Positions 1 to 64,000 of a DNA stretch of 64,000 bases are shown here, in pieces; the first letter of the stretch is position 1; each line of letters opens with the position of its first letter. This stretch comes from Luteimonas salinisoli (GTDB lineage Bacteria > Pseudomonadota > Gammaproteobacteria > Xanthomonadales > Xanthomonadaceae), in assembly GCF_013425525.1 (NCBI RefSeq), contig NZ_JACCKA010000049.1, positions 1 through 64,000 on the forward strand. The letters run 5' to 3'. The notes below the pieces were generated by a model that saw only the letters and a program-made list of their open reading frames with translations, was not told the DNA's origin and ran no database searches. A program made the translations under genes and the position numbers.

Positions 1-79
1 ATTCGCGGCGGTCACGATGGCCGCGGATGCGCGGCCGCGCTCGCTGCTGGCCGCCGCCGCGACGGCGGCGATCCGGTAG
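1..79 (+). CDS. hemD: Uroporphyrinogen-III synthase, C-terminal end (partial)
   Basis: The window opens inside a reading frame that runs from base 2 to a TAG at 77-79 and encodes 25 residues ending in LLAAAATAAIR. The frame stops 41 bases before hemX. In gammaproteobacteria hemD, hemX and hemY form one operon, so this is most likely the tail of HemD, which cyclises hydroxymethylbilane to uroporphyrinogen III. The call rests on gene order and position only, because the fragment is too short to carry a diagnostic motif. Confidence 0.6.
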   Translation, partial: FAAVTMAADARPRSLLAAAATAAIR

Positions 80-120
80 CATCGTCGGCACCGGCCCGTG
101 CCGGTCCCCCTGCCCCCGTC

Positions 121-1134
121 ATGACCGAAACGTCCGTTGCTTCCCAACCCCGCGCCCGCGGCAGCGGCCGCGGTGCCGTCTGGCTGCTGGCGCTTGCGCT
201 GGTGCTGCTCGTCGTCTGGGGCGGGTGGCGCTGGTGGTCGGCGCAGGAGCAGATGCGGATGGCCGATGATCGCGACCTCGACCAGCACCTGCAGGCGCTG
301 GAGGCGCGCACCGCGCGCCTGCGCCTGGACCTGCGCGCGCAGTCGCAGCGCCTGCAGCAGGCCGAGGCGACCAACCGGGTCCTGCGCGACGAGCTGCTGG
401 GGCTGGGCCAACGCGCCGCGATCCTGGAGGACGACCTGGCCGCCGTGGCGAGACCGCAGCGCGACGCCGCCCAGGCGCTGCGGCTGGACGAGGTGGAACT
501 GCTGCTCGCCCAGGGTCAGCAGCGCCTGCAGCTGGCCGGCGACCAGGACGGCGCCCACCGCGCCTATGCCCTGGCTGCGCAGTTGCTGGCCGGGCTGGAG
601 CATCCCGATCCCGGCCTGCTCAACCTGCGCCAGACCCTGGCCCAGGAGCGCGCCGCGCTCGACGCGCTCGGCGAGGACCCGCGACGAACCGCCGCCGGGC
701 GCCTGGAAGCGCTCGCTGCCGCGCTGCCCGCGCTTCCGGTGCACGCGCCGGCGGCCGGCCAGCCGGCCGCAAGCTGGTGGCAGCGGGCGTTCGCGCGCCT
801 GGTCGAGGTCCGGCCCAGCGACGGCGCGCTGGCGCTGGAGCCGGCCGACCGCGCCGCCGGCCTCGCGGCGCTGCAGTTGGAACTGACCCTGTCGCGGGTG
901 GCGATCGAGCGCCGCGACGAGGCCGGGCTGCGCGAAGCCCTAGATCGCGTCGACGCCTGGCTGACGCGGCTATGGCCGGACTCCGCCGGGCTGCGCGAGC
1001 GGCGTGCCGCCCTCGCCGCGCTGCGCGAAGCGCCGCTGTCGGCGTCCCTGCCCTCCCTGGGCAGCACCCTGGAACAGCTGCGCCGGCAGCGCGCCTCGCC
1101 GCCGCGGCCCGCCGCAGCGCCTGGGGAAAGCTGA
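121..1134 (+). CDS. hemX: HemX-like inner-membrane protein (uroporphyrinogen-III C-methyltransferase-like)
   Basis: 337 aa. A short Ala/Arg-rich cytoplasmic N-terminus is followed by one transmembrane helix (about residues 20-37, WLLALALVLLVVW) and a long helical, heptad-rich region (about 60-130) predicted to be coiled coil. The remainder is the HemX domain. HemX sits between hemD and hemY in many gammaproteobacteria; despite its common database name it lacks a methyltransferase fold, and its exact role in tetrapyrrole metabolism is unsettled. The start is the ATG directly before the TM segment; no strong Shine-Dalgarno is seen, which fits coupling to hemD. Confidence 0.85.
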   Translation: MTETSVASQPRARGSGRGAVWLLALALVLLVVWGGWRWWSAQEQMRMADDRDLDQHLQALEARTARLRLDLRAQSQRLQQAEATNRVLRDELLGLGQRAAILEDDLAAVARPQRDAAQALRLDEVELLLAQGQQRLQLAGDQDGAHRAYALAAQLLAGLEHPDPGLLNLRQTLAQERAALDALGEDPRRTAAGRLEALAAALPALPVHAPAAGQPAASWWQRAFARLVEVRPSDGALALEPADRAAGLAALQLELTLSRVAIERRDEAGLREALDRVDAWLTRLWPDSAGLRERRAALAALREAPLSASLPSLGSTLEQLRRQRASPPRPAAAPGES

Positions 1135-1230
1135 ACGGGGGCCGGCCCGCCGGCACCGGCGGCCGCGGGCTGCACGCCCCGGCCACATCCCCGCGCCTAA
1201 CGTGAACGGCAACGAGCCAGGAGCCGCCAC

Positions 1231-2484
1231 ATGAACCTGTTCCGCAACCTGCTGTTCTGGATCGCCTTGGCGGTGCTGGGTGCGCTGCTGGCGCAGATGC
1301 TGCTCACCCACGACCACGGCTTCGTGCTGGTGCGCTACGGCGGCTACGACTACACCACCACCCTGGTCCGGGCGATCGGCATCGGCCTGCTGGCGCTGCT
1401 GGTGCTCTGGCTGCTGTGGAAGCTGCTGAGCTTCCCGTTCCGCAGCTGGAGCCGCCACCGCGACCGCCAGAGCCGCGCGCGGCTCGGCGACGGCCTGGAG
1501 GCCCTGCACCAGGGGCACTACCAGCGCGCCGAGAAGCTGCTGGCGCAGGCCTGCGAGGATCCGCATGGCGAGGCGCCGGCGCGGGTGGCCGCGGCGCACG
1601 CCGCCTGGGCGCGCGGCGATGCGCCCCTGGCGCGGCAGCTGCTGGCGGGCTTCGGCGAGCGCCATCCCGCCTCGCGCGCCATCGCCGAGGCCGAGCTGGC
1701 CCTGGCCGACGGTCGTCCCACCGACGCACTGGTGGCGCTGGACGCCCCGGCGGCGCAGCCCCTGCCGCCGCGCGGGTTGGCGCTGCGCGCCGAGGCCCTG
1801 GCGACCTCGGGACAGGCGGCGCAGGCCTACGAGATGCTCGGCGCGCTGCGCCAGCAGCAGGCCCTGCCGGGCGCACGCCTGGACGACCACGAGATCTTGT
1901 GGGCCGCCGCCGCCCTGCGCGAGGCCGCCGACGCCAATGTCCTGGCAGACCGCTGGGAGACGATGACCAAGGCGCTGAAGGCGGAGCCGGCGGTGGTCGC
2001 GGCCTACGCCGAGCGCGCGGCCGCGCTGCGCTGGGAGGAGGCCGCGGCCAAGAGCCTGGAACAGGCGCTGGATGCGCGCTGGGACGAGTCGCTGGCCGAA
2101 CGCTACGGCGCGCTGCCGCTGGGACGCCTGGAGCAGCGCCGCCAGACCGCCGAACGCTGGCTGCAGGCGCACCCCTCCAGCCCGGCGCTGCTGCTGGCGC
2201 TGGCGCGGCTGGCGCGCGAGCAGGGACAGTGGACCCAGGCCGAGGATTACCTGCACCGCGCGCTCGCGCAGGGCGCGGGCAGCGAGGCATGGGAGGAACT
2301 CGGCCACGGCTTCGCGGCCCGCGGCGACGACGCGCGCGCGCGGCTGTGCTACCGCAACGCGCTGCACGCCGCCCGCGGCGAACCGGTCGAGGCCTTCGCC
2401 GACCGCGACCTGCGCCAGCGCATCTTCGACGAGGCCGCGAGCGAGGACCGCGACGAGCACGGGATGCCGCGGCTGCGCGAATAG
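1231..2484 (+). CDS. hemY: HemY family TPR membrane protein
   Basis: 417 aa. Two N-terminal transmembrane helices (about residues 5-25 and 42-65) precede a large domain of Ala/Leu-rich helical pairs typical of tetratricopeptide repeats, which continues to the C-terminus. This is the HemY_N plus TPR layout of the proteobacterial HemY encoded next to HemX. It is distinct from protoporphyrinogen oxidase, which shares the symbol in Gram-positives. CAGGAG lies 8 bases before the ATG. The 96-base gap from hemX has no obvious terminator, so cotranscription is likely. A REP-type element follows the stop. Confidence 0.88.
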   Translation: MNLFRNLLFWIALAVLGALLAQMLLTHDHGFVLVRYGGYDYTTTLVRAIGIGLLALLVLWLLWKLLSFPFRSWSRHRDRQSRARLGDGLEALHQGHYQRAEKLLAQACEDPHGEAPARVAAAHAAWARGDAPLARQLLAGFGERHPASRAIAEAELALADGRPTDALVALDAPAAQPLPPRGLALRAEALATSGQAAQAYEMLGALRQQQALPGARLDDHEILWAAAALREAADANVLADRWETMTKALKAEPAVVAAYAERAAALRWEEAAAKSLEQALDARWDESLAERYGALPLGRLEQRRQTAERWLQAHPSSPALLLALARLAREQGQWTQAEDYLHRALAQGAGSEAWEELGHGFAARGDDARARLCYRNALHAARGEPVEAFADRDLRQRIFDEAASEDRDEHGMPRLRE

Positions 2485-2496
2485 CCGCCGTTCCCT

Positions 2497-2604
2497 GTAG
2501 GAGCGGCCCATGGCCGCGAAGGCCGCGGGAGGCTCCGGCCGGGTGGGCGGTGATTCGGGGCAGCTCCAGCCGCGCCGGCCTTCGCGCGCATGGCGCGCTC
2601 CTAC
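2497..2604. repeat. 108-bp GTAG...CTAC inverted REP-type element (copy A)
   Basis: Begins GTAGGAGCGGCCCATGGCCG and ends CGCGCATGGCGCGCTCCTAC, so two small hairpins face each other with terminal GTAG / CTAC. The interior carries a semi-conserved stretch rich in GCCGGG and GGCGGTGATTC. The length (108 bp) is identical to copies at 6471-6578 and 6609-6716. It lies in the convergent gap between hemY and the thiolase gene. The organisation matches the GTAG-type REP elements known from Stenotrophomonas and other Xanthomonadaceae, which are mobilised by RAYT transposases; none is encoded here. Confidence 0.85.
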
Positions 2605-2684
2605 GCGGCGGGGCGCCGCCAACCGCGCGAGCGGCCGACCGCTCCGCAGGCGCCGCGTGCGGTACGCCGCCTGAGGCGGACTGC

Positions 2685-3962
2685 TCAGCGCTCGAGGATC
2701 GCCACCACGCCCATGCCGCCGGCGGTACAGATCGACACCAGGCAGCGGCCGCCGCCGCGCTCGGCCAGCTGCTTGGCCGCGGTGGCGACGATGCGCGCAC
2801 CGGTAGCCGCGAACGGATGCCCCGCCGCCAGCGACGAGCCGACCGGGTTGATCCTGGCAGGGTCGATCCGCCCCAGCGGCGCTTCCAGGCCGAGGCGGTT
2901 GCGGCAGTAGTCCTCGCTCTCCCAGGCGCGCAGCGTGCACAGCACCTGCGCCGCGAAGGCCTCGTGGATCTCGTAGATGTCGAAATCCTGCAGCGTCAGA
3001 TCGTTGCGGCGGAGCAGTTCGGCCACCGCCACGGTCGGCGCCATCAGCAGGCCTTCGCCATGGACGAAATCGACCGCCGCCACCTGCGCATCGCGCATCC
3101 AGCACAGCGGCTCATGGCCATGGGTCCGCGCCCAGTCCTCGCTGGCCAGCAGGCAGGCGGCAGCGCCATCGGTGAGCGGCGTGGAGTTGGCGGCGGTGAG
3201 GGTGCCCCGCCCGGAGGCGCGATCGAAAGCAGGCTTGAGCGTGGCCAGCTTGTCGATCGAGGTGTCGGCACGCAGGACGTTGTCGCGCGCCACCCCGCGG
3301 AAGCTCACCACCAGGTCGTCGAAGAAGCCGCGCTCGTAGGCGGCGGCCAGCTTGTGGTGCGAGGCCACCGCCAGCTCGTCCTGCGAGTCGCGGGAGATGT
3401 TCCACTCCTTGGCCATGTCCTCGCAGTGATCGCCCATCGACTTGCCGGTGCGCGGCTCGGCCACGCCGGGAAAGTCCGGCTTGAGTTCGCGGAGGCGGAA
3501 GCCGCGGAACGCGGCCAGCTTCTCGCCGGTGGTCTTGGCGGCCGCGGCGCGCAGCAGGCGCCGGCGCAGCGACTGGCCGTAGACGATCGGCACGTCGGAA
3601 GTGGTATCGGAACCGCCGCCGATGCCGGCCTCGATCTGGCCCACGGCGATCTTGTTGCCGACGGTGATCAGGCTGTCGAGCGAGGTGCCGCAGGCGCGCT
3701 GCAGGGTGATGCCGGGGGTCAGCGCCGACAGGCCCGAGGACAGCGCCGCTTCGCGGCCGAGGTTCCAGTCGCTGGCGTGCTTGATCACCGCGCCCATCGC
3801 GACCTCGCCGAGCTGCTGGCCATGCAGGCCGAAACGTTCGACCAGCGCGCCGAGGGTGCGTACCGACATTCCGAGGTTGCCGACGTCCGCATAGGCGGTG
3901 TTGCGGCGGCAGAACGGGATACGGACGCCACCGAGCACGGCGACGGGACGACCTTGCTGCAT
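2685..3962 (-). CDS. Thiolase family acetyl-CoA C-acyltransferase (FadI-like)
   Basis: 425 aa. It carries the thiolase hallmarks: the nucleophilic Cys91 in QRACGTS, the NEHEAFA-type segment seen here as IHEAFAAQ, the catalytic GHP histidine in LAAGHPFAATGARI, and the second cysteine in CTAGGMGVV near the C-terminus. The length fits FadI-like 3-ketoacyl-CoA thiolases of fatty-acid beta-oxidation, which cleave 3-ketoacyl-CoA to acetyl-CoA and a shortened acyl-CoA. The start MQQGRPVAV is chosen because GAGG lies 9 bases upstream and the thiolase fold starts right after it. No fadJ partner is adjacent, so the physiological substrate is uncertain. Divergent from the gene at 4046. Confidence 0.85.
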   Translation of the reverse strand: MQQGRPVAVLGGVRIPFCRRNTAYADVGNLGMSVRTLGALVERFGLHGQQLGEVAMGAVIKHASDWNLGREAALSSGLSALTPGITLQRACGTSLDSLITVGNKIAVGQIEAGIGGGSDTTSDVPIVYGQSLRRRLLRAAAAKTTGEKLAAFRGFRLRELKPDFPGVAEPRTGKSMGDHCEDMAKEWNISRDSQDELAVASHHKLAAAYERGFFDDLVVSFRGVARDNVLRADTSIDKLATLKPAFDRASGRGTLTAANSTPLTDGAAACLLASEDWARTHGHEPLCWMRDAQVAAVDFVHGEGLLMAPTVAVAELLRRNDLTLQDFDIYEIHEAFAAQVLCTLRAWESEDYCRNRLGLEAPLGRIDPARINPVGSSLAAGHPFAATGARIVATAAKQLAERGGGRCLVSICTAGGMGVVAILER

Positions 3963-4045
3963 CGGAAGCACCTCGCGACGGCCCATCGACCATGACGGGC
4001 ATAATGACGGCAGTTTAGCGCCGCCACCGTGCACGGCCAATCACG

Positions 4046-4927
4046 ATGACCCAATCCGCCCTGAACCCCACTCCGCCGGTGCGCGCGGCCCTGGCACTGG
4101 AACTCAGGCCCGGCAGCGAAGCTACGCGCGACGCCCTTGCGCAGAACGATGCCGGCGAACTGGGCGCGTTGATCGCCGCGGATCTGGCCGGCTTCGCCGC
4201 CGAGGCGATGGGCCTCGACCTGGTGCTGGTGGGCGCGCACTACGACCCGGTGGAGCTGTTGCGGCCGGGTTGGCCGCTGCACCGCGAACTCGAGCAGCTT
4301 TCGGCGCGCGCGCCCGGCGAGAGCGGCGGTCGGGTGATCGCCTTCGGCGCCCACCAGGGGCGGCTGCCCGGCGCGTTCGCACCCTCGTCCGAGCATCGCG
4401 GGGGACCCCTGCGGCTGGTGCCGCTGACGCTGATCGGCGACCCGGCGGTGCAGGCCGGTGTGGACGCGGCCTTCGAAAGCGAGCTGATGGAACGCGGGAT
4501 GGCCGGCGCGGCGACCGCGCTGCTGGCGCAGGACGGTTTCGGCCTGCAGCTGGAGCACGCGCGCTATCTCACCCTGCACGACCTCTGCGCGATGACCGCG
4601 CTGCAGTACGAGCACGCCGGACTCAAGCCGCTGTGGCCGCTGCTCGAGACCGCATTGCTGGCACCGGCCGACGAGGCCTGGCTGGACGCCCCGCCCGAAC
4701 CGCTGCTGCACTACGTCGACGGCGAGGCCCGCATCGCCCTGTTCTCGCCCGACGGCTGGCGCAACCGCTACGCCATCGGCGACGACGACGAGGCGCGACT
4801 GGAGCGGGGTTTCGCCCGCTTCGAAGCGCGCCAGCGCCAGATCGCCGCGCTGCTGCAGGCGCATGGCATCCCGGTCACCTACGCCCACTGCCGCTCGCGC
4901 CTGGACCCCCACGACGAGCTGGCCTGA
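4046..4927 (+). CDS. Conserved-looking protein of unknown function
   Basis: 293 aa, no signal peptide and no transmembrane segment. Composition and codon use match neighbouring real genes. I recognise no domain. Visible features are an acidic, helix-prone N-terminal half (ALALELRPGSEATRDALAQ), a central LRLVPLTLIGDP strand-like stretch, and a C-terminal helix (LERGFARFEARQRQIAALL) ending in a CRSRLDPHDELA tail. It is transcribed divergently from the thiolase across an 83-base gap that must hold both promoters. The Shine-Dalgarno is weak, so the start could be slightly different. Confidence 0.6.
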   Translation: MTQSALNPTPPVRAALALELRPGSEATRDALAQNDAGELGALIAADLAGFAAEAMGLDLVLVGAHYDPVELLRPGWPLHRELEQLSARAPGESGGRVIAFGAHQGRLPGAFAPSSEHRGGPLRLVPLTLIGDPAVQAGVDAAFESELMERGMAGAATALLAQDGFGLQLEHARYLTLHDLCAMTALQYEHAGLKPLWPLLETALLAPADEAWLDAPPEPLLHYVDGEARIALFSPDGWRNRYAIGDDDEARLERGFARFEARQRQIAALLQAHGIPVTYAHCRSRLDPHDELA

Positions 4928-4939
4928 GCGGGCGGCCGG

Positions 4940-5140
4940 CTACACCCGGAATCGCCGCCCACCCCGCCGGAGCCTCCCGCGGCTTTCGCGGCCATGGGCC
5001 GCTCCTACAGAGCTGCCGCTCGCCGCCGCCCCTGTAGGAGCGTGCCATGCACGCGAAAGCCGGCGCGGCCGGCAACCCCCGGAATCACCGCCAACCCGGC
5101 CGAAGTTCCCGCGCCCTTCGCGGCCTTTGGCCGCTCGCAT
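4940..5140. repeat. Cluster of GTAG-type REP elements (copy B, two partial units)
   Basis: A first half-unit ends in CGGCCATGGGCCGCTCCTAC at 5008. A second begins GTAGGAGCGTGCCATGCACG at 5034 and degenerates near GGCCGCTCGCAT around 5140. The two hairpin subtypes (GGCCATGGGCC and GTGCCATGCAC) are the ones found elsewhere in this window. It lies between two convergent genes. Confidence 0.75.
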
Positions 5141-5151
5141 GGGTGTCGCGA

Positions 5152-5787
5152 TCAGAGGCGGATCACGCCGCAGGCCAGGCGTGCGCCGGCGTCGCCGGTC
5201 GGCTGCGTGCTGTAGTCGTCCGCATCGGCATGGACGATGACCGCCTTGCCGGCGATGTCGGCCGCGCCGCCGTCGCCGAGGGTCGCCCCGTGCAGCGTCG
5301 CGTCGACCGTGGCCACGCCGTCGGCGTTGGCGCGGATGTTGTCGCTGTCGCCGGCGTGGTGCTCGCCCCGCCCGGCACGGCCGTGGGGATCGTCGCCGGG
5401 ATTGAAATGCCCGCCGGCGCTCGTCGCATCGGGCGCGCTGCAGTCGCCGTTCTCGTGCACGTGGAAGCCGTGCACGCTGTCGGCGGACAGGCCGCGGACC
5501 TCGCCGCTGACGCGGACCAGGCCGCCCTCGGCGTTGAAGCTGAGTTCGCCGGCGACGTCGTTGCCCTCGGTCGGCTCCAGGGTGGCGCGGGCGACGGCGG
5601 ACTGCTCGGCGTCGGTGCCGGCCTGGGTGCCGTAGGCCTGCGCGACCGGGGCGCGGTCGGGATCGGCCGGCTCGGTCATCGCGGTGTCGGCGGCGACCTC
5701 GGCTTCGGTGTCGGGCCGGTCGTCGGACGAGCAGGCGGCCAGCGCCAACAGGGCCGGGGCCAGCAGCAGAGTGCGGGAGAGGCGCAT
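5152..5787 (-). CDS. sodC: Cu/Zn superoxide dismutase, periplasmic lipoprotein
   Basis: 211 aa. A signal peptide ends in a lipobox (LALAAC, Cys19), followed by an acidic linker to about residue 60 and the SOD beta-barrel. Metal ligands are all present: His109 and His111 in GFHVHENGDC, bridging His127 in GGHFNP, His135, His144 and Asp147 in HHAGD, and His186 in VIVHAD. The structural disulfide pair is Cys116 and Cys206 (ARLACGVI). The enzyme dismutes superoxide in the periplasm. AGAGGA precedes the ATG by about 9 bases. It is downstream of, and probably cotranscribed with, a ligand-poor paralog (62-base gap). Confidence 0.95.
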   Translation of the reverse strand: MRLSRTLLLAPALLALAACSSDDRPDTEAEVAADTAMTEPADPDRAPVAQAYGTQAGTDAEQSAVARATLEPTEGNDVAGELSFNAEGGLVRVSGEVRGLSADSVHGFHVHENGDCSAPDATSAGGHFNPGDDPHGRAGRGEHHAGDSDNIRANADGVATVDATLHGATLGDGGAADIAGKAVIVHADADDYSTQPTGDAGARLACGVIRL

Positions 5788-5818
5788 GGGTCGTTTCCTC
5801 TGGATGAGACGGGTTCGC

Positions 5819-5830
5819 TGTGTATACACA
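5819..5830. promoter_or_regulatory. Perfect 12-bp palindrome TGTGTATACACA before sodC
   Basis: The palindrome lies 32 bases upstream of the sodC ATG, in the short gap after the paralogous gene. On the minus strand it contains a TGTGTATAC stretch resembling an extended -10, but no convincing -35 is seen at 16-18 bases. It could be an operator or an internal promoter giving sodC separate expression. Confidence 0.35.
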
Positions 5831-5849
5831 CGGCCGCGTCACGCAGCCG

Positions 5850-6404
5850 TCATCGCGTGATCGCGATCGCGCCGCAGGCCACGCGTGCGCTGAAGGCCCC
5901 GGGGGTGGCGCCGAGCACCACCAGCGCCCGGCCGGCGATGTCGTTGGCCGCCCCGCCGCCCAGCACTGCGCGCGCGACCAGCAGGTCGACGCGGGCCACG
6001 CCCTCCGCATCGGCGACGATGCGGTCGCGGTTGCCGCCGACCACGCCGACCTGTTCCGCACCCGCCTGCGGATCGAAGTACGGCCCGGCGCTGGCGGCGT
6101 CGGCCGCGCTGCAGTCGCCGCGCTCGTGCACCTGCAGGCTGTGGGCGCCGTTGCGGACCAGGCCGCCGACCTCGCCGGTGATGCGCACGCCGCCCGGCAC
6201 CGCGGCCAGCTCCACCCGACCGCTGACCAGGCTGCCCGAGGCCGAGGCCAGGTTGGCCACCGCCGCACTGGCGGTGCCCTGCTCGGCCAGCGACGGCGAA
6301 GGCAGCGGCGTGGCCCCGCCCGCACGCGGCGGCGCGGTCGGCGGCGCGGTGCTGGCGCAGGCGGTCATCAGCAGGGCGGCGGCAACGGAAAGGATCGGAC
6401 GCAT
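5850..6404 (-). CDS. SodC-like lipoprotein lacking most metal ligands (probable pseudoenzyme)
   Basis: 184 aa. Signal peptide with lipobox LLMTAC (Cys15), Pro/Ala-rich linker, then a domain aligning along its length with the adjacent SodC. The cysteines are kept (Cys98 in HERGDC, Cys177 in ARVACGAI) and so is one histidine (His93). The other ligands are changed: GFH to SLQ (Gln91), GGHFNP to GPYFDP (Tyr109), HHAGD to GGNRD, and VIVHAD to LVVLGA (Leu164). It therefore should not bind the normal Cu/Zn pair. The fold is probably maintained by the disulfide. It is the upstream gene of the pair and is translated from an ATG that sits before the signal peptide. This looks like a tandem duplication that diverged into a non-catalytic role. 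Confidence 0.85.
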   Translation of the reverse strand: MRPILSVAAALLMTACASTAPPTAPPRAGGATPLPSPSLAEQGTASAAVANLASASGSLVSGRVELAAVPGGVRITGEVGGLVRNGAHSLQVHERGDCSAADAASAGPYFDPQAGAEQVGVVGGNRDRIVADAEGVARVDLLVARAVLGGGAANDIAGRALVVLGATPGAFSARVACGAIAITR

Positions 6405-6470
6405 GTCGCGGCGCTCATTGGCGATCGGGGCCGCGAAGATAACGCCGCACGCCGGAGCGCGCGATGAACT

Positions 6471-6578
6471 GTAGGAGCGGCCCACGGCCGCGAAGGCCGC
6501 GGGAGGCTACAGCCGGGTTGGCGGCGATTTCGGATGCTGCCTGTCGCGCCGGCCTTCGCGCGCATGGCGCGCTCCTAC
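6471..6578. repeat. 108-bp GTAG...CTAC REP-type element (copy C)
   Basis: It starts with GTAGGAGCGGCCCACGGCCG, ends with GCGCATGGCGCGCTCCTAC, and is the same length as copies A and D. It lies upstream of the SodC-like gene, only 30 bases from copy D in direct orientation. Confidence 0.85.
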
Positions 6579-6608
6579 AGACGTGCCGGGCAACTCGGGC
6601 GTTTTTCT

Positions 6609-6716
6609 GTAGGAGCGGCCCATGGCCACGAAAGCCGCGGGAGGCTCCGGTCGGGTTGGCGGCGATTCCGGTCGCTGCCTGTCGCGCCGGCCTTCGCGCG
6701 CATGGCGCGCTCCTAC
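6609..6716. repeat. 108-bp GTAG...CTAC REP-type element (copy D)
   Basis: Nearly identical in layout to copy C, with the same terminal hairpins and a shared interior. Together C and D occupy most of the 360-base gap between the SodC-like gene and ntrC. Apart from the presumed promoter of the sod operon nothing else is seen there. Confidence 0.85.
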
Positions 6717-6764
6717 AGGGGTCTGGCCCGCAGCGGAAAACGGGGGAAGAGGCGTTGGGCCGGG

Positions 6765-8183
<1,419 letters not shown>

Positions 8184-8233
8184 CGTCGGCCTCCACGCCG
8201 TTGCGGATTTCTGCCGGTGCGACCCGTGATCCC

Positions 8234-8425
8234 GTAGGAGCGGCCCATGCTCTCGTAGGAGCGGCCCATGGCCGCGAAAGCCCGCGAATCATGGACCCCG
8301 CGCACCTTCGGCCCCCGCCATCCCCGGTTCCACCGGGGAGAAGCGTCTCCGCAGCACGCGGCCGGGAATCGGGACCGACCTGGCGATCCGGTTCGCGGGC
8401 TTTCGCGGCCATGGGCCGCTCCTAC
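8234..8425. repeat. GTAG-type REP element inside the ntrB-ntrC gap (copy E)
   Basis: Two left ends, CGTAGGAGCGGCCCATG at 8233 and again at 8254, are followed about 150 bases on by the inverted right end GGCCATGGGCCGCTCCTAC (ends 8425). The interior differs from the 108-bp units. It occupies the ntrB-ntrC intergenic space on what should be a bicistronic mRNA, so its hairpins may alter mRNA stability or read-through between sensor and regulator. Confidence 0.8.
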
Positions 8426-8456
8426 GGGGGATCGCCCGGCGGCGCCGCGTTCGCGC

Positions 8457-9512
8457 TCAAACATCGTCGTGCTCCCTGGCCGCCAGCGGCAGCAGCAGCG
8501 TGAAAACCGTATGCCCCGGGCGCGAGCGGTAGGCCAGCGAACCGCGGTGCTCGCGCGCCACCTGCTGCGCCAGCGCCAGGCCCAGGCCGCTGCCGTCGGC
8601 GCGGCCCGAGACCAGCGGCAGGAAGATCTGCTCGGTCAGCTCCTCGGGCACGCCGCGGCCGTCGTCGACGATCTCCAGGCGCAGCGCCAGCGGGTGCACG
8701 GCATCGGCGATGCGCACGCCGCGCTCGATGCGGGTGCGCAGGGTGACGTTGGCCGCGCCCGCCTGGATCGCGTTGCGCACCAGGTTCCATGCCGCCTGGG
8801 TGAGGCGGTCGGCATCGCCGTGCAGGTCGGGCAGGCTGGGGTCGTAGTCGCGGATCAGCTTCACCACCCAGCCCGCCTCGTGCTCGGCCAGGCGCAGCAC
8901 CCGCTCCAGCACGCCGTGGATGTTGAGCGGCGCGTGCGGCTGCGGCGGCGCCGGCGCCAGCAGCTGATCGACCAACCCGGTCAGGCGCCCGACCTCGGCC
9001 TGGATCACCGCCACCAGCTCGCGCGCCTCGCCCTCTTCGCTGCGCCGCGCCAGCAGCTGCGCCGCGCCCTTCAGCCCGGCCAGCGGGTTGCGCAGCTCGT
9101 GCGCCAGACCCTTCAGCGCCGCCGCCAATGCGCTCGGCAACACCCGCAGCGGGTCGTCGCCGGGGAACTCGTCGACCGGATGCGCCTCCAGCAGCCAGCC
9201 GCCGTCCTCGCGCCGCGACAGCCAGCCATCGGCGAAGCGCGGCTCGCCGCCGAGGAAGGCCAGCTCGATCCGCCGCAGCCGCAGCTGCTCGCTGGGCTCG
9301 ACCTCGGCGCCGCCGGCCGCCAGCGCCCGCCGCAGCGCCTCGCCCTCCACCTCCAGCGCCGCCAGCGGCTGGTCCAGCAGCCGCCGCGCGCTCACCCCCA
9401 GCCAGTGGGCGAAGGCGGCGTTGCAGCCCTCGATGCGCGCGTGGCGGTCGGTCCAGGCCACGGGGGTGACCAGGGCGTCGAGGGGGGAGTCGGGCAGGTC
9501 CGGAGGGGGCAT
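8457..9512 (-). CDS. glnL: Nitrogen regulation sensor histidine kinase NtrB
   Basis: 351 aa from the ATG at 9512. A PAS-like N-terminal domain (about 10-115) is followed by the dimerisation/phosphotransfer H-box GLAHELRNPLAG (His138) and an ATPase domain with N-box (NLVRNAIQAG), G1 (VDDGRGVP) and G2 (GSGLGLAL). No membrane segments, as expected for the cytosolic PII-controlled kinase/phosphatase of NtrC. An in-frame ATG at 9530 would add six residues; neither start has a clear Shine-Dalgarno, and the downstream one fits the family alignment better. An NtrC-like palindrome overlaps this start region. Confidence 0.93.
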   Translation of the reverse strand: MPPPDLPDSPLDALVTPVAWTDRHARIEGCNAAFAHWLGVSARRLLDQPLAALEVEGEALRRALAAGGAEVEPSEQLRLRRIELAFLGGEPRFADGWLSRREDGGWLLEAHPVDEFPGDDPLRVLPSALAAALKGLAHELRNPLAGLKGAAQLLARRSEEGEARELVAVIQAEVGRLTGLVDQLLAPAPPQPHAPLNIHGVLERVLRLAEHEAGWVVKLIRDYDPSLPDLHGDADRLTQAAWNLVRNAIQAGAANVTLRTRIERGVRIADAVHPLALRLEIVDDGRGVPEELTEQIFLPLVSGRADGSGLGLALAQQVAREHRGSLAYRSRPGHTVFTLLLPLAAREHDDV

Positions 9513-9529
9513 TGCACCAATGTAGTGCA
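9513..9529 (-). promoter_or_regulatory. NtrC-type binding site at the ntrB start
   Basis: TGCACCAATGTAGTGCA matches the enteric NtrC consensus TGCACC-N5-GGTGCA with one mismatch. It lies immediately upstream of the ATG at 9512, a position suited to repression or autoregulation of ntrBC rather than activation at a distance. No sigma-54 -24/-12 element was seen beside it. Confidence 0.5.
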
Positions 9530-9530
9530 T

Positions 9531-9836
9531 GCACCGGGTGGGGGCGAGGAGGGGATCGAATCGTTGCCCTTCGGCAACACGCTGCCGCCCCCCGCTGCCG
9601 CTCGGTTCTGTCGAGCATCAATCCGCTTCAGCAGCGGCCTTCAGAGGGCGTTCCGGCGTCCATTGGTCCCGGTGGTCACCGATGCTGTCGGCATTCGGAC
9701 GGAATCATCGCCCTGGGCTTGCCCGCCAAACGGACGCCGCCGATACAGCCTTTGCCCATAGCGAGTGGATGACACTCATCGACGCTCAATCTCCTCTCGA
9801 CCTGCCACATCGTCGAACGCGAAGCACTTTTGAGCA
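9531..9836. other. Intergenic stretch upstream of ntrB, no gene supported
   Basis: About 300 bases between divergent-side ntrB and the small membrane protein gene. GC content drops compared with flanking genes. I see no tRNA-like fold, no convincing sigma-70 promoter and no ORF with a credible product. It should hold the ntrB promoter. Confidence 0.4.
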
Positions 9837-10124
9837 TCAGGGCGACAACAACATGAGTGCCGGAATCGTCGCCAGCCTCGAAGCCACGACAGCCACCGTC
9901 AGATCTGGCACCCAATCCGCAGAGATCCTCCAATGCAGCAACCCGATCAGGACAAGAAGCGAAAACGGCCAGCCGATTGCGGGCACGAGCGTCGCCACCC
10001 CCGTACCTGCAGCGATGATTGCGACGTCGTCCCACTCATACGGATCATTGAAAATCGACAGGGTGAGAGGAATCACCACTGCTACGACGCAAGCATAAAC
10101 AAGCGCCACAAGTACTGGGTGCAT
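9837..10124 (-). CDS. Small membrane protein of unknown function
   Basis: 95 aa from the ATG at 10124. Three hydrophobic segments are visible (about residues 3-24, 33-60 and 70-92), the first starting right after the initiator (MHPVLVALVYACVVAVVIP). The Shine-Dalgarno is weak (AAGGGC). No family is recognised. Codon use is less GC3-biased than in the neighbours, and with the next gene it forms a compositionally different patch, which suggests acquisition by transfer. An antisense frame over the same DNA was judged to be its shadow. Confidence 0.45.
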   Translation of the reverse strand: MHPVLVALVYACVVAVVIPLTLSIFNDPYEWDDVAIIAAGTGVATLVPAIGWPFSLLVLIGLLHWRISADWVPDLTVAVVASRLATIPALMLLSP

Positions 10125-10207
10125 TGGTGTACGCCCTTGGTTCGTCCGCTGATCAGGGCCTGTCGGCGGCCACGGCCATCGTCGCAAGTAGAGATACGCA
10201 GTTCAAT

Positions 10208-10483
10208 TTACGGATCTGCATTCGGGTCCGAGCTGGCACCAGCGTCTACAGCCAGCCACTTCAGTCCAACTGAAGACGCTGCCCACATAGCCCAGAATGC
10301 TGCGCCAAGCAATAGCAAAACAAGTGCGGCACTCATGTCGTACTCACCGCTTCCACTGACCAAGCTCCAAACGACGAAACATCCCAGGACCGCAGTTACT
10401 ACCCCTCCCACGATCGAGAACGCTCGCAGCAAATACAACAGCGTTCGATAGTAGTAACGATGCAGACGATTCAAGACAGTCAT
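10208..10483 (-). CDS. Small membrane protein of unknown function
   Basis: 91 aa from the ATG at 10483. A basic N-terminus (LNRLHRYYYRTLLYLLR) leads into two transmembrane helices (about 22-45 and 53-78) and an acidic C-terminal tail. The frame stays open upstream to 10711, but that extension is Arg/His-rich and looks non-coding. Same strand as the gene at 9837-10124 with an 83-base gap, so the two may be cotranscribed. Function unknown. Confidence 0.45.
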   Translation of the reverse strand: MTVLNRLHRYYYRTLLYLLRAFSIVGGVVTAVLGCFVVWSLVSGSGEYDMSAALVLLLLGAAFWAMWAASSVGLKWLAVDAGASSDPNADP

Positions 10484-11079
10484 CTCACTCGCACCCACGA
10501 CCAATCCAGCAGCTCGGCGCCCTGTGGTGCCAGTTGGCCCCGATACGTCGTGGGTGGCATCGGCGGGCGTCATCGACTCGTGTGTTGAGGCAGCAATGTC
10601 GGGACCCGCCAGCACTCCGTGATCCTCGGCGGTTCTGCGGCGCGTCCGTCGAGGATTCCGGTCGTAGTCTTCATGTCGACGAGCAGCGAGCGCGGCAAAG
10701 CGCATGATCACGGCGATCGTCGGAACGAGAGTCCGACGGGAGGTTCATCGCGAGTCCTTTCGTGGCCGGAGATTCGGGGATCGTAGCGCGGGACTCGCCC
10801 TCGGCGCACGCTCCTATTGAGTCGGCGAGGTGGCTGATGTCCCGTTGGCGGCCCTTCCGTTGTTCTACCCGCGCTTCGCTGCGCTCTCGAGGCCGTCATT
10901 CCACCCCCTTGGGGACTCTGCAGCCTGGGGACTTGGGGACGGATTCCGGCTCGACCGCCAGAGGGCCGCTGAGAACTGGTCGGCCACATGATCCGCACAT
11001 CCGTGCCGAGGGCCTGTCTTTCACCTCTGACTCACCCATTCAGCCGTAGCGTCGATTTCCCGTTTTGCGGAGCCTTCCC
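10484..11079. other. Non-coding stretch between small membrane protein genes and ku
   Basis: About 600 bases with lower GC than the surroundings. No ORF shows convincing coding character. A run containing GGGGACTCTGCAGCCTGGGG followed by CTTGGGGACGG (about 10912-10941) is repetitive, but I cannot assign it to a named element. The last 40 bases contain the ribosome-binding site of ku. Confidence 0.4.
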
Positions 11080-12009
11080 ATGGCGCGCCCGATCTGGACC
11101 GGCACCCTCTCCTTCGGCCTGCTCAACGTGCCGGTGTCGCTGATGTCGGGCGAGCGCAAGACCGACCTGCATTTCCGCATGCTCGACTCGCGCGACAACA
11201 CCCCGGTGCGCTACGAGCGGGTCAACGCCGAGAGCGGCGAGGAGGTGCCCTGGAAGGACATCGTCAAGGCGTTCGAGTACGACAAGGGCAGCTACGTGGT
11301 GCTGGAGAAATCCGATATCGCCTCGGCGGCGCCGGAGAGCCACGAGACGGTGGAGGTGGAGACCTTCGTCGATGCCGACTCCATCCCCCTGACCTATTTC
11401 GACAAGCCCTACGTGCTGGTGCCGGGCAAGAAGGCCGAGAAGGGCTACGTGCTGCTGCGCGAGACCCTGAAGGAGACCGGCAAGGTCGGCATCTCCAAGG
11501 TGGTGATCCGCACCCGCGAGTACCTGGCGGCGGTGATCCCGCGCGACGACGCCCTGCTGCTGATGCTGATGCGCTATCCGCAGGAGCTGGTGGACCCGGC
11601 CGAGTACCGCCTGCCCGAGGGCAAGGCCTCCGACTACCGGATCAGCGCGAAGGAGCTGCAGATGGCCAGGCAGCTGATCGAGTCGATGTCCGGCGAGTGG
11701 AAGCCGGAGGACTACAAGAACGAGTTCCGCGCGCGGCTGGAGGAAGTGATCCGCAAGAAGATGAAGTCCAAGGGCGCCCTGGCCGAGACCGACGAGCGCG
11801 AGTTCGACACGCCCGAGGACGCCACCACCAACGTGGTCGACTTCATGTCGCTGCTGGAGAAGAGCATCGCCGGCAAGAAGCGCACGCCGGCGAAGAAGAC
11901 CGGCAGCAAGAAGAGCGCAAAGAAGGCCGCGAAGAAGACGACCAAGAAGACCGCCAAGAAATCCGGCCGCAAGGCAGCGAAGAAGACCGCCGCGCGCAAG
12001 GCGGGCTGA
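11080..12009 (+). CDS. ku: Non-homologous end-joining protein Ku
   Basis: 309 aa. Begins ARPIWTGTLSFGLLNVPV, the signature start of bacterial Ku. The Ku core beta-barrel spans about residues 1-250. The last ~45 residues are a Lys/Ala-rich tail (repeated KKTAKK, KKAAKK) like the extended basic tails of bacterial Ku that bind DNA. Ku forms a homodimeric ring on double-strand DNA ends and recruits LigD. GCGGAG sits 7-8 bases before the ATG. It is followed by a LigD polymerase-domain gene 18 bases downstream on the same strand. Confidence 0.96.
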   Translation: MARPIWTGTLSFGLLNVPVSLMSGERKTDLHFRMLDSRDNTPVRYERVNAESGEEVPWKDIVKAFEYDKGSYVVLEKSDIASAAPESHETVEVETFVDADSIPLTYFDKPYVLVPGKKAEKGYVLLRETLKETGKVGISKVVIRTREYLAAVIPRDDALLLMLMRYPQELVDPAEYRLPEGKASDYRISAKELQMARQLIESMSGEWKPEDYKNEFRARLEEVIRKKMKSKGALAETDEREFDTPEDATTNVVDFMSLLEKSIAGKKRTPAKKTGSKKSAKKAAKKTTKKTAKKSGRKAAKKTAARKAG

Positions 12010-12027
12010 AGACGCGAGGCGGGCAAG

Positions 12028-12882
12028 ATGCGGCTGACCAGCCCCGACCGGGTGGTGTTCAAGGGTGCCGGCTGCACCAAGCGCGACGTGGCCGACTACT
12101 ACCGCGCGGTGGCGGATCGGCTGCTGGCGGAGATCGCCGGCCGGCCGCTGTCGCTGCTGCGCTGCCCGGACGGCGCCGGCGGCGATTGCTTCTTCCAGAA
12201 GCACCATGCCGACAGCCTGGGCACGCACGTGCACGCGATCGAGCTGGAGCAGAAGAGCGGGCCGGCGCAATACCTGTACATCGACGACGTCGAGGGGCTG
12301 CTCCAGCTGGTGCAGATGAACACCCTGGAGTTCCATCCCTGGGGCTCGCGCATCGCCGCGCCGGAACGCCCCGATCGCCTGGTCTTCGACCTCGATCCCG
12401 GCCGCGGCGTCGGCTGGCCCGACATCGTCGGCGCCGCGCGCGCGATGCGCCGCGCGCTGAAGCGGACCGGGCTGGAAAGTTTCGTGCGCCTGTCCGGCGG
12501 CAAGGGCCTGCACGTGGTGGTGCCGATCGCGCCGGGCCCGTCCTGGGACGAGGTGCGCGGCTTCTGCGAGGCGATGGCGCGGAAGATGGCGGAAGCGGAC
12601 CCCGAACGTTACGTGGCGACGATGGCCAAGGCCAAGCGCGGCGGCAAGGTGTTCATCGACTGGCTGCGCAACGCACGCGGGCAGACCAGCGTGGCGTCGT
12701 GGTCGCTGCGCGCGCGCAAGGGCGCGCCGGTGGCGGTGCCGATCCGCTGGCGCGAGCTGGGAAGCGTCGAACGGCCCGATGCCTTTCACCTGGTCCGCGC
12801 GAAGCAGCGTGCTGCGCGGCTGCGCGGGGATCCGTGGGAGGGCTTCGATTCGATGAGGCAGAAATTGCCTGCCGGCGACTGA
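12028..12882 (+). CDS. Stand-alone LigD-type polymerase/primase (POL) domain protein
   Basis: 284 aa, the length of one LigD polymerase domain. It shows the N-terminal LTSPDRVVFKGAG, the metal-binding DLDPG motif (VFDLDPGRG), the SGGKGLHVVVP nucleotide-binding stretch and the third acidic motif FIDWLRN. These are the catalytic residues of archaeo-eukaryotic primase-like repair polymerases, which fill in gaps and add ribonucleotides at broken ends. No ATP-dependent ligase or 3'-phosphoesterase domain precedes or follows it, unlike the usual multi-domain LigD. GAGGCGGG precedes the ATG. Operon with ku. Confidence 0.9.
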   Translation: MRLTSPDRVVFKGAGCTKRDVADYYRAVADRLLAEIAGRPLSLLRCPDGAGGDCFFQKHHADSLGTHVHAIELEQKSGPAQYLYIDDVEGLLQLVQMNTLEFHPWGSRIAAPERPDRLVFDLDPGRGVGWPDIVGAARAMRRALKRTGLESFVRLSGGKGLHVVVPIAPGPSWDEVRGFCEAMARKMAEADPERYVATMAKAKRGGKVFIDWLRNARGQTSVASWSLRARKGAPVAVPIRWRELGSVERPDAFHLVRAKQRAARLRGDPWEGFDSMRQKLPAGD

Positions 12883-12889
12883 GCCGAGG

Positions 12890-12969
12890 GTGGGCGGCTT
12901 CGGCCGGGCTTGCGGTGATGCCGGGCGTTGGGGCCGGCGCAGGCTTTCGCGGCCATGGGCCGCTCCTAC
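12890..12969. repeat. Degenerate GTAG-type REP half element (copy F)
   Basis: The right end TTTCGCGGCCATGGGCCGCT plus CCTAC (ending at 12969) is intact, but the left GTAG end is lost. It lies between convergent LigD-POL and YjbR-type genes. Confidence 0.6.
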
Positions 12970-13379
12970 GGGAGGACGGTCGCGTCGGCTGGAGAGGGCG
13001 GCTTGCGGCGTTGCGCGGCGCTTGCACCGAGGATCGCTTCGCGGCGCGCCCTGGGCAACGTGTCCAGCGCGCGGCGCCAGGACCACTCCACCAGCTCGCG
13101 CAGCTGGTCCCCGGGAAACGCGGCCACGTCGACGATGGTGATCCAGCGGTGGCGGGCCAGCCAGCGCGCAGGGCGGATGCCAGGCACGTCGGTCAGCTCC
13201 AGGAACCGCTCAGGCGCCACCTTGAGGCTGAAGCGCCAGCGTTCCGGCGCGCTGGTCTTGAAGTGGGCGAAGCGTTTGCCGCCGACGCTGTAGACCAGGA
13301 TGTTGGCAGGAGCGCCGTGCTCGTAGCCTTCGGCGCCCGGCAGGCCCGCACAGAAGGCTTTGAGCTGCGCGACGTTCAT
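12966..13379 (-). CDS. MmcQ/YjbR family protein
   Basis: 137 aa. The segments LPGAEGYEH, FAHFKTSAPERWRFSLKV and HRWITIVDV match the CyaY-like fold of the MmcQ/YjbR family, small proteins of uncertain function thought to bind DNA. The C-terminal ~15 residues are basic and proline-rich and run into the REP half element, so the stop may have moved through it. It lies 4 bases downstream of nothing but directly after the start of the amidase gene's stop (amidase stop 13384, this start 13379 belongs upstream on the same strand), so the two are arranged head-to-tail and probably share a transcript. Confidence 0.75.
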   Translation of the reverse strand: MNVAQLKAFCAGLPGAEGYEHGAPANILVYSVGGKRFAHFKTSAPERWRFSLKVAPERFLELTDVPGIRPARWLARHRWITIVDVAAFPGDQLRELVEWSWRRALDTLPRARREAILGASAAQRRKPPSPADATVLP

Positions 13380-13383
13380 CGAC

Positions 13384-14136
13384 TCACTCGGCCGGCGACA
13401 GCAGCGGCAGCGGGGTCCAGGTCAGCGCATGCAGGATGCGCAGGTCCTCGTCGTCCAGCACGCTGCCGTCGAGGCCGCGAAAGCGCATCCGGAACGCGTG
13501 GATGGTCGCTTCCGGGCGGTCCACCGGATAGCCGATCTGGCGCAGCGCGGCGAGCGGGTCGAATCCGGGCGGCGGCGGCGGCGCGGCCGGGTCTGGCCAG
13601 ATGCCGAAGCCGGCCTCGGCCAGGCGCTTCCAGGGAAACAGCGCGCCGGGATCGACCTTGCGGCCCGGCGCGAGATCGGAATGGCCGATCACGTTCTCGC
13701 GCGGGATGCGCAAGCGCGTGGTCAGGTCCTCGAGCAGCACCAGGAGCGACTCGATCTGGGCGTCGGAGAACGGCTCGCGACCGTCGTTGTCCAGCTCGAT
13801 GCCGATCGAGGCCGAGTTGACGTCGCCGATCGCGCCCCAGCTGCCGGCGCCGGCGTGCCAGGCGCGATGCTCGTCGGAGACCAACTGGTACAGCGCGCCG
13901 TCGTCGCCGATCAGGTAGTGCGCGCTGACCCGGCCGCCGCTGTTGCGCGTGCGCAGGGTGTGCAGGCTCTGCCGCACCGAGTCCTGCTCGGTGTAGTGCA
14001 CCACGATCAACACCGCGCGGCGCGCGTCGTGGTTGTCCGACGGTACCCACTGGGCGAGCGGGTTGCGCGGCGGCGCGTGGGTGCAGGCGGACAGTGCGAC
14101 GAGGCACGCGAGCAGCAGGGCGGGGCGGAAGCGCAT
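13384..14136 (-). CDS. N-acetylmuramoyl-L-alanine amidase, lipoprotein (AmiD-like)
   Basis: 250 aa. Signal peptide with lipobox (VALSAC) at about residue 18. The amidase_2 domain follows, with zinc ligands visible as His in IVVHYT, His in the central EHRAWHAG, and the C-terminal GHSDLAPGRKVDPG motif with the catalytic Lys. A PG-binding-like C-terminal helical region ends the protein. It cleaves the bond between muramic acid and the stem peptide, as E. coli AmiD does at the outer membrane. Start at MRFRPALL; an alternative ATG 12 bases upstream exists. Its stop is 4 bases from the YjbR-type gene's ATG. Confidence 0.88.
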   Translation of the reverse strand: MRFRPALLLACLVALSACTHAPPRNPLAQWVPSDNHDARRAVLIVVHYTEQDSVRQSLHTLRTRNSGGRVSAHYLIGDDGALYQLVSDEHRAWHAGAGSWGAIGDVNSASIGIELDNDGREPFSDAQIESLLVLLEDLTTRLRIPRENVIGHSDLAPGRKVDPGALFPWKRLAEAGFGIWPDPAAPPPPPGFDPLAALRQIGYPVDRPEATIHAFRMRFRGLDGSVLDDEDLRILHALTWTPLPLLSPAE

Positions 14137-14173
14137 GCCGCATTGCACCCGCTGGCCGGCGCGATTGCAAGTC

Positions 14174-14207
14174 CAAAAAAAACGGGCAGCGATCGCTCGC
14201 TGCCCGT
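14174..14207 (-). terminator. Rho-independent terminator of the glnK-amtB operon
   Basis: An 11-bp perfect stem (ACGGGCAGCGA, 14182-14192, with TCGCTGCCCGT, 14197-14207) with a 4-base loop. On the minus strand it is followed by eight Ts (14182-14175). It lies 29 bases after the amtB stop. Confidence 0.92.
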
Positions 14208-14235
14208 CTCACCTCGTGGGGGAGGTGGATGCCGC

Positions 14236-15672
14236 TCAGGTTTCGTAGGCGGACTCGCCGTGGGACACGATGTCCAGGCCGGCGCGCTCGTCCTCCTCGC
14301 TCACGCGCAGGCCGACCATCAGCTTGGTGGCCAGGATCGCCAAGGCGGTCACCACGGCGCACCAGACGATGGTGAACACCACGCTGATCGCCTGCACGCC
14401 GACCTGGGTGCCGATGGCGAGGTCGGCCTCGGTGCCGCCCAGCGATTCGGCGCTGAACACTCCGGTGAGCAGCGCGCCGACGATCCCGCCGACGCCGTGC
14501 ACGCCGAACACGTCGAGACTGTCGTCGGCGCCGAGCAGGCGCTTGAGGCCGTTGACCGCCCACACGCAGATCGCGCCGGCGGCCAGGCCGATCACGATCG
14601 CACCGAGCGGGCCGACGGTGCCGGCGGCGGGAGTGATGCCGACCAGGCCGGCGATCGCGCCCGAGGCCGCACCCAGGGCCGACGGCCGGCCCTTGCTCAC
14701 CGCCTCGACGAGGCTCCACGCCACCACCGCTGCGGCGGTGGCCACCATGGTATTGATCATCGCCAGCGCGGCGCTGGCGTCGGCGGCCAGCGCCGACCCG
14801 GCGTTGAAGCCGAACCAGCCCACCCACAGCAGCGAGGCGCCGATGAAGGTGAACGGCACGCTGTGCGGCTTGATCGCCTCGCGCCCGTAGCCCAGCCGCC
14901 TGCCGAGGAAGTACGCGCCCACCAGCCCGGCCACGCCGGCGTTGATATGCACCACGGTGCCGCCGGCGAAGTCGATCACGCCGCGGTGCGCCAGGAACCC
15001 GCCCTCGCCGCTCCACACCATGTGCACCATCGGCAGGTAGGCGAAGGTGACCCACAGCACCGAGAACAGCAACACCGCGGCGAACTTGATGCGCTCGGCG
15101 AAGGAACCGACGATAAGCGCGGTGGTGATGCCGGCGAAGGTGGCCTGGAACGCCACGAACAGGAACTCGGGCAGGCCGCCGGCGTCGGTATCGGCGACGA
15201 TGCCGCGCAGGAAGGCCTTCTCGGTGAACGAGCCGAAGAACGCGTTGCCCTCGGTGAACGCCGCGCTGTAGCCATAGGCCACCCAGACCAGCATCACCAC
15301 CGAGTACACCACCAGCACCTGCATCAGCACCGACAGCACGTTCTTGGAGCGCACCATGCCGCCGTAGAACAGCGCCAGTCCGGGCACCACCATCAGCAGC
15401 ACCAGCAGGGTGGAGGTGAGCATCCAGGCGACGTCGCCGCTGTCGAACGCCGCCTCCGCGGCGGCGGCCTCGTCCGGCGCCTCGCCGACAACCTGCGACA
15501 TCGCACCGGCGGCGGGGACTTCGTAGCCTTCCTCCACCGTCTCCGGCTGCGGCACGCCGGCGTCCTGGGCGACGGCGCCGGCCGCGAAGCCGAGACCGAG
15601 CACCGCGAGCAGGGTCAGCATGCACAACAGATGCACTCGGGTCTTCCACCCGGAGAAATCGCGGATCTTCAT
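14236..15672 (-). CDS. amtB: Ammonium transporter AmtB
   Basis: 478 aa. A cleavable signal peptide (to about residue 36, GAVAQD) and an acidic linker precede eleven transmembrane helices typical of Amt proteins. Hallmarks include ALFYGGMVRSKN, the HINAGVAGLVGAYFLG segment with the first pore His, GWFGFNAGSAL, and DVFGVHGVGGIVGALLTG with the second pore His. It imports ammonium and is gated by the PII protein encoded just upstream. GGAGGAG precedes the ATG. The cytoplasmic C-terminal tail ends ERAGLDIVSHGESAYET, the GlnK-docking region. Confidence 0.96.
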   Translation of the reverse strand: MKIRDFSGWKTRVHLLCMLTLLAVLGLGFAAGAVAQDAGVPQPETVEEGYEVPAAGAMSQVVGEAPDEAAAAEAAFDSGDVAWMLTSTLLVLLMVVPGLALFYGGMVRSKNVLSVLMQVLVVYSVVMLVWVAYGYSAAFTEGNAFFGSFTEKAFLRGIVADTDAGGLPEFLFVAFQATFAGITTALIVGSFAERIKFAAVLLFSVLWVTFAYLPMVHMVWSGEGGFLAHRGVIDFAGGTVVHINAGVAGLVGAYFLGRRLGYGREAIKPHSVPFTFIGASLLWVGWFGFNAGSALAADASAALAMINTMVATAAAVVAWSLVEAVSKGRPSALGAASGAIAGLVGITPAAGTVGPLGAIVIGLAAGAICVWAVNGLKRLLGADDSLDVFGVHGVGGIVGALLTGVFSAESLGGTEADLAIGTQVGVQAISVVFTIVWCAVVTALAILATKLMVGLRVSEEDERAGLDIVSHGESAYET

Positions 15673-15694
15673 GGTTGTCTCCTCCGTCGTGGGG

Positions 15695-16775
<1,081 letters not shown>

Positions 16776-16980
16776 GACCAGGCTCCTCGATGATGGAACC
16801 CTCCCCGTCATTGCGTCTTGCGTGTCGCCGTTGCCGCGCGGCCGCCCGCATCGCTGCCTGCCGCGCTCCGGCCGGGGTTCTGTGCCCCCGTGCCGGCCCT
16901 GCCTGTTTCTCTCCGTGCGTCGAGCGCCGTTCCTGGCCCTGCCCCTGCGCCGCCCGCCTGGCCGCGCGCTGGAGGAACCT

Positions 16981-17011
16981 GCGGCCCGGCGCGCACTCCG
17001 CGCCGGGCCGC
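16981..17011 (-). terminator. GC-rich 13-bp hairpin after glnA
   Basis: GCGGCCCGGCGCG and its exact complement CGCGCCGGGCCGC are separated by CACTC. It starts 11 bases past the glnA stop codon. No T-run follows on the minus strand, so it may act as a weak intrinsic terminator, a Rho-assisted stop or a 3'-end stabiliser. Confidence 0.6.
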
Positions 17012-17021
17012 CCTTCCCCGG

Positions 17022-18431
17022 TCAGACGGTGTAGTACAGCTGGTATTCCAATGGGTGCGTCGCGGCGCGGAACTTGGTCACTTCCTGCATCTTCAGCGCG
17101 ATGTAGCCGTCGATGAAGTCGTCGGTGAACACCCCGCCGGCGGTGAGGAACTCGCGGTCGGCGTCCAGCGCGTCGAGCGCCTGGTCGAGCGAGTGGCACA
17201 CCTTCGGGATGTTCTTCTCCTCTTCCGGCGGCAGATCGTAGAGGTCCTTATCGCTGGGGCCGCCCGGGTCGATCTGGTTCCTGATGCCGTCCAGCCCCGC
17301 CATCAGCAGCGCGGCGAAGGTGAGGTAGCCCGACTGCATCGGGTCCGGGAAGCGCACCTCGACGCGGCGCGCCTTGGGATTGGCCACGAACGGGATCCGG
17401 CAGCTCGCCGAACGGTTGCGCGCCGAGTAGGCCAGCATCACCGGCGCCTCGAAGCCCGGCACCAGGCGCTTGTAGCTGTTGGTGGTGGAGTTGGCGAAGG
17501 CGTTGATCGCCCGCGCGTGCTTGAAGATGCCGCCGATGTACCACAGCGCGGTCTGGCTCAGGCCGCCGTAGCCGTCGCCGGTGAACATGTTGGTGCCGCC
17601 CTTGGCCAGCGACTGGTGCACGTGCATGCCGCTGCCGTTGTCGCCGACGAGCGGTTTCGGCATGAAGGTGGCGGTCTTGCCGTTGCGGAAGGCGACGTTC
17701 TTGATGACGTACTTCATCGCCAGCAGCTCGTCGGCCTTCTTGACCAGCGAGTTGAACTTGGTGCCGATCTCGCACTGCCCGGCGTTGGCGACCTCGTGGT
17801 GGTGCACCTCCACCTCGATGCCGATCTGCTCCAGGGTCTTGCACATCTCGGCGCGCAGGTCGTGCAGCGAGTCGACCGGCGGGGTCGGGAAGTAGCCGCC
17901 CTTGATGGTCGGCCGGTAGCCGGTATTGCCGCCCTGGTACTCCTTGGCCGAGTTCCAGTGCGCCTCTTCCGAATCGATATGGAAGAAGGTGTGGCCCATC
18001 TCGACGCCGAAGCGCACCGAGTCGAACACGAAGAACTCCGGCTCCGGGCCGAAGAACGCCTGGTCGGCGATGCCGGAGGACTTGAGGAAGGCCTCGGCGC
18101 GCTTGGCCACGCCGCGCGGATCGCGCGAATACGACTGCATGGTGGACGGGTCGAGCACGTCGCAGACCAGCACCAGGGTGGGGTCGGCCGGGAACGGGTC
18201 CACGTAGGCGCTGGACGGATCGGGCAGCAGCACCATGTCGGATTCGTTGATGCCCTTCCAGCCGGGGATCGACGAGCCGTCGAACATGGTGCCGTCCTCG
18301 AACAGCCCGGGCTCGACGATCGACTTCGGATAGGTGACGTGGTGCTGCACCCCGCGCATGTCGGTGAAGCGCAGGTCGACGAACTCGACCTTGTGGTCCT
18401 TGATCAGCTTTTCGACGTGGTCGGTGGACAT
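17022..18431 (-). CDS. glnA: Glutamine synthetase, type I
   Basis: 469 aa from [13 protein letters not shown]. Contains the GS signatures FDGSSIPGW, the ATP-binding [16 protein letters not shown], the NRSASCRIP catalytic strand and the adenylylation site near the C-terminus (DLYDLPPEE, the Tyr modified by GlnE). It converts glutamate, ammonia and ATP to glutamine as a dodecamer. An upstream in-frame extension to 18521 is rejected because it overlaps the sigma-54 promoter and leader. GAGG lies about 13 bases before the ATG. Confidence 0.97.
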
Positions 18432-18474
18432 CTGGACGTTGAACCTCGGTGGTGTGTGGATGCGACGTTGGGTC

Positions 18475-18489
18475 GCAAGCGCCGTGCCA
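18475..18489 (-). promoter_or_regulatory. Sigma-54 promoter of glnA
   Basis: Minus-strand TGGCACGGCGCTTGC fits the -24/-12 consensus TGGCACG-N4-TTGC exactly. It lies 43 bases upstream of the glnA ATG, giving a leader of about 30 bases. Two NtrC-type sites lie further upstream. Confidence 0.9.
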
Positions 18490-18550
18490 ACCGCTGCTGC
18501 GGCACAAGTCGTTGATTTCATTAGCCGGGATCGCCGAGGACTGGTACTGC

Positions 18551-18567
18551 TGCACTGCAGAAGTGCA
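18551..18567 (-). promoter_or_regulatory. NtrC-type enhancer site 1 of glnA
   Basis: TGCACTGCAGAAGTGCA, a palindrome whose arms extend to 8 bp (18549-18569). Spacing of the half-sites equals the NtrC consensus. Its centre is about 95 bases upstream of the expected transcription start. Confidence 0.8.
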
Positions 18568-18581
18568 GCTCGATGCGCCGC

Positions 18582-18598
18582 CGCACCAATCTGGTGCG
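18582..18598 (-). promoter_or_regulatory. NtrC-type enhancer site 2 of glnA
   Basis: CGCACCAATCTGGTGCG contains the perfect core GCACCA-N3-TGGTGC. Its centre is 31 bases (about three helical turns) from site 1, an arrangement suited to cooperative NtrC binding. Confidence 0.85.
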
Positions 18599-18686
18599 CT
18601 GCGGGAAGCGCGTTTCCAGCGCGGACCCGACGACCCGCCGCGTCATACGGCTTCGGGCGCCCTGCCCGCCACGGGGACGCAGCCCG

Positions 18687-19181
18687 CTACAGCAGCAGCT
18701 GCCAGTACCCCACGTCCACCCAGCGCTCCTGCTTCCAGCCGACCTGCTCGAAACGTCCGGCCTCGCGGAATCCGAGGCGCTCGTGCAGCCGCACGCTGGC
18801 GGCATTGGGCAGGGCGATGCCGCCGATTACCGCGTGCATGCCGCAGGCGCGGATCGCGTCGATCAGCGCGGCGTAGAGGCGGCCGCCGACGCCGGCGCCC
18901 GTGCTTGCAGGGTCGAGGTACACGGTCGACTCCACCGTGTAGCGGTAGGCGCAGCGTCCCTTCCACTTCGACGCGTAGGCATAGCCGAGGATGCCAGCGG
19001 AGCCCTCCGCGACCAGCCAGGGCAGGCCGGCGTCCGCCGTCTCGGCGATCCGCGCCGCCATGCCCGCCGCCTCCACGGGCTCGGTTTCGAACGTCACGCA
19101 GGTGTGGGCGATGTAGTGGTTGTAGATGCCGGCGAGTGCGGCTGCGTCGGCGGCCAAGGCGGGGCGGAGGGCAATGTCCAT
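18687..19181 (-). CDS. GNAT N-acetyltransferase, phosphinothricin acetyltransferase-like
   Basis: 164 aa. Typical Pat/Bar-like features: N-terminal LRPALAADAAALAGIYNHYI, the ESTVYLDPASTGAGVGGRLYAAL stretch covering strand 4 and the acetyl-CoA pyrophosphate loop (here TGAGVG), and the C-terminal SVRLHERLGFREAG with VGWK..RWVDVGYWQ. It probably acetylates a small amine such as methionine sulfone or phosphinothricin-like compounds; the exact substrate cannot be read. The gene is monocistronic, downstream of the glnA regulatory region. Confidence 0.88.
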   Translation of the reverse strand: MDIALRPALAADAAALAGIYNHYIAHTCVTFETEPVEAAGMAARIAETADAGLPWLVAEGSAGILGYAYASKWKGRCAYRYTVESTVYLDPASTGAGVGGRLYAALIDAIRACGMHAVIGGIALPNAASVRLHERLGFREAGRFEQVGWKQERWVDVGYWQLLL

Positions 19182-19380
19182 GATCGAAGTTCGACAGGTA
19201 CCGGCGGACCGGCGGAGGCACCGGTGCCCTGCGACGGCGGCCGGCCGGCGCCGACTATAAGCCCCGCGACCCCTCGCCCGCGCGGCAAACAGGCAGCGGC
19301 ATACGCCCGCGGCCGACCGACAGCCGTTCGGGGCGCCGGGTTGCGGCCGGCCTGCGGCACCCAGCGGCGCGGGGATGGGC

Positions 19381-19409
19381 TTGATACATCGGGGTTCGAT
19401 GGGTATAAC
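19381..19409 (+). promoter_or_regulatory. Sigma-70 promoter of the padR gene
   Basis: TTGATA (19381-19386) and TATAAC (19404-19409) are separated by exactly 17 bases. The -10 ends only 6 bases before the ATG at 19416, so transcription should start at or within a base or two of the start codon, predicting a leaderless mRNA or use of the internal ATG at 19503. Confidence 0.75.
19384..19406. promoter_or_regulatory. Operator-like imperfect palindrome over the padR promoter
   Basis: ATACATCG, five bases, CGAT, then GGGTAT: an interrupted inverted repeat covering the spacer and part of both promoter boxes. The half-site ATACATCG recurs at 19862. Its position would make bound regulator block RNA polymerase, so it is a candidate autoregulatory PadR site. 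Confidence 0.5.
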
Positions 19410-19415
19410 GGCGGC

Positions 19416-19841
19416 ATGTCTCCCGCCGGCAAATCCTTGCGCCCGGTTGCGCGCCCCACGCCCGACTACGCCAGCCGCGGCTACTGGCAAGGCACGATCA
19501 AGATGTCGCTGTCCAAGTTCTTCGTGCTGCGGGTGCTGCACCAGCGGCCGATGCACGGCTACGAAGTCGTCCAGGCGGTGGAAAGGACCACCGGCGGCTG
19601 CTGCAGCCCCACCGAGGGGACCATCTACCCGATGCTCAACGACTTCGAGGCGAACGGCCTGCTCACCGCGCAGCTGGAGACGGTGCAGGGGCGCGAACGC
19701 AAGGTCTACACGCTCACCGGGCGCGGACGCGAGGCGTTCCGCGTGGCGGTGCAGGCCTGGCTGCAGGCCACCGACTGCATCCTGGCCAGTCGCGCGGCCA
19801 GCGAGGCCGCCGACCCCGACGCGCGCGACGGCTGCTGCTGA
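19416..19841 (+). CDS. PadR family transcriptional regulator, cysteine-rich
   Basis: 141 aa. The PadR winged helix spans about residues 33-105 ([19 protein letters not shown], then [17 protein letters not shown] and [16 protein letters not shown]), followed by a short C-terminal helix. Unusually it has a vicinal pair Cys62-Cys63 ([10 protein letters not shown]) just before the recognition region, Cys121, and a terminal pair Cys140-Cys141. Vicinal cysteines are typical of As(III)/Sb(III)-sensing regulators. The start at 19416 gives a leaderless mRNA; ATG 19503 (MSLSKFF) is a possible alternative. Followed by an MFS exporter, ArsH and a phosphodiesterase, which supports a metalloid-responsive role (inference). 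Confidence 0.8.
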
Positions 19842-19861
19842 AATGGCTTTTTTTCGTCCAA

Positions 19862-19882
19862 ATACATCGATCATCGATGCAT
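19862..19882. promoter_or_regulatory. Operator-like palindrome between padR and the MFS gene
   Basis: ATACATCGA, TCA, TCGATGCAT: 9-bp arms with a single mismatch. It repeats the ATACATCG half-site found over the padR promoter. It lies 47-67 bases before the MFS start codon in a short AT-rich stretch, so it could control a second promoter for the exporter operon. Confidence 0.55.
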
Positions 19883-19928
19883 CGACCATCGACCTTTCGG
19901 GTTGCGGATCCGGCGGGAGGTCGCCGCG

Positions 19929-21143
19929 GTGAACCGCACCGGCGTGGTGATCGCCCTCGGTGGCGCCCAGACCCTGGCCTGGGGATCCAGCTACTACCTG
20001 CCGGCGATCCTGGCGATGCCGATGGCGCGGTCGCTCGGGCTCGCACCCGGCATGGTCTTCGGGGCGTTCTCGGGGGCGCTGGTGGTGGCGGCGCTGGTGG
20101 GTCCGCTGGTGGGTCGTCGCATCGACCGCCACGGCGGGCGTGGCGTGCTGGCGGCCTCGAGTCTGGTGTTCGCAGCGGGCCTTGCCCTGCTCGGGCTGGC
20201 GCAGGATGCATTCCAGCTGTTCGCCGCCTGGCTGGTGATCGGCCTGGGCATGTCGCTCGGCCTGTACGAGGCGGCGTTCGCCACTCTGGCGCGCCTCTAC
20301 GGCGACCATGCGCGCGGCGCGATCACCGGCATCACCCTGCTGGCAGGCTTCGCCAGCACGGTGTGCTGGCCGCTCTCGGCATGGCTGGACGCGGAACTCG
20401 GCTGGCGCGCCACCTGCCTGTTCTGGGCGGGCGCGCACCTGGCAGTCGGTCTTCCGGTCAACCGCCTGCTGGTGCCGAAGCCGCACGCGGGCACGGAAGG
20501 CGCTCCACACGCCGCCGCCCCGGCGGCTGGCGCGGACGGGACCGCCACCCGCGCACCCGCCGCGGCCCACCCGCGACGTGCCATGTGGCTGCTGGCATGC
20601 ATCTTCACGGGCAGCTGGTTCGTCGCCACCGCGATGGCCGCGCACCTGCCATGGCTGCTGCAGGAGGCCGGTGCCTCGGCCACGGCGGCCATCGCCGCCG
20701 CCGCCATGGTCGGGCCCGCGCAGGTCGCCGGCCGGCTGCTGGAATTCGGTCTGCTTCGGCACGTGCATCCGCTGCTTTCGGCGCGACTGGCGGCTTCAGC
20801 GCACCCCCTGGGCGCTCTCGCGCTGCTGGCGTTCGGCGCACCGGCGGCAATCCCTTTCGCCCTGCTTCACGGGGCCGGCAACGGCATCCTCACCATCGCC
20901 AAGGGCACCTTGCCGCTGGCGCTGTTCGGCCCCGGCGGCTACGGCTTCCGCCAGGGGGTGCTGATGGTGCCGGCGCGGTTCGCGCAGGCCGGGGCTCCGC
21001 TGCTGTTCGCGCTGCTGATGACCCGCTACGGCGCGAACGCCCTGCTGCTTTCGATCGCTCTGGCGCTGGCCGTGCTGGCCGCGCTGCTCGCCCTCGTCCC
21101 CGCGCCGGCACGGCCCGGCTTGCCACAGGAGAACCCCGCATGA
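19929..21143 (+). CDS. MFS transporter, putative metalloid/arsenical exporter
   Basis: 404 aa with 12 predicted transmembrane helices in two halves split by an Ala/Pro-rich loop (about residues 190-220). The loop between helices 2 and 3 reads [17 protein letters not shown], the MFS signature A region. GTG at 19929 is chosen as start: GGGAGG lies 8 bases upstream and the first TM begins soon after. A longer frame from 19902 has no ribosome-binding site. Its stop overlaps the arsH start (ATGA). Export of arsenicals is inferred from linkage to arsH and the Cys-rich PadR; other toxic substrates are possible. Confidence 0.75.
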
Positions 21144-21907
21144 GGCTTCGCACCCTGCCCGACCCCGACCACCTGCCGGCGCTGCAGCCGCAACATGCGC
21201 TGCACCGCCCGGCCGAAGGCCTGGCGCCCGGGCCGCAGGCGCCGCCGCGGATCCTGCTGCTGTACGGCTCGCTGCGCGAGCGTTCGTATTCGCGGCTGGC
21301 GATCGAGGAAGCCGCCCGGCTGGTGCGCCATTTCGGCGGCGAGCCGCGCATCTTCGATCCGTCCGATCTGCCGCTGCCCGACCAGGGGTCCGGCGGGGAC
21401 CACCCCGCGGTGCGCGAACTGCGCGAGCTGTCGCTGTGGTCGGAAGGCCAGATCTGGTGCAGCCCGGAGCGGCACGGCCAGATCACCGGCGTGATGAAGG
21501 CGCAGATCGATCACCTGCCGCTGAGCATGGGCGGCATCCGCCCCACCCAGGGCCGGGCGCTCGCGGTGATGCAGGTCTCGGGCGGCTCGCAGTCGTTCAA
21601 CTCGGTCAACACCCTGCGCCTGCTCGGGCGCTGGATGCGCATGTTCACCATTCCCAATCAGTCCAGTGTGCCGCAGGCGTTTCGCCGCTTCGACGAGGCC
21701 GGGCGGATGCTGCCGTCGAGCTACTACGAGCGTATCGTCGACGTGGTGGAGGAACTGATCCGCTTCACCGTACTGCTGCGGCCGCACGCGGCGCAGCTGG
21801 TGGACCGCTACTCCGAGCGCCGGCAGGCGGCCGACGCCGCGCTGGAGGCGGCCAACGACCTCTCCTCGATCGCGATCGCGCCGCAGAACCGGGAAGCGCA
21901 GGCATGA
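21140..21907 (+). CDS. arsH: Arsenical resistance NADPH-dependent FMN oxidoreductase ArsH
   Basis: 255 aa. The N-terminal arm is followed by the FMN phosphate-binding loop [12 protein letters not shown], and the flavodoxin-like fold continues with [20 protein letters not shown] and the [17 protein letters not shown] segment, all hallmark ArsH sequences. ArsH is known to oxidise trivalent methyl- and aryl-arsenicals to less toxic pentavalent forms. AGGAGA precedes the ATG, which overlaps the MFS stop. The next gene again overlaps by ATGA, so the three are translationally coupled. No arsB, arsC or arsR is present nearby. Confidence 0.95.
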
Positions 21908-22668
21908 GCAGCATCATCTGGATGACCGACCCGCACCTGGCCACGCCCGGCCAGGCGCAGCCCATGGGCGTGGACGCCTGGCCGCGGCTGCGCGCCGCCC
22001 TGGCCGAGGCGGCGGCCCGGCACGCAGGCGCCAGCCGCGCGGTACTGACCGGCGACCTGGCGCAGCGCGGCGAACCCGCCACCTACGCCGCGCTGCGCGA
22101 AGCGCTCGCGGAACTGCCGATGCCGTACCGGCTGCTGCCGGGCAACCACGACGACCGCGCCGAACTGCTGGCGGCGTTCCCGGACACCGGCAGCCACCGC
22201 GGCTTCGTGCAGAGCTTCGAGGATCTCGGCGACGCCCAGCTCCTGTACCTGGACACCCTGGCGAACGACGGCAGCCACCACGGCGAGCTGTGCGGCGAGC
22301 GCCTGCACTGGCTGGAGGTGCGCCTGGCCGAAGCGGACGCGCGGCCCCTGCTGGTGTTCCAGCACCACCCCCCGTTCGCGGTGGGAATCCCGGCCGTGGA
22401 CCGGCTGCGGCTGCTCGAGAGCGACCCGCTCGAGCGCCTGCTGCGGGCCCGTACCGCGCCCACCCACCTGTTCTGCGGCCATATCCACCGCAGCATGTCG
22501 GGGCGCTGGGCCGGGCACCCGTTCGCCACGCTCAAGAGCCTGCACGTACAGATCGCCCTCGATGCGACGGCGCCGAAACTGCAGTACAGCGACGAGCCGC
22601 CGGGCTACGGCGTGATCGAGGTCGCCGGCGACGACATCCAGGTGCACTACCGCGACCTGCCGGCCTGA
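21904..22668 (+). CDS. Calcineurin-like metallophosphoesterase (cyclic-nucleotide phosphodiesterase type)
   Basis: 254 aa. Metal-binding motifs of the family are in order: the D-x-H near the N-terminus (MTDPHLA), GD in [13 protein letters not shown] in LLPGNHDDR, the H in VFQHHPPF, and GHIHRSMSG. These resemble CpdA/Icc class III phosphodiesterases. The natural substrate cannot be told from sequence. Its ATG overlaps the arsH stop, so it belongs to the same operon, an uncommon partner whose role in metalloid response is unknown. Confidence 0.85.
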
Positions 22669-22705
22669 CGCGCCGATCCAACGGACTGCATCGGCCCGGG
22701 CGCCG

Positions 22706-23167
22706 TCACGGTGCCTCCCCGGCCGGCACCGCGACCGCATCGATCTCGAACAGCATGCCGTCCAGGGCCAGCCGCGGCACCGGGATCAGGGTGCAGGCGG
22801 GCCGGTGCCCGCCGAATGCCCGCCCCAGTTCTTCGCCGAAGATGCGCAGCCGGGCGTGGTCGTGGTCGACGACCAGGACCGTCAGCTTGACCACGTCGGC
22901 GGGCGCTGCGCCGGCGGCGGACAGCGCGCGCAGCAGATTGGCCAGCGCCTGGCGCACCTGCGCGCGGAACGCCGGCGACAGTCTGCCGTGGACGGTCTCG
23001 CCGCCCTGCCCGGCCACGAACACCCAGCGCCCCGCACCCGCCACGCTGGCGACATGGGAATAGCCGTTGGAAGCGGGATCGTAGAGTTCGGGCGGATCGA
23101 GCAGGGTCAGCACGCGGCGATGGCCGGCCTGGACGGCGGGAAGCGTGGCTTCGGGGTTGCGGGTCAT
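22706..23167 (-). CDS. RidA family (YjgF/YER057c/UK114) protein
   Basis: 153 aa. The RidA trimer fold is recognisable: SHVASVAGAGRWVFVAGQGG, the RAQVRQALANLLRALSAAGA helix, ADVVKLTVLVVD and RPACTLIPVPRLA..GMLFEIDAVAV. The Arg that defines active 2-aminoacrylate/imine deaminases is probably the one in HRPACTLI. It hydrolyses reactive enamine/imine intermediates or a related substrate. Convergent with the phosphodiesterase gene and divergent from uppP. Confidence 0.85.
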   Translation of the reverse strand: MTRNPEATLPAVQAGHRRVLTLLDPPELYDPASNGYSHVASVAGAGRWVFVAGQGGETVHGRLSPAFRAQVRQALANLLRALSAAGAAPADVVKLTVLVVDHDHARLRIFGEELGRAFGGHRPACTLIPVPRLALDGMLFEIDAVAVPAGEAP

Positions 23168-23339
23168 CGGCGATTCTCCTGTTGCGTCGGGGGACTACCG
23201 GCATGGTCGAGCGACAGCGTCGGTTTGTGACGCCCGCCCATCCCCCCGTGCGGCTCGCGGCCCGTTCGCTCCGGGCCGCGACGGAAAGCAAGCGTGGTCT
23301 GTCGCGTATCCTTGCGCTTCCCCACGGCCGCGAACCTTC

Positions 23340-24134
23340 ATGTCGGATCTGCTTTCCGCCCTGCTGCTGGGCATCGTCGAAGGCCTCACCGAGTTCCTGC
23401 CGGTGTCCAGCACCGGGCACCTGCTGATCGTCCAGCACTGGCTCGGCGCGCGCTCCGACTTCTTCAACATCGTGATCCAGGCCGGCGCGATCCTGGCGAT
23501 CACCCTGGTCTTCCGGCAGCGACTGTGGACGCTGGCCACCGGCCTGGGCGAGCGCGACAACCGCGACTACGCGCTGAAGCTGGCGACGGCCTTCGCGGTG
23601 ACCGCGCTGGTCGGCCTGCCGGTGCGCCTGGCCGGCTGGGAGCTGCCCGAAACGGTGACCCCGGTGGCCTGGGCGCTGATCCTCGGCGGCGTGTGGATGA
23701 TCGTCGCCGAGCGCCTGGCCGAGCGCCGCGGGGACCGCACCGACGTCACCTGGACGGTGGCGGTGCTGGTCGGCCTGGCGCAGGTGGTGGCCGGGGTCTT
23801 CCCGGGCACCTCGCGCTCGGCGGCGGCGATCTTCATGGCGATGCTGGCCGGGCTGAGCCGGCGTTCCTCCGCCACCGAATTCGTGTTCCTGGTCGGCATC
23901 CCGACCATGTTCGCGGCCAGCGCCTATGCCTTCCTCGAGCTGTGGATGAAGCAGGGGCTGGGGGGCGAGGCCTGGGGTGAGGTGGCGCTGGCGTTCGCCG
24001 CGGCCACCGCCACCGGCTTCGTCGTCGTGCGCTGGCTGCTGGGCTACATCAAGTCGCACCGCTATACCGGCTTCGCGGTCTACCGGGTGCTGCTGGGCGC
24101 GACGCTGTTGCTGGTGCTGCCTGCCGGGGATTGA
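23340..24134 (+). CDS. uppP: Undecaprenyl-diphosphatase UppP/BacA
   Basis: 264 aa, eight predicted transmembrane helices. Both family motifs are intact: EGLTEFLPVSSTGHL near the N-terminus and GVFPGTSRSAAAIFMAMLAGLSR in the second half. It dephosphorylates undecaprenyl pyrophosphate in the inner membrane to recycle the carrier for peptidoglycan and other envelope polymers, and confers bacitracin tolerance when overproduced. The ATG is chosen as the first before the GIVEG motif. Monocistronic. Confidence 0.97.
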   Translation: MSDLLSALLLGIVEGLTEFLPVSSTGHLLIVQHWLGARSDFFNIVIQAGAILAITLVFRQRLWTLATGLGERDNRDYALKLATAFAVTALVGLPVRLAGWELPETVTPVAWALILGGVWMIVAERLAERRGDRTDVTWTVAVLVGLAQVVAGVFPGTSRSAAAIFMAMLAGLSRRSSATEFVFLVGIPTMFAASAYAFLELWMKQGLGGEAWGEVALAFAAATATGFVVVRWLLGYIKSHRYTGFAVYRVLLGATLLLVLPAGD

Positions 24135-24270
24135 CTCCCTGGCAGCGCGCAGGCGCGAAGGCCGGCGGCGGGTGTCGAAACGACGCTCCGCGGTTCGTCG
24201 CATCATCGGAACCGCCGGGAGCGCCGCAGCGGCGCCCCCCGGGGCCACCCGACCACCCAGGAGACCCGCA

Positions 24271-24627
24271 ATGAGCTATGTCGATGGATTCCTGCTCGCC
24301 GTTCCCAAGGCGAAGCTGTCCGCCTACCGCGCCCTGGCGCGCAAGGCCGGCAAGATCTGGATGGAGTACGGCGCGCTGCAGTACGTGGAGTGCGTCGAGG
24401 ACGACGTGCAGCCCGGCAAGACGACCTCGTTCCCGCAGGCGGTGAAGCTGAAGAAGGACGAGGTGGTGGTGTTCTCGTACATCGTCTACAAGTCGCGGGC
24501 GCAGCGCGACCGCGTCAACAAGCAGGTGATGGCCGACCCGCGGCTTGCCAGCATGGACCCGAAGACGCTGCCGTTCGACGGCAAGCGGATGATCTGGGGC
24601 GGATTCAAGGGCATCGTCGAAATGTGA
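24271..24627 (+). CDS. DUF1428 (YbaA-like) family protein
   Basis: 118 aa. It begins MSYVDGFLLAVPK and contains WMEYGALQYVECV, FPQAVKLKKDEVVVFSYIVYKSR and the terminal PFDGKRMIWGGFKGIVEM, which are characteristic of the DUF1428 ferredoxin-like dimeric alpha/beta-barrel family (E. coli YbaA). Biochemical role unknown. CCAGGAG precedes the ATG by 8 bases. The next gene (GFA family) follows after 51 bases. Confidence 0.92.
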   Translation: MSYVDGFLLAVPKAKLSAYRALARKAGKIWMEYGALQYVECVEDDVQPGKTTSFPQAVKLKKDEVVVFSYIVYKSRAQRDRVNKQVMADPRLASMDPKTLPFDGKRMIWGGFKGIVEM

Positions 24628-24678
24628 TCGTCGCCGCGCCTCGGTCGCGAGGCGCGGCCGCCGCAGGGAGCGGACCCC

Positions 24679-25083
24679 ATGAGAAGAACCTACACCGGCA
24701 GTTGCCACTGCGGCGCCGTCCGCTTCGAGGCGGATCTGGACCTGGAGCTGGGCACCAGCCGCTGCAACTGCTCGATCTGCGTGCGCGGGCGATTCTGGAA
24801 GGCGATCGTGCCCGACGAGGACTTCCGCCTGCTCGGCGGCGAAGACGCGCTCAGCGAGTACCGCTTCGGCAGCGGCGCGATCCGCCACCGCTTCTGCAGC
24901 CGCTGCGGGGTCAAGCCGTTCGGACGCGGCGAGATGCCCGAGCTCGGCGGCGTGTTCCACGCGGTCAACGTGGCCTGCCTCGAAGGCATCGACCCCCGCG
25001 AGCTGGACGCGCTGGCGGTGGAGCCGCAGGACGGACGCGAGGATCGCCAGGATCGTGCGCCCGCATTCACTTCGTACCTGTAG
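24679..25083 (+). CDS. GFA/CENP-V family zinc-binding protein
   Basis: 134 aa. Zinc ligands typical of the glutathione-dependent formaldehyde-activating enzyme fold are present: SCHCGAVRFE (Cys9, Cys11), the central CNCSIC and the FCSRCGVKPF motif. Family members may condense formaldehyde with glutathione, but many have other or unknown roles, so no specific reaction is assigned. GGGAGCGG lies before the ATG. Probably cotranscribed with the DUF1428 gene. Confidence 0.9.
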   Translation: MRRTYTGSCHCGAVRFEADLDLELGTSRCNCSICVRGRFWKAIVPDEDFRLLGGEDALSEYRFGSGAIRHRFCSRCGVKPFGRGEMPELGGVFHAVNVACLEGIDPRELDALAVEPQDGREDRQDRAPAFTSYL

Positions 25084-25153
25084 CTGGCGGCCTTGGCTGG
25101 CGGCGACCGGAGACGGGGCCGAAGCTCACGGCACGGCAGCAGCTGGCCGGCGA

Positions 25154-26419
25154 TCAGGCCTGCGCGGCGCTGCGGGCGGCGCGTTCGAGCAGCAGCGCGC
25201 GCTCGCGCTCGTTGCCGGCCAGCCCCGCGGCGCGCTCGAACTCGTCCTTCGCTTCGGCGTGGCGGCCCAGCTTCGCCAGCAAGTCGCCGCGCACCCCGGG
25301 CAACAGGTGGTATTTCGCCAGGGCAGGCGCGTCCAGTAGCTGATCAGCCAGGTCCAGTCCGGCCTGCGGCCCGTAGGCCATCGCCAGCGCCACCGCGCGG
25401 TTGAGCTCCACCACCGGCGAAGGCGCCTGCGTCGACAGCGCGTCGTACAGCGCCACGATCCCGACCCAGTCGGTCTCCCCGGCGGTAGCCGCACGCGCGT
25501 GGCAGGCGGCGATCGCCGCCTGCAGCGCGTACGGGCCGCGCACCTCGCCCAGACGTTCGGCGCGTTCCAGCGCCTCCAGCCCGCGGCCGATCAGCAGCCG
25601 GTTCCACTTGCCGCGGTCCTGGTCGGGCAGCAGGATCGGGGTGCCGTCGGGCGCGGTGCGCGCGCCCAGGCGCGAGGCCTGCAGCTCCATCAGCGCCACC
25701 AGTCCGTGCACCTCGGCCTCGCGCGGCATCAGGCCGGCCAGTACCCGCCCCAGCCGCAGCGCGTCCTCGCACAGTCCGGGCCGGATCCAGTCCTCGCCGC
25801 TGCTGGCCGAGTAGCCCTCGTTGAAGACCAGGTAGATCACCCCCAGCACCGCGGCCAGCCGCGGCGCCAGCTCCTCGCGGCGCGGGATCTCGAACGGCAC
25901 CTGCGCGGCGCCGAGGCTGCGCTTGGCACGGACGATGCGCTGCGCCACGGTGGGCTCGGGCAGCAGGAACGCGCGGGCGATCTCCGGCGTGGTCAGGCCG
26001 CCGAGCATGCGCAGGGTCAGCGCCACTTGCGCCTCGGTGGAGAGCACCGGATGGCAGGCGATGAAGATCAGCCGCAGCAGGTCGTCGCCGATCTCGTCGT
26101 CGAGCTCGGCGGTATGCCTGGCATCGGCGTCCTCGCGGTCGGACTCGAGCTCGTAGGCGAGCTGCTCGTGCTTGCGGTCGAGCAGCTTGGCGCGGCGCAG
26201 GCGGTCGATGGCGCGGTGCTTGGCGGTGGCCATCAGCCACGCGCCCGGGTTATCGGGCACCCCGGTCCGCGGCCAACGCTCGAGCGCCGCCACCAGCGCG
26301 TCCTGCGCCAGCTCCTCGGCCAGGTCGAGGTCGCGCACCATGCGCATCAGCCCGGCGATGAGCCGGGGCGACTCGATCCGCCAGACCGCGTCGATGGTCC
26401 TGTTGACGTCCGTGCTCAT
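25154..26419 (-). CDS. ECF sigma factor with C-terminal TPR extension (ECF42 type)
   Basis: 421 aa, about twice the length of a plain ECF factor. Sigma region 2 (residues ~15-85: AGLMRMVRDLDLAEELAQDALVAAL, then NPGAWLMATAKHRAIDRLRR) and region 4 (~125-180: LTLRMLGGLTTPEIARAFLLPEPTVAQRIVRAK) are followed by a long helical extension (~190-420) characteristic of the ECF42 (DUF6596) group, which has no cognate anti-sigma factor. ECF42 genes are characteristically linked to DGPF/YCII-domain proteins, as here. It is the last gene of a minus-strand trio behind an ECF42-like promoter, which implies positive autoregulation. Confidence 0.92.
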   Translation of the reverse strand: MSTDVNRTIDAVWRIESPRLIAGLMRMVRDLDLAEELAQDALVAALERWPRTGVPDNPGAWLMATAKHRAIDRLRRAKLLDRKHEQLAYELESDREDADARHTAELDDEIGDDLLRLIFIACHPVLSTEAQVALTLRMLGGLTTPEIARAFLLPEPTVAQRIVRAKRSLGAAQVPFEIPRREELAPRLAAVLGVIYLVFNEGYSASSGEDWIRPGLCEDALRLGRVLAGLMPREAEVHGLVALMELQASRLGARTAPDGTPILLPDQDRGKWNRLLIGRGLEALERAERLGEVRGPYALQAAIAACHARAATAGETDWVGIVALYDALSTQAPSPVVELNRAVALAMAYGPQAGLDLADQLLDAPALAKYHLLPGVRGDLLAKLGRHAEAKDEFERAAGLAGNERERALLLERAARSAAQA

Positions 26420-26478
26420 GGCGCCGGATCAGACCACCATGGGCGCGCCGCCGCAAGGGCCGTCGGTCCCGCCCGTCG

Positions 26479-27138
26479 TCAATCGCGGTCCGGGGCGCCG
26501 AGCGGGAACAGCGGCCGGTACGGACGCGCCTCGTCGACCGCGCGCGCGAACGAGGGCCGCGCCAGTAGCCGCTGCCGGTAGGCATGGACGTTGGCGAATC
26601 CTTCGGCGATGCGATGGGTCCAGTCGGCATAGAACAGGAACGGCGCGGCGCCACAGTCGGCCAGGCTGAAGGCGTCGCCCGCCGCCCAGGTGCGGCCCGC
26701 CATCCTGCGCTCGAGCCAAGCATAGGCGGTCTCGAGCATGGCGCGGGCGTCCTCGACGCCCTGGGCGTCGCGCCGGTCGGCCGGCCGCAGGCTGTCGAAG
26801 ACGAGCTTCTGCTGGGGCGTGGAGACGTAGTTGTCGAAGAAGCGGTCGAGCATGCGCACCTCGAGCGCCGCGTGCGGGTCCTCCGGGATCAGGCGCACGC
26901 GGCCGGGATGCCGCAGCTGGAGGTGCTCGATGATGATGCTGGCCTCGACCACCATCGTGCCCTCGTCCATCAGCATCGGGAAGCGCTGCAGCGGCCACGC
27001 CGCCGCCAGTTCGCGCCAGGCGGGGCTGTCCGGCCCGTCGAGCATGCGCAGCTCGAAGGCGGTGTCGTTCTCGTACAGCGCCACCAGCACCTTCTGGCAG
27101 TAGGACGAGAACGGATGGGCGTAGAGCTGCAACGGCAT
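26479..27138 (-). CDS. Glutathione S-transferase family protein
   Basis: 219 aa. The thioredoxin-fold N-terminal domain (YAHPFSSYCQKVLVALYEN, with SSYCQK at the catalytic region, then VEASIIIEHL for glutathione binding) is followed by an all-helical C-terminal domain (YAWLERRMAGRTWAAGDAFSLADC). It probably conjugates or reduces electrophiles with glutathione in the cytosol. It sits between the DGPF fusion gene and the ECF42 sigma gene, with gaps of about 60 bases on each side, suggesting that it is part of the ECF42 regulon. Confidence 0.92.
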   Translation of the reverse strand: MPLQLYAHPFSSYCQKVLVALYENDTAFELRMLDGPDSPAWRELAAAWPLQRFPMLMDEGTMVVEASIIIEHLQLRHPGRVRLIPEDPHAALEVRMLDRFFDNYVSTPQQKLVFDSLRPADRRDAQGVEDARAMLETAYAWLERRMAGRTWAAGDAFSLADCGAAPFLFYADWTHRIAEGFANVHAYRQRLLARPSFARAVDEARPYRPLFPLGAPDRD

Positions 27139-27201
27139 GCGGGTCTCCTGTCGCGATGGGTGGTGGTGAAGGGGAGCGGACGCGCGGCGCGCGGCGCCCG
27201 G

Positions 27202-27960
27202 CTAGCGCCCGAAGGACGCCGCGAAGGGGTCGCCGCTCCAGGCGACCCGGTGCTTGCGGACCTCGGCGTGCAGCACCTCGGGCAGGTCCTGCGGCGGATC
27301 GGCCTGGCGGCGCCAGGCGGCCAGGCTGTGCTCGGAGTCCCAGCGCTCGATCAGGTTGACGCGCCCGGGATCGACAGTGTCGGCCGAGATCGAGAAGTCC
27401 AGGCACCCCGCCTGGCGCCGCGCGCGCGCCACCATCGGCGCGCATCCGGCCAGGTAGGCATGGCGCTGGCCCGGATGCAGGTAGAGCCGGCCCTCGACCA
27501 CCACCTCGTCGGGCGCGGCGGCGGCGCCGTCCTGCGGATCACTCGCCGCAGCGGGAGATGCAGGCGCCGCCGGCCGCGGGCTGTCGCGCACGCGGGCGGG
27601 GAGCGGCTCGCCGCCGGCCTCGCGCACGGGCCGGATCTCGATCTCTCCGCCCGTGCCGTGCGGATCGGGGCAGCGCTTGATCCACTCGACCGCCTCCTCC
27701 AGGGTCCGCGCCTGCAGCAGCCAGAACCCCGCCACCAGGCCGTCTTCCGGGGCGAAGGGCCCATCGGTCACAGTCCGGCGCGCCTCGGCGAAGCGCACCC
27801 GCACGCCCCGAGCGCTCGGCTGCAGTCCCTCGGCGGCGAGCAGCACCCCGGCGCGGGCCAGTTCGGCGTTGAAGCGCTCCAGTTCGACCAGCAGGCGGCC
27901 GTCGGGCAGGGTCCCGGCCTCGCTGTCGGCATTCGCCCTGACCATCGCCATGAATCGCAT
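27202..27960 (-). CDS. DGPF (YCII-related) - antibiotic biosynthesis monooxygenase fusion protein
   Basis: 252 aa. The N-terminal YCII/DGPF domain (1-115) begins MRFMAMVRANADSEAG and holds the name-giving VTDGPFAPEDGLVAGFWLL and ALEWIKRCP-like segment. An Ala/Pro linker (~120-150) leads to a C-terminal ferredoxin-like ABM domain (VVVEGRLYLHPGQRHAYL..., then VNLIERWDSEHSLAAW). The function of DGPF proteins is unknown; they are the usual genomic partners of ECF42 sigma factors. GGGGAGG precedes the ATG. It is the first gene after the ECF42-like promoter. Confidence 0.9.
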   Translation of the reverse strand: MRFMAMVRANADSEAGTLPDGRLLVELERFNAELARAGVLLAAEGLQPSARGVRVRFAEARRTVTDGPFAPEDGLVAGFWLLQARTLEEAVEWIKRCPDPHGTGGEIEIRPVREAGGEPLPARVRDSPRPAAPASPAAASDPQDGAAAAPDEVVVEGRLYLHPGQRHAYLAGCAPMVARARRQAGCLDFSISADTVDPGRVNLIERWDSEHSLAAWRRQADPPQDLPEVLHAEVRKHRVAWSGDPFAASFGR

Positions 27961-28015
27961 GTCCGTCGCCCTCCCCGGCACGCGAGCGCCCCGTGGCGGA
28001 CGCTCCTGCCTGGAA

Positions 28016-28042
28016 GACGAACCGGCGGCGGCGGATTCGACA
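28016..28042 (-). promoter_or_regulatory. Candidate ECF42-type promoter
   Basis: Minus-strand TGTCGA (28042-28037), 17 bases, then CGTC (28019-28016), matching the described ECF42 motif TGTCGA / CG(A/T)C. It lies 56 bases upstream of the DGPF-ABM start codon, after the stop of the preceding PEBP gene, so it would drive the DGPF-ABM, GST and sigma factor genes. Confidence 0.7.
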
Positions 28043-28126
28043 CCTCCGCGACCCGCGCGCGGATTCCGTGACCGCCGCCCGGGGGCGGCGACCGGCACGG
28101 GCGCGGCGACGGCCCGGATCTTCCGC

Positions 28127-28750
28127 TCAACCGCCGGCGGCGGTGGCCCCGGGGTGGAGGGTGTAGGTGCCGTGGATGGCGGCCTCGGCGAGCACGCGGC
28201 CCTGCATCGCCGCCAGCGCGTCGCCGGCGGTGAAGCGCGCCGGCAGCGCCAGGCTGTCGACGTCCAGCGCGAACAGGCGGAAGAAATAGCGGTGTACGCG
28301 CAGGTCGTTCGGCGGCGGGTACGGGCCGTCGTAGCCGAGGTAGTCGCCGCCCATGTCGGCATCGCCGGCGAACCAGCCGGTGTAGTCGTTCAGGCCCTGG
28401 CGCGCGCCCTCCGGCCCGGACGGCTCGGCCTTGCCGCCCTCGACCAGTCCGTCGCTGCAGCTGCCGGCGGCGATTTCGCGCAGCTGCGCGGGGATGTCCG
28501 TCATCGCCCAGTGCACGAAGTCCGCGCGCGGCTGATGCAGCGGGATCTCCACGCCCTGCTTGCCGGCCATCTCCGGGCGGGTCGGCGCGTCGGCGTCCAC
28601 GCACAGCAGCGCGAACGAACGCGTGCCTGCGGGCACCTCGTCCCAGGCCAGGTGGGGGTTGCGGTTGCCGCCGAAGCCGTCGGGCGCGCCGAGGGCGAAC
28701 TCGGCAGGAATCGGCGCGCGGTGCCGGAAACTGTCGCTGCGGATCTGCAT
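28127..28750 (-). CDS. YbhB/YbcL-like PEBP (Raf kinase inhibitor-like) protein
   Basis: 207 aa. The phosphatidylethanolamine-binding protein fold is indicated by NPHLAWDEVPAGTRSFALLCVDADAPT, the DFVHWAMTDIPA segment with its ligand-site His, NDYTGWFAGD and the GYDGPYPPPNDLRVHRYFFRLFALD signature. No signal peptide. The bacterial role of these proteins is unclear. It follows the TPR/sulfotransferase-like gene by 44 bases on the same strand. Confidence 0.88.
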   Translation of the reverse strand: MQIRSDSFRHRAPIPAEFALGAPDGFGGNRNPHLAWDEVPAGTRSFALLCVDADAPTRPEMAGKQGVEIPLHQPRADFVHWAMTDIPAQLREIAAGSCSDGLVEGGKAEPSGPEGARQGLNDYTGWFAGDADMGGDYLGYDGPYPPPNDLRVHRYFFRLFALDVDSLALPARFTAGDALAAMQGRVLAEAAIHGTYTLHPGATAAGG

Positions 28751-28794
28751 CGCTGTCTGCCTCCTGGTATCGACGGCGCCCGCGTCGCGGGCGC

Positions 28795-30861
28795 TCAGGT
28801 TGCCTGGTAGCCCAACCGTACCGCCACCGGCGTGAGCGCGGCGAAGGGCGCCGCCAGCACGTCGGCGTAGGCCCGCCAGTGCCCGGCGGGGAAGCGGCGC
28901 GCGGCGAAAAACCCCGCCGGCGGCACCGGCAGCTTCAGCCCCAGCGCCTCGCCCAGGGGCCCGGCCATGGCCGGCGGATCGTTGATGGCCTCGTCGGTGC
29001 GCAGCAGCCGGTGCGCATGCGTCCCGCGCTCGTGCAGCACGGCGACGTGCTCGAGACCGCGCGCCAGCCATTCGGCCGCCTGCTGCGGCGAGCCCATCCG
29101 TACCGGCAGGGGCTCGCCGAAGGCGAGCCAGTTGAGCAGCATGTCGCGCGGATCGCGCAGCGCCAGCAGCACCCGCGCCTGCGGCACGTTGGGCGCGAAT
29201 ACGTCGAGCAGCGCGTTGTCCCACCACAGCAGCCAGTCGATGATCGCGCCATCGGCGATGCCGCGCGCGGGCAGCTGCGCGCGCCAGTCGCGGGCGATGT
29301 CGCCCGGATCCGCCTCGCCGCGCGCCAGCGCGGGAATGGTGGGGAGCTTCTGCAGCGGATCGTCCGGCGGCTGCGCGCCGTAGCGGTCGGCGCGGAACGC
29401 CGGCACGATCACATCGAGAAGCTGTCCCAGGCGTTCCACGCCTGCGCCGGGCAGCCCGGCCAGCAGGACCACCTCCGGCGCGCCGTCCGGCACCGCCGCG
29501 GCCGGCTGGCGCGGCGCCTCCGGTTCGCTCCACTCCAGCGGCGGGATCGTCCGTTCGCCGAGCTCGGCGTGCAGCGCCGTCCACAGGCGCACCGCCTCGT
29601 CCTGGTGGCCGGCGGCGTCGTTGGCCACCGCCAGCCAGCCGCGCACCAGCCGCTTCACGCGCTCGTCGCCCGGCAGCCGCTGCAGTTGCTCGGCGTGGCG
29701 CACGGCGGCCGGCGGATCGCGGCGCGCCAGCAGGTCGAGCAGCCGCGCCTCGGCTCCGAGGTGGCCCGGCTGCAGCTCCAGGATCCGCCGCGCGGCGTCC
29801 TCTGCGGCGCCGGCATCGTCGGGACCCAGCAGTGCGAGCTGCGCCTCCAGCGGCGCTACCGTGTCCGGCGCGGCCGCCAGCCAGCGCGCGACGACCGCGC
29901 GCTCGCGCTCCAGCGTCCCGCGCTCGACCGCGGCGCGCGCCTGCCACAGCTGCGGCAGCTGCGGCGAGGTCGCCAGCGCCGCGTCCAGGGCGTTGCGGGC
30001 CTCGTCGAGGTCGCCGCGCTGCTGCCAGGCGGCCATGATCAGGTTCAGGGTGTGCGGATCGGCGGGGTCGGCGGCCAGCGCCCGACGCAGCCATGGCAGG
30101 GCGCGGTCGGGCTGCTGCATCGCCAGTTCGAGCTTGCCGGCGAAGGCCATGTTCGCCGGGGCGGCGTCCTCGCCGAGCAGCGGCTGCAGCTCCGCGAGCG
30201 CCTCCTGGTGGCGGCCCTGGCGGTGGACGATCTCGGCGATCAGGCGCTGCTGCGGGGCACCGGCCATCCCGGCCGCGCGCATCCGCCGGAAGGTCTGTTC
30301 GGCGAAGGCCAGGTGCCCCTTGGCCATATAGGCGAAGCCGAGCGCGTTGAGCAGCTGCGGCGCCTCGCCGCCGCGCGCCTGCGCGGCCATCAGTACCGAC
30401 AGCGCGCGGTCCGGATCGCCGCGGCGCAGCGCCACCATGCCGGTCACCGCGGCCAGCGCCGGATGGTCGGGCGCGATCCGCTCGGCGGCGCGGGCGTGGC
30501 GCTCGGCCTCGTCGACGTCGCCGCCGACGATCGCCAGTTCCGCCTGCACGAGATAGGCGCCGAGGCTGTTGGGATCGAGCTCGACGGTACGCGCCAGGTC
30601 CTGCCGGGCGCGGTCGAACTGGCGTGCATCGATCAGGAAGCTTGCGCGCTGGAAGTGCAGCGTCGGATCGGTCGGCGCCAGGGCGATGGCGCGGTCGATG
30701 CTGGCGAGCGCCGCCTCGGTGTCGCCGGAGGCGCGCTGCGCCATCGCCCGCAGGTGATGGGCGCGGGCGTCGTTGTCGTCGGCCTCGATCGCGGCGTCGG
30801 CGGCGGCCAATGCCGAAGCGAGGTCGCCGCGGCCCAGGGCTTCTAGGATCTGCTCGTGCAT
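28795..30861 (-). CDS. TPR protein with degenerate sulfotransferase-like C-terminal domain
   Basis: 688 aa. Residues ~1-430 are consecutive tetratricopeptide repeats (for example ARAHHLRAMAQRASGDTEAAL, HFQRASFLIDARQFDRARQDL). The C-terminal ~240 residues match the sulfotransferase fold of TPR-sulfotransferases, with a 3'-phosphate-site-like LLALRDPRDMLLNW. The PAPS-binding loop is unusual: LLAGLPGAGVERLG replaces the expected GxPRSGTT, and the 3'-site Ser is Asn. Catalytic activity is therefore doubtful. No signal peptide. Upstream of the PEBP gene and 110 bases after YheT. Confidence 0.75.
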   Translation of the reverse strand: MHEQILEALGRGDLASALAAADAAIEADDNDARAHHLRAMAQRASGDTEAALASIDRAIALAPTDPTLHFQRASFLIDARQFDRARQDLARTVELDPNSLGAYLVQAELAIVGGDVDEAERHARAAERIAPDHPALAAVTGMVALRRGDPDRALSVLMAAQARGGEAPQLLNALGFAYMAKGHLAFAEQTFRRMRAAGMAGAPQQRLIAEIVHRQGRHQEALAELQPLLGEDAAPANMAFAGKLELAMQQPDRALPWLRRALAADPADPHTLNLIMAAWQQRGDLDEARNALDAALATSPQLPQLWQARAAVERGTLERERAVVARWLAAAPDTVAPLEAQLALLGPDDAGAAEDAARRILELQPGHLGAEARLLDLLARRDPPAAVRHAEQLQRLPGDERVKRLVRGWLAVANDAAGHQDEAVRLWTALHAELGERTIPPLEWSEPEAPRQPAAAVPDGAPEVVLLAGLPGAGVERLGQLLDVIVPAFRADRYGAQPPDDPLQKLPTIPALARGEADPGDIARDWRAQLPARGIADGAIIDWLLWWDNALLDVFAPNVPQARVLLALRDPRDMLLNWLAFGEPLPVRMGSPQQAAEWLARGLEHVAVLHERGTHAHRLLRTDEAINDPPAMAGPLGEALGLKLPVPPAGFFAARRFPAGHWRAYADVLAAPFAALTPVAVRLGYQAT

Positions 30862-30971
30862 CGGTACGGATATCCGGGACTGCCGCCCGAGGCGGGCGCG
30901 GCCGGCCATTGTAGCGGCTGCACCGCGGCAGCCCGGCAAACCCGGGCCTGGGGACGCTTCCGGAACGGGCC

Positions 30972-32018
30972 CTAGGCGCCGCCGAGGCGCTCGGCCACCC
31001 AGCGCTCGGCGTAGCCCTCCAGGCGCGCGTTCTCCAGGAACCCGCAGTGCCCGCCCCAGGGCGCGATCTCCACCCTCGCCGTCGCCGGCAGCCGCAGCGC
31101 GCGAAAGCCGTCGACCGGGATCACCGGGTCGTCGGTGCTGGTGAGGATGTCGGCCGCCACCTGCAGCGCCGCCAGGCGTTCGCCGGCGATGGAATAGCCG
31201 TCGAAGTACGCCTCCAGCGAACCGAAGTCCGTATGCCGCAGCACCAGCCACTCGGTCAGCGCGCGCATGCCCAGGCGCAGGGTGGCATCGTCGAAGTCGT
31301 GCAGCTGCGGGAACAGCGCGCGCTTGCGCTGCAGCGAGCCGCGCCACTTGCGCTCGAAGTAGCGCAGGTACAGCGGCATGCCCTGCTCCATCTGCGCCAG
31401 GGTCAGCGCGGGATCGAGCACAGGGCAGACCGCCGCCACCCGCGCCAGCGGCAGCCCGGCGGCGGGCGCGCGCAGCGCCAGGCGCAGGGCGAAGTTGCCG
31501 CCGAGCGAGTAGCCCGCCGCGAGCAGCGGCCGCGCCGGGAACCGCTCGGCGACATCCAGCGCCGCATGCACCACCTCGTCCAGGCGGTTGGAGTGGAACA
31601 GGTCCGGATTGAGATGGTGGGTGGGGCCGTGGTCGCGGAAGTTGAGCCGGAACACCTCGAAGCCGCGGCGCAGCAGCTGGGCGGCGGTCAGGCGCATGTA
31701 GCTGGAATCGCTGCTGCCCTCCCAGCCGTGCAGCAGCAGCGCCAGTCCACGCGCGGGCCGCCCCGGCACCGCGCTGTGCAGGCCGTGCAGGCGCACCCCG
31801 TCGCCGGCGTCGATCAGGTGCTCGAAGGTCTCCGCGCCGGTGGCGGCCAGCGCCAGCGCGCCGCGCCGGCGTCGCCAGGGACTGCTGCCCAGCGCCGACT
31901 GCACGTGGGCGTTGCGCAGCCACGGCGGCGGACGGTAGCCGCTGGCGGCCGGCGCAGGCGGTTGCGCAACGATGTCTGCGTCGTGCACGGGCGGTTGCGA
32001 TGCCCGGCCGCGCTTCAT
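30972..32018 (-). CDS. YheT-type alpha/beta hydrolase
   Basis: 348 aa. PPPWLRNAHVQSALGS near the N-terminus, LLLHGWEGSSDSSYMR (oxyanion region), NFRDHGPTHHLNPDLFHS, the nucleophile elbow GYSLGGNFALR (Ser), the acid in STDDPVIPV and the C-terminal GGHCGFLE histidine form a complete catalytic triad of the AB-hydrolase-4/YheT family. Probably an esterase acting on a small or lipid substrate. Its ATG overlaps the stop of the acyltransferase gene (ATGA), linking it to lipid metabolism. Confidence 0.9.
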   Translation of the reverse strand: MKRGRASQPPVHDADIVAQPPAPAASGYRPPPWLRNAHVQSALGSSPWRRRRGALALAATGAETFEHLIDAGDGVRLHGLHSAVPGRPARGLALLLHGWEGSSDSSYMRLTAAQLLRRGFEVFRLNFRDHGPTHHLNPDLFHSNRLDEVVHAALDVAERFPARPLLAAGYSLGGNFALRLALRAPAAGLPLARVAAVCPVLDPALTLAQMEQGMPLYLRYFERKWRGSLQRKRALFPQLHDFDDATLRLGMRALTEWLVLRHTDFGSLEAYFDGYSIAGERLAALQVAADILTSTDDPVIPVDGFRALRLPATARVEIAPWGGHCGFLENARLEGYAERWVAERLGGA

Positions 32019-32851
32019 GGCGCGGACGGCCCGGGATCGCCGTCCATGGCCGCGACGATGCGCTGGCGCGCCACCTCGGCGATGCGGCGCCGGCCATCGG
32101 CATCGCCCGGGGAGATCGGCGCCAGGAACGCCACCTCCGCGCTTCTGGCCGGCTCGCCGAGCAAGCGCACGAAGTTGCCGAGGAAGCTCTCGCCGCCGCG
32201 GAAGGCCACCAGGGTCTGGGCCGAGGCGCGCTCGCCGTAGCGCAGCGCCACCGGCTGCACCGCCACCCCGGCCTCCACCGCAGCCAGGAAGATCCGCGCA
32301 TGGAACGGTCCCACCGCGCGGCCGTCGCGGGTGCGCCCTTCCGGGAACACGCCCACCGAGCGCCCGCCGCGCAGCCGCGCCAGCATCTCGTGCAGCACCC
32401 CGCCCAGCGATTCCTGGCTGCCGCGCTGGTGGTAGATGGTCTCGCCGCGACTGGCCAGCCAGCCCACCAGCGGCCAGCGGCTGATCTCCTTCTTGGCCAC
32501 GAAACCCATCATCCGCTGGCTGTGCAGGGCGACGATGTCGACCCAGCTGACGTGGTTGGCCACGAACAGCGCGGCGGCGGGGACCGGGGTGCCGCTGCGG
32601 CGCAGACGGAAGCCGAACACCCGCATCAGCCCGGCCGACCACGCGCGGATCATGCGATGGTCCAGCCGCTCGCCGCTGGCCAGGCGCAGGCCGCCGGTGA
32701 GCGGGTTGAGCGCCAGCAGCAGCAGCGGCAGATCCACCAGCATGTGCCAGAGCAGCATCGGCACGCGGTAGCCGTAGCGCGCCGCGCGCGCCAGGGGGGA
32801 ACTGCCGTAGCCGGGAGCGGCGGCGTCCGGGGAGGTCGGGGATCGATTCAT
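32015..32851 (-). CDS. 1-acyl-glycerol-3-phosphate acyltransferase family protein (PlsC-like)
   Basis: 278 aa. An N-terminal hydrophobic helix (about 33-55) is followed by the acyltransferase motifs NHVSWVD (NHx4D variant with the catalytic His-Asp), the QRGSQESL-like segment, and FPEGRTRDG (motif III), then PVALRYGE (motif IV). It transfers an acyl chain from acyl-ACP/CoA to a lysophospholipid or a related acceptor at the inner membrane. First gene of a coupled pair with YheT. Confidence 0.9.
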   Translation of the reverse strand: MNRSPTSPDAAAPGYGSSPLARAARYGYRVPMLLWHMLVDLPLLLLALNPLTGGLRLASGERLDHRMIRAWSAGLMRVFGFRLRRSGTPVPAAALFVANHVSWVDIVALHSQRMMGFVAKKEISRWPLVGWLASRGETIYHQRGSQESLGGVLHEMLARLRGGRSVGVFPEGRTRDGRAVGPFHARIFLAAVEAGVAVQPVALRYGERASAQTLVAFRGGESFLGNFVRLLGEPARSAEVAFLAPISPGDADGRRRIAEVARQRIVAAMDGDPGPSAP

Positions 32852-32961
32852 GCGGGACGAGCGGCCAGGTCGGCGGCACCGCGGCGGCAGCCGCGGCGGA
32901 ACCGCTGATTATGCGACAGCGGCCGTCCCGCGGCCGCCCGGGCCGGCGATCGCGCGGCCAT

Positions 32962-33438
32962 TCACCCGCGATGCGGCGCGTCGCGGCGCGGCGGGCGCGC
33001 GATCACCGCCACGGTCAGGCGCGAAATGCAGACCAGGCGTCCGGTCGCGTCCTCGATGCGAATTTCCCAGACCTGGGTGCTGCGGCCGATGTGGAGCGCG
33101 CGTGCGGTGCCGGTCACGCTGCCCTCGCGGACGCCGCGCAGGTGGTTGGCGTTGATCTCGATGCCGACGCAGCCCTGACCCTCGTCCACCGACAGCATCG
33201 CGGCGGTACTGCCCAGGGTCTCGGCGAGCAGCACCGAGGCGCCGCCGTGGAGCAGCCCGTAGGGCTGGTGGGTGCGGGCGTCGACCGGCATGGTCGCGCG
33301 CAGGAATTCGGGGCCGAGTTCGGTGAAGACGATGCCCAGCAGCTCCATCGCGGTCTCGCGCGAGAGCGCGTTGAGCGAGTCGAGGCTCGCGCTGCGGCGG
33401 AATGGCGAGGCGCTGCCGGCGGGTGTGCTCTGGTCCAT
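32962..33438 (-). CDS. PaaI/MenI-type hotdog-fold thioesterase
   Basis: 158 aa. The hotdog core shows PVDARTHQPYGLLHGGASVLLAETLGSTAA, in which the G-x-x-HGG motif marks the catalytic region with the Glu of AETLG, and VGIEINANHLRGVREGSVTG. This pattern fits the acyl-CoA thioesterases that hydrolyse aryl- or DHNA-CoA (YdiI/MenI-like). The substrate is not determined. The start lies 20-odd residues before the fold. It is separated by 76 bases from the tandem small peptide genes upstream on the same strand. Confidence 0.9.
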   Translation of the reverse strand: MDQSTPAGSASPFRRSASLDSLNALSRETAMELLGIVFTELGPEFLRATMPVDARTHQPYGLLHGGASVLLAETLGSTAAMLSVDEGQGCVGIEINANHLRGVREGSVTGTARALHIGRSTQVWEIRIEDATGRLVCISRLTVAVIARPPRRDAPHRG

Positions 33439-33514
33439 GGCGCGCACGATAGCCGAGCCCGTCCCCGGGCCGCCATGCGGAACGGCGGCGCGTGTCGGGG
33501 CGCCGCGGCCGCGG

Positions 33515-33718
33515 TCAGGCGCAGCGGAAGCGCGGCGCGGGACTGCGGTCGAGATGGTCGAGGCAGTGGCGATCGCGGGCGTAGCCGCTGCTGCTGCCGT
33601 AGCCGACACCGAAGTCGCGCGGGCGGTACTCGCGGCGGCCGCCGGCCGGCTGCGGTGCCGAGGCGCCGCCGTGCTGCGGGGTAGGAACCGGGGTCTGGAA
33701 GTGGACGTGGATGTTCAT
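33515..33718 (-). CDS. Small peptide 1 with GYGSSSGYA core and RFRCA end
   Basis: 67 aa, third in transcription order of a tandem set of three. Pro/Ala/Gln-rich leader-like N-terminus (MNIHVHFQTPVPTPQHGG), then RDFGVGYGSSSGYARDRHCL and the C-terminus PAPRFRCA. The stretch RDFGVGYGSSSGYA is identical to peptide 3. Two cysteines occur only here. No signal peptide or membrane helix. No family is recognised. The set looks like a precursor-peptide array (RiPP-like or a small secreted/regulatory peptide), but no maturation enzyme is adjacent. Confidence 0.65.
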   Translation of the reverse strand: MNIHVHFQTPVPTPQHGGASAPQPAGGRREYRPRDFGVGYGSSSGYARDRHCLDHLDRSPAPRFRCA

Positions 33719-33759
33719 GGGGGGACTCGGGGGAAAGCCGGTGGGGAGGGCCGCGGGAA

Positions 33760-33915
33760 TCACGCCACCCGGAAGCGGGCGGCCAGGGAGGCGGCGGCGT
33801 AGCTGCGGGGGGAGGCGTAGCCACTGCTGCGGCCGTAGCCGGTGCCGGCGGAACGGGCCTGGGGCTGGCGGGCGGAGTGCGGGCGGCTGGACGACTGGAC
33901 GGCGAGGGCGTTCAT
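33760..33915 (-). CDS. Small peptide 2 with GYGRSSGYA core and RFRVA end
   Basis: 51 aa, middle gene of the tandem set. MNALAVQSSSRPHSARQ is followed by GTGYGRSSGYASPRSYAAAS and the end LAARFRVA. It aligns without gaps to peptide 3 from the GYG core to the end (GYGxSSGYAxxRxYAxASL..RFRxA). It lies 31 bases after peptide 3 and 41 bases before peptide 1. A ribosome-binding region beginning ATTACCCC and containing GGAG is shared with the gene for peptide 3, evidence that whole cistrons were duplicated. Confidence 0.7.
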   Translation of the reverse strand: MNALAVQSSSRPHSARQPQARSAGTGYGRSSGYASPRSYAAASLAARFRVA

Positions 33916-33946
33916 GGTGGTCTCCGGGGTAATGACGGGCGGTGGA

Positions 33947-34126
33947 TCAGGCGAAGCGGAAGCGCGGCGACAGCGAGGCGCTGGCATAGCGGCGGGCGTT
34001 GGCGTAGCCGCTGCTGCTGCCGTAGCCGACGCCGAAGTCGCGCACGCGGGGTTCGGGACGGGCCGGGGCCTGGACGGCGCGGGCGACGTTGCGGTACTCG
34101 TTGCGGGTGGCGGTGCTGGCGTTCAT
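33947..34126 (-). CDS. Small peptide 3 with GYGSSSGYA core and RFRFA end
   Basis: 59 aa, the first gene in transcription order. MNASTATRNEYRNVARAVQ leads to RVRDFGVGYGSSSGYANARR and ends YASASLSPRFRFA. It has a good AGAGGAG ribosome-binding site 7-8 bases upstream. The region before it (34141-34260) is the most AT-rich in the neighbourhood and probably holds the promoter. The product is cationic, rich in Ser, Gly, Tyr and Arg, and lacks any known domain. Confidence 0.7.
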   Translation of the reverse strand: MNASTATRNEYRNVARAVQAPARPEPRVRDFGVGYGSSSGYANARRYASASLSPRFRFA

Positions 34127-34277
34127 GGGTCACTCCTCTGGGGTAATAGTGCTGCGGTGTGCTGGTAGACTACAACACCACGCAAAAACGGCATGTGCCG
34201 GAAGTCACCCCATCGACGACCCCAATCCAAGTGATTGATTTATTTGAATTCTGCGGCGGCACCCGCCGACGAACGGT

Positions 34278-36272
34278 CTACAGGATCGGCGCCAGGCCGG
34301 CCCCGAACGCGGTGAAGATCCGCGTCAGCACGCTCTTGATCCCGAGGTTGACCTCGGGAAAGTCCCCCACCGGCCGGTGGCATTCGCGAAAGCCCGGGTG
34401 GTCCGGCGGCAACGGCGCCGGGCACCCCGGCCCGGGCGCGAACTCGTAGCTGGTGGCGTAGCGGGTGGGCCACAGGTCGAACACCGGCAGGTGCTCGGAG
34501 ACCTTGGCCAGCGAGTACTCCAGTCCCGAGAACACCGGCGGCTTGTCGCGCCGCGCGATCACCCAGGAGTTGGCCGGCGCGATGTCGCGGCGGATGCTGG
34601 CGGCCAGCGCGCGGGCGAACGCCGGATCCTCGATCACCAGCGCGCTCTCGGTGTTGAGGTTGTCGCCGCGCGGGTCGAAGTTGTGGGTGCCCACCACCCC
34701 CACGCGCTCGTCGACCACCAGGGACTTGGAGTGCAGGCCGATGCGCACGCCGGCGCGCTGCAGCGGGACCCGCCTGTTCACGCCGATGCCGGCATAGCGC
34801 AGCGCCGAGTATTCGCGTTCGAGCGGCATGCGCTCGGACTGACGCGCGGCCCGGGCCTCGGGTCGGCCCCGCTGCCCGGCGCCGGAGCCGCTCGGATGCA
34901 TGTGCACCTCGGTTGGAACGGAGCCCCGGTAGCCGTCGTCGCGGGTGCGGATGTCGACGGTGCCGTCCGGGTTCCACTGCACGCCCACCGCGCCGGTGGC
35001 GTCCAGGTCGATCGGCGCGTCCTCCGGGAACGGCTTGTATTCGTAGATGTTGAAGCCGAAGTCGCGCAGGTAGCGGCGTTTGTACTTGTACGAGAGGGCA
35101 TAGGTGATGAAGGAATCGGTAGCCGCCAGGCTATTGGTCGAGATCACCACGCGCGGACCATCCGGGCGCGCGTGCAGCGCCTCGAACATCTCCTGCGCCG
35201 GCCGCGACAGCACCAGGTACGGGGTCTGCAGCAGCACCTCGTCGGCGGCCGATTCGATCAGCTCGCGCATGTGCACGGTCGAGGGCGCGATCTCCTCGTA
35301 GCTGCCGCCGTCCTTGTCCGGCGGATCGGCCACGTAGGCGGCGGCGCCGACCGGCAGCGCCGCCTGCACGAGACGCTCGTGCACCAGCAGCGGGTCGTCG
35401 GCATCGCGCGAGATCGCCTCCACCCGCGCAGGCACCGCATAGGGCGCGTGCGGCATCTCCGGCACGCCGCCGCGCAGCAGCCGCCGCGCGACGTCGCCGA
35501 GCGCGGCCACCGGCACGCTGCGGCGCGCGTGCCAGAACGCCTCGAAGTTCTCCTCCATCTCGCCGGCGACCGGGCCGGCGACGAGGATGTCGCGGTCGCG
35601 GAAGTTGTACTCGTCGTCCCAGTCGTAGTAGCGGTCCTGGTAGTTGCGTCCGCCGGTGATCCCGACCATGCCGTCGACCAGCAGCACCTTGTTGTGCATC
35701 CGCCGGTTGAGCTGGCGCCAGCAGCAGGCCGCCGCCAGCAGGTACTGGGGGTAGCTGATCCGCGCACGACCCAGCACCGGGTTGTAGACGCGCAATTCGA
35801 AGTTGGCGTGCGCCGCCGCCAGCGCCGCGAGGGTGTCGACGTGGCGCAGCGCCGCCAACTGGTCGACCAGCACGCGCACGCGCACGCCGCGACGGGCCGC
35901 GCCGAGCAGCTCGTCGAGGGTGAGGTGGCCGGCGTCGTCCTCGTCGAAGATGTAGGTCTGCAGGTCGATGCTGCGCTGCGCGCTGCGGATCAGGTCGAGG
36001 CGCGAAATCAGCGCGTCCTGGCCGTAGTCGAGCAGCAGCGCGTAGTGCCGCGGCGCCCCCGGTGCGCTCTCGGCGAATGCGCGCGCACCGAGCTGGCGCA
36101 GCGGCGACGGCCTGGCGCAGGCGGTCGACGGCCGGTCGCAGTCCACCGCCGTCTCGCGCGCCTGCGCGACGATGTGGGTGGCCTGGTCGCGCTGCAGCGG
36201 CGACAGCCCGGCGCAGCCGGCCGCCGACAGCGCCAGCAGTCCCGCCAGCAGCATCCGCGGCGCGCGCTTCAT
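34278..36272 (-). CDS. Phospholipase D family lipoprotein (cardiolipin synthase-like)
   Basis: 664 aa. Signal peptide with lipobox LSAAGC (Cys20). Two complete HKD (HxKx4D) motifs, HNKVLLVDG and HSKSLVVDE, are about 280 residues apart, each in the usual context (GGRNYQDRYYD and GTHNFDPRGDNLNTES). These form the single active site of PLD-superfamily transphosphatidylases. It probably hydrolyses or rearranges phospholipids at the outer membrane or periplasmic face. Its ATG overlaps the YceI stop; SixA-YceI-PLD are one operon. Confidence 0.92.
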   Translation of the reverse strand: MKRAPRMLLAGLLALSAAGCAGLSPLQRDQATHIVAQARETAVDCDRPSTACARPSPLRQLGARAFAESAPGAPRHYALLLDYGQDALISRLDLIRSAQRSIDLQTYIFDEDDAGHLTLDELLGAARRGVRVRVLVDQLAALRHVDTLAALAAAHANFELRVYNPVLGRARISYPQYLLAAACCWRQLNRRMHNKVLLVDGMVGITGGRNYQDRYYDWDDEYNFRDRDILVAGPVAGEMEENFEAFWHARRSVPVAALGDVARRLLRGGVPEMPHAPYAVPARVEAISRDADDPLLVHERLVQAALPVGAAAYVADPPDKDGGSYEEIAPSTVHMRELIESAADEVLLQTPYLVLSRPAQEMFEALHARPDGPRVVISTNSLAATDSFITYALSYKYKRRYLRDFGFNIYEYKPFPEDAPIDLDATGAVGVQWNPDGTVDIRTRDDGYRGSVPTEVHMHPSGSGAGQRGRPEARAARQSERMPLEREYSALRYAGIGVNRRVPLQRAGVRIGLHSKSLVVDERVGVVGTHNFDPRGDNLNTESALVIEDPAFARALAASIRRDIAPANSWVIARRDKPPVFSGLEYSLAKVSEHLPVFDLWPTRYATSYEFAPGPGCPAPLPPDHPGFRECHRPVGDFPEVNLGIKSVLTRIFTAFGAGLAPIL

Positions 36273-36832
36273 GGCGTTGGCGCCCCGCGCAGCGAGAGAT
36301 CGAACTGCACCCGTTCCGACAGCGCGAAAGCCCAGCGGTCCATGGCGTAGTCGGCGCGGCGCACGCTGCCGGTGACCAGCACCGGGCAATCGACCATCGG
36401 CCGCGCGCAGGCGGCCGGCGCGATCTCGAACAGTTCGCGGCGCTGCACCCCGCGGATGTCGAGCACGCCCGCCAGCGCGCCGCCCTCGCGCACCAGGTCG
36501 GGGGCGAAGGCTTCCGAGACGAACACGACCTCGGGATGGCGCTCGGCGTCGAAGAAGCCCTCGCCGCGGGTCAGCCGCGAGTAGCGCGGATGGCCGACGA
36601 TCTCCACCGAGCGCGCCGACAGCCGCAGGTGCACCTGCCTGCGGCCGTCGGCCAGCAGCCGGACCTCGCCCGACAGCTCGGGAAAACGGCCCTCCAGCGC
36701 GGCGCCCCAGCGCGTACGCAGGGAAAAACCGGCCACGGAAGCCTCGGCGTCGACGACGATGTCGCCCGCCCCCGCCGACAGCGCCGGGGGCATGCACAAC
36801 AGGGCGATCAGCAGCGCCGCATGGCGCTTCAC
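36269..36832 (-). CDS. YceI family periplasmic protein
   Basis: 187 aa, start GTG at 36832 (VKRHAALLIALL) which overlaps the SixA stop as GTGA. Signal peptide cleaved near ALSAGA. The lipocalin-like YceI fold is shown by DAEASVAGFSLRTRWGAALEGRF, EIVGHPRYSRLTRGEGFFDAERHPEVVFVS and GVLDIRGVQRRELFEI. YceI proteins bind polyprenoid or similar amphiphiles in the periplasm; the ligand here is unknown. Two extra cysteines (CARPMVDC) may form a disulfide. Confidence 0.9.
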   Translation of the reverse strand: MKRHAALLIALLCMPPALSAGAGDIVVDAEASVAGFSLRTRWGAALEGRFPELSGEVRLLADGRRQVHLRLSARSVEIVGHPRYSRLTRGEGFFDAERHPEVVFVSEAFAPDLVREGGALAGVLDIRGVQRRELFEIAPAACARPMVDCPVLVTGSVRRADYAMDRWAFALSERVQFDLSLRGAPTP

Positions 36833-37305
36833 GGCCACCAGAACGCGGACAGGGTGGCCGCGCCCGGCTCGATCGGCGCCTCGGCCCCGAACTCCAGCAC
36901 CGCGATGCCAGCCGGCGGCATGCCGCGGTAGTCGCCGGACTGGCCGCTGTGCATCAGCGCGGCCAGCCGCTCCAGGCCCGGGTTGTGGCCGACCAGCAGC
37001 AGGCGGTCGAGCTCGCGATGGGCGTCGACCAGGGCCGCCAGGGTGCCTGCGGAGGCCTCGTAGACCGCCGGCTCGAGGCGCTGGTCGACATAGCCCAGGG
37101 TGGCGAGGACGATCTCCAGCGTCTCGCGGGTACGCCGCGCCGGCGAGCACAGCACGCAGTCGGGGATCAGCCGCTGCTGCTGCAGCCAGCGCGCCGCGGC
37201 CTCGGCCTCGGCGTGGCCGTCGGCAGAGAGCGGACGGTCGAGGTCGGCCTCGCCGGGCACGGCCGGATCGGCATGGGCGTGACGCAGCAGGATCAGTTCG
37301 CGCAT
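36829..37305 (-). CDS. sixA: SixA-type phosphohistidine phosphatase
   Basis: 158 aa histidine phosphatase superfamily protein. RHG-type motif RHAHAD at residues ~8-13 has the nucleophilic His, SPARRTRET follows, and the second catalytic His is in LLVGHNPGLE. The overall length and the short insert fit SixA, which dephosphorylates phosphohistidine on phosphorelay or PTS proteins. First gene of the SixA-YceI-PLD operon. ParA lies 118 bases upstream on the same strand. Confidence 0.9.
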   Translation of the reverse strand: MRELILLRHAHADPAVPGEADLDRPLSADGHAEAEAAARWLQQQRLIPDCVLCSPARRTRETLEIVLATLGYVDQRLEPAVYEASAGTLAALVDAHRELDRLLLVGHNPGLERLAALMHSGQSGDYRGMPPAGIAVLEFGAEAPIEPGAATLSAFWWP

Positions 37306-37423
37306 GGGTCTGGGCCGGGGATGGGGAGTCGAGAATAGGGAATCGAGGATGAATCCGCTGCCCACACCGCCGGCAGCGGCGGCGGACCTGCGCTGTCATC
37401 CATGCCCCGTTCCCGGCGTCCCG

Positions 37424-38056
37424 CTATCGCCGCAGCCAGCGCAGCAGCGGCTGCCAGTCGGCCTGGTGCTCGCGCACCTGCTGCGACTGGTAGTCGAACA
37501 GGCTCTTGCCCAGCCCCACCAGCACCACGTAGGCCTGGCTGTCGCGCAGCTGCGCCACCACCGGGTAGGGCCACTGGGCGAGCAACTCGAGGGCCTGCTG
37601 CGAGGCGTTGGTCCAGGGCCTGAGCCGGTTGCCGACCAGGCCGACCTTGAGCTCGCCGCGGCGCACCCGCGGATGCTTGGCCAGGGCGTTGAGGAACGGC
37701 ACGGTGGCTTCGATGTCCAGCGCCGAAGGCAGTACCGGCACCACCACCGCGTCGGCATGCTCCAGCCAGGCGTCGAGGTCGTCGCGCATCGCCCCGGCCG
37801 GAGCGTCGATGACCACCCGTTCGGCATCCGCCGGCAGCGCGCGCCAGACGCTGCGCTGGCGGCGGCTGCCCTCGATCGGCAGCACCGCGCTTTCCATCCC
37901 GGCGCGTCGCTCGGCCCAGCGAGTCGAGGAGCCTTGCGGGTCGGCGTCGACGAGCGCTGTGCTGTGGCCGGCCAACGCCGACTGCGCGGCGATATGGGTG
38001 GCGATCGTGGTCTTGCCGACCCCGCCCTTGGAACTGGCCACCAGGACAGTCTTCAT
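37424..38056 (-). CDS. ParA/MinD-type ATPase
   Basis: 210 aa. Deviant Walker A SSKGGVGKTTIATH with the signature Lys, Walker A' DADPQGSSTRW and the conserved VVIDAPAG. No N-terminal HTH, so it belongs to the small ParA group that positions cytoplasmic cargo rather than binds specific DNA. No ParB or cargo partner is encoded beside it. It is divergent from the Ycf46-like ATPase gene across a 105-base promoter gap. Confidence 0.92.
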   Translation of the reverse strand: MKTVLVASSKGGVGKTTIATHIAAQSALAGHSTALVDADPQGSSTRWAERRAGMESAVLPIEGSRRQRSVWRALPADAERVVIDAPAGAMRDDLDAWLEHADAVVVPVLPSALDIEATVPFLNALAKHPRVRRGELKVGLVGNRLRPWTNASQQALELLAQWPYPVVAQLRDSQAYVVLVGLGKSLFDYQSQQVREHQADWQPLLRWLRR

Positions 38057-38161
38057 CCGCACCCTCCGATCCGACAGGTTCCCGCGAGGGTACACCGCCG
38101 CGCGCCCCGTCGCGAGCGGGCCTCTGCTATCTTCACGCCCCGTCTCCCGCCCCCGTGCCGC

Positions 38162-39649
38162 ATGAGCGAACTGCAGGACCTGGCCGCGCTGATCCGCGCC
38201 GACACCCCGCTGATCGTGGTCGAGACCCCCGACGAGCCGCGGGTGGTGGAGCAATTCCGCCAGACCCTGACCCACGTGTGGCGGGCGATGTACCGCTGGA
38301 CCATCACCGAGGGCCTGCGCCGGATCGACCTGGACCGCGAGGACCCGGCCGAGGACGCTGCCGACATCGGCACCACCCTGCGCGCGATCCGCGGCGCCGA
38401 CCAGCGCGGCGTCTACCTGCTGCTCGATTTCCACCCCTACCTGGAATACGCCGGCAGCCAGCGCCAGTTGCGCGACCTGCTGCAGCGCCGCGACTGCCTG
38501 CCGCACGTGATCGTGCTGGTCGGGCACAAGGTGGAGCTGCCGGCCGAACTGGAGGCGCTGGCGGTGCGCCATACCCCGCGCCTGCCCGACGCCCGGCTGC
38601 TGCAGAAGATGGTGCACGAAGAGGCGGCTGCCTATACCGCAGAACACGACGGCCGGCGGGTGGAGCAGGACGACGCCACGGTGCGCCAGATCGTGCGCAA
38701 CCTGCAGGGCCTGAGCCTGACCGACGCCCGCCGCATCGCCCGCCAGCTGATCTTCGCCGACGGCGTGCTCGGTCCGGACGACCTGCCGCAACTGACCAGG
38801 CTCAAGTTCGAACTGCTCAATCGCAGCGGCCACCTGCACTACGAATACGACACCGCGCGCTTCGCCGACGTGGCCGGGGCGCGGCGGCTGAAGCGCTGGG
38901 TCGAGCAGCGCCGCAAGGTCTTCGTCGAGGGCGAGGCGCCTCCCGGCCTCGACCCGCCCAAGGGAGTGCTGCTGCTCGGCGTGCAGGGCTGCGGCAAATC
39001 GCTGCTGGCCAAGGCGGTGGCGGGGGGCTTCGGCGTGCCGCTGGTGCGGCTGGACTTCGGCACCCTGTACGCCAAGTACCACGGCGAGACCGAATCCAAT
39101 CTGCGCGCTGCGCTGGCCTCGACCGAGCAACTGGCGCCCTGCGTGCTGTGGATCGACGAGATCGAGAAGGGCCTGGCCTCGGGCGGGCCCGACGGCGACG
39201 GCGGGGTCTCGCGGCGCGTGCTCGGTTACCTGTTGACCTGGATGGCCGAGCGCAGGTCCAACGTGTTCCTGGTGGCCACCGCCAACCAGGTGCAGGAGCT
39301 GCCGGCCGAGCTGCTGCGCAAGGGCCGCTTCGACGAGATCTTCTTCGTCGACCTGCCCGACGCCGAGACTCGCCGCCAGGTGTTCTCCCTGCACCTGACC
39401 GCTCGCGATCTCGATCCGGCAGGCTTCGATCTGGATGCCCTGGCGCAGGCCGCGGAGGGCTTCTCGGGCGCCGAGATCGAGCAGGCGATCGTCGCCGGCC
39501 TCTACGCGGCCCACGCCGCCGGCACCCCGCTCAACGACTTCATGCTGCGCAGCGAACTGAAGCAGACCCGGCCGCTGTCGGTGGTGATGCGCGAGCAGGT
39601 CGCGGCCCTGCGCGCCTGGGCGGCGGAGCGCACCGTACCGGCGGACTGA
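38162..39649 (+). CDS. Ycf46-like AAA+ ATPase
   Basis: 495 aa. The N-terminal ~230 residues form a domain seen in Ycf46-type proteins (ETPDEPRVVEQFRQT; LLLDFHPYLE). The AAA module has Walker A LGVQGCGKSLLAKAVA, Walker B CVLWIDEIEKGL, sensor-1 ATANQ and an arginine finger region RKGRFDEIFFVDLPD. A C-terminal AAA lid (GAEIEQAIVAGLYAA) completes it. Homologues occur in cyanobacteria and chloroplasts, and the role is not firmly known. No protease domain, so it is probably a remodelling chaperone. Confidence 0.9.
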   Translation: MSELQDLAALIRADTPLIVVETPDEPRVVEQFRQTLTHVWRAMYRWTITEGLRRIDLDREDPAEDAADIGTTLRAIRGADQRGVYLLLDFHPYLEYAGSQRQLRDLLQRRDCLPHVIVLVGHKVELPAELEALAVRHTPRLPDARLLQKMVHEEAAAYTAEHDGRRVEQDDATVRQIVRNLQGLSLTDARRIARQLIFADGVLGPDDLPQLTRLKFELLNRSGHLHYEYDTARFADVAGARRLKRWVEQRRKVFVEGEAPPGLDPPKGVLLLGVQGCGKSLLAKAVAGGFGVPLVRLDFGTLYAKYHGETESNLRAALASTEQLAPCVLWIDEIEKGLASGGPDGDGGVSRRVLGYLLTWMAERRSNVFLVATANQVQELPAELLRKGRFDEIFFVDLPDAETRRQVFSLHLTARDLDPAGFDLDALAQAAEGFSGAEIEQAIVAGLYAAHAAGTPLNDFMLRSELKQTRPLSVVMREQVAALRAWAAERTVPAD

Positions 39650-39740
39650 TCCGTCCGCCGGTCGGTCCTTGGCCCGGCACCCGCCCGGCGCCGCGGCCCG
39701 GTGCCGAGCAGGCACCGCGACATCCGGCCCGAAACCGCGT

Positions 39741-40559
39741 CTAGCGGTTCTCGGTCAGGGTCAGGGTGTAGCTGCCGGACTCGCGGATGTGGCCGACGTA
39801 GATCTCGTAGCTGCCCGGCATGAACACCGCGCTGATCTCCGGGTCGAGCGCGCCGTGGCTGTCGTCGTCGCACCAGGTGCGGCCCTGGCCGACCACCACC
39901 AGGCTGGCGTCGGTGGTGCTCTCGACGAACATGCGCAGCGCCACCTTCGAGGTGATCTCGAGGCGATGGTCCGGGGTGGTGTCGATCATGCCCTCGCACT
40001 GCGCGCCATAGGTGCCTGCGCTGCGGGGGCCGCCGGTGCTGCCGGTGGCGGTCTGCGGGTCCGGCGTGAAGCCGGCGCCGAGGCGGAAGTCGCGGTACAG
40101 GCCGCCGCCCGCCGCCTGCGCCGAGCCGCCGACCGCCTCGCTGAGGGTGAGGGTGTAGCTGCCGGCGGTGCCGAGGTGGCCGACGTAGACCTCGTAGCGC
40201 CCCGGTGTCAGGCGCGCGGTCAGCCGCGCGTCGAGCAGACCGCCGCTGTCGTCGTCGCAGAAGGTGCCGGCCGGCCCGGTCAGGACCAGCGTGGAGTCGG
40301 TGGTGCTGTCGACCGCCAGCTGCAGGTCGAGGGCGCTGGTCACGTCGATCACGTGGTCCGGCGTGGTGTCGATCATGCCGCTGCACTGGCTGCCGTAGCG
40401 GCTGGCCTGGACGTTGCCGCCGGTCAGCCCGGTGGCGGTCTGCGGATCGGGCGTGAAGCCGGCACCGAGCGTGAACCCGGCGTAGTCCTGGGCCTGGCCG
40501 GCAGCGGCAAGGCAGAGCATGGCCGCGGCCGCGAGGCCGCAGGAAAGATGGCGCTTCAT
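39741..40559 (-). CDS. Exported protein with two tandem PPC-like beta domains
   Basis: 272 aa. Signal peptide to about residue 23 (AAAGQA). Two repeats of ~115 residues follow, each containing GAGFTPDPQTATGxTGG, YG.QC.GMIDTTPDH, a FCDDDSGG or WCDDDSHG loop, and a closing YEVYVGHL / YEIYVGHI then SYTLTL. The pattern resembles the bacterial pre-peptidase C-terminal domain with a possible calcium-binding Asp loop. No catalytic domain is fused. The paired cysteines in each repeat could form disulfides. Function unknown. Confidence 0.75.
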   Translation of the reverse strand: MKRHLSCGLAAAAMLCLAAAGQAQDYAGFTLGAGFTPDPQTATGLTGGNVQASRYGSQCSGMIDTTPDHVIDVTSALDLQLAVDSTTDSTLVLTGPAGTFCDDDSGGLLDARLTARLTPGRYEVYVGHLGTAGSYTLTLSEAVGGSAQAAGGGLYRDFRLGAGFTPDPQTATGSTGGPRSAGTYGAQCEGMIDTTPDHRLEITSKVALRMFVESTTDASLVVVGQGRTWCDDDSHGALDPEISAVFMPGSYEIYVGHIRESGSYTLTLTENR

Positions 40560-40695
40560 GGTGGTCCCCCTGTATGCCCGCGGCCCGTCGTCCCCCGGAC
40601 ACAGGTCCGGTCGCGGCCGCGCGGCGGATCCTAGTATCGCGCGCAGCCGGGCCGCCGCGCCAGCGCGACGAAAGGCGCATTCGCGCCGGGTCGTC

Positions 40696-41682
40696 TCAGC
40701 CGCCGCGCGGCGGCTGCCAGCCCGCTGGCGGCTGCAGCGGGATCCCCGCTTCGGTGAGCAGGCGCTCGACCAGCGCGGGCTCGCCGGTGATCGCCGGATC
40801 GGCCAGCAGCCGGACCAGGTCCTCGAGGCCGCCAGCCTCGGCGGCCACGCTCAGCCGGCCCCATTCCAGCATCTGCCAGTCGAAGCGGCGCCGTGCCTCG
40901 CGCGCGGCGCGCTGGGCGTCGGCGTCAGCGGCGAGGTCCTCGGCCATGCCCAGCCCCACCATCCGCAGCAGCATCATGTCCGCGCCAGCCAGCAGGCGCG
41001 CGGCGCTGCGGCAGGCGGCGCCGCGCTCGGACACGGGGCCCGCCGCGATCGCCTCGCGGCAGGCCTCGGATAGCGGCTGCAGCGCCGGGAGGGTCCGGGC
41101 GACCAGCAGGCTCATCCCCATCGCCGCCGCGTACCCCTGGCTGGTGGCGGGCGCATCCGGAACCCCGATCAGCAGCGCCGCCTGTTCCGGCGCGGGCGGG
41201 TGCCTGTCCAGGGCTGCGACGATCGCGCGCAGCTGAGCGAAGAAGTGGCCGTTGAAGCCGCGCGTGGTGCGGGCAGCTCCGAGCGACGCGTCCACGCCCG
41301 CACCGTCGTCGAGCAGCCAGGGCGCAAGGTTGCCGGGCTCGAGCTGGCGCCAACGCGCCAGCGCGCGGCCGCGGACGGCCTCATCGGCACCGGCACCGGC
41401 CGCGATCAGGTTGAGTGCGACCACGTCCGTGCCGGCCCGCGCGAATGCCGTCTCGCGCCAGATGCGCGTCTGCGGATCCGCCGCGACGGGAGCGTCGCCC
41501 TCGCCTTGCCGGACCACGTCGCGCAGCAGCGCGGCCAGCGCCAGGTCACGCGGCCCGCCGTCGTCGGCCAGCCGCGCGACCAGTCCCTGCAGCCAGGCGC
41601 GGTGCGCGGCGGCGGCCGCGTCCTCCTGCGCGGACACCGGGCACGCCAGGGCCAGCAGCAGGAACGCTGCCAGCCACTTCAT
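40696..41682 (-). CDS. Exported protein of unknown function
   Basis: 328 aa from the ATG at 41682. A signal peptide (MKWLAAFLLLALACPVSAQ) is followed by an almost wholly helical, Ala/Leu/Arg-rich protein with two cysteines close together (SEACREAIAAGPVSERGAAC). No motif is recognised. Proteins of this composition in Xanthomonadaceae often sit near lipid or peptidase genes, but nothing can be inferred safely. It follows the gamma-glutamyltransferase gene by 22 bases on the same strand, so cotranscription is likely. Confidence 0.6.
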   Translation of the reverse strand: MKWLAAFLLLALACPVSAQEDAAAAAHRAWLQGLVARLADDGGPRDLALAALLRDVVRQGEGDAPVAADPQTRIWRETAFARAGTDVVALNLIAAGAGADEAVRGRALARWRQLEPGNLAPWLLDDGAGVDASLGAARTTRGFNGHFFAQLRAIVAALDRHPPAPEQAALLIGVPDAPATSQGYAAAMGMSLLVARTLPALQPLSEACREAIAAGPVSERGAACRSAARLLAGADMMLLRMVGLGMAEDLAADADAQRAAREARRRFDWQMLEWGRLSVAAEAGGLEDLVRLLADPAITGEPALVERLLTEAGIPLQPPAGWQPPRGG

Positions 41683-41704
41683 CGCCGCGCTGCGCGGGCG
41701 TCGC

Positions 41705-43432
41705 TCAGTACCCCCCTGCATGGCCGTCCTTCCGCGATTCGCTGGCGCCGATCCAGCCGCCGTGGGGGTTGGCCATGATCGCCTGATAGCCGCCGTAGGG
41801 ACCGTGGGCGAAACGCACGCTGTGGCCCTTGCCCATCAGTGCGCGCACCGTCTCGTAGGGGAAGCCGCTCTCCAGGTCGACCTCGCCGCCGTCGCTCATC
41901 GCCAGCGCCTGCCCGGCCGGGTCGGTGCTGCCGTCGTGCTGGATGCGCGGCGCGTCGCCGGCTTCCTGCAGGTTCATGCCGAAATCGATCAGGTTGAGCA
42001 GGATCTGCACGTGGCCCTGCGGCTGCATCGCCCCGCCCATCACGCCGTAGGACAGCCACGGCTCGCCCTCCTTGGTCACGAACGCCGGGATGATGGTATG
42101 GAACGGGCGCTTGCCCGGCGCGTAGCCGTTGGGATGGTCCTCGCGCAGCACGAACTGCTCTCCGCGGTCCTGGAAGATGAAGCCCAGCCCCGGCGGCGCC
42201 ATGCCGCTGCCCATGCCGCGATAGTTCGACTGGATCAGCGAGACCATCATGCCGTCGGCGTCGGCGGTGGTCAGATAGATGGTGTCGCCCTCGTCGAGCT
42301 GGCGCGGCGTGCCGGGCTGGGCCTCGCGCAGGGCGCGGTCCATCGAGATCAGTTCGCCGCGTTCGGCCGCGTACTCCTTGGAGATCAGCCGCGCCACCGG
42401 CGCCGGGTGGAAATCCGGGTCGGCGTACCAGCGCGCGCGATCGGCGAAGGCGAGCTTCTTGGCCTCGACGAACAGATGCACGTGCTCGGGGCTGCCGAAG
42501 CCGTAGCCGGCCAGGTCGTAGGGCTCGAGCAGGTTGAGGATCTGCAGCGCGGCGATGCCCTGCCCGTTCGGCGGCAGCTCCCAGACGTCGTAGCCGCGGT
42601 AGTTGGTCGACACCGGCTCCACCCACTCGCCCTGGTGCGCGGCCAGGTCCTCGTAGGACAGGAACCCGTCGTTGGCCTTGAAATACGCGTCGATGGTGCG
42701 GGCGATGTCGCCCTTGTAGAACGCATCGCGGCCGCCCTCGGCGATCATCGAGAGGGTGTTGGCGAGGTTCGGATTCTTCCAGGTCTCGCCGGTGCGCGGC
42801 GCGCGGCCGTCGATGGTGAACTGCTCGGCGAAGCCGGGCCATTTCGACAGCACCGGCACGCTGCGGTTCCAGTAGTAGGCGATCGTCTCGTGCACCGGAT
42901 GGCCCTCGCGCGCATAGCGGATCGCCGGCGCCAGGTTGTCGGCCATCGCGCGCCGGCCGAAGCGTTCGTGCAGGGCGAACCAGGCGTCGACCGTGCCCGG
43001 CACCGTCACCGGCAGCGGGCCGTGCGGCGGCACGTCCTCGAGACCGCGGCGCCGGAATTCGGCCAGGGTGAGCGCACGCGGCGAGCGCCCGGAGCCGTTG
43101 TAGCCGTGCAGCCGGCGCGTCTTCGGGTCCCAGACGATCGCGAACAGGTCGCCGCCGATGCCGTTGCCGGTCGGCTCCATCAGCCCGAGCGCGGCGTTGG
43201 CGGCGATCGCCGCGTCCATCGCCGAGCCGCCTCCGCGCATCACTTCGAGCGCGATCTGGGTGGCCAGCGGATGCGAGGTGGCCGCCATGGCGTGCGGGGC
43301 GTAGACCTCGCTGCGGGTGGCGAACGGCGCGCCGGTGATGCGGTCGGCAGCCGACAGCGGCAGTGCGGCGGCGCAGCACAACGCCAGGACGGCGGCGGCG
43401 CGCAGGAGCGGGCGGGGCGGCAACGGGCTCAC
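41705..43432 (-). CDS. ggt: Gamma-glutamyltransferase
   Basis: 575 aa, start GTG at 43432. Signal peptide to about LPLSAADR. The proenzyme features are clear: MAATSHPLATQIALEVMRGGGSAMDAA at the N-terminus of the large subunit, the self-cleavage nucleophile Thr in EGDTIYLTTADADG, and the small-subunit substrate loop SLIQSNYRGMGSGM, then PPNGQG and MGGAMQPQGHVQ. It cleaves glutathione and gamma-glutamyl peptides in the periplasm. A longer upstream frame reaching 45295 is a shadow of the lipase and ankyrin genes on the other strand. Confidence 0.95.
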   Translation of the reverse strand: MSPLPPRPLLRAAAVLALCCAAALPLSAADRITGAPFATRSEVYAPHAMAATSHPLATQIALEVMRGGGSAMDAAIAANAALGLMEPTGNGIGGDLFAIVWDPKTRRLHGYNGSGRSPRALTLAEFRRRGLEDVPPHGPLPVTVPGTVDAWFALHERFGRRAMADNLAPAIRYAREGHPVHETIAYYWNRSVPVLSKWPGFAEQFTIDGRAPRTGETWKNPNLANTLSMIAEGGRDAFYKGDIARTIDAYFKANDGFLSYEDLAAHQGEWVEPVSTNYRGYDVWELPPNGQGIAALQILNLLEPYDLAGYGFGSPEHVHLFVEAKKLAFADRARWYADPDFHPAPVARLISKEYAAERGELISMDRALREAQPGTPRQLDEGDTIYLTTADADGMMVSLIQSNYRGMGSGMAPPGLGFIFQDRGEQFVLREDHPNGYAPGKRPFHTIIPAFVTKEGEPWLSYGVMGGAMQPQGHVQILLNLIDFGMNLQEAGDAPRIQHDGSTDPAGQALAMSDGGEVDLESGFPYETVRALMGKGHSVRFAHGPYGGYQAIMANPHGGWIGASESRKDGHAGGY

Positions 43433-43561
43433 GGCGTTCTCGCAGGGTGGATCCGGCCTACACGATACCGCGCCCGCTCCTCCCTGCCTCGGGTCGCCCC
43501 TAGCTGGGCGCGCGGTCGGCGCGGCGCTAGGGTCGGATGCATCCGCATGGAGGGGCGTGGC

Positions 43562-44491
43562 ATGAGCCTGAACATCGAGTCCTCGCAGGTCGCGCAGCAG
43601 CCGTTGCGCAACGCCCAGTCCGAGGCCGCCGGCCCGATGCAGCAGCCGTTGCCGCAGGTGCCGACCGGCAGCTACCGCCTCGAGCCCACCTACCACCCGC
43701 AGCTGGCGGCGCTGTTCCCGCAGCAGGCGGCCAACGCCTCCTTCGACGCCCAGGTCCGCGGCCAGGCGCCGCAGGCGATCGACCTGCAGATGATGGAGCT
43801 GGCGGCGGCGGTCTACGACCCTTCGGTGCAGTCGGTCGGCGACTGGAGCCGACTGGACGACGCCCAGCTGCTGGCGGCCGGTATCGACCCCGCCTCGCTG
43901 GAGAATCCCGAGACCGGATTCCGCGCCGGCATCTACACCGACGGCGAGGGCAACCACGTGCTGGCGTTCGCCGGCTCCAACGAGTTCCAGGACTGGACCG
44001 GCGCCAACCTGCGCCAGGGTCTTGGCTGGCAGGCCGAGCAGTACGACGAGGCCATACAGCTGGCGCAGCTGGCTGCCGGCGCGTTCGGCGACAGCCTCGC
44101 CATCACCGGCCACTCGCTGGGTGGCGGACTGGCGGCCACCGCCTCGCTCGCCACCGGCAATGCCGCGGTCACCTTCAACGCCTCCGGCGTGCACGACGCC
44201 ACCATGCGCAACCTCGGTCTCGATCCCGGCGCCGCCAGGGCCGGCGCCGAGGCCGGGCAGATCCGCCGCTACAACGTCGACGGCGAAGCGCTGACCAAGG
44301 CGCAGCAGGACATCTGGGTGGTCAACGGCATTCCCGATGCGCCCGGGCACGAGATCGTGCTGGACGATCCCGCGCCGCTGACCGGCTGGAGCCGCTTCAA
44401 CCCGATCGCCATCGTCCAGCATGCCGGCGAGCTGCATTCGCAGGATTCGGTGCTCGACGCCCTGCGCGCCCAGCGCCCCTGGGAGAACTGA
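43562..44491 (+). CDS. Signal-less class 3-like lipase, putative antibacterial effector (pair 1)
   Basis: 309 aa. The alpha/beta-hydrolase core has the strand GNHVLAFAGSNEFQDW (oxyanion region), the nucleophile elbow ITGHSLGGGLAATASLATG, and a C-terminal GHEIVLDD His. It resembles the Mbeg1/DUF2974-type lipase family. There is no signal peptide; the Gln-rich N-terminus (SSQVAQQPLRNAQ) could be a secretion signal. Directly followed (42 bases) by an ankyrin-repeat lipoprotein, an organisation typical of a T6SS or related effector with its immunity protein. Secretion route and target are inferred. Confidence 0.8.
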   Translation: MSLNIESSQVAQQPLRNAQSEAAGPMQQPLPQVPTGSYRLEPTYHPQLAALFPQQAANASFDAQVRGQAPQAIDLQMMELAAAVYDPSVQSVGDWSRLDDAQLLAAGIDPASLENPETGFRAGIYTDGEGNHVLAFAGSNEFQDWTGANLRQGLGWQAEQYDEAIQLAQLAAGAFGDSLAITGHSLGGGLAATASLATGNAAVTFNASGVHDATMRNLGLDPGAARAGAEAGQIRRYNVDGEALTKAQQDIWVVNGIPDAPGHEIVLDDPAPLTGWSRFNPIAIVQHAGELHSQDSVLDALRAQRPWEN

Positions 44492-44533
44492 CTGCCGCCG
44501 TGGCGCAGCGCCCGGGTGTGTGAGAATCGGCCG

Positions 44534-45262
44534 ATGCGCGCCGCACTGCTGACGATCCTGCTGATGCTGTCCGGCGCCGCCTGCAGCGGAGACGCCATGG
44601 ACGCCAAGCAAGCCTTTCCCGAAGACCCGACCGCCGCGGCGCTGGCCGAGGCCGCCGCCGCCGGCGATGCTGCGCGCGTCGGCGACCTGGTGCGGCAGGG
44701 CGCCGACCCCGACGCGCAGGGCGAGAGCAAGGTCAATCTGCTGCAGCTGGCGATGCTGGCGCAGAGCAAGACCGGCCTGCGCGCCCTCCTCGAGGCCGGG
44801 GCCGATCCCAACCGTCCGGGGCTGGGCGGCAGCACCGCGGTGCACGGCGCCGCCATCGCCGACGACCCGGAGTACCTGGAGATCGTGCTCGCGCACGGCG
44901 GCGACCCCGACGCCCGCCACGGCGAAACCGGCGCCACGCCGCTCGCCGGCGCGACCGGGCCGCGCACCGATGCGCAGTTCCGGCACCTGCTGGAGGCGGG
45001 CGCCGACCCCGGCGCGGCCGACCGCACCGGCAACACCCCGCTGCACCGCGCGGCAATGCTCAATGCCGGCAGCCAGGTGCTGGCTCTGCTCGAGGCGGGT
45101 GCCGACCCCGGCGCCAAGAACGCCCAGGACGCCACCTTCCAGGCGTATTTGTTCAAGACCCCGGCCGACCGCCTGACCGCCGAGGCGCGCGGCGGCCGCG
45201 AGGCGGTGCTGACGTGGCTGCGCGCGCACGACGTCCCGCTGGAGGCAGGCGCGGGCGACTGA
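44534..45262 (+). CDS. Ankyrin-repeat lipoprotein, putative immunity protein (pair 1)
   Basis: 242 aa. Signal peptide with lipobox LMLSGAAC (Cys17). About five ankyrin repeats follow, marked by LLEAGADPN, HGGDPDARHGETGATPL, HLLEAGADPGAADRTGNTPLHRAA and LLEAGADPGAKN. The ATG at 44534 directly precedes the signal peptide. A periplasm-facing lipoprotein partner suits neutralising a lipase that acts on membranes from the periplasm. It is a close paralog of the gene at 47211. Confidence 0.85.
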   Translation: MRAALLTILLMLSGAACSGDAMDAKQAFPEDPTAAALAEAAAAGDAARVGDLVRQGADPDAQGESKVNLLQLAMLAQSKTGLRALLEAGADPNRPGLGGSTAVHGAAIADDPEYLEIVLAHGGDPDARHGETGATPLAGATGPRTDAQFRHLLEAGADPGAADRTGNTPLHRAAMLNAGSQVLALLEAGADPGAKNAQDATFQAYLFKTPADRLTAEARGGREAVLTWLRAHDVPLEAGAGD

Positions 45263-45306
45263 TCGGGCGGCGAAAGGCGTCGCGCCGACAGCCACCGCCC
45301 AGCGCC

Positions 45307-45500
45307 GTAGGAGCGTGTCGTGCGCGCGAAAGCGGCGCGGTCGCCGAAGCCGGAATCACCGCCAGCCCGGCCGGAGCCGCCCGCGGCCTTCGCGGCCATG
45401 GGCCGCTCCTGCGGGAAAGCGCGCCGCCCCGCCCCGCGTAGGAGCGTGCCATGCACGCGAAGACCGGCGCGGCCACCACGCCCGCGATCGCCGCCAAGCA
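45307..45500. repeat. GTAG-type REP elements between the two lipase/ankyrin pairs (copy G)
   Basis: The first unit starts GTAGGAGCGTGTCGTGCGCG at 45307 and ends GGCCATGGGCCGCTCCTGC at 45411 (CTGC instead of CTAC, about 105 bp). A second left end, GTAGGAGCGTGCCATGCACG, starts at 45438 and decays. These fill most of the 377-base gap. No further gene is seen there; the promoter of the second lipase should lie in 45500-45635. Confidence 0.75.
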
Positions 45501-45639
45501 CCCGGCGCTGCCCGGGCGCTCGGCCACGGGCCGCACCCGCGCGCAGGGCGGCGGACTCGGGTCAGCCCTAGCTGGCAGCGGCGTCCGCGCTGCCCTAGCG
45601 TGGGCAGCGACACGGGTGACGCCCGACCGGAGCAGGGAC

Positions 45640-47088
45640 ATGTCCGTCCAGTTCGACAATGCGGTTTCGCTGGCGCAGCAGCACAACCTGCCGCCGCCGC
45701 CCAACCCCGAGACCAATCCCGCCGGCTACAACCAGTGGCTGCAGGAAGCCGCGCCCTACGTCGCCGAGCCCGCCTACCATCCGCAGTTCGGCAGCCTGAT
45801 GGCGGCCAACGGCGACGCCTCCCCGGTCCCCGCCGGCTCGTTCGCCGAGCAGGCCCGCGGCCAGGAGCCGCAGGCCGTGCTCGACATGGACCTGGCGCTG
45901 CTCTCGGAGGACGTCTACAACGCCGAAGGCGCCACCGCCATCGGCGCCGGCAGCTGGACCCGGGTCGAAGACCTGCCGCCCGGCATCTCCACGCCCCTGT
46001 CCAGCGACGCCAGCGGCTTCCAGGCCGCCATCTACACCGACGGCAACGGCCGCTACGTGCTCGCCTTCGCCGGCACCGATCCGGCCAGCGGCAGCGACTG
46101 GCTGACCAATGCCGGCCAGGGCCTGGGCTTCGACACCGCGCAGTACCGCGACGCCATGGCGCTCGCCCACGAAGCGCGCGCCGAGTGGGGCGATGGCCTG
46201 GTGATCACCGGACATTCGCTCGGCGGTGGACTGGCCTCGGCCGCGTCGCTGGCCACCGGCAATCCGGCGGTGACCTTCAACGCCGCCGGGCTCAGCGACG
46301 AATCGCTGCGCAGTCTCGGCTTCACCCCCAACGGCGCGCGCGAGGTCGCCGCCGACGGTCAGGTGCGGCGCTACAACGTCGAGAACGACATCCTGACCGG
46401 AGTGCAGCAGAACGGCATGCCGCTGCCGAATGCGGTCGGTCACGAACTGCGCCTGGACAACACCAACTTCATCAAGGACCCGATCCGCGCGCACCTGATG
46501 CCGGCCGTGCTCAGCGGCCTGGAGCGCGGCAACGTCACGCCGGTGGAAACCTCGCCGCTGGACAGCGCCATCGAGCGCCCCGGTGAGGCGGTCTTCGACT
46601 TCGCCGGCAACGCCATCCGCGAGGGCGGCGGGCTGGTGGTCGACACCGCGCGCGACGGCGTCGAGCTCGGCCGCGACCTGTTCGATTCCGGGCGCGACCT
46701 GGCCAACGGCCGTCCCATCGACGCCGTGGTCGGGGCCACCGGCGACATCGCCGAGTTCGCGCTGCAGGGCACGGGCAACGTCCTCAACCGCGGCCTTGCC
46801 CTGACCGGGGATGCGGTCAATGCGACCGGCAATCTCGCCGGGGGCCTGATCCGCGACCTCGGCGACGCGGTCGGCCTGCCCGGAGCGGGCGAGACCGTCG
46901 GCGGCTGGGTCGAGGGCGGCACGCAGTGGCTGGGCGACGGGCTCGACACCGTCGGCGGCTGGGCGGAACGCGGACTCGACTGGGCCGGCGACAAGGTCAG
47001 CAGCGGCCTGAATGCCGCCGGCGAATGGACCCAGGACCGCTGGAACGATTTCAAGGACAGCAACTGGAATCCCGGCAACTGGTTCTGA
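45640..47088 (+). CDS. Signal-less class 3-like lipase with C-terminal extension (pair 2)
   Basis: 482 aa. Residues ~1-300 are paralogous to the lipase of pair 1 (YVLAFAGTDPASGSDW, VITGHSLGGGLASAASLATG, AVGHELRLDN). A further ~165 residues consist of Gly/Ala-rich amphipathic segments with regularly spaced Trp (TVGGWVEGGTQWLGDG, TVGGWAERGLDWAGDK) ending DRWNDFKDSNWNPGNWF, which could insert in membranes or bind a secretion partner. No signal peptide. Followed by an ankyrin lipoprotein after 122 bases. The frame remains open upstream to 45451 through the REP region, which is judged non-coding. Confidence 0.82.
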   Translation: MSVQFDNAVSLAQQHNLPPPPNPETNPAGYNQWLQEAAPYVAEPAYHPQFGSLMAANGDASPVPAGSFAEQARGQEPQAVLDMDLALLSEDVYNAEGATAIGAGSWTRVEDLPPGISTPLSSDASGFQAAIYTDGNGRYVLAFAGTDPASGSDWLTNAGQGLGFDTAQYRDAMALAHEARAEWGDGLVITGHSLGGGLASAASLATGNPAVTFNAAGLSDESLRSLGFTPNGAREVAADGQVRRYNVENDILTGVQQNGMPLPNAVGHELRLDNTNFIKDPIRAHLMPAVLSGLERGNVTPVETSPLDSAIERPGEAVFDFAGNAIREGGGLVVDTARDGVELGRDLFDSGRDLANGRPIDAVVGATGDIAEFALQGTGNVLNRGLALTGDAVNATGNLAGGLIRDLGDAVGLPGAGETVGGWVEGGTQWLGDGLDTVGGWAERGLDWAGDKVSSGLNAAGEWTQDRWNDFKDSNWNPGNWF

Positions 47089-47210
47089 TGCGCCGTAGCG
47101 CGCGGCCCCGCCCTGCGACGTCCGCCGGGTGCGGCGCACGCATGCCGTTCACCTCGGCGGTGGCGGGCCTTCACTAGACTGCGGGCCAGCCTTCCGTGCC
47201 GATCGCCGCG

Positions 47211-47984
47211 ATGCCGCCTTCCCCTCGAACCCCGTCGCACTGCGCCCTGCTCCGCTGGGTCGCGGTGCTCTCGTTTATGCTGTTGTCCGGCGCCGCCTGC
47301 GCCAGACAGGGAGCCCAACCGGTGGATGCCAACGAAGTCTTCGCAGATCCGCGCGCGGCCGAGCTGGCCGCCGCCGTCGCCGCCGGCGATGCCGCGGCCG
47401 TGCGCGCCCTGGCGCAGGCCGGCGCGCCCCTCGATGCGCAGGGCGACAAGCAGGTCACGCTGCTGCAGTGGGCACTGCTCAACAAGTCGCCGCGCGGCAT
47501 GGAAGCGCTGCTCGACGCCGGCGCGGATCCGGCCCAGCCGGGGATCGACGGCGACACGGTGATCCACCTGGCGGCGATGGCGAACGATGCGCAGTACCTG
47601 GAACTGCTGCTGGCGCGCGGCGCCGATCCAGGCGCGCGCAATGCCGTCACCCAGGCCACGCCGCTGGCCTCGGCGCTGCGGGGCAAGCGGGAGGCGCAAC
47701 TGCAGGCCCTGCTCGATGCCGGCGCGGACCCCAACGCCGCCGATCGCGGCGGCAACACGCCGCTGCACCAGGCCGCCAAGTACAACGACCCGGTGAACGC
47801 ACTGAAGCTGCTCGAGGCGGGCGCCGACCCGAATGCCCGCAACGTGCAGGACGTCACCTTCCAGCGCTTCCTGTTCACCACCCGTGAGGACGTGCTCAGC
47901 GGCGAGGCCAAGCGCGGCCGCGAGCGGATCCGCGACTGGCTGCGCGCCCATGACGTGGCGATCGAGGATCCCGCCGGCGGTTGA
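47211..47984 (+). CDS. Ankyrin-repeat lipoprotein, putative immunity protein (pair 2)
   Basis: 257 aa from the ATG at 47211 (a GTG at 47196 is also possible). Signal peptide with lipobox LLSGAAC. Ankyrin repeats: ALLDAGADPAQPG, LLLARGADPGARN, ALLDAGADPNAADRGGNTPLHQAA, LLEAGADPNARN. The C-terminal DWLRAHDVAIED parallels TWLRAHDVPLEA in the pair-1 protein, so the two genes arose by duplication of a lipase-ankyrin unit. Confidence 0.85.
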   Translation: MPPSPRTPSHCALLRWVAVLSFMLLSGAACARQGAQPVDANEVFADPRAAELAAAVAAGDAAAVRALAQAGAPLDAQGDKQVTLLQWALLNKSPRGMEALLDAGADPAQPGIDGDTVIHLAAMANDAQYLELLLARGADPGARNAVTQATPLASALRGKREAQLQALLDAGADPNAADRGGNTPLHQAAKYNDPVNALKLLEAGADPNARNVQDVTFQRFLFTTREDVLSGEAKRGRERIRDWLRAHDVAIEDPAGG

Positions 47985-48011
47985 ACCGCGACGGCGCTGC
48001 GGTTCGCACAC

Positions 48012-48075
48012 CGGGTATCACCGCCCATCCGGCCGGGGACTCCCGCGGTCTTCGCGGCCATGGGCCGCTCCTGCG
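48012..48075. repeat. Degenerate GTAG-type REP half element (copy H)
   Basis: Right end TCTTCGCGGCCATGGGCCGC, then TCCTGC, with a preceding interior similar to other units (CACCGCCCATCCGGCCGGGG). It lies between the convergent ankyrin and TPR protein genes. Confidence 0.6.
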
Positions 48076-48088
48076 GGCGGCCCGGCCC

Positions 48089-48724
48089 TCAGGGCCAGGC
48101 CGGCGGATTCTCCTGCCAGGCGGCATGCACTTCGCCGAGGGTGGCGCGCTCGTCGGCCCGCCAGTCGGGCAGCAGCGCGCTGAAGTCGCCAGGGCTGCGC
48201 CAGCGCTCCGGATGGGTGCGCACGGCGGCGGCGTACCAGTCGCGGGCCTCGTCCCGGCGCTCCAGCCGCCACAGCGCCATGGCCAGGGTGGGCGGCAGCC
48301 ATTCCGGACCGGCCAGGCGCCCCGATACGGCCGCCTGCCATTGCTGCAGCGCGCCCTCGGCATCGCCGCTGCGCAGCAGGTCCCAGCCGTAGTTCCAGTG
48401 GATCGACGTGCGCAGCGGGCTGCGCCGCGCGCTGTCGGCGAGCGCGCGCTCGTAGAGGGCGATGCCGGTCCCGGTGCGTCCGGTTCGCATCGCCGCGTGG
48501 GCCAGCTGCGCGGCGGCACGGTCGGCGTCGCGCTGGCCGCGCTCGACGACCTGCATCAGCCGCGCCAGGGTGGCCTCGTCGCTGCCCTCGATGGCGACCA
48601 CCGGACGCGTGGTCAAGGCGTCCTCGGAGAAGTAGAACTCCTTCGGCCGCGGCAGGCTCTGGGCGAGGGCGACGAGCGGCAGCAGGAGCGCAAGGCCCAG
48701 GCCTCGGACAAGCATGGTTTTCAT
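48089..48724 (-). CDS. Exported TPR-like protein
   Basis: 211 aa. Signal peptide to about LVALAQS. The body is helical; about 85-165 form tetratricopeptide-like pairs (TGIALYERALADSARRSPL; GDAEGALQQWQAAVSG; LERRDEARDWYAAAVRTHP). No enzyme motif. Such periplasmic TPR proteins usually act as scaffolds; the partner is unknown. It lies downstream of the EAL-domain gene with a 71-base gap on the same strand. Confidence 0.7.
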   Translation of the reverse strand: MKTMLVRGLGLALLLPLVALAQSLPRPKEFYFSEDALTTRPVVAIEGSDEATLARLMQVVERGQRDADRAAAQLAHAAMRTGRTGTGIALYERALADSARRSPLRTSIHWNYGWDLLRSGDAEGALQQWQAAVSGRLAGPEWLPPTLAMALWRLERRDEARDWYAAAVRTHPERWRSPGDFSALLPDWRADERATLGEVHAAWQENPPAWP

Positions 48725-48795
48725 GGCAGTGGCACGTGTTCCGGATCCCCGCGGGCATTGTAGCGGCGCGCGCGGACCCCTGCGTGACTGCGCAC

Positions 48796-50631
48796 TCAGC
48801 CGCCGCCGTAGCGCGCCAGCAGTTCCCCGTTGGGCAGCGCCGGCGCGAACAGGAAGCCCTGGGCGCGGACGATCCCCAGCGCCCGCAGGGCGTCGACGTG
48901 CGCCTGCGACTCCACTCCCTCGGCCACCACCTCGAGCCCGGTCCGGCGCGAGATTCCCGCCACCGCCTCGACGATGGCGCTGTCGTAGCGGTCGCCCGGC
49001 AGTCCGGCCACGAAGCTTCGGTCGAGCTTGATGGTGTCGATCGGCAGCCGCCGCAGATAGCCCAGCGACGACCAGCCGGTGCCGAAATCGTCCAGCGCGA
49101 CGCCCACCCCGAGCGCCCGCAGTCGCCCCAGGGTGCGCGCGGCCCCCTCGGCGTCGGCCAGCAGCGCGGTCTCGGTCAGCTCCAGGCACAGCCGGGCGCG
49201 CGGCAGCCCGGTGGCGTGCAGCACCTGCTCGACGTCGGCGACCAGGCCGGGCTGCTCGAACTGCCGCGCCGAGACGTTGACCCGCAGCACCGGCGCGACC
49301 CCGTCGCGCGCCGGCCAGCCGCAGGCCGTGCGGCAGGCGCGCTCCAGGACCCGGCGGCCGATCGGCACGATCAGGCCGGACGATTCGGCGACGTCGATGA
49401 AGTCCTGCGCTGCATGCAGGGCGCCATCCGCATCGCGCATCCGCAGCAGCGCTTCGGCGCCCAGCCAGCGCCCGTCGCGCAGGTCCAGCTCCGGCTGGTA
49501 CCAGACCTCCAGCCGGTCCTCCACCATCGCCTCGCGCAGCGCGCGCTCGGTGGCCAGGCGCCGCAGCAGGCCGCGGTGGTGCTCGGCATCGAACACTTCG
49601 CAGCGGTTCTGCCCGCCGCTGCGCGCGCGCTGGCTGGCGAGTTCGGCGTTGCGGAGCAACGTATCGGCCGAAGGCGCGACCAGGTCGTGGGCGAAGGCGA
49701 TGCCCACCGCCACCGCATGGCCGGCACCCTGCACCAGGGCCAGGCAGCGTTCGGCGATCTCCAGCGCCTCGGCCTCGAGCACGTGGCCGTGCGGGAGCAG
49801 CGCGAAAGCGTGTTCGCGGACCCGCGCCAGGGTGGCGGCATCGCCGAATTCCCGGCGCAGGCGCCCGGCCGCAGCCACCAGCACGGTGGCGTCGTCGCCG
49901 ACCACGGCGCCGGGCTCGACCTGGAGGTGGATCGCCGCCAGACCCCGGGAATCGCCGTGCAGCGGCCGCAGCGCGGCGTGCGCGACCTCCAGCAGGTGAT
50001 CGCGATTGGGCAGATCGGTGAGCGGATCGTGCAGCTCCAGGTAGCGCAGCCGGCCCTCGGCCTCGCGGCGGCGGTCGATCTCCGCCGCCATCGCCACGTA
50101 GTCGCCGATGCTGGCGGCGAAAGCCTGGTCCTCGGCGCTCCACCGCCGCTGCGCGCCGACCTGCTCGTGGCAGACCACGCCGACCACCTCGCCGGCGCAG
50201 CGCACCGGGGCGTCGAGCATCGAGGCGATGTCGTGGCGCCGGAGATACCCGTCCAGGGCCGGGTCGGCGGCGGTCAGGGCGCGATCGCCGGCCAGGTCGG
50301 CGGCATCGATCACCCGCAGCTCGCCCAGCCGTGCCGCGTATTCGCTGCCCAGGACGAGTTCCTCGCGCGAACCGGCCGGGTTGTGCCGGGCACCGGCGCG
50401 CAGGTACAGGTGCACGCAGGCGAGCCGGGCGCGGGAGGGATCGAGCAGCCACACGCCCACGCGGTCGGCTTCCAGGGTGGCGGCGGCGATCTCGCAGATC
50501 CGCGCATACGCGGTCTCCAGGCTGCAGCGGTCGTGCCAGACCTCCCTGGCCAGCGCCACCAGTGCCTGGTTGTGGCGGCGCGCCCAGGTGCCGCTTTCGC
50601 TTCGATCGGTTGCCTGCGCCATGGCCGACAT
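48796..50631 (-). CDS. GAF - degenerate GGDEF - EAL cyclic-di-GMP phosphodiesterase
   Basis: 611 aa. GAF domain (about 20-185), then a GGDEF-like domain (about 200-350) that starts LHDPLTDLPNRDHLLEV but in which GGDEF is replaced by VREHA (RVREHAFALL), so it cannot synthesise c-di-GMP. The EAL domain (about 355-605) is intact: AEALLR, NVSARQF, ELTETAL, DDFGTGWSSLGYL with the metal Asp pair, KLDRSFV and AEGVES. It should hydrolyse c-di-GMP, controlled by ligand binding to the GAF domain. No membrane segment. GAGAGGG precedes the ATG. Confidence 0.9.
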   Translation of the reverse strand: MSAMAQATDRSESGTWARRHNQALVALAREVWHDRCSLETAYARICEIAAATLEADRVGVWLLDPSRARLACVHLYLRAGARHNPAGSREELVLGSEYAARLGELRVIDAADLAGDRALTAADPALDGYLRRHDIASMLDAPVRCAGEVVGVVCHEQVGAQRRWSAEDQAFAASIGDYVAMAAEIDRRREAEGRLRYLELHDPLTDLPNRDHLLEVAHAALRPLHGDSRGLAAIHLQVEPGAVVGDDATVLVAAAGRLRREFGDAATLARVREHAFALLPHGHVLEAEALEIAERCLALVQGAGHAVAVGIAFAHDLVAPSADTLLRNAELASQRARSGGQNRCEVFDAEHHRGLLRRLATERALREAMVEDRLEVWYQPELDLRDGRWLGAEALLRMRDADGALHAAQDFIDVAESSGLIVPIGRRVLERACRTACGWPARDGVAPVLRVNVSARQFEQPGLVADVEQVLHATGLPRARLCLELTETALLADAEGAARTLGRLRALGVGVALDDFGTGWSSLGYLRRLPIDTIKLDRSFVAGLPGDRYDSAIVEAVAGISRRTGLEVVAEGVESQAHVDALRALGIVRAQGFLFAPALPNGELLARYGGG

Positions 50632-50826
50632 CCCTCTCGCCCCCTACGGTGGCCGGGTAAGGTTCCCCGCCCCGTCGCCATCCTGCGCCCGTTGGCCCGA
50701 CGGCGCCAGTCCGCCACCTGTCCGGACGAGGGCGGATGGGCCGCTGCTACAATTTCCGGCTGCCCGGACGCCGCGTCACGCCGCCGCGGCCCGCCAGCGA
50801 CCCGTTCGCAAGCCGAAGACTCCGCC

Positions 50827-53800
50827 ATGACCAGCACCGCCGAGCTCTCCTCGCCCGCCTCGGCCGATACCGGCCTGACCCGCGGCGTGGTCGATCCCGA
50901 CTACACCCTGGAAGACCGCTACACCCGCACCGGCGGACGGATCTACCTGTCCGGCGTGCAGGCGCTGGTGCGGCTGCCACTGATGCAGCGGCTGCGCGAC
51001 CGGGCCGCAGGCCTGGACACCGGCGGCTTCGTCTCCGGCTACCGCGGCTCGCCGCTGGGCGGGTTCGACCTGGAGCTGTGGCGCGCGCGCAAGCACCTGG
51101 AAGAGGCGGGGGTGAAGTTCCAGCCCGGCCTCAACGAGGATCTCGGCGCGACCATGGTCTGGGGCACCCAGCAGACCGGGCTGTTCCCGGGCGCGCGGGT
51201 CGATGGCGTGTACGCGATGTGGTACGGCAAGGGCCCCGGCGTGGACCGCTGCGGCGACGTGTTCAAGCATGCCAACGCCGCCGGCACCGCGCGCCACGGC
51301 GGCGTGCTGGCCCTGGCCGCCGACGACCACGCCTGCCGCAGCTCGACCCTGCCGCACGGCTCGGAGGGCGAATTCACCAGCGCGATGATGCCGGTGCTCA
51401 ACCCCGCCGGGGTGCAGGACATCCTCGACATGGGCCTGCTGGGCTGGGCGATGAGCCGGTACACCGGCCGCTGGGTGGGGTTCAAGACCATTGCCGAGAC
51501 GGTCGAATCATCGGTGTCGGTGGACGTGGATCCGTTCGCGCTGCAGATCGCCACGCCGGAAGATTTCGAGCTGCCGCCCGGCGGCCTCAACATCCGCTGG
51601 CCCGACCCGCCGATGGACCAGGAGATGCGCCTGCACCGCTACGCGGTGAAGGCTGCGCAGGCGTTCGCGCGCGCCAACCGCATCGACCGCGTGGTGATCG
51701 ACGCGCCGCGACCGCGGCTGGGCATCGTCACCACCGGCAAGAGCTACCTGGACGTGCTGCAGGCGCTGGAATACCTGGGCCTGGACGCACGCGCCTGCGC
51801 CGAGCTCGGCATCCGCGTCTACAAGGTCGGCATGACCTGGCCGCTGGAACCGGTGGGCATCCGCGCCTTCGCCCAGGGCCTCGAGGACATCCTGGTGGTC
51901 GAGGAGAAGCACGGCTTCATCGAGGGCCAGATGAAGGAGCTGTTCTACAACTTCGATTTCGGCCTGCCCGGCGGCGGGCGGCCGAGCATCGTCGGCAAGT
52001 ACGACGAGGCCGGCGAGTGGATCCTGCCCTCCACCGGCGAGCTGACCCCGGCTCGGATCGCCGCGGTGATCGCGCGCCGCATCCAGCGCTTCCACGACTC
52101 CGAACAGATGCGCCAGGTGCTGGCGTGGATGGAGCAGAAGGAAAGCGAACTGGCGCTGCCGCGGGCGCAGTTCCCGCGCGTACCGCACTACTGCTCGGGC
52201 TGCCCGCACAACAGCAGCACCCGGGTGCCGGAAGGCTCGCGAGCGCTGGCCGGCATCGGCTGCCACTACATGGTGACGTGGATGGACCGCGACACCGACA
52301 CCTTCACCCACATGGGCGGCGAAGGCGTCACCTGGGCCGGGCAGGCGGCGTTCACCGAGACCCCGCACGTGTTCCAGAACCTCGGCGACGGCACCTATTT
52401 CCATTCCGGCTCGCTGGCGATCCGCCAGGCGGTGGCCGCCAAGGTCAACATCACCTACAAGATCCTCTACAACGATGCCGTCGCGATGACCGGCGGACAG
52501 CCGGTCGACGGCAGCCTCAGCGTGCCGGACATCGCCCACCAGATGCGCGCCGAGGGCATCGAGACCATCGTGGTGGTGAGCGACGACATCGGCAAATGGT
52601 CGAAGCCGGAGCTGTTCCCGTCCGGGGTCGAGTTCTTCGACCGCGGCGAGCTGGACGCGGTGCAGCGGCGCCTGCGCGAGGTGAAGGGCGTCTCGATCCT
52701 GATCTACGACCAGACCTGCGCCACCGAGAAGCGCCGCCGCCGCAAGCGCGGCAAGATCGAGGACCCGGCCAAGCGCGTGTTCGTCAACACCCTGGTCTGC
52801 GAGGGCTGCGGCGACTGCGGGCAGAAGAGCTTCTGCGTCTCGGTGCTGCCGCAGGACACCGAGTTCGGGCGCAAGCGCGCGATCGACCAGTCCAACTGCA
52901 ACAAGGACTACAGCTGCGTCGAGGGCTTCTGCCCGAGTTTCGTCACCGTGCACGGCGGCAGGCCGCGCAAGGGCCGCAAGGTCTCCGCGGCCGAGCGCCT
53001 GGCAGACCTGCCGATGCCGGAGTTCCGCACCGACCTTTCGCAGCCCTGGAACATCCTGATCACCGGCGTCGGCGGCACCGGCGTGGTCACCATTGGCGCG
53101 CTGCTGGGCATGGCCGGGCACCTGGAGGGCCGCGGTTCGACCGTGCTCGACCAGACCGGACTGGCGCAGAAGGGCGGCGCGGTGACCACCCACATCCGCA
53201 TCGCCCGCAAGCCGGCCGACATCCACGCGGTGCGCATCGCCGCCGGCGAAGCCGACCTGGTGCTGGGCTGCGACATGGTGGTGGTCAACGACTACTGGGC
53301 GCTGTCGAAGATCCGCGCCGGCCGCAGCCAGGTGGTGCTCAACACCTGGGAAGCGATGCCCGGCACCTTCACCACCCGCCCGGACATGGAGTTCCCGGCC
53401 ACCGACATCGTCGCCGCGATCCAGGGCGCGCTGGGCGGGGAGGCGCCGCTGCTGGTCGACGCCACCCAGCTGGCCACCGCGCTGATGGGCGACGCGATCG
53501 CCGCCAACCTCTTCATCCTCGGCTACGCCTGGCAGCGCGGTCTGGTGCCGCTGTCGCTGGAGTCGCTGATGCGCGCGGTCGAGCTCAACGGCGCGGCGGT
53601 GGAGATGAACAGGACCGCGTTCGCCTGGGGTCGGCTGGCGGCGATCGACTTGTCCGCAGTGGAAGAGGCGGCGGGGATCGTGCGCAACGCCCCGACCGCT
53701 GCAGAGTCCACGCCGCACCTGCTCGACGCGCTCCCTCCGGGCGACTGGGAAGGCAACGAATGGGGCGCCACCAGCGCACCCAAGCCGCTCCGCGACGAGG

Positions 53801-54630
53801 ACGATCTGCGTCATCTGCCCGCCTCGGATCCGACGGCCGCGGACCGCCCGCCGATGTCCGCCGCCCGCGCCGCGGGTGACGGGGACATCGCCCGCGACGT
53901 GGGCGGCCGGACGGCCACCGGTGACGGCAATGTCGCCTTCCTGCCGCTGGACGACCTGCGCCTGTCGCGCTCGCTCGACGAGCTGATCGCCCGCCGCATC
54001 GCCTTCCTCACCGACTATCAGGACGTCGGGTACGCGCGTCGCTACGGCGATTTCGTCGCCCGAGTACGCGCGGCCGAAGCGGAAAATACGCCGGGCTCCA
54101 CCGACCTCACCGAAGCGGTCTCGCGCTATTTCTTCAAGCTGATGGCCTACAAGGACGAGTACGAGGTGGCGCGGCTGTACACCAGCGGCGAGTTCCGCCG
54201 CCGCCTGGAACAGCAGTTCGAAGGCGATTACACCGTTCACTTCCACCTCGCGCCGCCGCTGTTGGCCAGGAAGAACGACAAGGGCGAACTGCAGAAGAAG
54301 GAATTCGGCCCCTGGGTGTTCCGCGCTTTCGGCGTGCTGGCGAAGCTGCGCCGCCTGCGCGGCACCGCGCTCGACATCTTCGGCTACACCGCCGAGCGGC
54401 GCATGGAGCGCCAGCTGATCGAGGACTACGAGCGCACCGTGGGCGGCCTGCTGGAAAGACTGGACGGCGGCAACGTCGACCTCGCCGCACAGATCGCCAG
54501 CGTGCCCGAGCACATCCGCGGCTACGGCCACGTCAAGGAAGCGCATCTGCACGCCGCCAAGGCCCGCGAGGCCGAGCTGCTGCGCGAATGGGACAACCCG
54601 CTGCGGGTGGTGCAGGTGGCGGCGGCCTGA
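50827..54630 (+). CDS. Indolepyruvate ferredoxin oxidoreductase family protein
   Basis: 1267 aa, a natural fusion of the alpha and beta subunits. The N-terminal ThDP-binding part (TGGFVSGYRGSPLGGFD), the 4Fe-4S cluster region (CEGCGDCGQKSFC and NKDYSCVEGFC at about 660-700), a TPP/2-oxoacid decarboxylation part (HYCSGCPHNSSTRVPEGSRALAGIGCH, then GGEGVTWAGQAAF) and the C-terminal gamma-type domain (LITGVGGTGVVTIGALLGMAG). It oxidatively decarboxylates aryl or branched-chain 2-oxoacids to acyl-CoA, passing electrons to ferredoxin or a flavodoxin. The large one-chain form is typical of aerobic proteobacteria. The start follows a weak ribosome-binding site. Confidence 0.93.
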   Translation: MTSTAELSSPASADTGLTRGVVDPDYTLEDRYTRTGGRIYLSGVQALVRLPLMQRLRDRAAGLDTGGFVSGYRGSPLGGFDLELWRARKHLEEAGVKFQPGLNEDLGATMVWGTQQTGLFPGARVDGVYAMWYGKGPGVDRCGDVFKHANAAGTARHGGVLALAADDHACRSSTLPHGSEGEFTSAMMPVLNPAGVQDILDMGLLGWAMSRYTGRWVGFKTIAETVESSVSVDVDPFALQIATPEDFELPPGGLNIRWPDPPMDQEMRLHRYAVKAAQAFARANRIDRVVIDAPRPRLGIVTTGKSYLDVLQALEYLGLDARACAELGIRVYKVGMTWPLEPVGIRAFAQGLEDILVVEEKHGFIEGQMKELFYNFDFGLPGGGRPSIVGKYDEAGEWILPSTGELTPARIAAVIARRIQRFHDSEQMRQVLAWMEQKESELALPRAQFPRVPHYCSGCPHNSSTRVPEGSRALAGIGCHYMVTWMDRDTDTFTHMGGEGVTWAGQAAFTETPHVFQNLGDGTYFHSGSLAIRQAVAAKVNITYKILYNDAVAMTGGQPVDGSLSVPDIAHQMRAEGIETIVVVSDDIGKWSKPELFPSGVEFFDRGELDAVQRRLREVKGVSILIYDQTCATEKRRRRKRGKIEDPAKRVFVNTLVCEGCGDCGQKSFCVSVLPQDTEFGRKRAIDQSNCNKDYSCVEGFCPSFVTVHGGRPRKGRKVSAAERLADLPMPEFRTDLSQPWNILITGVGGTGVVTIGALLGMAGHLEGRGSTVLDQTGLAQKGGAVTTHIRIARKPADIHAVRIAAGEADLVLGCDMVVVNDYWALSKIRAGRSQVVLNTWEAMPGTFTTRPDMEFPATDIVAAIQGALGGEAPLLVDATQLATALMGDAIAANLFILGYAWQRGLVPLSLESLMRAVELNGAAVEMNRTAFAWGRLAAIDLSAVEEAAGIVRNAPTAAESTPHLLDALPPGDWEGNEWGATSAPKPLRDEDDLRHLPASDPTAADRPPMSAARAAGDGDIARDVGGRTATGDGNVAFLPLDDLRLSRSLDELIARRIAFLTDYQDVGYARRYGDFVARVRAAEAENTPGSTDLTEAVSRYFFKLMAYKDEYEVARLYTSGEFRRRLEQQFEGDYTVHFHLAPPLLARKNDKGELQKKEFGPWVFRAFGVLAKLRRLRGTALDIFGYTAERRMERQLIEDYERTVGGLLERLDGGNVDLAAQIASVPEHIRGYGHVKEAHLHAAKAREAELLREWDNPLRVVQVAAA

Positions 54631-54631
54631 C

Positions 54632-55282
54632 ATGGACGGCGGCGGCGCGGGCATGATGACGTCGCTGCCGATCCTCGTGCTCGACCTGGCGGGCACCTTC
54701 GCATTCGCGATCAGCGGCGCCACCCTGGGCGTGCGCAAGCAGCTGGACCTGTTCGGCGTGCTGGTGCTGTCCTTCGCCGCGGCGACCGCAGGCGGCATCG
54801 CCCGCGACGTGCTGATCGGCGCCGTGCCGCCGGTGGCGCTGGCGGACTGGCGCTACCTGGCGGTCTCGCTGCTGGCCGGGCTGGTCACCTTCCACGCGCA
54901 CGAACGGGTGGAGCGACTGCGCAACCCGGTGCAACTGTTCGACGCGGTCGGGCTGGCGCTGTTCGCGGTCACCGGCGCCGGCAAGGCGCTGGCCGCCGGC
55001 CTCGGGCCGAGCGGCGCGGTGATGCTGGGGATGCTGTCCGGCATCGGCGGCGGCATCGCCCGCGACCTGCTGGTCGCGGAGATCCCCATCGTCCTCCGGC
55101 GGGAGTTCTACGCCGTCGCCGCCCTGCTCGGCGCGGCCTGCGTGGTCGCCGGCGATGCGCTCGGCTGGCCCGCGGCCTTGTCCGCGATCGGCGGCGCGGT
55201 GCTGTGCTTCGCGCTGCGGTTCATGGCGATCCGGCACGGCTGGCAGCTGCCGGTGGGCGGCGGCGGCCCCCCGCGGCGCTGA
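54632..55282 (+). CDS. Trimeric intracellular cation channel (TRIC, YadS/UPF0126) family protein
   Basis: 216 aa with seven predicted transmembrane helices. Two halves carry matching GGIARD motifs (AGGIARDVLIGAVPP and GGGIARDLLVAEIP), the family hallmark from the internal repeat. Bacterial TRIC proteins are potassium-permeable channels. The ATG at 54632 lies one base after the stop of the oxidoreductase gene; the internal ATG at 54653 or 54656 is also possible. Cotranscription with the oxidoreductase is likely. Confidence 0.92.
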   Translation: MDGGGAGMMTSLPILVLDLAGTFAFAISGATLGVRKQLDLFGVLVLSFAAATAGGIARDVLIGAVPPVALADWRYLAVSLLAGLVTFHAHERVERLRNPVQLFDAVGLALFAVTGAGKALAAGLGPSGAVMLGMLSGIGGGIARDLLVAEIPIVLRREFYAVAALLGAACVVAGDALGWPAALSAIGGAVLCFALRFMAIRHGWQLPVGGGGPPRR

Positions 55283-55306
55283 CCGCGTACCGATGTCCGG
55301 CCGGGC

Positions 55307-56104
55307 TCAGGCGCCCTCGCCGGCCATCACCACCAGGAACTCGCCCCGCCCCTGCTCGACCCAGAACTCGTGCCGCATGCCGGCGGGCACGAATACGCTG
55401 TCCCCACGGGTGAGCACGCGCGCGTTGCCATCGAAGCGCGCGTGCAGCTCGCCAGCGAGCACGATAAAAATGGAATCGAACTCGTTCGACTGATCCGACG
55501 GATCGCTGTTGACGTGCATCCCCGGTTCCAGCCCATACCATGCGGTGCGAAGGCCTTCCCCGTAGTAAAGCGGCACCGCGTGGCCGCCGTGCACCTCCCG
55601 GCCATGGCCGAAGCCGAAGCGCACGACCTCCGGAGCGCCCATGGTGAAGAAGCGAAACCACGCCGGGATCAGTTCCGCGCGCACGCGGCCGCCCCCGGCG
55701 TATTCCTCGCCGACGTCGACCTCCATCGGTACCGGGTCGCTGGCCTTCGCCTTGCCCATGGTGGTGAGCACGTTCATCCGGCCGCTGGCCAGGTCGCAGT
55801 AAACGGCGCGGGTCGCCTTGAACCGCGTGGCCGGCGCGTCGCCAGCGGCCGCGACGATCCGGCCATCGCCGCCCCTGGTCAGCTCGACGGCGAACGCCTG
55901 GCCGGTATCGGTCACCTCGAGTTCGAAGACGATGTCGCCGGTCAATCCGGCTGCGTCGCTCTCGCGCCAGTCGTCGGCCCACGCCCGTACTGCGGCCTCG
56001 ACGTCGCAACTCCCGTCGGCTCCGGCATTGGGTTCGGTGTTGGCGGCCACGACGGCAGGCAACAGCAGTGCCGCGAACGCGGCGGCTAGGAGCAGATGGC
56101 GCAT
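55307..56104 (-). CDS. Exported SCP2-like and cupin domain protein
   Basis: 265 aa. Signal peptide to about VVAANT. Residues ~35-130 resemble an SCP2 sterol-carrier fold (FELEVTDTGQAFAVELTRGGDGRI, AVYCDLASGRMNVLTTMGKAKASDP). Residues ~175-262 form a cupin (GLEPGMHVNSDPSDQSNEFDSIFIVLAGELHARF; GDSVFVPAGMRHEFW). The metal site keeps His in GMHVN and the C-terminal His of RHEFW; the central Glu is in NEFDS. The combination suggests binding of a hydrophobic ligand. Function unknown. Confidence 0.75.
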   Translation of the reverse strand: MRHLLLAAAFAALLLPAVVAANTEPNAGADGSCDVEAAVRAWADDWRESDAAGLTGDIVFELEVTDTGQAFAVELTRGGDGRIVAAAGDAPATRFKATRAVYCDLASGRMNVLTTMGKAKASDPVPMEVDVGEEYAGGGRVRAELIPAWFRFFTMGAPEVVRFGFGHGREVHGGHAVPLYYGEGLRTAWYGLEPGMHVNSDPSDQSNEFDSIFIVLAGELHARFDGNARVLTRGDSVFVPAGMRHEFWVEQGRGEFLVVMAGEGA

Positions 56105-56397
56105 GGAGCCTCCGGGGGATACGTGTAGGCCGATCGTCGCAGCGAGACGGATCGGGCACCCGTGCCAAAGGTTCGGCTCGTCCCAGCGCCCGCCAATAGC
56201 GGTGAACCGGTATCACTGCGGCTTCGTCGTGGACGCGCAGCGTCGGGTGGCCATCGACGCAGAGCCGCTGCGTGGATGAGACAATCCACCCCATGGTGGT
56301 ACCGCCCGCGCGGCGCGTCCCCGCGACGGCCGTCGGGTTCGGCGGACGCCCCGGTCGGCAGCATCCCCATGTCCACGTTCCTGCGACGGACCATGTC

Positions 56398-56919
56398 ATG
56401 CTGTCGATCCGGACATATCCCCACGCCGCCCTCCCACCGCGGTACGCCGCGCGGATGCAGGCGCTCGCCAGCGCCGAGTTCGACCGCTTCCCCATCGTCC
56501 GCGAGACGCTGTGGGCGACGCCGGACTGGTCGTTCGTCGGGCTCGATCACGATGCGCTGGCGTGCTTCTGCAACGTGGTGCAGCGGGCGGTGCATGTCGA
56601 CGGGCGGGCGGTCCGCGTGGCGGGACTCAACAACCTGGTGACGGCACCGGCGTTCAAGCGGCGCGGGCTGGCCTCGGAGCTGCTCGGCGAGGTGCAGCCG
56701 CGCTGGTTCGCGGAGCTGGGGGCGGAATGCGGCCTGCTGCTGTGCGCCGACGCGCTGGTGCCGTTCTATTCGCGCCTGGGTTGGCGGCCGGTCCATGCCC
56801 AGGTCCGCTTCGACCAGCGCGGCGACAGCCGGGTCTGGGCGGCCGCCTGCATGCTGCTCGGAGCTGGCGGGATGGACATCGCCGCGGAGGCGATCGACCT
56901 CCGCGGCCTGCCCTGGTAG
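56398..56919 (+). CDS. GNAT family N-acetyltransferase
   Basis: 173 aa from the ATG at 56398. The acetyl-CoA site is visible in NLVTAPAFKRRGLASELLGEV (R/Q-x-x-G-x-G/A type, here KRRGLA), preceded by the beta-4 strand GRAVRVAGLNN. The C-terminus (VPFYSRLGWRP) is typical of the family. Substrate unknown. An upstream extension to 56272 is considered non-coding because it lacks the fold and a ribosome-binding site. Convergent with the aldo/keto reductase gene (3-base gap). Confidence 0.88.
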   Translation: MLSIRTYPHAALPPRYAARMQALASAEFDRFPIVRETLWATPDWSFVGLDHDALACFCNVVQRAVHVDGRAVRVAGLNNLVTAPAFKRRGLASELLGEVQPRWFAELGAECGLLLCADALVPFYSRLGWRPVHAQVRFDQRGDSRVWAAACMLLGAGGMDIAAEAIDLRGLPW

Positions 56920-56922
56920 CGC

Positions 56923-57867
56923 TCAGAGCGCCTCGATGTACGCGGCCATGCGCTGGCGGCCGGCCTCGTCCGGCATCCGGCCGCTGGCCGCGCCCATGTT
57001 GTCGACCAGATGGTGCGGCTTGCTGGTGGCCGGCGTGGCGCAGGTCACCGCCGGGTGCGAGACCACGAACTTGAGGAAGAACTGGCCCCAGCTGGCGATG
57101 TCGTAGTCGGCCGCCCAGTCCGGCAGTTCCCGCCCCTCCACTTTCTCCCACAGCCGCGTGCGCCCGAACGGCGCGTACACCAGCACGCCGATGCCGCGCT
57201 CCTGCGCCAGCGGGAAGATGCGCTGCTCCATGGTGCGGTTGTCGACCGCATAGTCGACGCCGATAAAGTCCAGCGCCTCGTCGCGCATCAGGCGCTCGAG
57301 CTCGTCGTACTGGCGTTCGACGGTGGTGGTCAGGCCGATGTAGCGGATTCGACCGGCGGCCTTGGCCTCGGCCAGGATCGGCAGCTGGGTCGGCACGTCG
57401 CCGAGGTTGTGCACCTGCACCAGGTCGACCGGCGAGCCGGGCGCGCGCGCCAGCGACTGCTCGAGCTGCGCGCGCGCGGCCTCCGGGTCGGCCGCGCCGC
57501 CGCCGCGCGCGGCGACGTTGAGCTTGGTGGCCCAGAACAGCTTGTCGCCGAGACCGGCCTCGCGCGCGGCCTGGCCCGCCACCTCTTCCGCCGCGCCGTA
57601 GCTGGGGGCGGTATCGAACACGCGGCCGCCGTTGCGCGCCAGCGCCTCGAGAATGGCGCGGATGCCGGCAGCATCGCCTTCGCCGGCGAGCCGCGAGAAC
57701 GAGGCGGAGCTTCCCAGCCCCACCACCGGCAGTTGCTCGCTGGTGCCGGGAATCGCCCGGGTCAGCAAGGCGCGCGGGCTGTCGTCCGCCAGCAGCAGCC
57801 GCGGGTTGATCGCCAGCGCCACGCCGGCGGCGATCGAAAGCTTCAGGTATTCGCGTCGCGTGATCAT
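56923..57867 (-). CDS. Tat-exported aldo/keto reductase
   Basis: 314 aa. A twin-arginine type signal (TRREYLKLSIAAGVALA) precedes the AKR barrel. FDTAPSYGAAEE carries the catalytic Asp and Tyr, and the Lys and His are in WATKLNVA and VQVHNLGDVP. NADPH-binding residues lie near the C-terminus (VSHPAVTCATPATSKP). A reductase with a Tat signal suggests export with a bound nucleotide or use of a different acceptor in the periplasm. ATG at 57867 is chosen over 57885 because GAGG lies 9 bases upstream and the RR motif is close. Confidence 0.9.
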   Translation of the reverse strand: MITRREYLKLSIAAGVALAINPRLLLADDSPRALLTRAIPGTSEQLPVVGLGSSASFSRLAGEGDAAGIRAILEALARNGGRVFDTAPSYGAAEEVAGQAAREAGLGDKLFWATKLNVAARGGGAADPEAARAQLEQSLARAPGSPVDLVQVHNLGDVPTQLPILAEAKAAGRIRYIGLTTTVERQYDELERLMRDEALDFIGVDYAVDNRTMEQRIFPLAQERGIGVLVYAPFGRTRLWEKVEGRELPDWAADYDIASWGQFFLKFVVSHPAVTCATPATSKPHHLVDNMGAASGRMPDEAGRQRMAAYIEAL

Positions 57868-57898
57868 GGGAAGGACCTCGTTCACGGGTAGCGCCGTT

Positions 57899-58501
57899 CT
57901 ACCACTCCTTGGCCCGCCAGACGAGACACCGATTGTTGGCCGGCATGCCGACGTCGGCGACGCGGCGCAGGCCGGCGGCGGCCGCGAGCGCGTCCACCGC
58001 CTCGAGATCGCGGATGCCGGAACGCGGATCGCGCGCCTGCAGCCAGGCGTCGAAATCGCGGTTGCTGTCGCTGGTGTAGGCGCCGCCGTAGTTGAAGGGT
58101 CCGTAGACCACCAGCACGCCCTCCCGCACGTCCGCCAGCGCCGCCCCGGCGCCCCGGAAGAACGCCTCCACCGCGTCCCAGCCCATGATGTGCAGGGTGT
58201 TGGCGGTGAAGATCGCGTCGGCTGCGACCGCGGGCCACGGCGATCGCGTCACGTCGAGCGCCAACGGCGCAGGCGTGTTGGGCAGGTCGGCCTCCTCCAG
58301 CCACGCGCGGATCCCCGACAGATTGTCCTCCAGATCGGAAGCCTGCCAGGTGAGGTGCGGCATGGCGGCGGCGAAATACACCGCGTGCTGACCGGTGCCG
58401 CTGCCGATCTCGAGAACCCGGCGGCGGCCGGCGAAGTGCTCGCGCAGGACCTGGAGGATCGGCGCGCGATTGCGCTCGCAGGAGGTCGATATCGGCTTCA
58501 T
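57899..58501 (-). CDS. DUF938 family SAM-dependent methyltransferase
   Basis: 200 aa. It opens MKPISTSCERNRAPILQVLREHF, and motif I VLEIGSGTGQHAVYFA binds SAM. Further family features are WQASDLEDNLSGIRAW, IFTANTLHIMGWDAVEAFFRG and LVVYGPFNYGGAYTSDSNRDFDAWL. The substrate of DUF938 proteins is not known. It lies directly upstream (31-base gap) of the aldo/keto reductase on the same strand. Confidence 0.92.
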   Translation of the reverse strand: MKPISTSCERNRAPILQVLREHFAGRRRVLEIGSGTGQHAVYFAAAMPHLTWQASDLEDNLSGIRAWLEEADLPNTPAPLALDVTRSPWPAVAADAIFTANTLHIMGWDAVEAFFRGAGAALADVREGVLVVYGPFNYGGAYTSDSNRDFDAWLQARDPRSGIRDLEAVDALAAAAGLRRVADVGMPANNRCLVWRAKEW

Positions 58502-58655
58502 GGTGGAACGTGCGTCGGCGGCAGTTGCGATGCGATCGCGATCCTCGCACATCGCGGCCCGGTTCCGTCCGAGCGACGCGGCGCGGGTAACGGCCCCACG
58601 CCGGGCGCCGCCCCCAGCGGCACGGCTTCGCGGTGCCTGCAGGAGCGCGTCGGCG

Positions 58656-60368
58656 TCAGCGTATCCGGGTCCGCGCCCGCGCGCTCTCCCCACGCAGCGC
58701 ACGGAACTCGCTGTCGCGGTCCCACACCGGCCATTCGCCGGAATCGGCGATCGTCCGCACCAGCCGCAGCACCACCTCGGTATCGGCGGTGGGCCCGCGC
58801 ATGTCCCAGCCGTCGTCGAACTCGTCGTCCGGCTGGTGGTAGCGCTCGGCGAAGTAGCGGGCGCGCGCGGCCTTGCCGCCCTCGACGCCGCCCTCGAGCT
58901 GGTCCATGCCCGGGCCCACGGTGATCGCCGGCACCCCGGCCTGGGCGAATGCGAAATGGTCGGCGCGGTAGAAGAATCCCGCCTCCAGATCCGGATCGGG
59001 CGAATACACGCGGCCCTCGGCGACGGCCGCGGCCTCCAACTCGCGCTCGAGCGAGACCTTTCCCAGCCCCCAACTGGAGATGTCGCGGGTCGGCCCGTCC
59101 GGGCTCCACATCTCCATGTTGATCGCCGCGGCGGTGGTCTCCAGCGGGCGCACCGGGTTGGCGGCGTAGTGGGTGGCGCCGAGCAGCCCGCTTTCCTCGG
59201 CGGTGAGCGCGGCGAACAGCACGCTGCGCGACGGTGCCGGCCCAGTTTTCAGCACCCGCGCGATCTCCAGCATCGAAGCGATCGCGGTGGCGTTGTCGAC
59301 CGCGCCGTTGATGATGGCGTCGCCGCTGTCGTCCGGCTGGCCGATGCCGAAGCTGTCCCAGTGCCCGGAGACGATCACGGTCTCGTCGGCACGGCCGCTG
59401 CCGGGAAGCAGGCCGAGCACGTTGCGGCTGGTGATGCGGCTGCGGGCGACGTCGAACTTCGTCGAGAACGACGCGTCGCCGAGCGCATGCGCCCGGAAGC
59501 CGGGCTGCTGCGCCGCGCCCTTGGCCTGCTCGAAGTCGAGCCCGGCGTCGGCGAACAGGCGTTCGGCCACCGGGCGCTGGATCCAGCCGCGCACGCGCAG
59601 GTGGTGGCGGTCGGCGTCGTCGCGGACGATGTCGAACTGCGGCGCCGCGCGGCCGTTGCGCACCGTGGCCCATGGGTACGCCGCGGGTTCGGTCTCGTGC
59701 ACGATCAGCACGCCGGCGGCGCCGCGGCGCGCTGCTTCGAGGTACTTGTAGGCCCAGCGCCCGTACCAGGTCATGGCACGCCCGCCGAACCGTCCCGTCG
59801 AGGTCTCGAAGTCGGGATCGTTGACCAGCACCACCACGATCTTGCCGGCCACGTCGAGGCCGGCGTAGTCGTCCCAGTCCAGTTCGGGCGCGGTGATGCC
59901 GTAGCCGGCGAACACCAGCGGCACGTCCTTCATGTCGACGCCGCCCGCCGGGTGCAGGGTCTCGAGCGCGATCTCCTCGCCGTTGGCGAGCGTACGGACG
60001 TCGCCGGCGACGCGGAACGAGGCGGCGACCGCGCCGCGGATTTCGCTGCGCTCGAGGGTGACCGCCTGGGTCCAGCCGCCGTCGTCGCCCGCCGGTTCGA
60101 GCCCGGCCGCGGCGAACTGCTCGCCGATGTAGGCGACCGTCTTCTCCTCGCCCGGGGTGTCGGGGGCGCGGCCCTCGAATTCGTCGGAAGCGAGGATGCG
60201 CAGGTGACCGGCCAGGTTGTCGGCGCTGATCGCGCCGCCAGCGGCGTCGGCGGCTCGGACTTCCCGTGCATCGCGGGCGGCGTCGCCCGAAGGCGGCGCG
60301 TCGCGCGAGCAGCCCGCGACGGCGGCGGCGGCGAATACGGCGAGGAACGATGCGGCGAAACGGATCAT
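58656..60368 (-). CDS. M28 family metallopeptidase, lipoprotein
   Basis: 570 aa. Signal peptide with lipobox (AAAVAGC, Cys20). A PA (protease-associated) insert lies at about 140-290 (GYGITAPELDWDDYAGLDV...). The M28 catalytic core has zinc ligands in VSGHWDSFGIGQPDDSGDAI (His, Asp), the DNATA segment with the bridging Asp, AEESGLLGATHYA (catalytic Glu plus ligand), and AERYHQPDDEFDD (C-terminal His). It is an aminopeptidase of the periplasm or outer membrane. Divergent from the small exported protein gene at 60554. Confidence 0.93.
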   Translation of the reverse strand: MIRFAASFLAVFAAAAVAGCSRDAPPSGDAARDAREVRAADAAGGAISADNLAGHLRILASDEFEGRAPDTPGEEKTVAYIGEQFAAAGLEPAGDDGGWTQAVTLERSEIRGAVAASFRVAGDVRTLANGEEIALETLHPAGGVDMKDVPLVFAGYGITAPELDWDDYAGLDVAGKIVVVLVNDPDFETSTGRFGGRAMTWYGRWAYKYLEAARRGAAGVLIVHETEPAAYPWATVRNGRAAPQFDIVRDDADRHHLRVRGWIQRPVAERLFADAGLDFEQAKGAAQQPGFRAHALGDASFSTKFDVARSRITSRNVLGLLPGSGRADETVIVSGHWDSFGIGQPDDSGDAIINGAVDNATAIASMLEIARVLKTGPAPSRSVLFAALTAEESGLLGATHYAANPVRPLETTAAAINMEMWSPDGPTRDISSWGLGKVSLERELEAAAVAEGRVYSPDPDLEAGFFYRADHFAFAQAGVPAITVGPGMDQLEGGVEGGKAARARYFAERYHQPDDEFDDGWDMRGPTADTEVVLRLVRTIADSGEWPVWDRDSEFRALRGESARARTRIR

Positions 60369-60553
60369 GGGCGACGGGACGGGTGCGGGTTGCGCCCATC
60401 CTCGCACGCTGCGAGGGCCGTCGGGGCGAATCGCGCCATCGAGTGCCCTGGTGGGGGCGCACCGCGCGCACGAACGACCCGTGGCCGTGCGGATGGGGAG
60501 CAACCCTGCCGGGTTAAACTCCCGCCGTCCCCTGGATCGACAAGGAGCAACGC

Positions 60554-60943
60554 ATGAGGAAGACGTCCACCCTGCTCGCCGCCACCGTCCTGTCGGCCTG
60601 TGCCGCCGCGGCAGCGAACGATGCGCAGCCACGCGGCTATGGCGTCGGCGAGGAGATTCCCGTCACGCTGACGCTGCACACCAGCAACGGCGAGCCGCGC
60701 GGGCGGCAGACGCCGATCTTCTCCAAGTACCGGCCGACGGTGAGCTTCGCCGGCGGGCCGGAAATCGTCTGCTCGGTGAGCATCCCGCGCCAGGTGCGCA
60801 GCATCGCGCCCGGGCAGACCGCCGAGGCGAGCTTGAACTGCCAGGAAGCCGTGGCGGTTGCGCCGGCGGCCACCGGTTTCGTGGTGCTCGAGAGGGGCCG
60901 GCAGATCGGAACGGGCGAGGTGCGTCTGCCGCCGGCTCCGTAG
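60554..60943 (+). CDS. Small exported protein of unknown function
   Basis: 129 aa. A signal peptide with a possible lipobox (VLSAC, Cys16) is followed by a beta-rich domain (GVGEEIPVTLTLHTSNGEPRG; RPTVSFAGGPEIVCSVSIPRQ; TGFVVLERGRQIG) with two cysteines that could pair. AAGGAGC lies 8 bases before the ATG and a run like GGGTTAAACT (60510-60519) may be part of its promoter. No family recognised. Confidence 0.65.
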   Translation: MRKTSTLLAATVLSACAAAAANDAQPRGYGVGEEIPVTLTLHTSNGEPRGRQTPIFSKYRPTVSFAGGPEIVCSVSIPRQVRSIAPGQTAEASLNCQEAVAVAPAATGFVVLERGRQIGTGEVRLPPAP

Positions 60944-61034
60944 CGGCCCGGCGAACGCATGCTCCACCGATGGATCGCCACCCGCCCTGCGCGGGCCCGG
61001 GCGGCAATCCGGGAATCACGCTGCGCTGCAGACC

Positions 61035-62171
61035 TCAACCCACTGATCGTCGCGCCTTCCCGACGTTCGTGCCCGCGCGCGCGGCCCGGCGACGCGCGGC
61101 GGCCAGAAAGCGCATCGCCGCCTGCTCCCACTGGCGCGGACCGCGGGCACCGGCAGCGGCGCGCGCCAAGTGGCCGTCCTGCCAACCCTCGAACACCAGC
61201 GGATCGATGTACGCCTTGCGGCACACCGCGGGTGTGTTGCCGAGGATGGCGGCCACGGCACGGGTCACCTCGTTTCGCGCGGCGGTCAGCGCGCGCGCAC
61301 TGGGGCTGTCGCCATGCACGGGCTCCGGCAGCGGGGTGCAGGCCAGCTCGCGGAACGCATGCAGGGTCCCGCCCCAGGTGCGCACGTCCTTGGCGGTGAA
61401 GTCGGCACCGGTGGCCTGGCGCAGGTAGTCGTTGACGTCGGCCGAGCCGACCGGCTGCACGCCGCCGTCGTCGTCGCGGTACTGGAACAGCGCCTGCCCG
61501 GGCAGGTCCTGGCAAGCGCGCACCAGCTTCGACAGGCGCGCATCGTCGATCTCCAGCTCGTGCTGCAGTCCGCCCTTGCCGCGGAACTTCAGCCGCGCGC
61601 GGCCGCCGCGCAGGAAGGCGACGTGGCGATCGCGGAGCGTGGTCAGGCCATAGGAGCGGTTCTCGCGCGCATAGCTGTCGCTGCCCACCCGCGCCAGCGT
61701 TTCCAGCATCAGCGAGACGACGATCGCCAGCACCTTGTCGCGCGGCAGCCCCGGCCGCTTGAGGTCGATGCGCAGGCGCCGGCGCAGTTTCGGCAGCGCG
61801 CGCGCGAACTCAACCAGGCGTTCGTACTTGCCCTCGTCGCGCACCTGCGCCCAGCGCGGGTGGTAGCGGTACTGCTTGCGGCGGCGCGCATCGCGGCCGG
61901 TGGCCTGCAGGTGACCACGCGCGTCGGTGCAGATCCACACCTCGGTATAGGCGGGCGGGATCGCGAGCGCGCGGATCCGCGCCAGGACGTCGGCATCGCG
62001 CACCACGCTGCCGTCCGGCATCCGGTAGCAGAAGCCGCGGCCGGCGCGGCGGCGCGAGATGCCCGGCTCCGTATCGCACACGTAGACCAGGCCCGCATCG
62101 GCGGCGTCGGCTTCCGAGGTGCCGGGCGGACCGGCTGCGGCGCGGGAGGGCATGGCATGAAGATGCGGCAT
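61035..62171 (-). CDS. DNA topoisomerase IB
   Basis: 378 aa from the ATG at 62171 (62201 and 62153 are alternatives; none has a clear ribosome-binding site). The poxvirus-type topoisomerase IB fold is shown by GRGFCYRMPDGSVVRDADVLARIRALAIPPAYTEVWIC, GRDARRRKQYRYHPRW, SYGLTTLRDRHV (catalytic Arg region), FRGKGGLQHELEID (catalytic Lys), and NTPAVCRKAYIDP with the nucleophilic Tyr. It relaxes supercoils by nicking one strand. The C-terminal ~50 residues are basic and poorly conserved. Monocistronic. Confidence 0.93.
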   Translation of the reverse strand: MPHLHAMPSRAAAGPPGTSEADAADAGLVYVCDTEPGISRRRAGRGFCYRMPDGSVVRDADVLARIRALAIPPAYTEVWICTDARGHLQATGRDARRRKQYRYHPRWAQVRDEGKYERLVEFARALPKLRRRLRIDLKRPGLPRDKVLAIVVSLMLETLARVGSDSYARENRSYGLTTLRDRHVAFLRGGRARLKFRGKGGLQHELEIDDARLSKLVRACQDLPGQALFQYRDDDGGVQPVGSADVNDYLRQATGADFTAKDVRTWGGTLHAFRELACTPLPEPVHGDSPSARALTAARNEVTRAVAAILGNTPAVCRKAYIDPLVFEGWQDGHLARAAAGARGPRQWEQAAMRFLAAARRRAARAGTNVGKARRSVG

Positions 62172-62249
62172 CGCCGCGTCAACGGCGCGCGAACCGCCCA
62201 TCACCAGGAGTTTGGCGAGGCGACTTCGTCGGCAACGGGGCGGCGTCGG

Positions 62250-62412
62250 GAAGCGCGCATGTCCCCGGTCCAGCCGGCGGCAATTCCGGGCGCCGTCGAC
62301 CGCGCCGGCCTTCGCGTGCATGGCACGCTCCTACGAAAGCCGCGGGATTCTCTGCTCGAGTCGGCGGCGATTCCCGGCCTGGCCGGCCGCGCCGGCCTTC
62401 GTGCACGTCGCG
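62250..62412. repeat. GTAG-type REP element remnant (copy I)
   Basis: CGCCGGCCTTCGCGTGCATG leads to GGCACGCTCCTAC (ending 62334), the usual right end with the GTGCATGGCAC hairpin. A further degenerate unit with TTCGTGCACGTCGCGCTACG follows to 62416. It lies between topoisomerase IB and the patatin-like gene on the same strand. Confidence 0.6.
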
Positions 62413-64000
62413 CTACGAGAACGTGCGATCAGGCGAACGCCGGCGGGCGCGGCCGCTGCGCTCGCGATGGCGCTTGCCGGTCTGCAGCAGCAGCGCGCGC
62501 AGCCAGTCGTTGACCCGCCGCGCCACACCGCTGCGCCAGACCCCGGCGGCGCCGTAGTAGCCGGGGCTCACCTCCACCGCGTCGATGCGCTGGCGGCTGG
62601 CGAGAAGCCGCATGAACTCGGTGGCCAGCCCCATCCGCCGCAGGTGGTCCTGGACCCGCAACAGCCGCAGCGTGCCGCCGGAGAGCACCGCTACGGCCAC
62701 GGTGGTGTCCGGCAGGCGGTTGCCGGTGCGCGCCAGGATCGCGCTCCAGCGCAGCCGCAGCAGGTACAGGGCGGTCGGCGGCCAGGCTTCGGCGAGCAGG
62801 GTGTCGGAGGTGAGGATGCCGTGCTCGACATGGTTGATGCGGCCCTCGTCGAGCAGCCGGCCGCAGGCCGCGCGCCAGGTGGTGCCCTCGCCGGGGGTGA
62901 CGTCCTCCACCCGCAGCACCCGCTGGTAGCCGTCGTCGTTGGCCAGCATCGGCAGGTCCAGGCGCTGCTGGCAGAACGTGGCGAAGCGCACCCCGAAGGT
63001 GGGCAGCCCCACGGTCCAGGCGATGCGGAACATCGGCGACCAGCTCCAATGCCGGAACGCGTTCACCCAGCCGCGGTTGTCGGGGTGGTCCCAGGCGTGC
63101 TCGAAATCGAGATCGTGGTACACCGACTCCATCAGCCGGATCAGCTCCTGACAGAAGTAGAAACAGGCGCGGAAATCGCGCTGCGACGGCAGCCGGGTCC
63201 GCCGGCCCAGCGGCCGCGCGGCGTCGCCGCTGCCGTCGTCTGGATCCACCAGGTCGGTCCACGCCGGATGGAACTGCGCATCCAGCACCGCCAGTTCGGG
63301 GCTGTTGCGCAGCTTGGCGAACAGCCGCGACAGCGCCTTGCCGTGCAGGGCGAAGCAGTCGGCCACGCCCGGCAGCGGCGCCACCCAGCGCTGGCGCAGC
63401 GCGATCAGCAGCTTGCGCTTGCGCCCGGAGTCGTGCAGCCCGAGTTCGGCGTGGCCGGGGGCGCCGACCCCGGCGCCGATGCGTTCCAGCGCCGGCTCCA
63501 GCGCGCGCCGCGCGACGTCCTCGCCGAGCCGGCGGTAGCTCTCGAACTGCGCCTCGTCGAAATACTGGTCGCTGGTGGGCTCGTGCGGGAAACGCGGATG
63601 GGTGCGCGCGTAGTGCAGGATGTCGGCGGACTCGGCGCCGGTCAGCGTGGGCTTGAGGTACAGGAGGGTGCCGCTGCTGCCGTCGGCGTAGTCGATGCGG
63701 CCCACTGCGCAGCTGCGCTCGGCCCGCCCGTCGCCCTGCGGCCGCAGTGCGGCTACATCGATGCGGATGTGGGCGCCGAAATCGACGCGGCATTTGTGCG
63801 CGGCGTTGCCGAGATCGGCGAAGGCGCGCTGCGGATCGGCCGCGGCATCGACGCAGACGATGAAGCGGCAGCGCCGCCGCACCAGCTCGTAGATGCCCAG
63901 GTTCTCGAAATGCCCGCCGTCGGACAGGTGCACGAACCGGCCGCCGTCGTCGGTGCGGCCGAACAGTTCCGCCAGCAGCCAGCCGCCGAAGAACGGCGCG
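62413..64000 (-). CDS. Patatin-like phospholipase family protein, C-terminal part (truncated by window end)
   Basis: The frame continues past 64000; 529 residues are visible. It contains APFFGGWLLAELF, then the LSDGGHFENLGIYELVRRRCRFIVCVDAAADP motif, in which DGG is the patatin catalytic Asp motif. A long region follows (LRQRWVAPLPGVADC...; FRACFYFCQELIRLMESVYHDLDFEHAW) ending in a basic tail. Large membrane-associated patatin-like proteins with this C-terminal region are known in Proteobacteria. The GxSxG nucleophile must lie beyond the window. It is presumably a lipid acyl hydrolase. Confidence 0.8.
   Translation of the reverse strand, partial: APFFGGWLLAELFGRTDDGGRFVHLSDGGHFENLGIYELVRRRCRFIVCVDAAADPQRAFADLGNAAHKCRVDFGAHIRIDVAALRPQGDGRAERSCAVGRIDYADGSSGTLLYLKPTLTGAESADILHYARTHPRFPHEPTSDQYFDEAQFESYRRLGEDVARRALEPALERIGAGVGAPGHAELGLHDSGRKRKLLIALRQRWVAPLPGVADCFALHGKALSRLFAKLRNSPELAVLDAQFHPAWTDLVDPDDGSGDAARPLGRRTRLPSQRDFRACFYFCQELIRLMESVYHDLDFEHAWDHPDNRGWVNAFRHWSWSPMFRIAWTVGLPTFGVRFATFCQQRLDLPMLANDDGYQRVLRVEDVTPGEGTTWRAACGRLLDEGRINHVEHGILTSDTLLAEAWPPTALYLLRLRWSAILARTGNRLPDTTVAVAVLSGGTLRLLRVQDHLRRMGLATEFMRLLASRQRIDAVEVSPGYYGAAGVWRSGVARRVNDWLRALLLQTGKRHRERSGRARRRSPDRTFS

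Follow-up and report, generated by a model that had tools for sequence, protein, structure and literature searches.

A tandem array of small basic-protein genes in Luteimonas salinisoli is a probable unlinked target of a YtrA-type regulator

An array of three small genes in Luteimonas salinisoli is best explained, with a probability that we put at roughly 0.6 from comparative sequence analysis, as a second target, unlinked to the first, of an envelope regulon controlled by YtrA; the products of the array would carry a docking tail at their C-terminus. The array lies in a 64,000-nucleotide stretch of DNA (contig NZ_JACCKA010000049.1, positions 1 to 64,000; hereafter the window) and consists of unannotated small basic-protein genes of a widespread, previously undescribed family. 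Proteins of ~60 aa, present in roughly two out of three genomes sampled from the bacterial family, thus gain a candidate regulator, a candidate operator and a tail shared with DUF proteins, and because these three elements are now concretely proposed, the function of the protein family becomes directly testable.

Results

All three consecutive minus-strand ORFs (59, 51 and 67 aa) that had been named in a preliminary description of this DNA are present. Peptide gene 1 (P0001; 33947..34126, minus strand) encodes a 59-aa protein with a pI of 11.4 and the tail RDFGVGYGSSSGYA...PRFRFA. It is followed after 31 nt by peptide gene 2 (P0002; 33760..33915, minus strand; 51 aa, pI 11.9, tail GTGYGRSSGYA...ARFRVA) and, after a further 41 nt, by peptide gene 3 (P0003; 33515..33718, minus strand; 67 aa, pI 9.8, tail RDFGVGYGSSSGYA...PRFRCA). 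Comparison of the three peptides bears out the common GYG(S/R)SSGYA core and the RFRFA, RFRVA and RFRCA ends, and this agreement is far beyond chance. The core had been described as the conserved element; it is indeed conserved, but the unit is a whole tail that starts about five residues ahead of GYG, extends to the stop codon and reads RDFGVGYGxSSGYA…RFRxA in the array peptides. In agreement with the earlier statement that no described family has this motif, the three peptides matched no family in Pfam (0 families, no PF06803 domain) or in NCBIfam. A 71-row peptide profile found no match among PDB chains, and three spellings of the motif were not found in the literature searched. No further copies were detected in the L. 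salinisoli genome at E < 0.01. The next-best genomic match (L004, E 0.075) does not contain the GYG motif in its translation.

Relatives are common in the bacterial family. A profile built from the three rows matched 201 of 297 of its genomes at E <= 0.01, a count that pools short peptides and the tails of longer proteins. An order-level sample searched with the 71-row profile at E <= 0.001 gave matches in 22 of 250 genomes, 18 of them from the same family and 4 from two sister families, and several of these matches sit in open frames of ~215 codons that resemble DUF1232 proteins. Scanning a collection of 84,980 species yielded 113 pattern stretches. Confirmed relatives account for 74 of these loci, mostly from Luteimonas, Lysobacter, Arenimonas, Thermomonas and other Lysobacteraceae, with MAGs and entries under broader or odd labels making up the rest. 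The preliminary description had made its proposal dependent on homologs that preserve the core, and such homologs are provided by the 201 genomes and the 74 confirmed loci. As these loci were fetched with the pattern [VT]GYG[SR]SSGY, conservation of GYGxSSGY in the 71-member alignment is partly built in; positions outside the pattern that are conserved are alignment columns 58 (R), 61 (G), 80 (Y), 90 (F) and 91 (R). The alignment comprises 71 of 81 distinct peptides, the 10 omitted ones being mostly from Arenimonas, and three segments, two of them plausible peptides and the third an antisense artefact, were dropped from the peptide set for want of a usable ATG.

Constraint on the array follows the reading frame and is confined to one part of the proteins. 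For this comparison the tail was defined as starting five codons ahead of GYG and extending to the C-terminus, and the N-terminal half was treated as the head. The closest relative, L038 from Luteimonas endophytica, has an orthologous array with gene-for-gene correspondence. Between it and the array of the window, 23.0 synonymous and 6.0 nonsynonymous differences were counted in the tails (pN/pS 0.09), and 11.5 and 28.5, respectively, in the heads (pN/pS 0.86). Against the more distant L039 (L. suaedae), the values are 0.49 for the tail and 0.89 for the head. Over 3000 random pairs drawn from 110 distinct gene tails, the ratio was 0.66 in frame compared to 1.04 and 1.12 in the shifted frames. 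The suggestion that the conserved pattern might fit RNA structure rather than codons is contradicted by this codon-level constraint and by the lack of any Rfam match at E <= 1 in positions 32900-34900. Taken as a whole, the codon comparisons indicate that the three ORFs are genuine protein-coding genes, and the low pN/pS of the tail next to a near-neutral head implies that the constrained unit is a protein tail behind a nearly free spacer.

The 71 members have a median pI of 11.2 and a median charge of +6.5, and conservation in their alignment falls mainly on specific G, Y, S, F and R residues. None of them contains a 19-residue window with a hydropathy above 1.6, which leaves the earlier suggestion of secreted or cell-surface peptides unsupported. 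AlphaFold2 predicts the window peptide to be unstructured (mean pLDDT 61.5, pTM 0.14). The residue before the last is a cysteine (RFRCA or RFRCG) in 32 of the 71 peptides and F, V or L in the others, and this cysteine is almost the only one in the peptide family.

The array occupies a genomic slot between a downstream gene for a 4HBT thioesterase (32962..33438, minus strand; labelled PaaI-type in the preliminary description) and an upstream gene for a PLD-domain protein (34278..36272, minus strand) that forms the other edge. The nearest genes of the window encode a thioesterase, an acyltransferase, a hydrolase, the PLD protein, a YceI protein and a histidine phosphatase, most of which recur in the relatives. 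Of the 74 loci, 59 have a match to the thioesterase, 58 to the acyltransferase and 50 to the PLD protein, counted as the best match anywhere in the locus with a few displaced or weak cases (L083, L100, L101). A DUF1232 query matched 26 of the 74 loci, either with the whole protein or with the tail only. Proteins of ~203 aa, 21 distinct sequences in all, end in the same tail, RRxRDxGxGYGxSSGY...WRPxxF. The DUF1232 (PF06803) domain, whose members we take to be YkvA-type proteins, was present in the three tail-bearing long proteins that were scanned. The genes for these proteins lie mostly in the same PLD-thioesterase slot, alone (for example in Thermomonas loci) or beside peptide genes. The window peptides thus resemble this DUF1232 subset in tail and mostly in genomic position but have no DUF1232 domain, and no DUF1232 protein was found in the L. 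salinisoli genome. In the AlphaFold2 model of a DUF1232 protein the tail is of low confidence and no docking site for it is apparent. A PDB fold search with this model gave nothing significant (best E 1.4), and neither DUF1232 nor YkvA appeared in the titles or abstracts returned by a literature search.

A candidate YtrA-type operator, GGTGTTGTAGTCTACCAGCACACC, which has the form GGTG-N16-CACC (34156..34179, minus strand), is located 29 nt upstream of the first start codon, and the boundary of the feature was extended to 34179 to take it in. Of 78 distinct arrays, 76 have the same motif ahead of their first peptide, 100-400 nt before the first GYG codon, although these arrays are related to one another and thus not independent. 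This count covers loci L001 and L009-L111, with each distinct 60-base stretch entering a single time and the antisense artefact of L071 ignored. The operator precedes only the first gene of an array and was found inside none. As a background, 88 GGTG-N16-CACC sites occur across the 1.09 Mb of L038-L111, array sites counted in. The motif is absent at L052 and L054, where the peptides adjoin a DUF1232 gene, and at each of the 12 scored loci that have DUF1232 only. At 15 of the 74 loci no gene of the usual five neighbours is seen, and each of these 15 has the operator. A simple sigma-70 scan of positions 33380-34300 found no promoter.

PMC6746942 cites GGTG-N16-CACC as the motif belonging to a GntR regulator of YtrA type in Xanthomonas citri. 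In the 4.5 Mb of the L. salinisoli genome, the extended motif occurs at two places only, the peptide array and C36:38716-38739. The latter site lies 490 nt before ytrA, which encodes a 123-aa GntR protein. Further genes of the ytrA operon encode an ABC ATPase, a putative permease whose PF13346 match stays below the cut-off, and two proteins with DUF2807/DUF4097 and DUF2884 domains, respectively. Extended sites were found in 270 of 297 genomes of the bacterial family, most of which show two. With the pattern reversed as a control, a single match, in a single genome, was found among the 297. These distributions argue that the peptide array is very probably a member of a YtrA-type GntR regulon.

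The site also accompanies ytrA in other genomes. It was found within 500 nt of the gene in 16 of 19 genomes read by hand, the exceptions being G022, G053 and G128, with G024 left out because its ytrA lies at a contig end. In 30 loci around ytrA the start of the gene was recognised in 22, of which 16 have the strict site; in L204 one end base of the site is changed, and a relaxed match in L202 is not the operator. Among 54 genomes that were chosen by hand and not at random, 51 encode a YtrA-like protein at E <= 1e-15, namely 26 of 27 genomes with the operator and 25 of 27 without a detectable one. Identity was 67-100% in 50 genomes and only 44% in G187, and 24 of the 25 matches from operator-less genomes reach 67% or more. 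As 25 of the 27 operator-less genomes keep a YtrA-like match, operator loss does not track regulator loss, and the sites of these genomes may have drifted beyond one mismatch.

In genomes without a peptide match (with G006 showing one at E 0.01 only), the second operator often precedes a different gene. Its product of ~137-158 aa has a signal-peptide-like start and TLxxVxVRPSxEQ repeats, which to our eye resemble the start of TonB-receptor plugs. The strict repeat expression was found in 11 of 29 loci from 15 genomes (L149, L151, L156, L158, L159, L160, L162, L169, L170, L172 and L176), and L148 and L152 were recognised by eye; the other operator sites of this second set lie at the ytr operon.

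Discussion

We propose that YtrA would repress the array until the envelope is disturbed; if it behaves like its Bacillus subtilis counterpart, the trigger may be a perturbation of the lipid II cycle. A derepressed cell would then make short, arginine-rich and unstructured cytosolic proteins in which the variable N-terminal half would serve as a spacer only, and the GYGxSSGYA...RFRxA module would be a linear docking tail for a partner. DUF1232 proteins would carry this tail in cis, and the peptides would supply it in trans. For the docking role of the tail as such, we regard the odds as about even.

The proposed regulon shares several features with YtrA regulons of other bacteria, as far as the cited accounts describe them. 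In B. subtilis, YtrA controls ytrGABCDEF and ywoBCD, its own operon includes a small membrane protein, and exposure to lipid-II-cycle inhibitors induces the ytr operon, according to PMC12772383. As in the B. subtilis and Xanthomonas regulons so described, the gene for the GntR regulator of L. salinisoli shares an operon with ABC transporter genes and follows a small-protein gene. There are two probable targets, of which one is unlinked, and the operator is a long palindrome of the kind cited for X. citri. The difference to B. subtilis, within the same account, lies in the unlinked target, which consists of GYG-tail peptide arrays instead of ywoBCD. PMC4730234 places HpaR1 of X. campestris in the YtrA subfamily and reports that at gumB it uses a different site, with inverted repeats 1 bp apart, and activates rather than represses. 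The form HpaR1/YtrA is used for the two Xanthomonas regulators in PMC7831014. No title in the literature searched related to YtrA in Lysobacter.

The preliminary description had likened the array to arrays of RiPP precursors. On such a reading the tail would be a core peptide that an enzyme encoded elsewhere modifies. Small tandem ORFs with a common motif are indeed reminiscent of such arrays, the tail offers a Ser-Ser pair and, in 32 of 71 members, the penultimate cysteine, and the genome encodes a LanM-type gene. In most RiPP families, though, it is the leader that stays conserved while the core changes. Here the end of the protein is conserved and the would-be leader drifts nearly neutrally, with head pN/pS values of 0.86 (L038) and 0.89 (L039), and the same tail also terminates a 200-aa DUF1232 protein. 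No maturase is seen among the nearest genes of the array or among the recurring neighbours, which encode PLD, thioesterase, acyltransferase, YceI and histidine-phosphatase proteins. A maturase search that covered YcaO and LanC-like proteins found no YcaO match in the L. salinisoli genome and a single LanC-like match, the LanM-type gene (964 aa, DUF4135 and LANC_like), which is unlinked to the array. The LanM locus (G000:C84:110553-111635; L217:4071-7160) includes a candidate lanthipeptide precursor of its own directly upstream of the LanM-type gene, a Cys-rich DUF6229 protein of 62 aa. Given the near-neutral would-be leader, the missing YcaO and the adjacent candidate substrate of the LanM, we consider a RiPP array highly improbable. 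It is also very unlikely that the genes encode nascent-chain arrest peptides whose C-terminus stalls the ribosome to control downstream genes. Such a role would agree with a conserved part that reaches the C-terminal end and follows amino acids, but the tail is kept in each of three consecutive genes, the arrays change their genomic context and yet retain the operator, and a leader function is hard to reconcile with a tail that terminates a long DUF1232 protein.

A more general reading is that of basic small proteins binding RNA, DNA or membranes, with the arginine-rich chain rather than a specific partner accounting for function. The pI values of 9.8-11.9 in the window, the median pI of 11.2 and charge of +6.5 among the 71 members and the predicted disorder are in line with it, and because the peptides are strongly basic, binding of nucleic acids has to be kept in mind. 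However, conservation of specific G, Y, S, F and R residues exceeds what basicity needs, even if the GYGxSSGY part of it is built in by the fetch pattern, and we consider this reading unlikely overall. Spurious ORFs or an RNA element might be expected in GC-rich DNA with many overlapping ORFs; with codon-level constraint, no Rfam match and conservation throughout the family, their likelihood is close to nil.

A more specific version of the docking proposal, which we consider rather doubtful, treats the tail as a portable docking code. A burst of free tails on envelope stress would compete for or occupy the cytosolic partner of the DUF1232 tail. In unstressed cells the tail would be carried only by DUF1232 proteins, where present, and YtrA would release several paralogous tails at once that mimic the parent tail. 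These would have been detached from the parent protein by tail duplication, and lineages like L. salinisoli would have lost the parent and kept the inducible tails. Since the DUF1232 gene is absent from the L. salinisoli genome, a decoy there would have to act on a shared partner. If true, this would constitute an inducible control of an envelope or lipid process by tail mimicry.

Other genera of the bacterial family place a repeat protein with a signal-peptide-like start behind the same type of operator that precedes the peptides in the window. This suggests that YtrA regulons of the bacterial family combine one fixed target, the transporter operon of the regulator itself, with one exchangeable unlinked target. 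The exchangeable target may be the real effector of the YtrA response, the purpose of which is still unclear even in B. subtilis.

The surroundings of the ytr operator in L. salinisoli hold two further genes. A glutathione peroxidase gene (PF00255; L117:9312-9881) is divergent from the operator, and ORFs resembling glutathione peroxidase are found at the same position in several other genera; given this divergent placement and its retention, the gene may share the ytr operator. Between the operator and ytrA lies a small-protein gene (L117:8754-9230; corresponding loci L186-L215), and the products that were read have an N-terminal hydrophobic stretch. At 19 of 22 loci, PYFSF or a near variant is present in the ORF that terminates immediately ahead of ytrA, a count that is not independent evidence because the ORF was recognised by that same expression. 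This C-terminal motif is vaguely similar to the PRFRFA end of window peptide 1.
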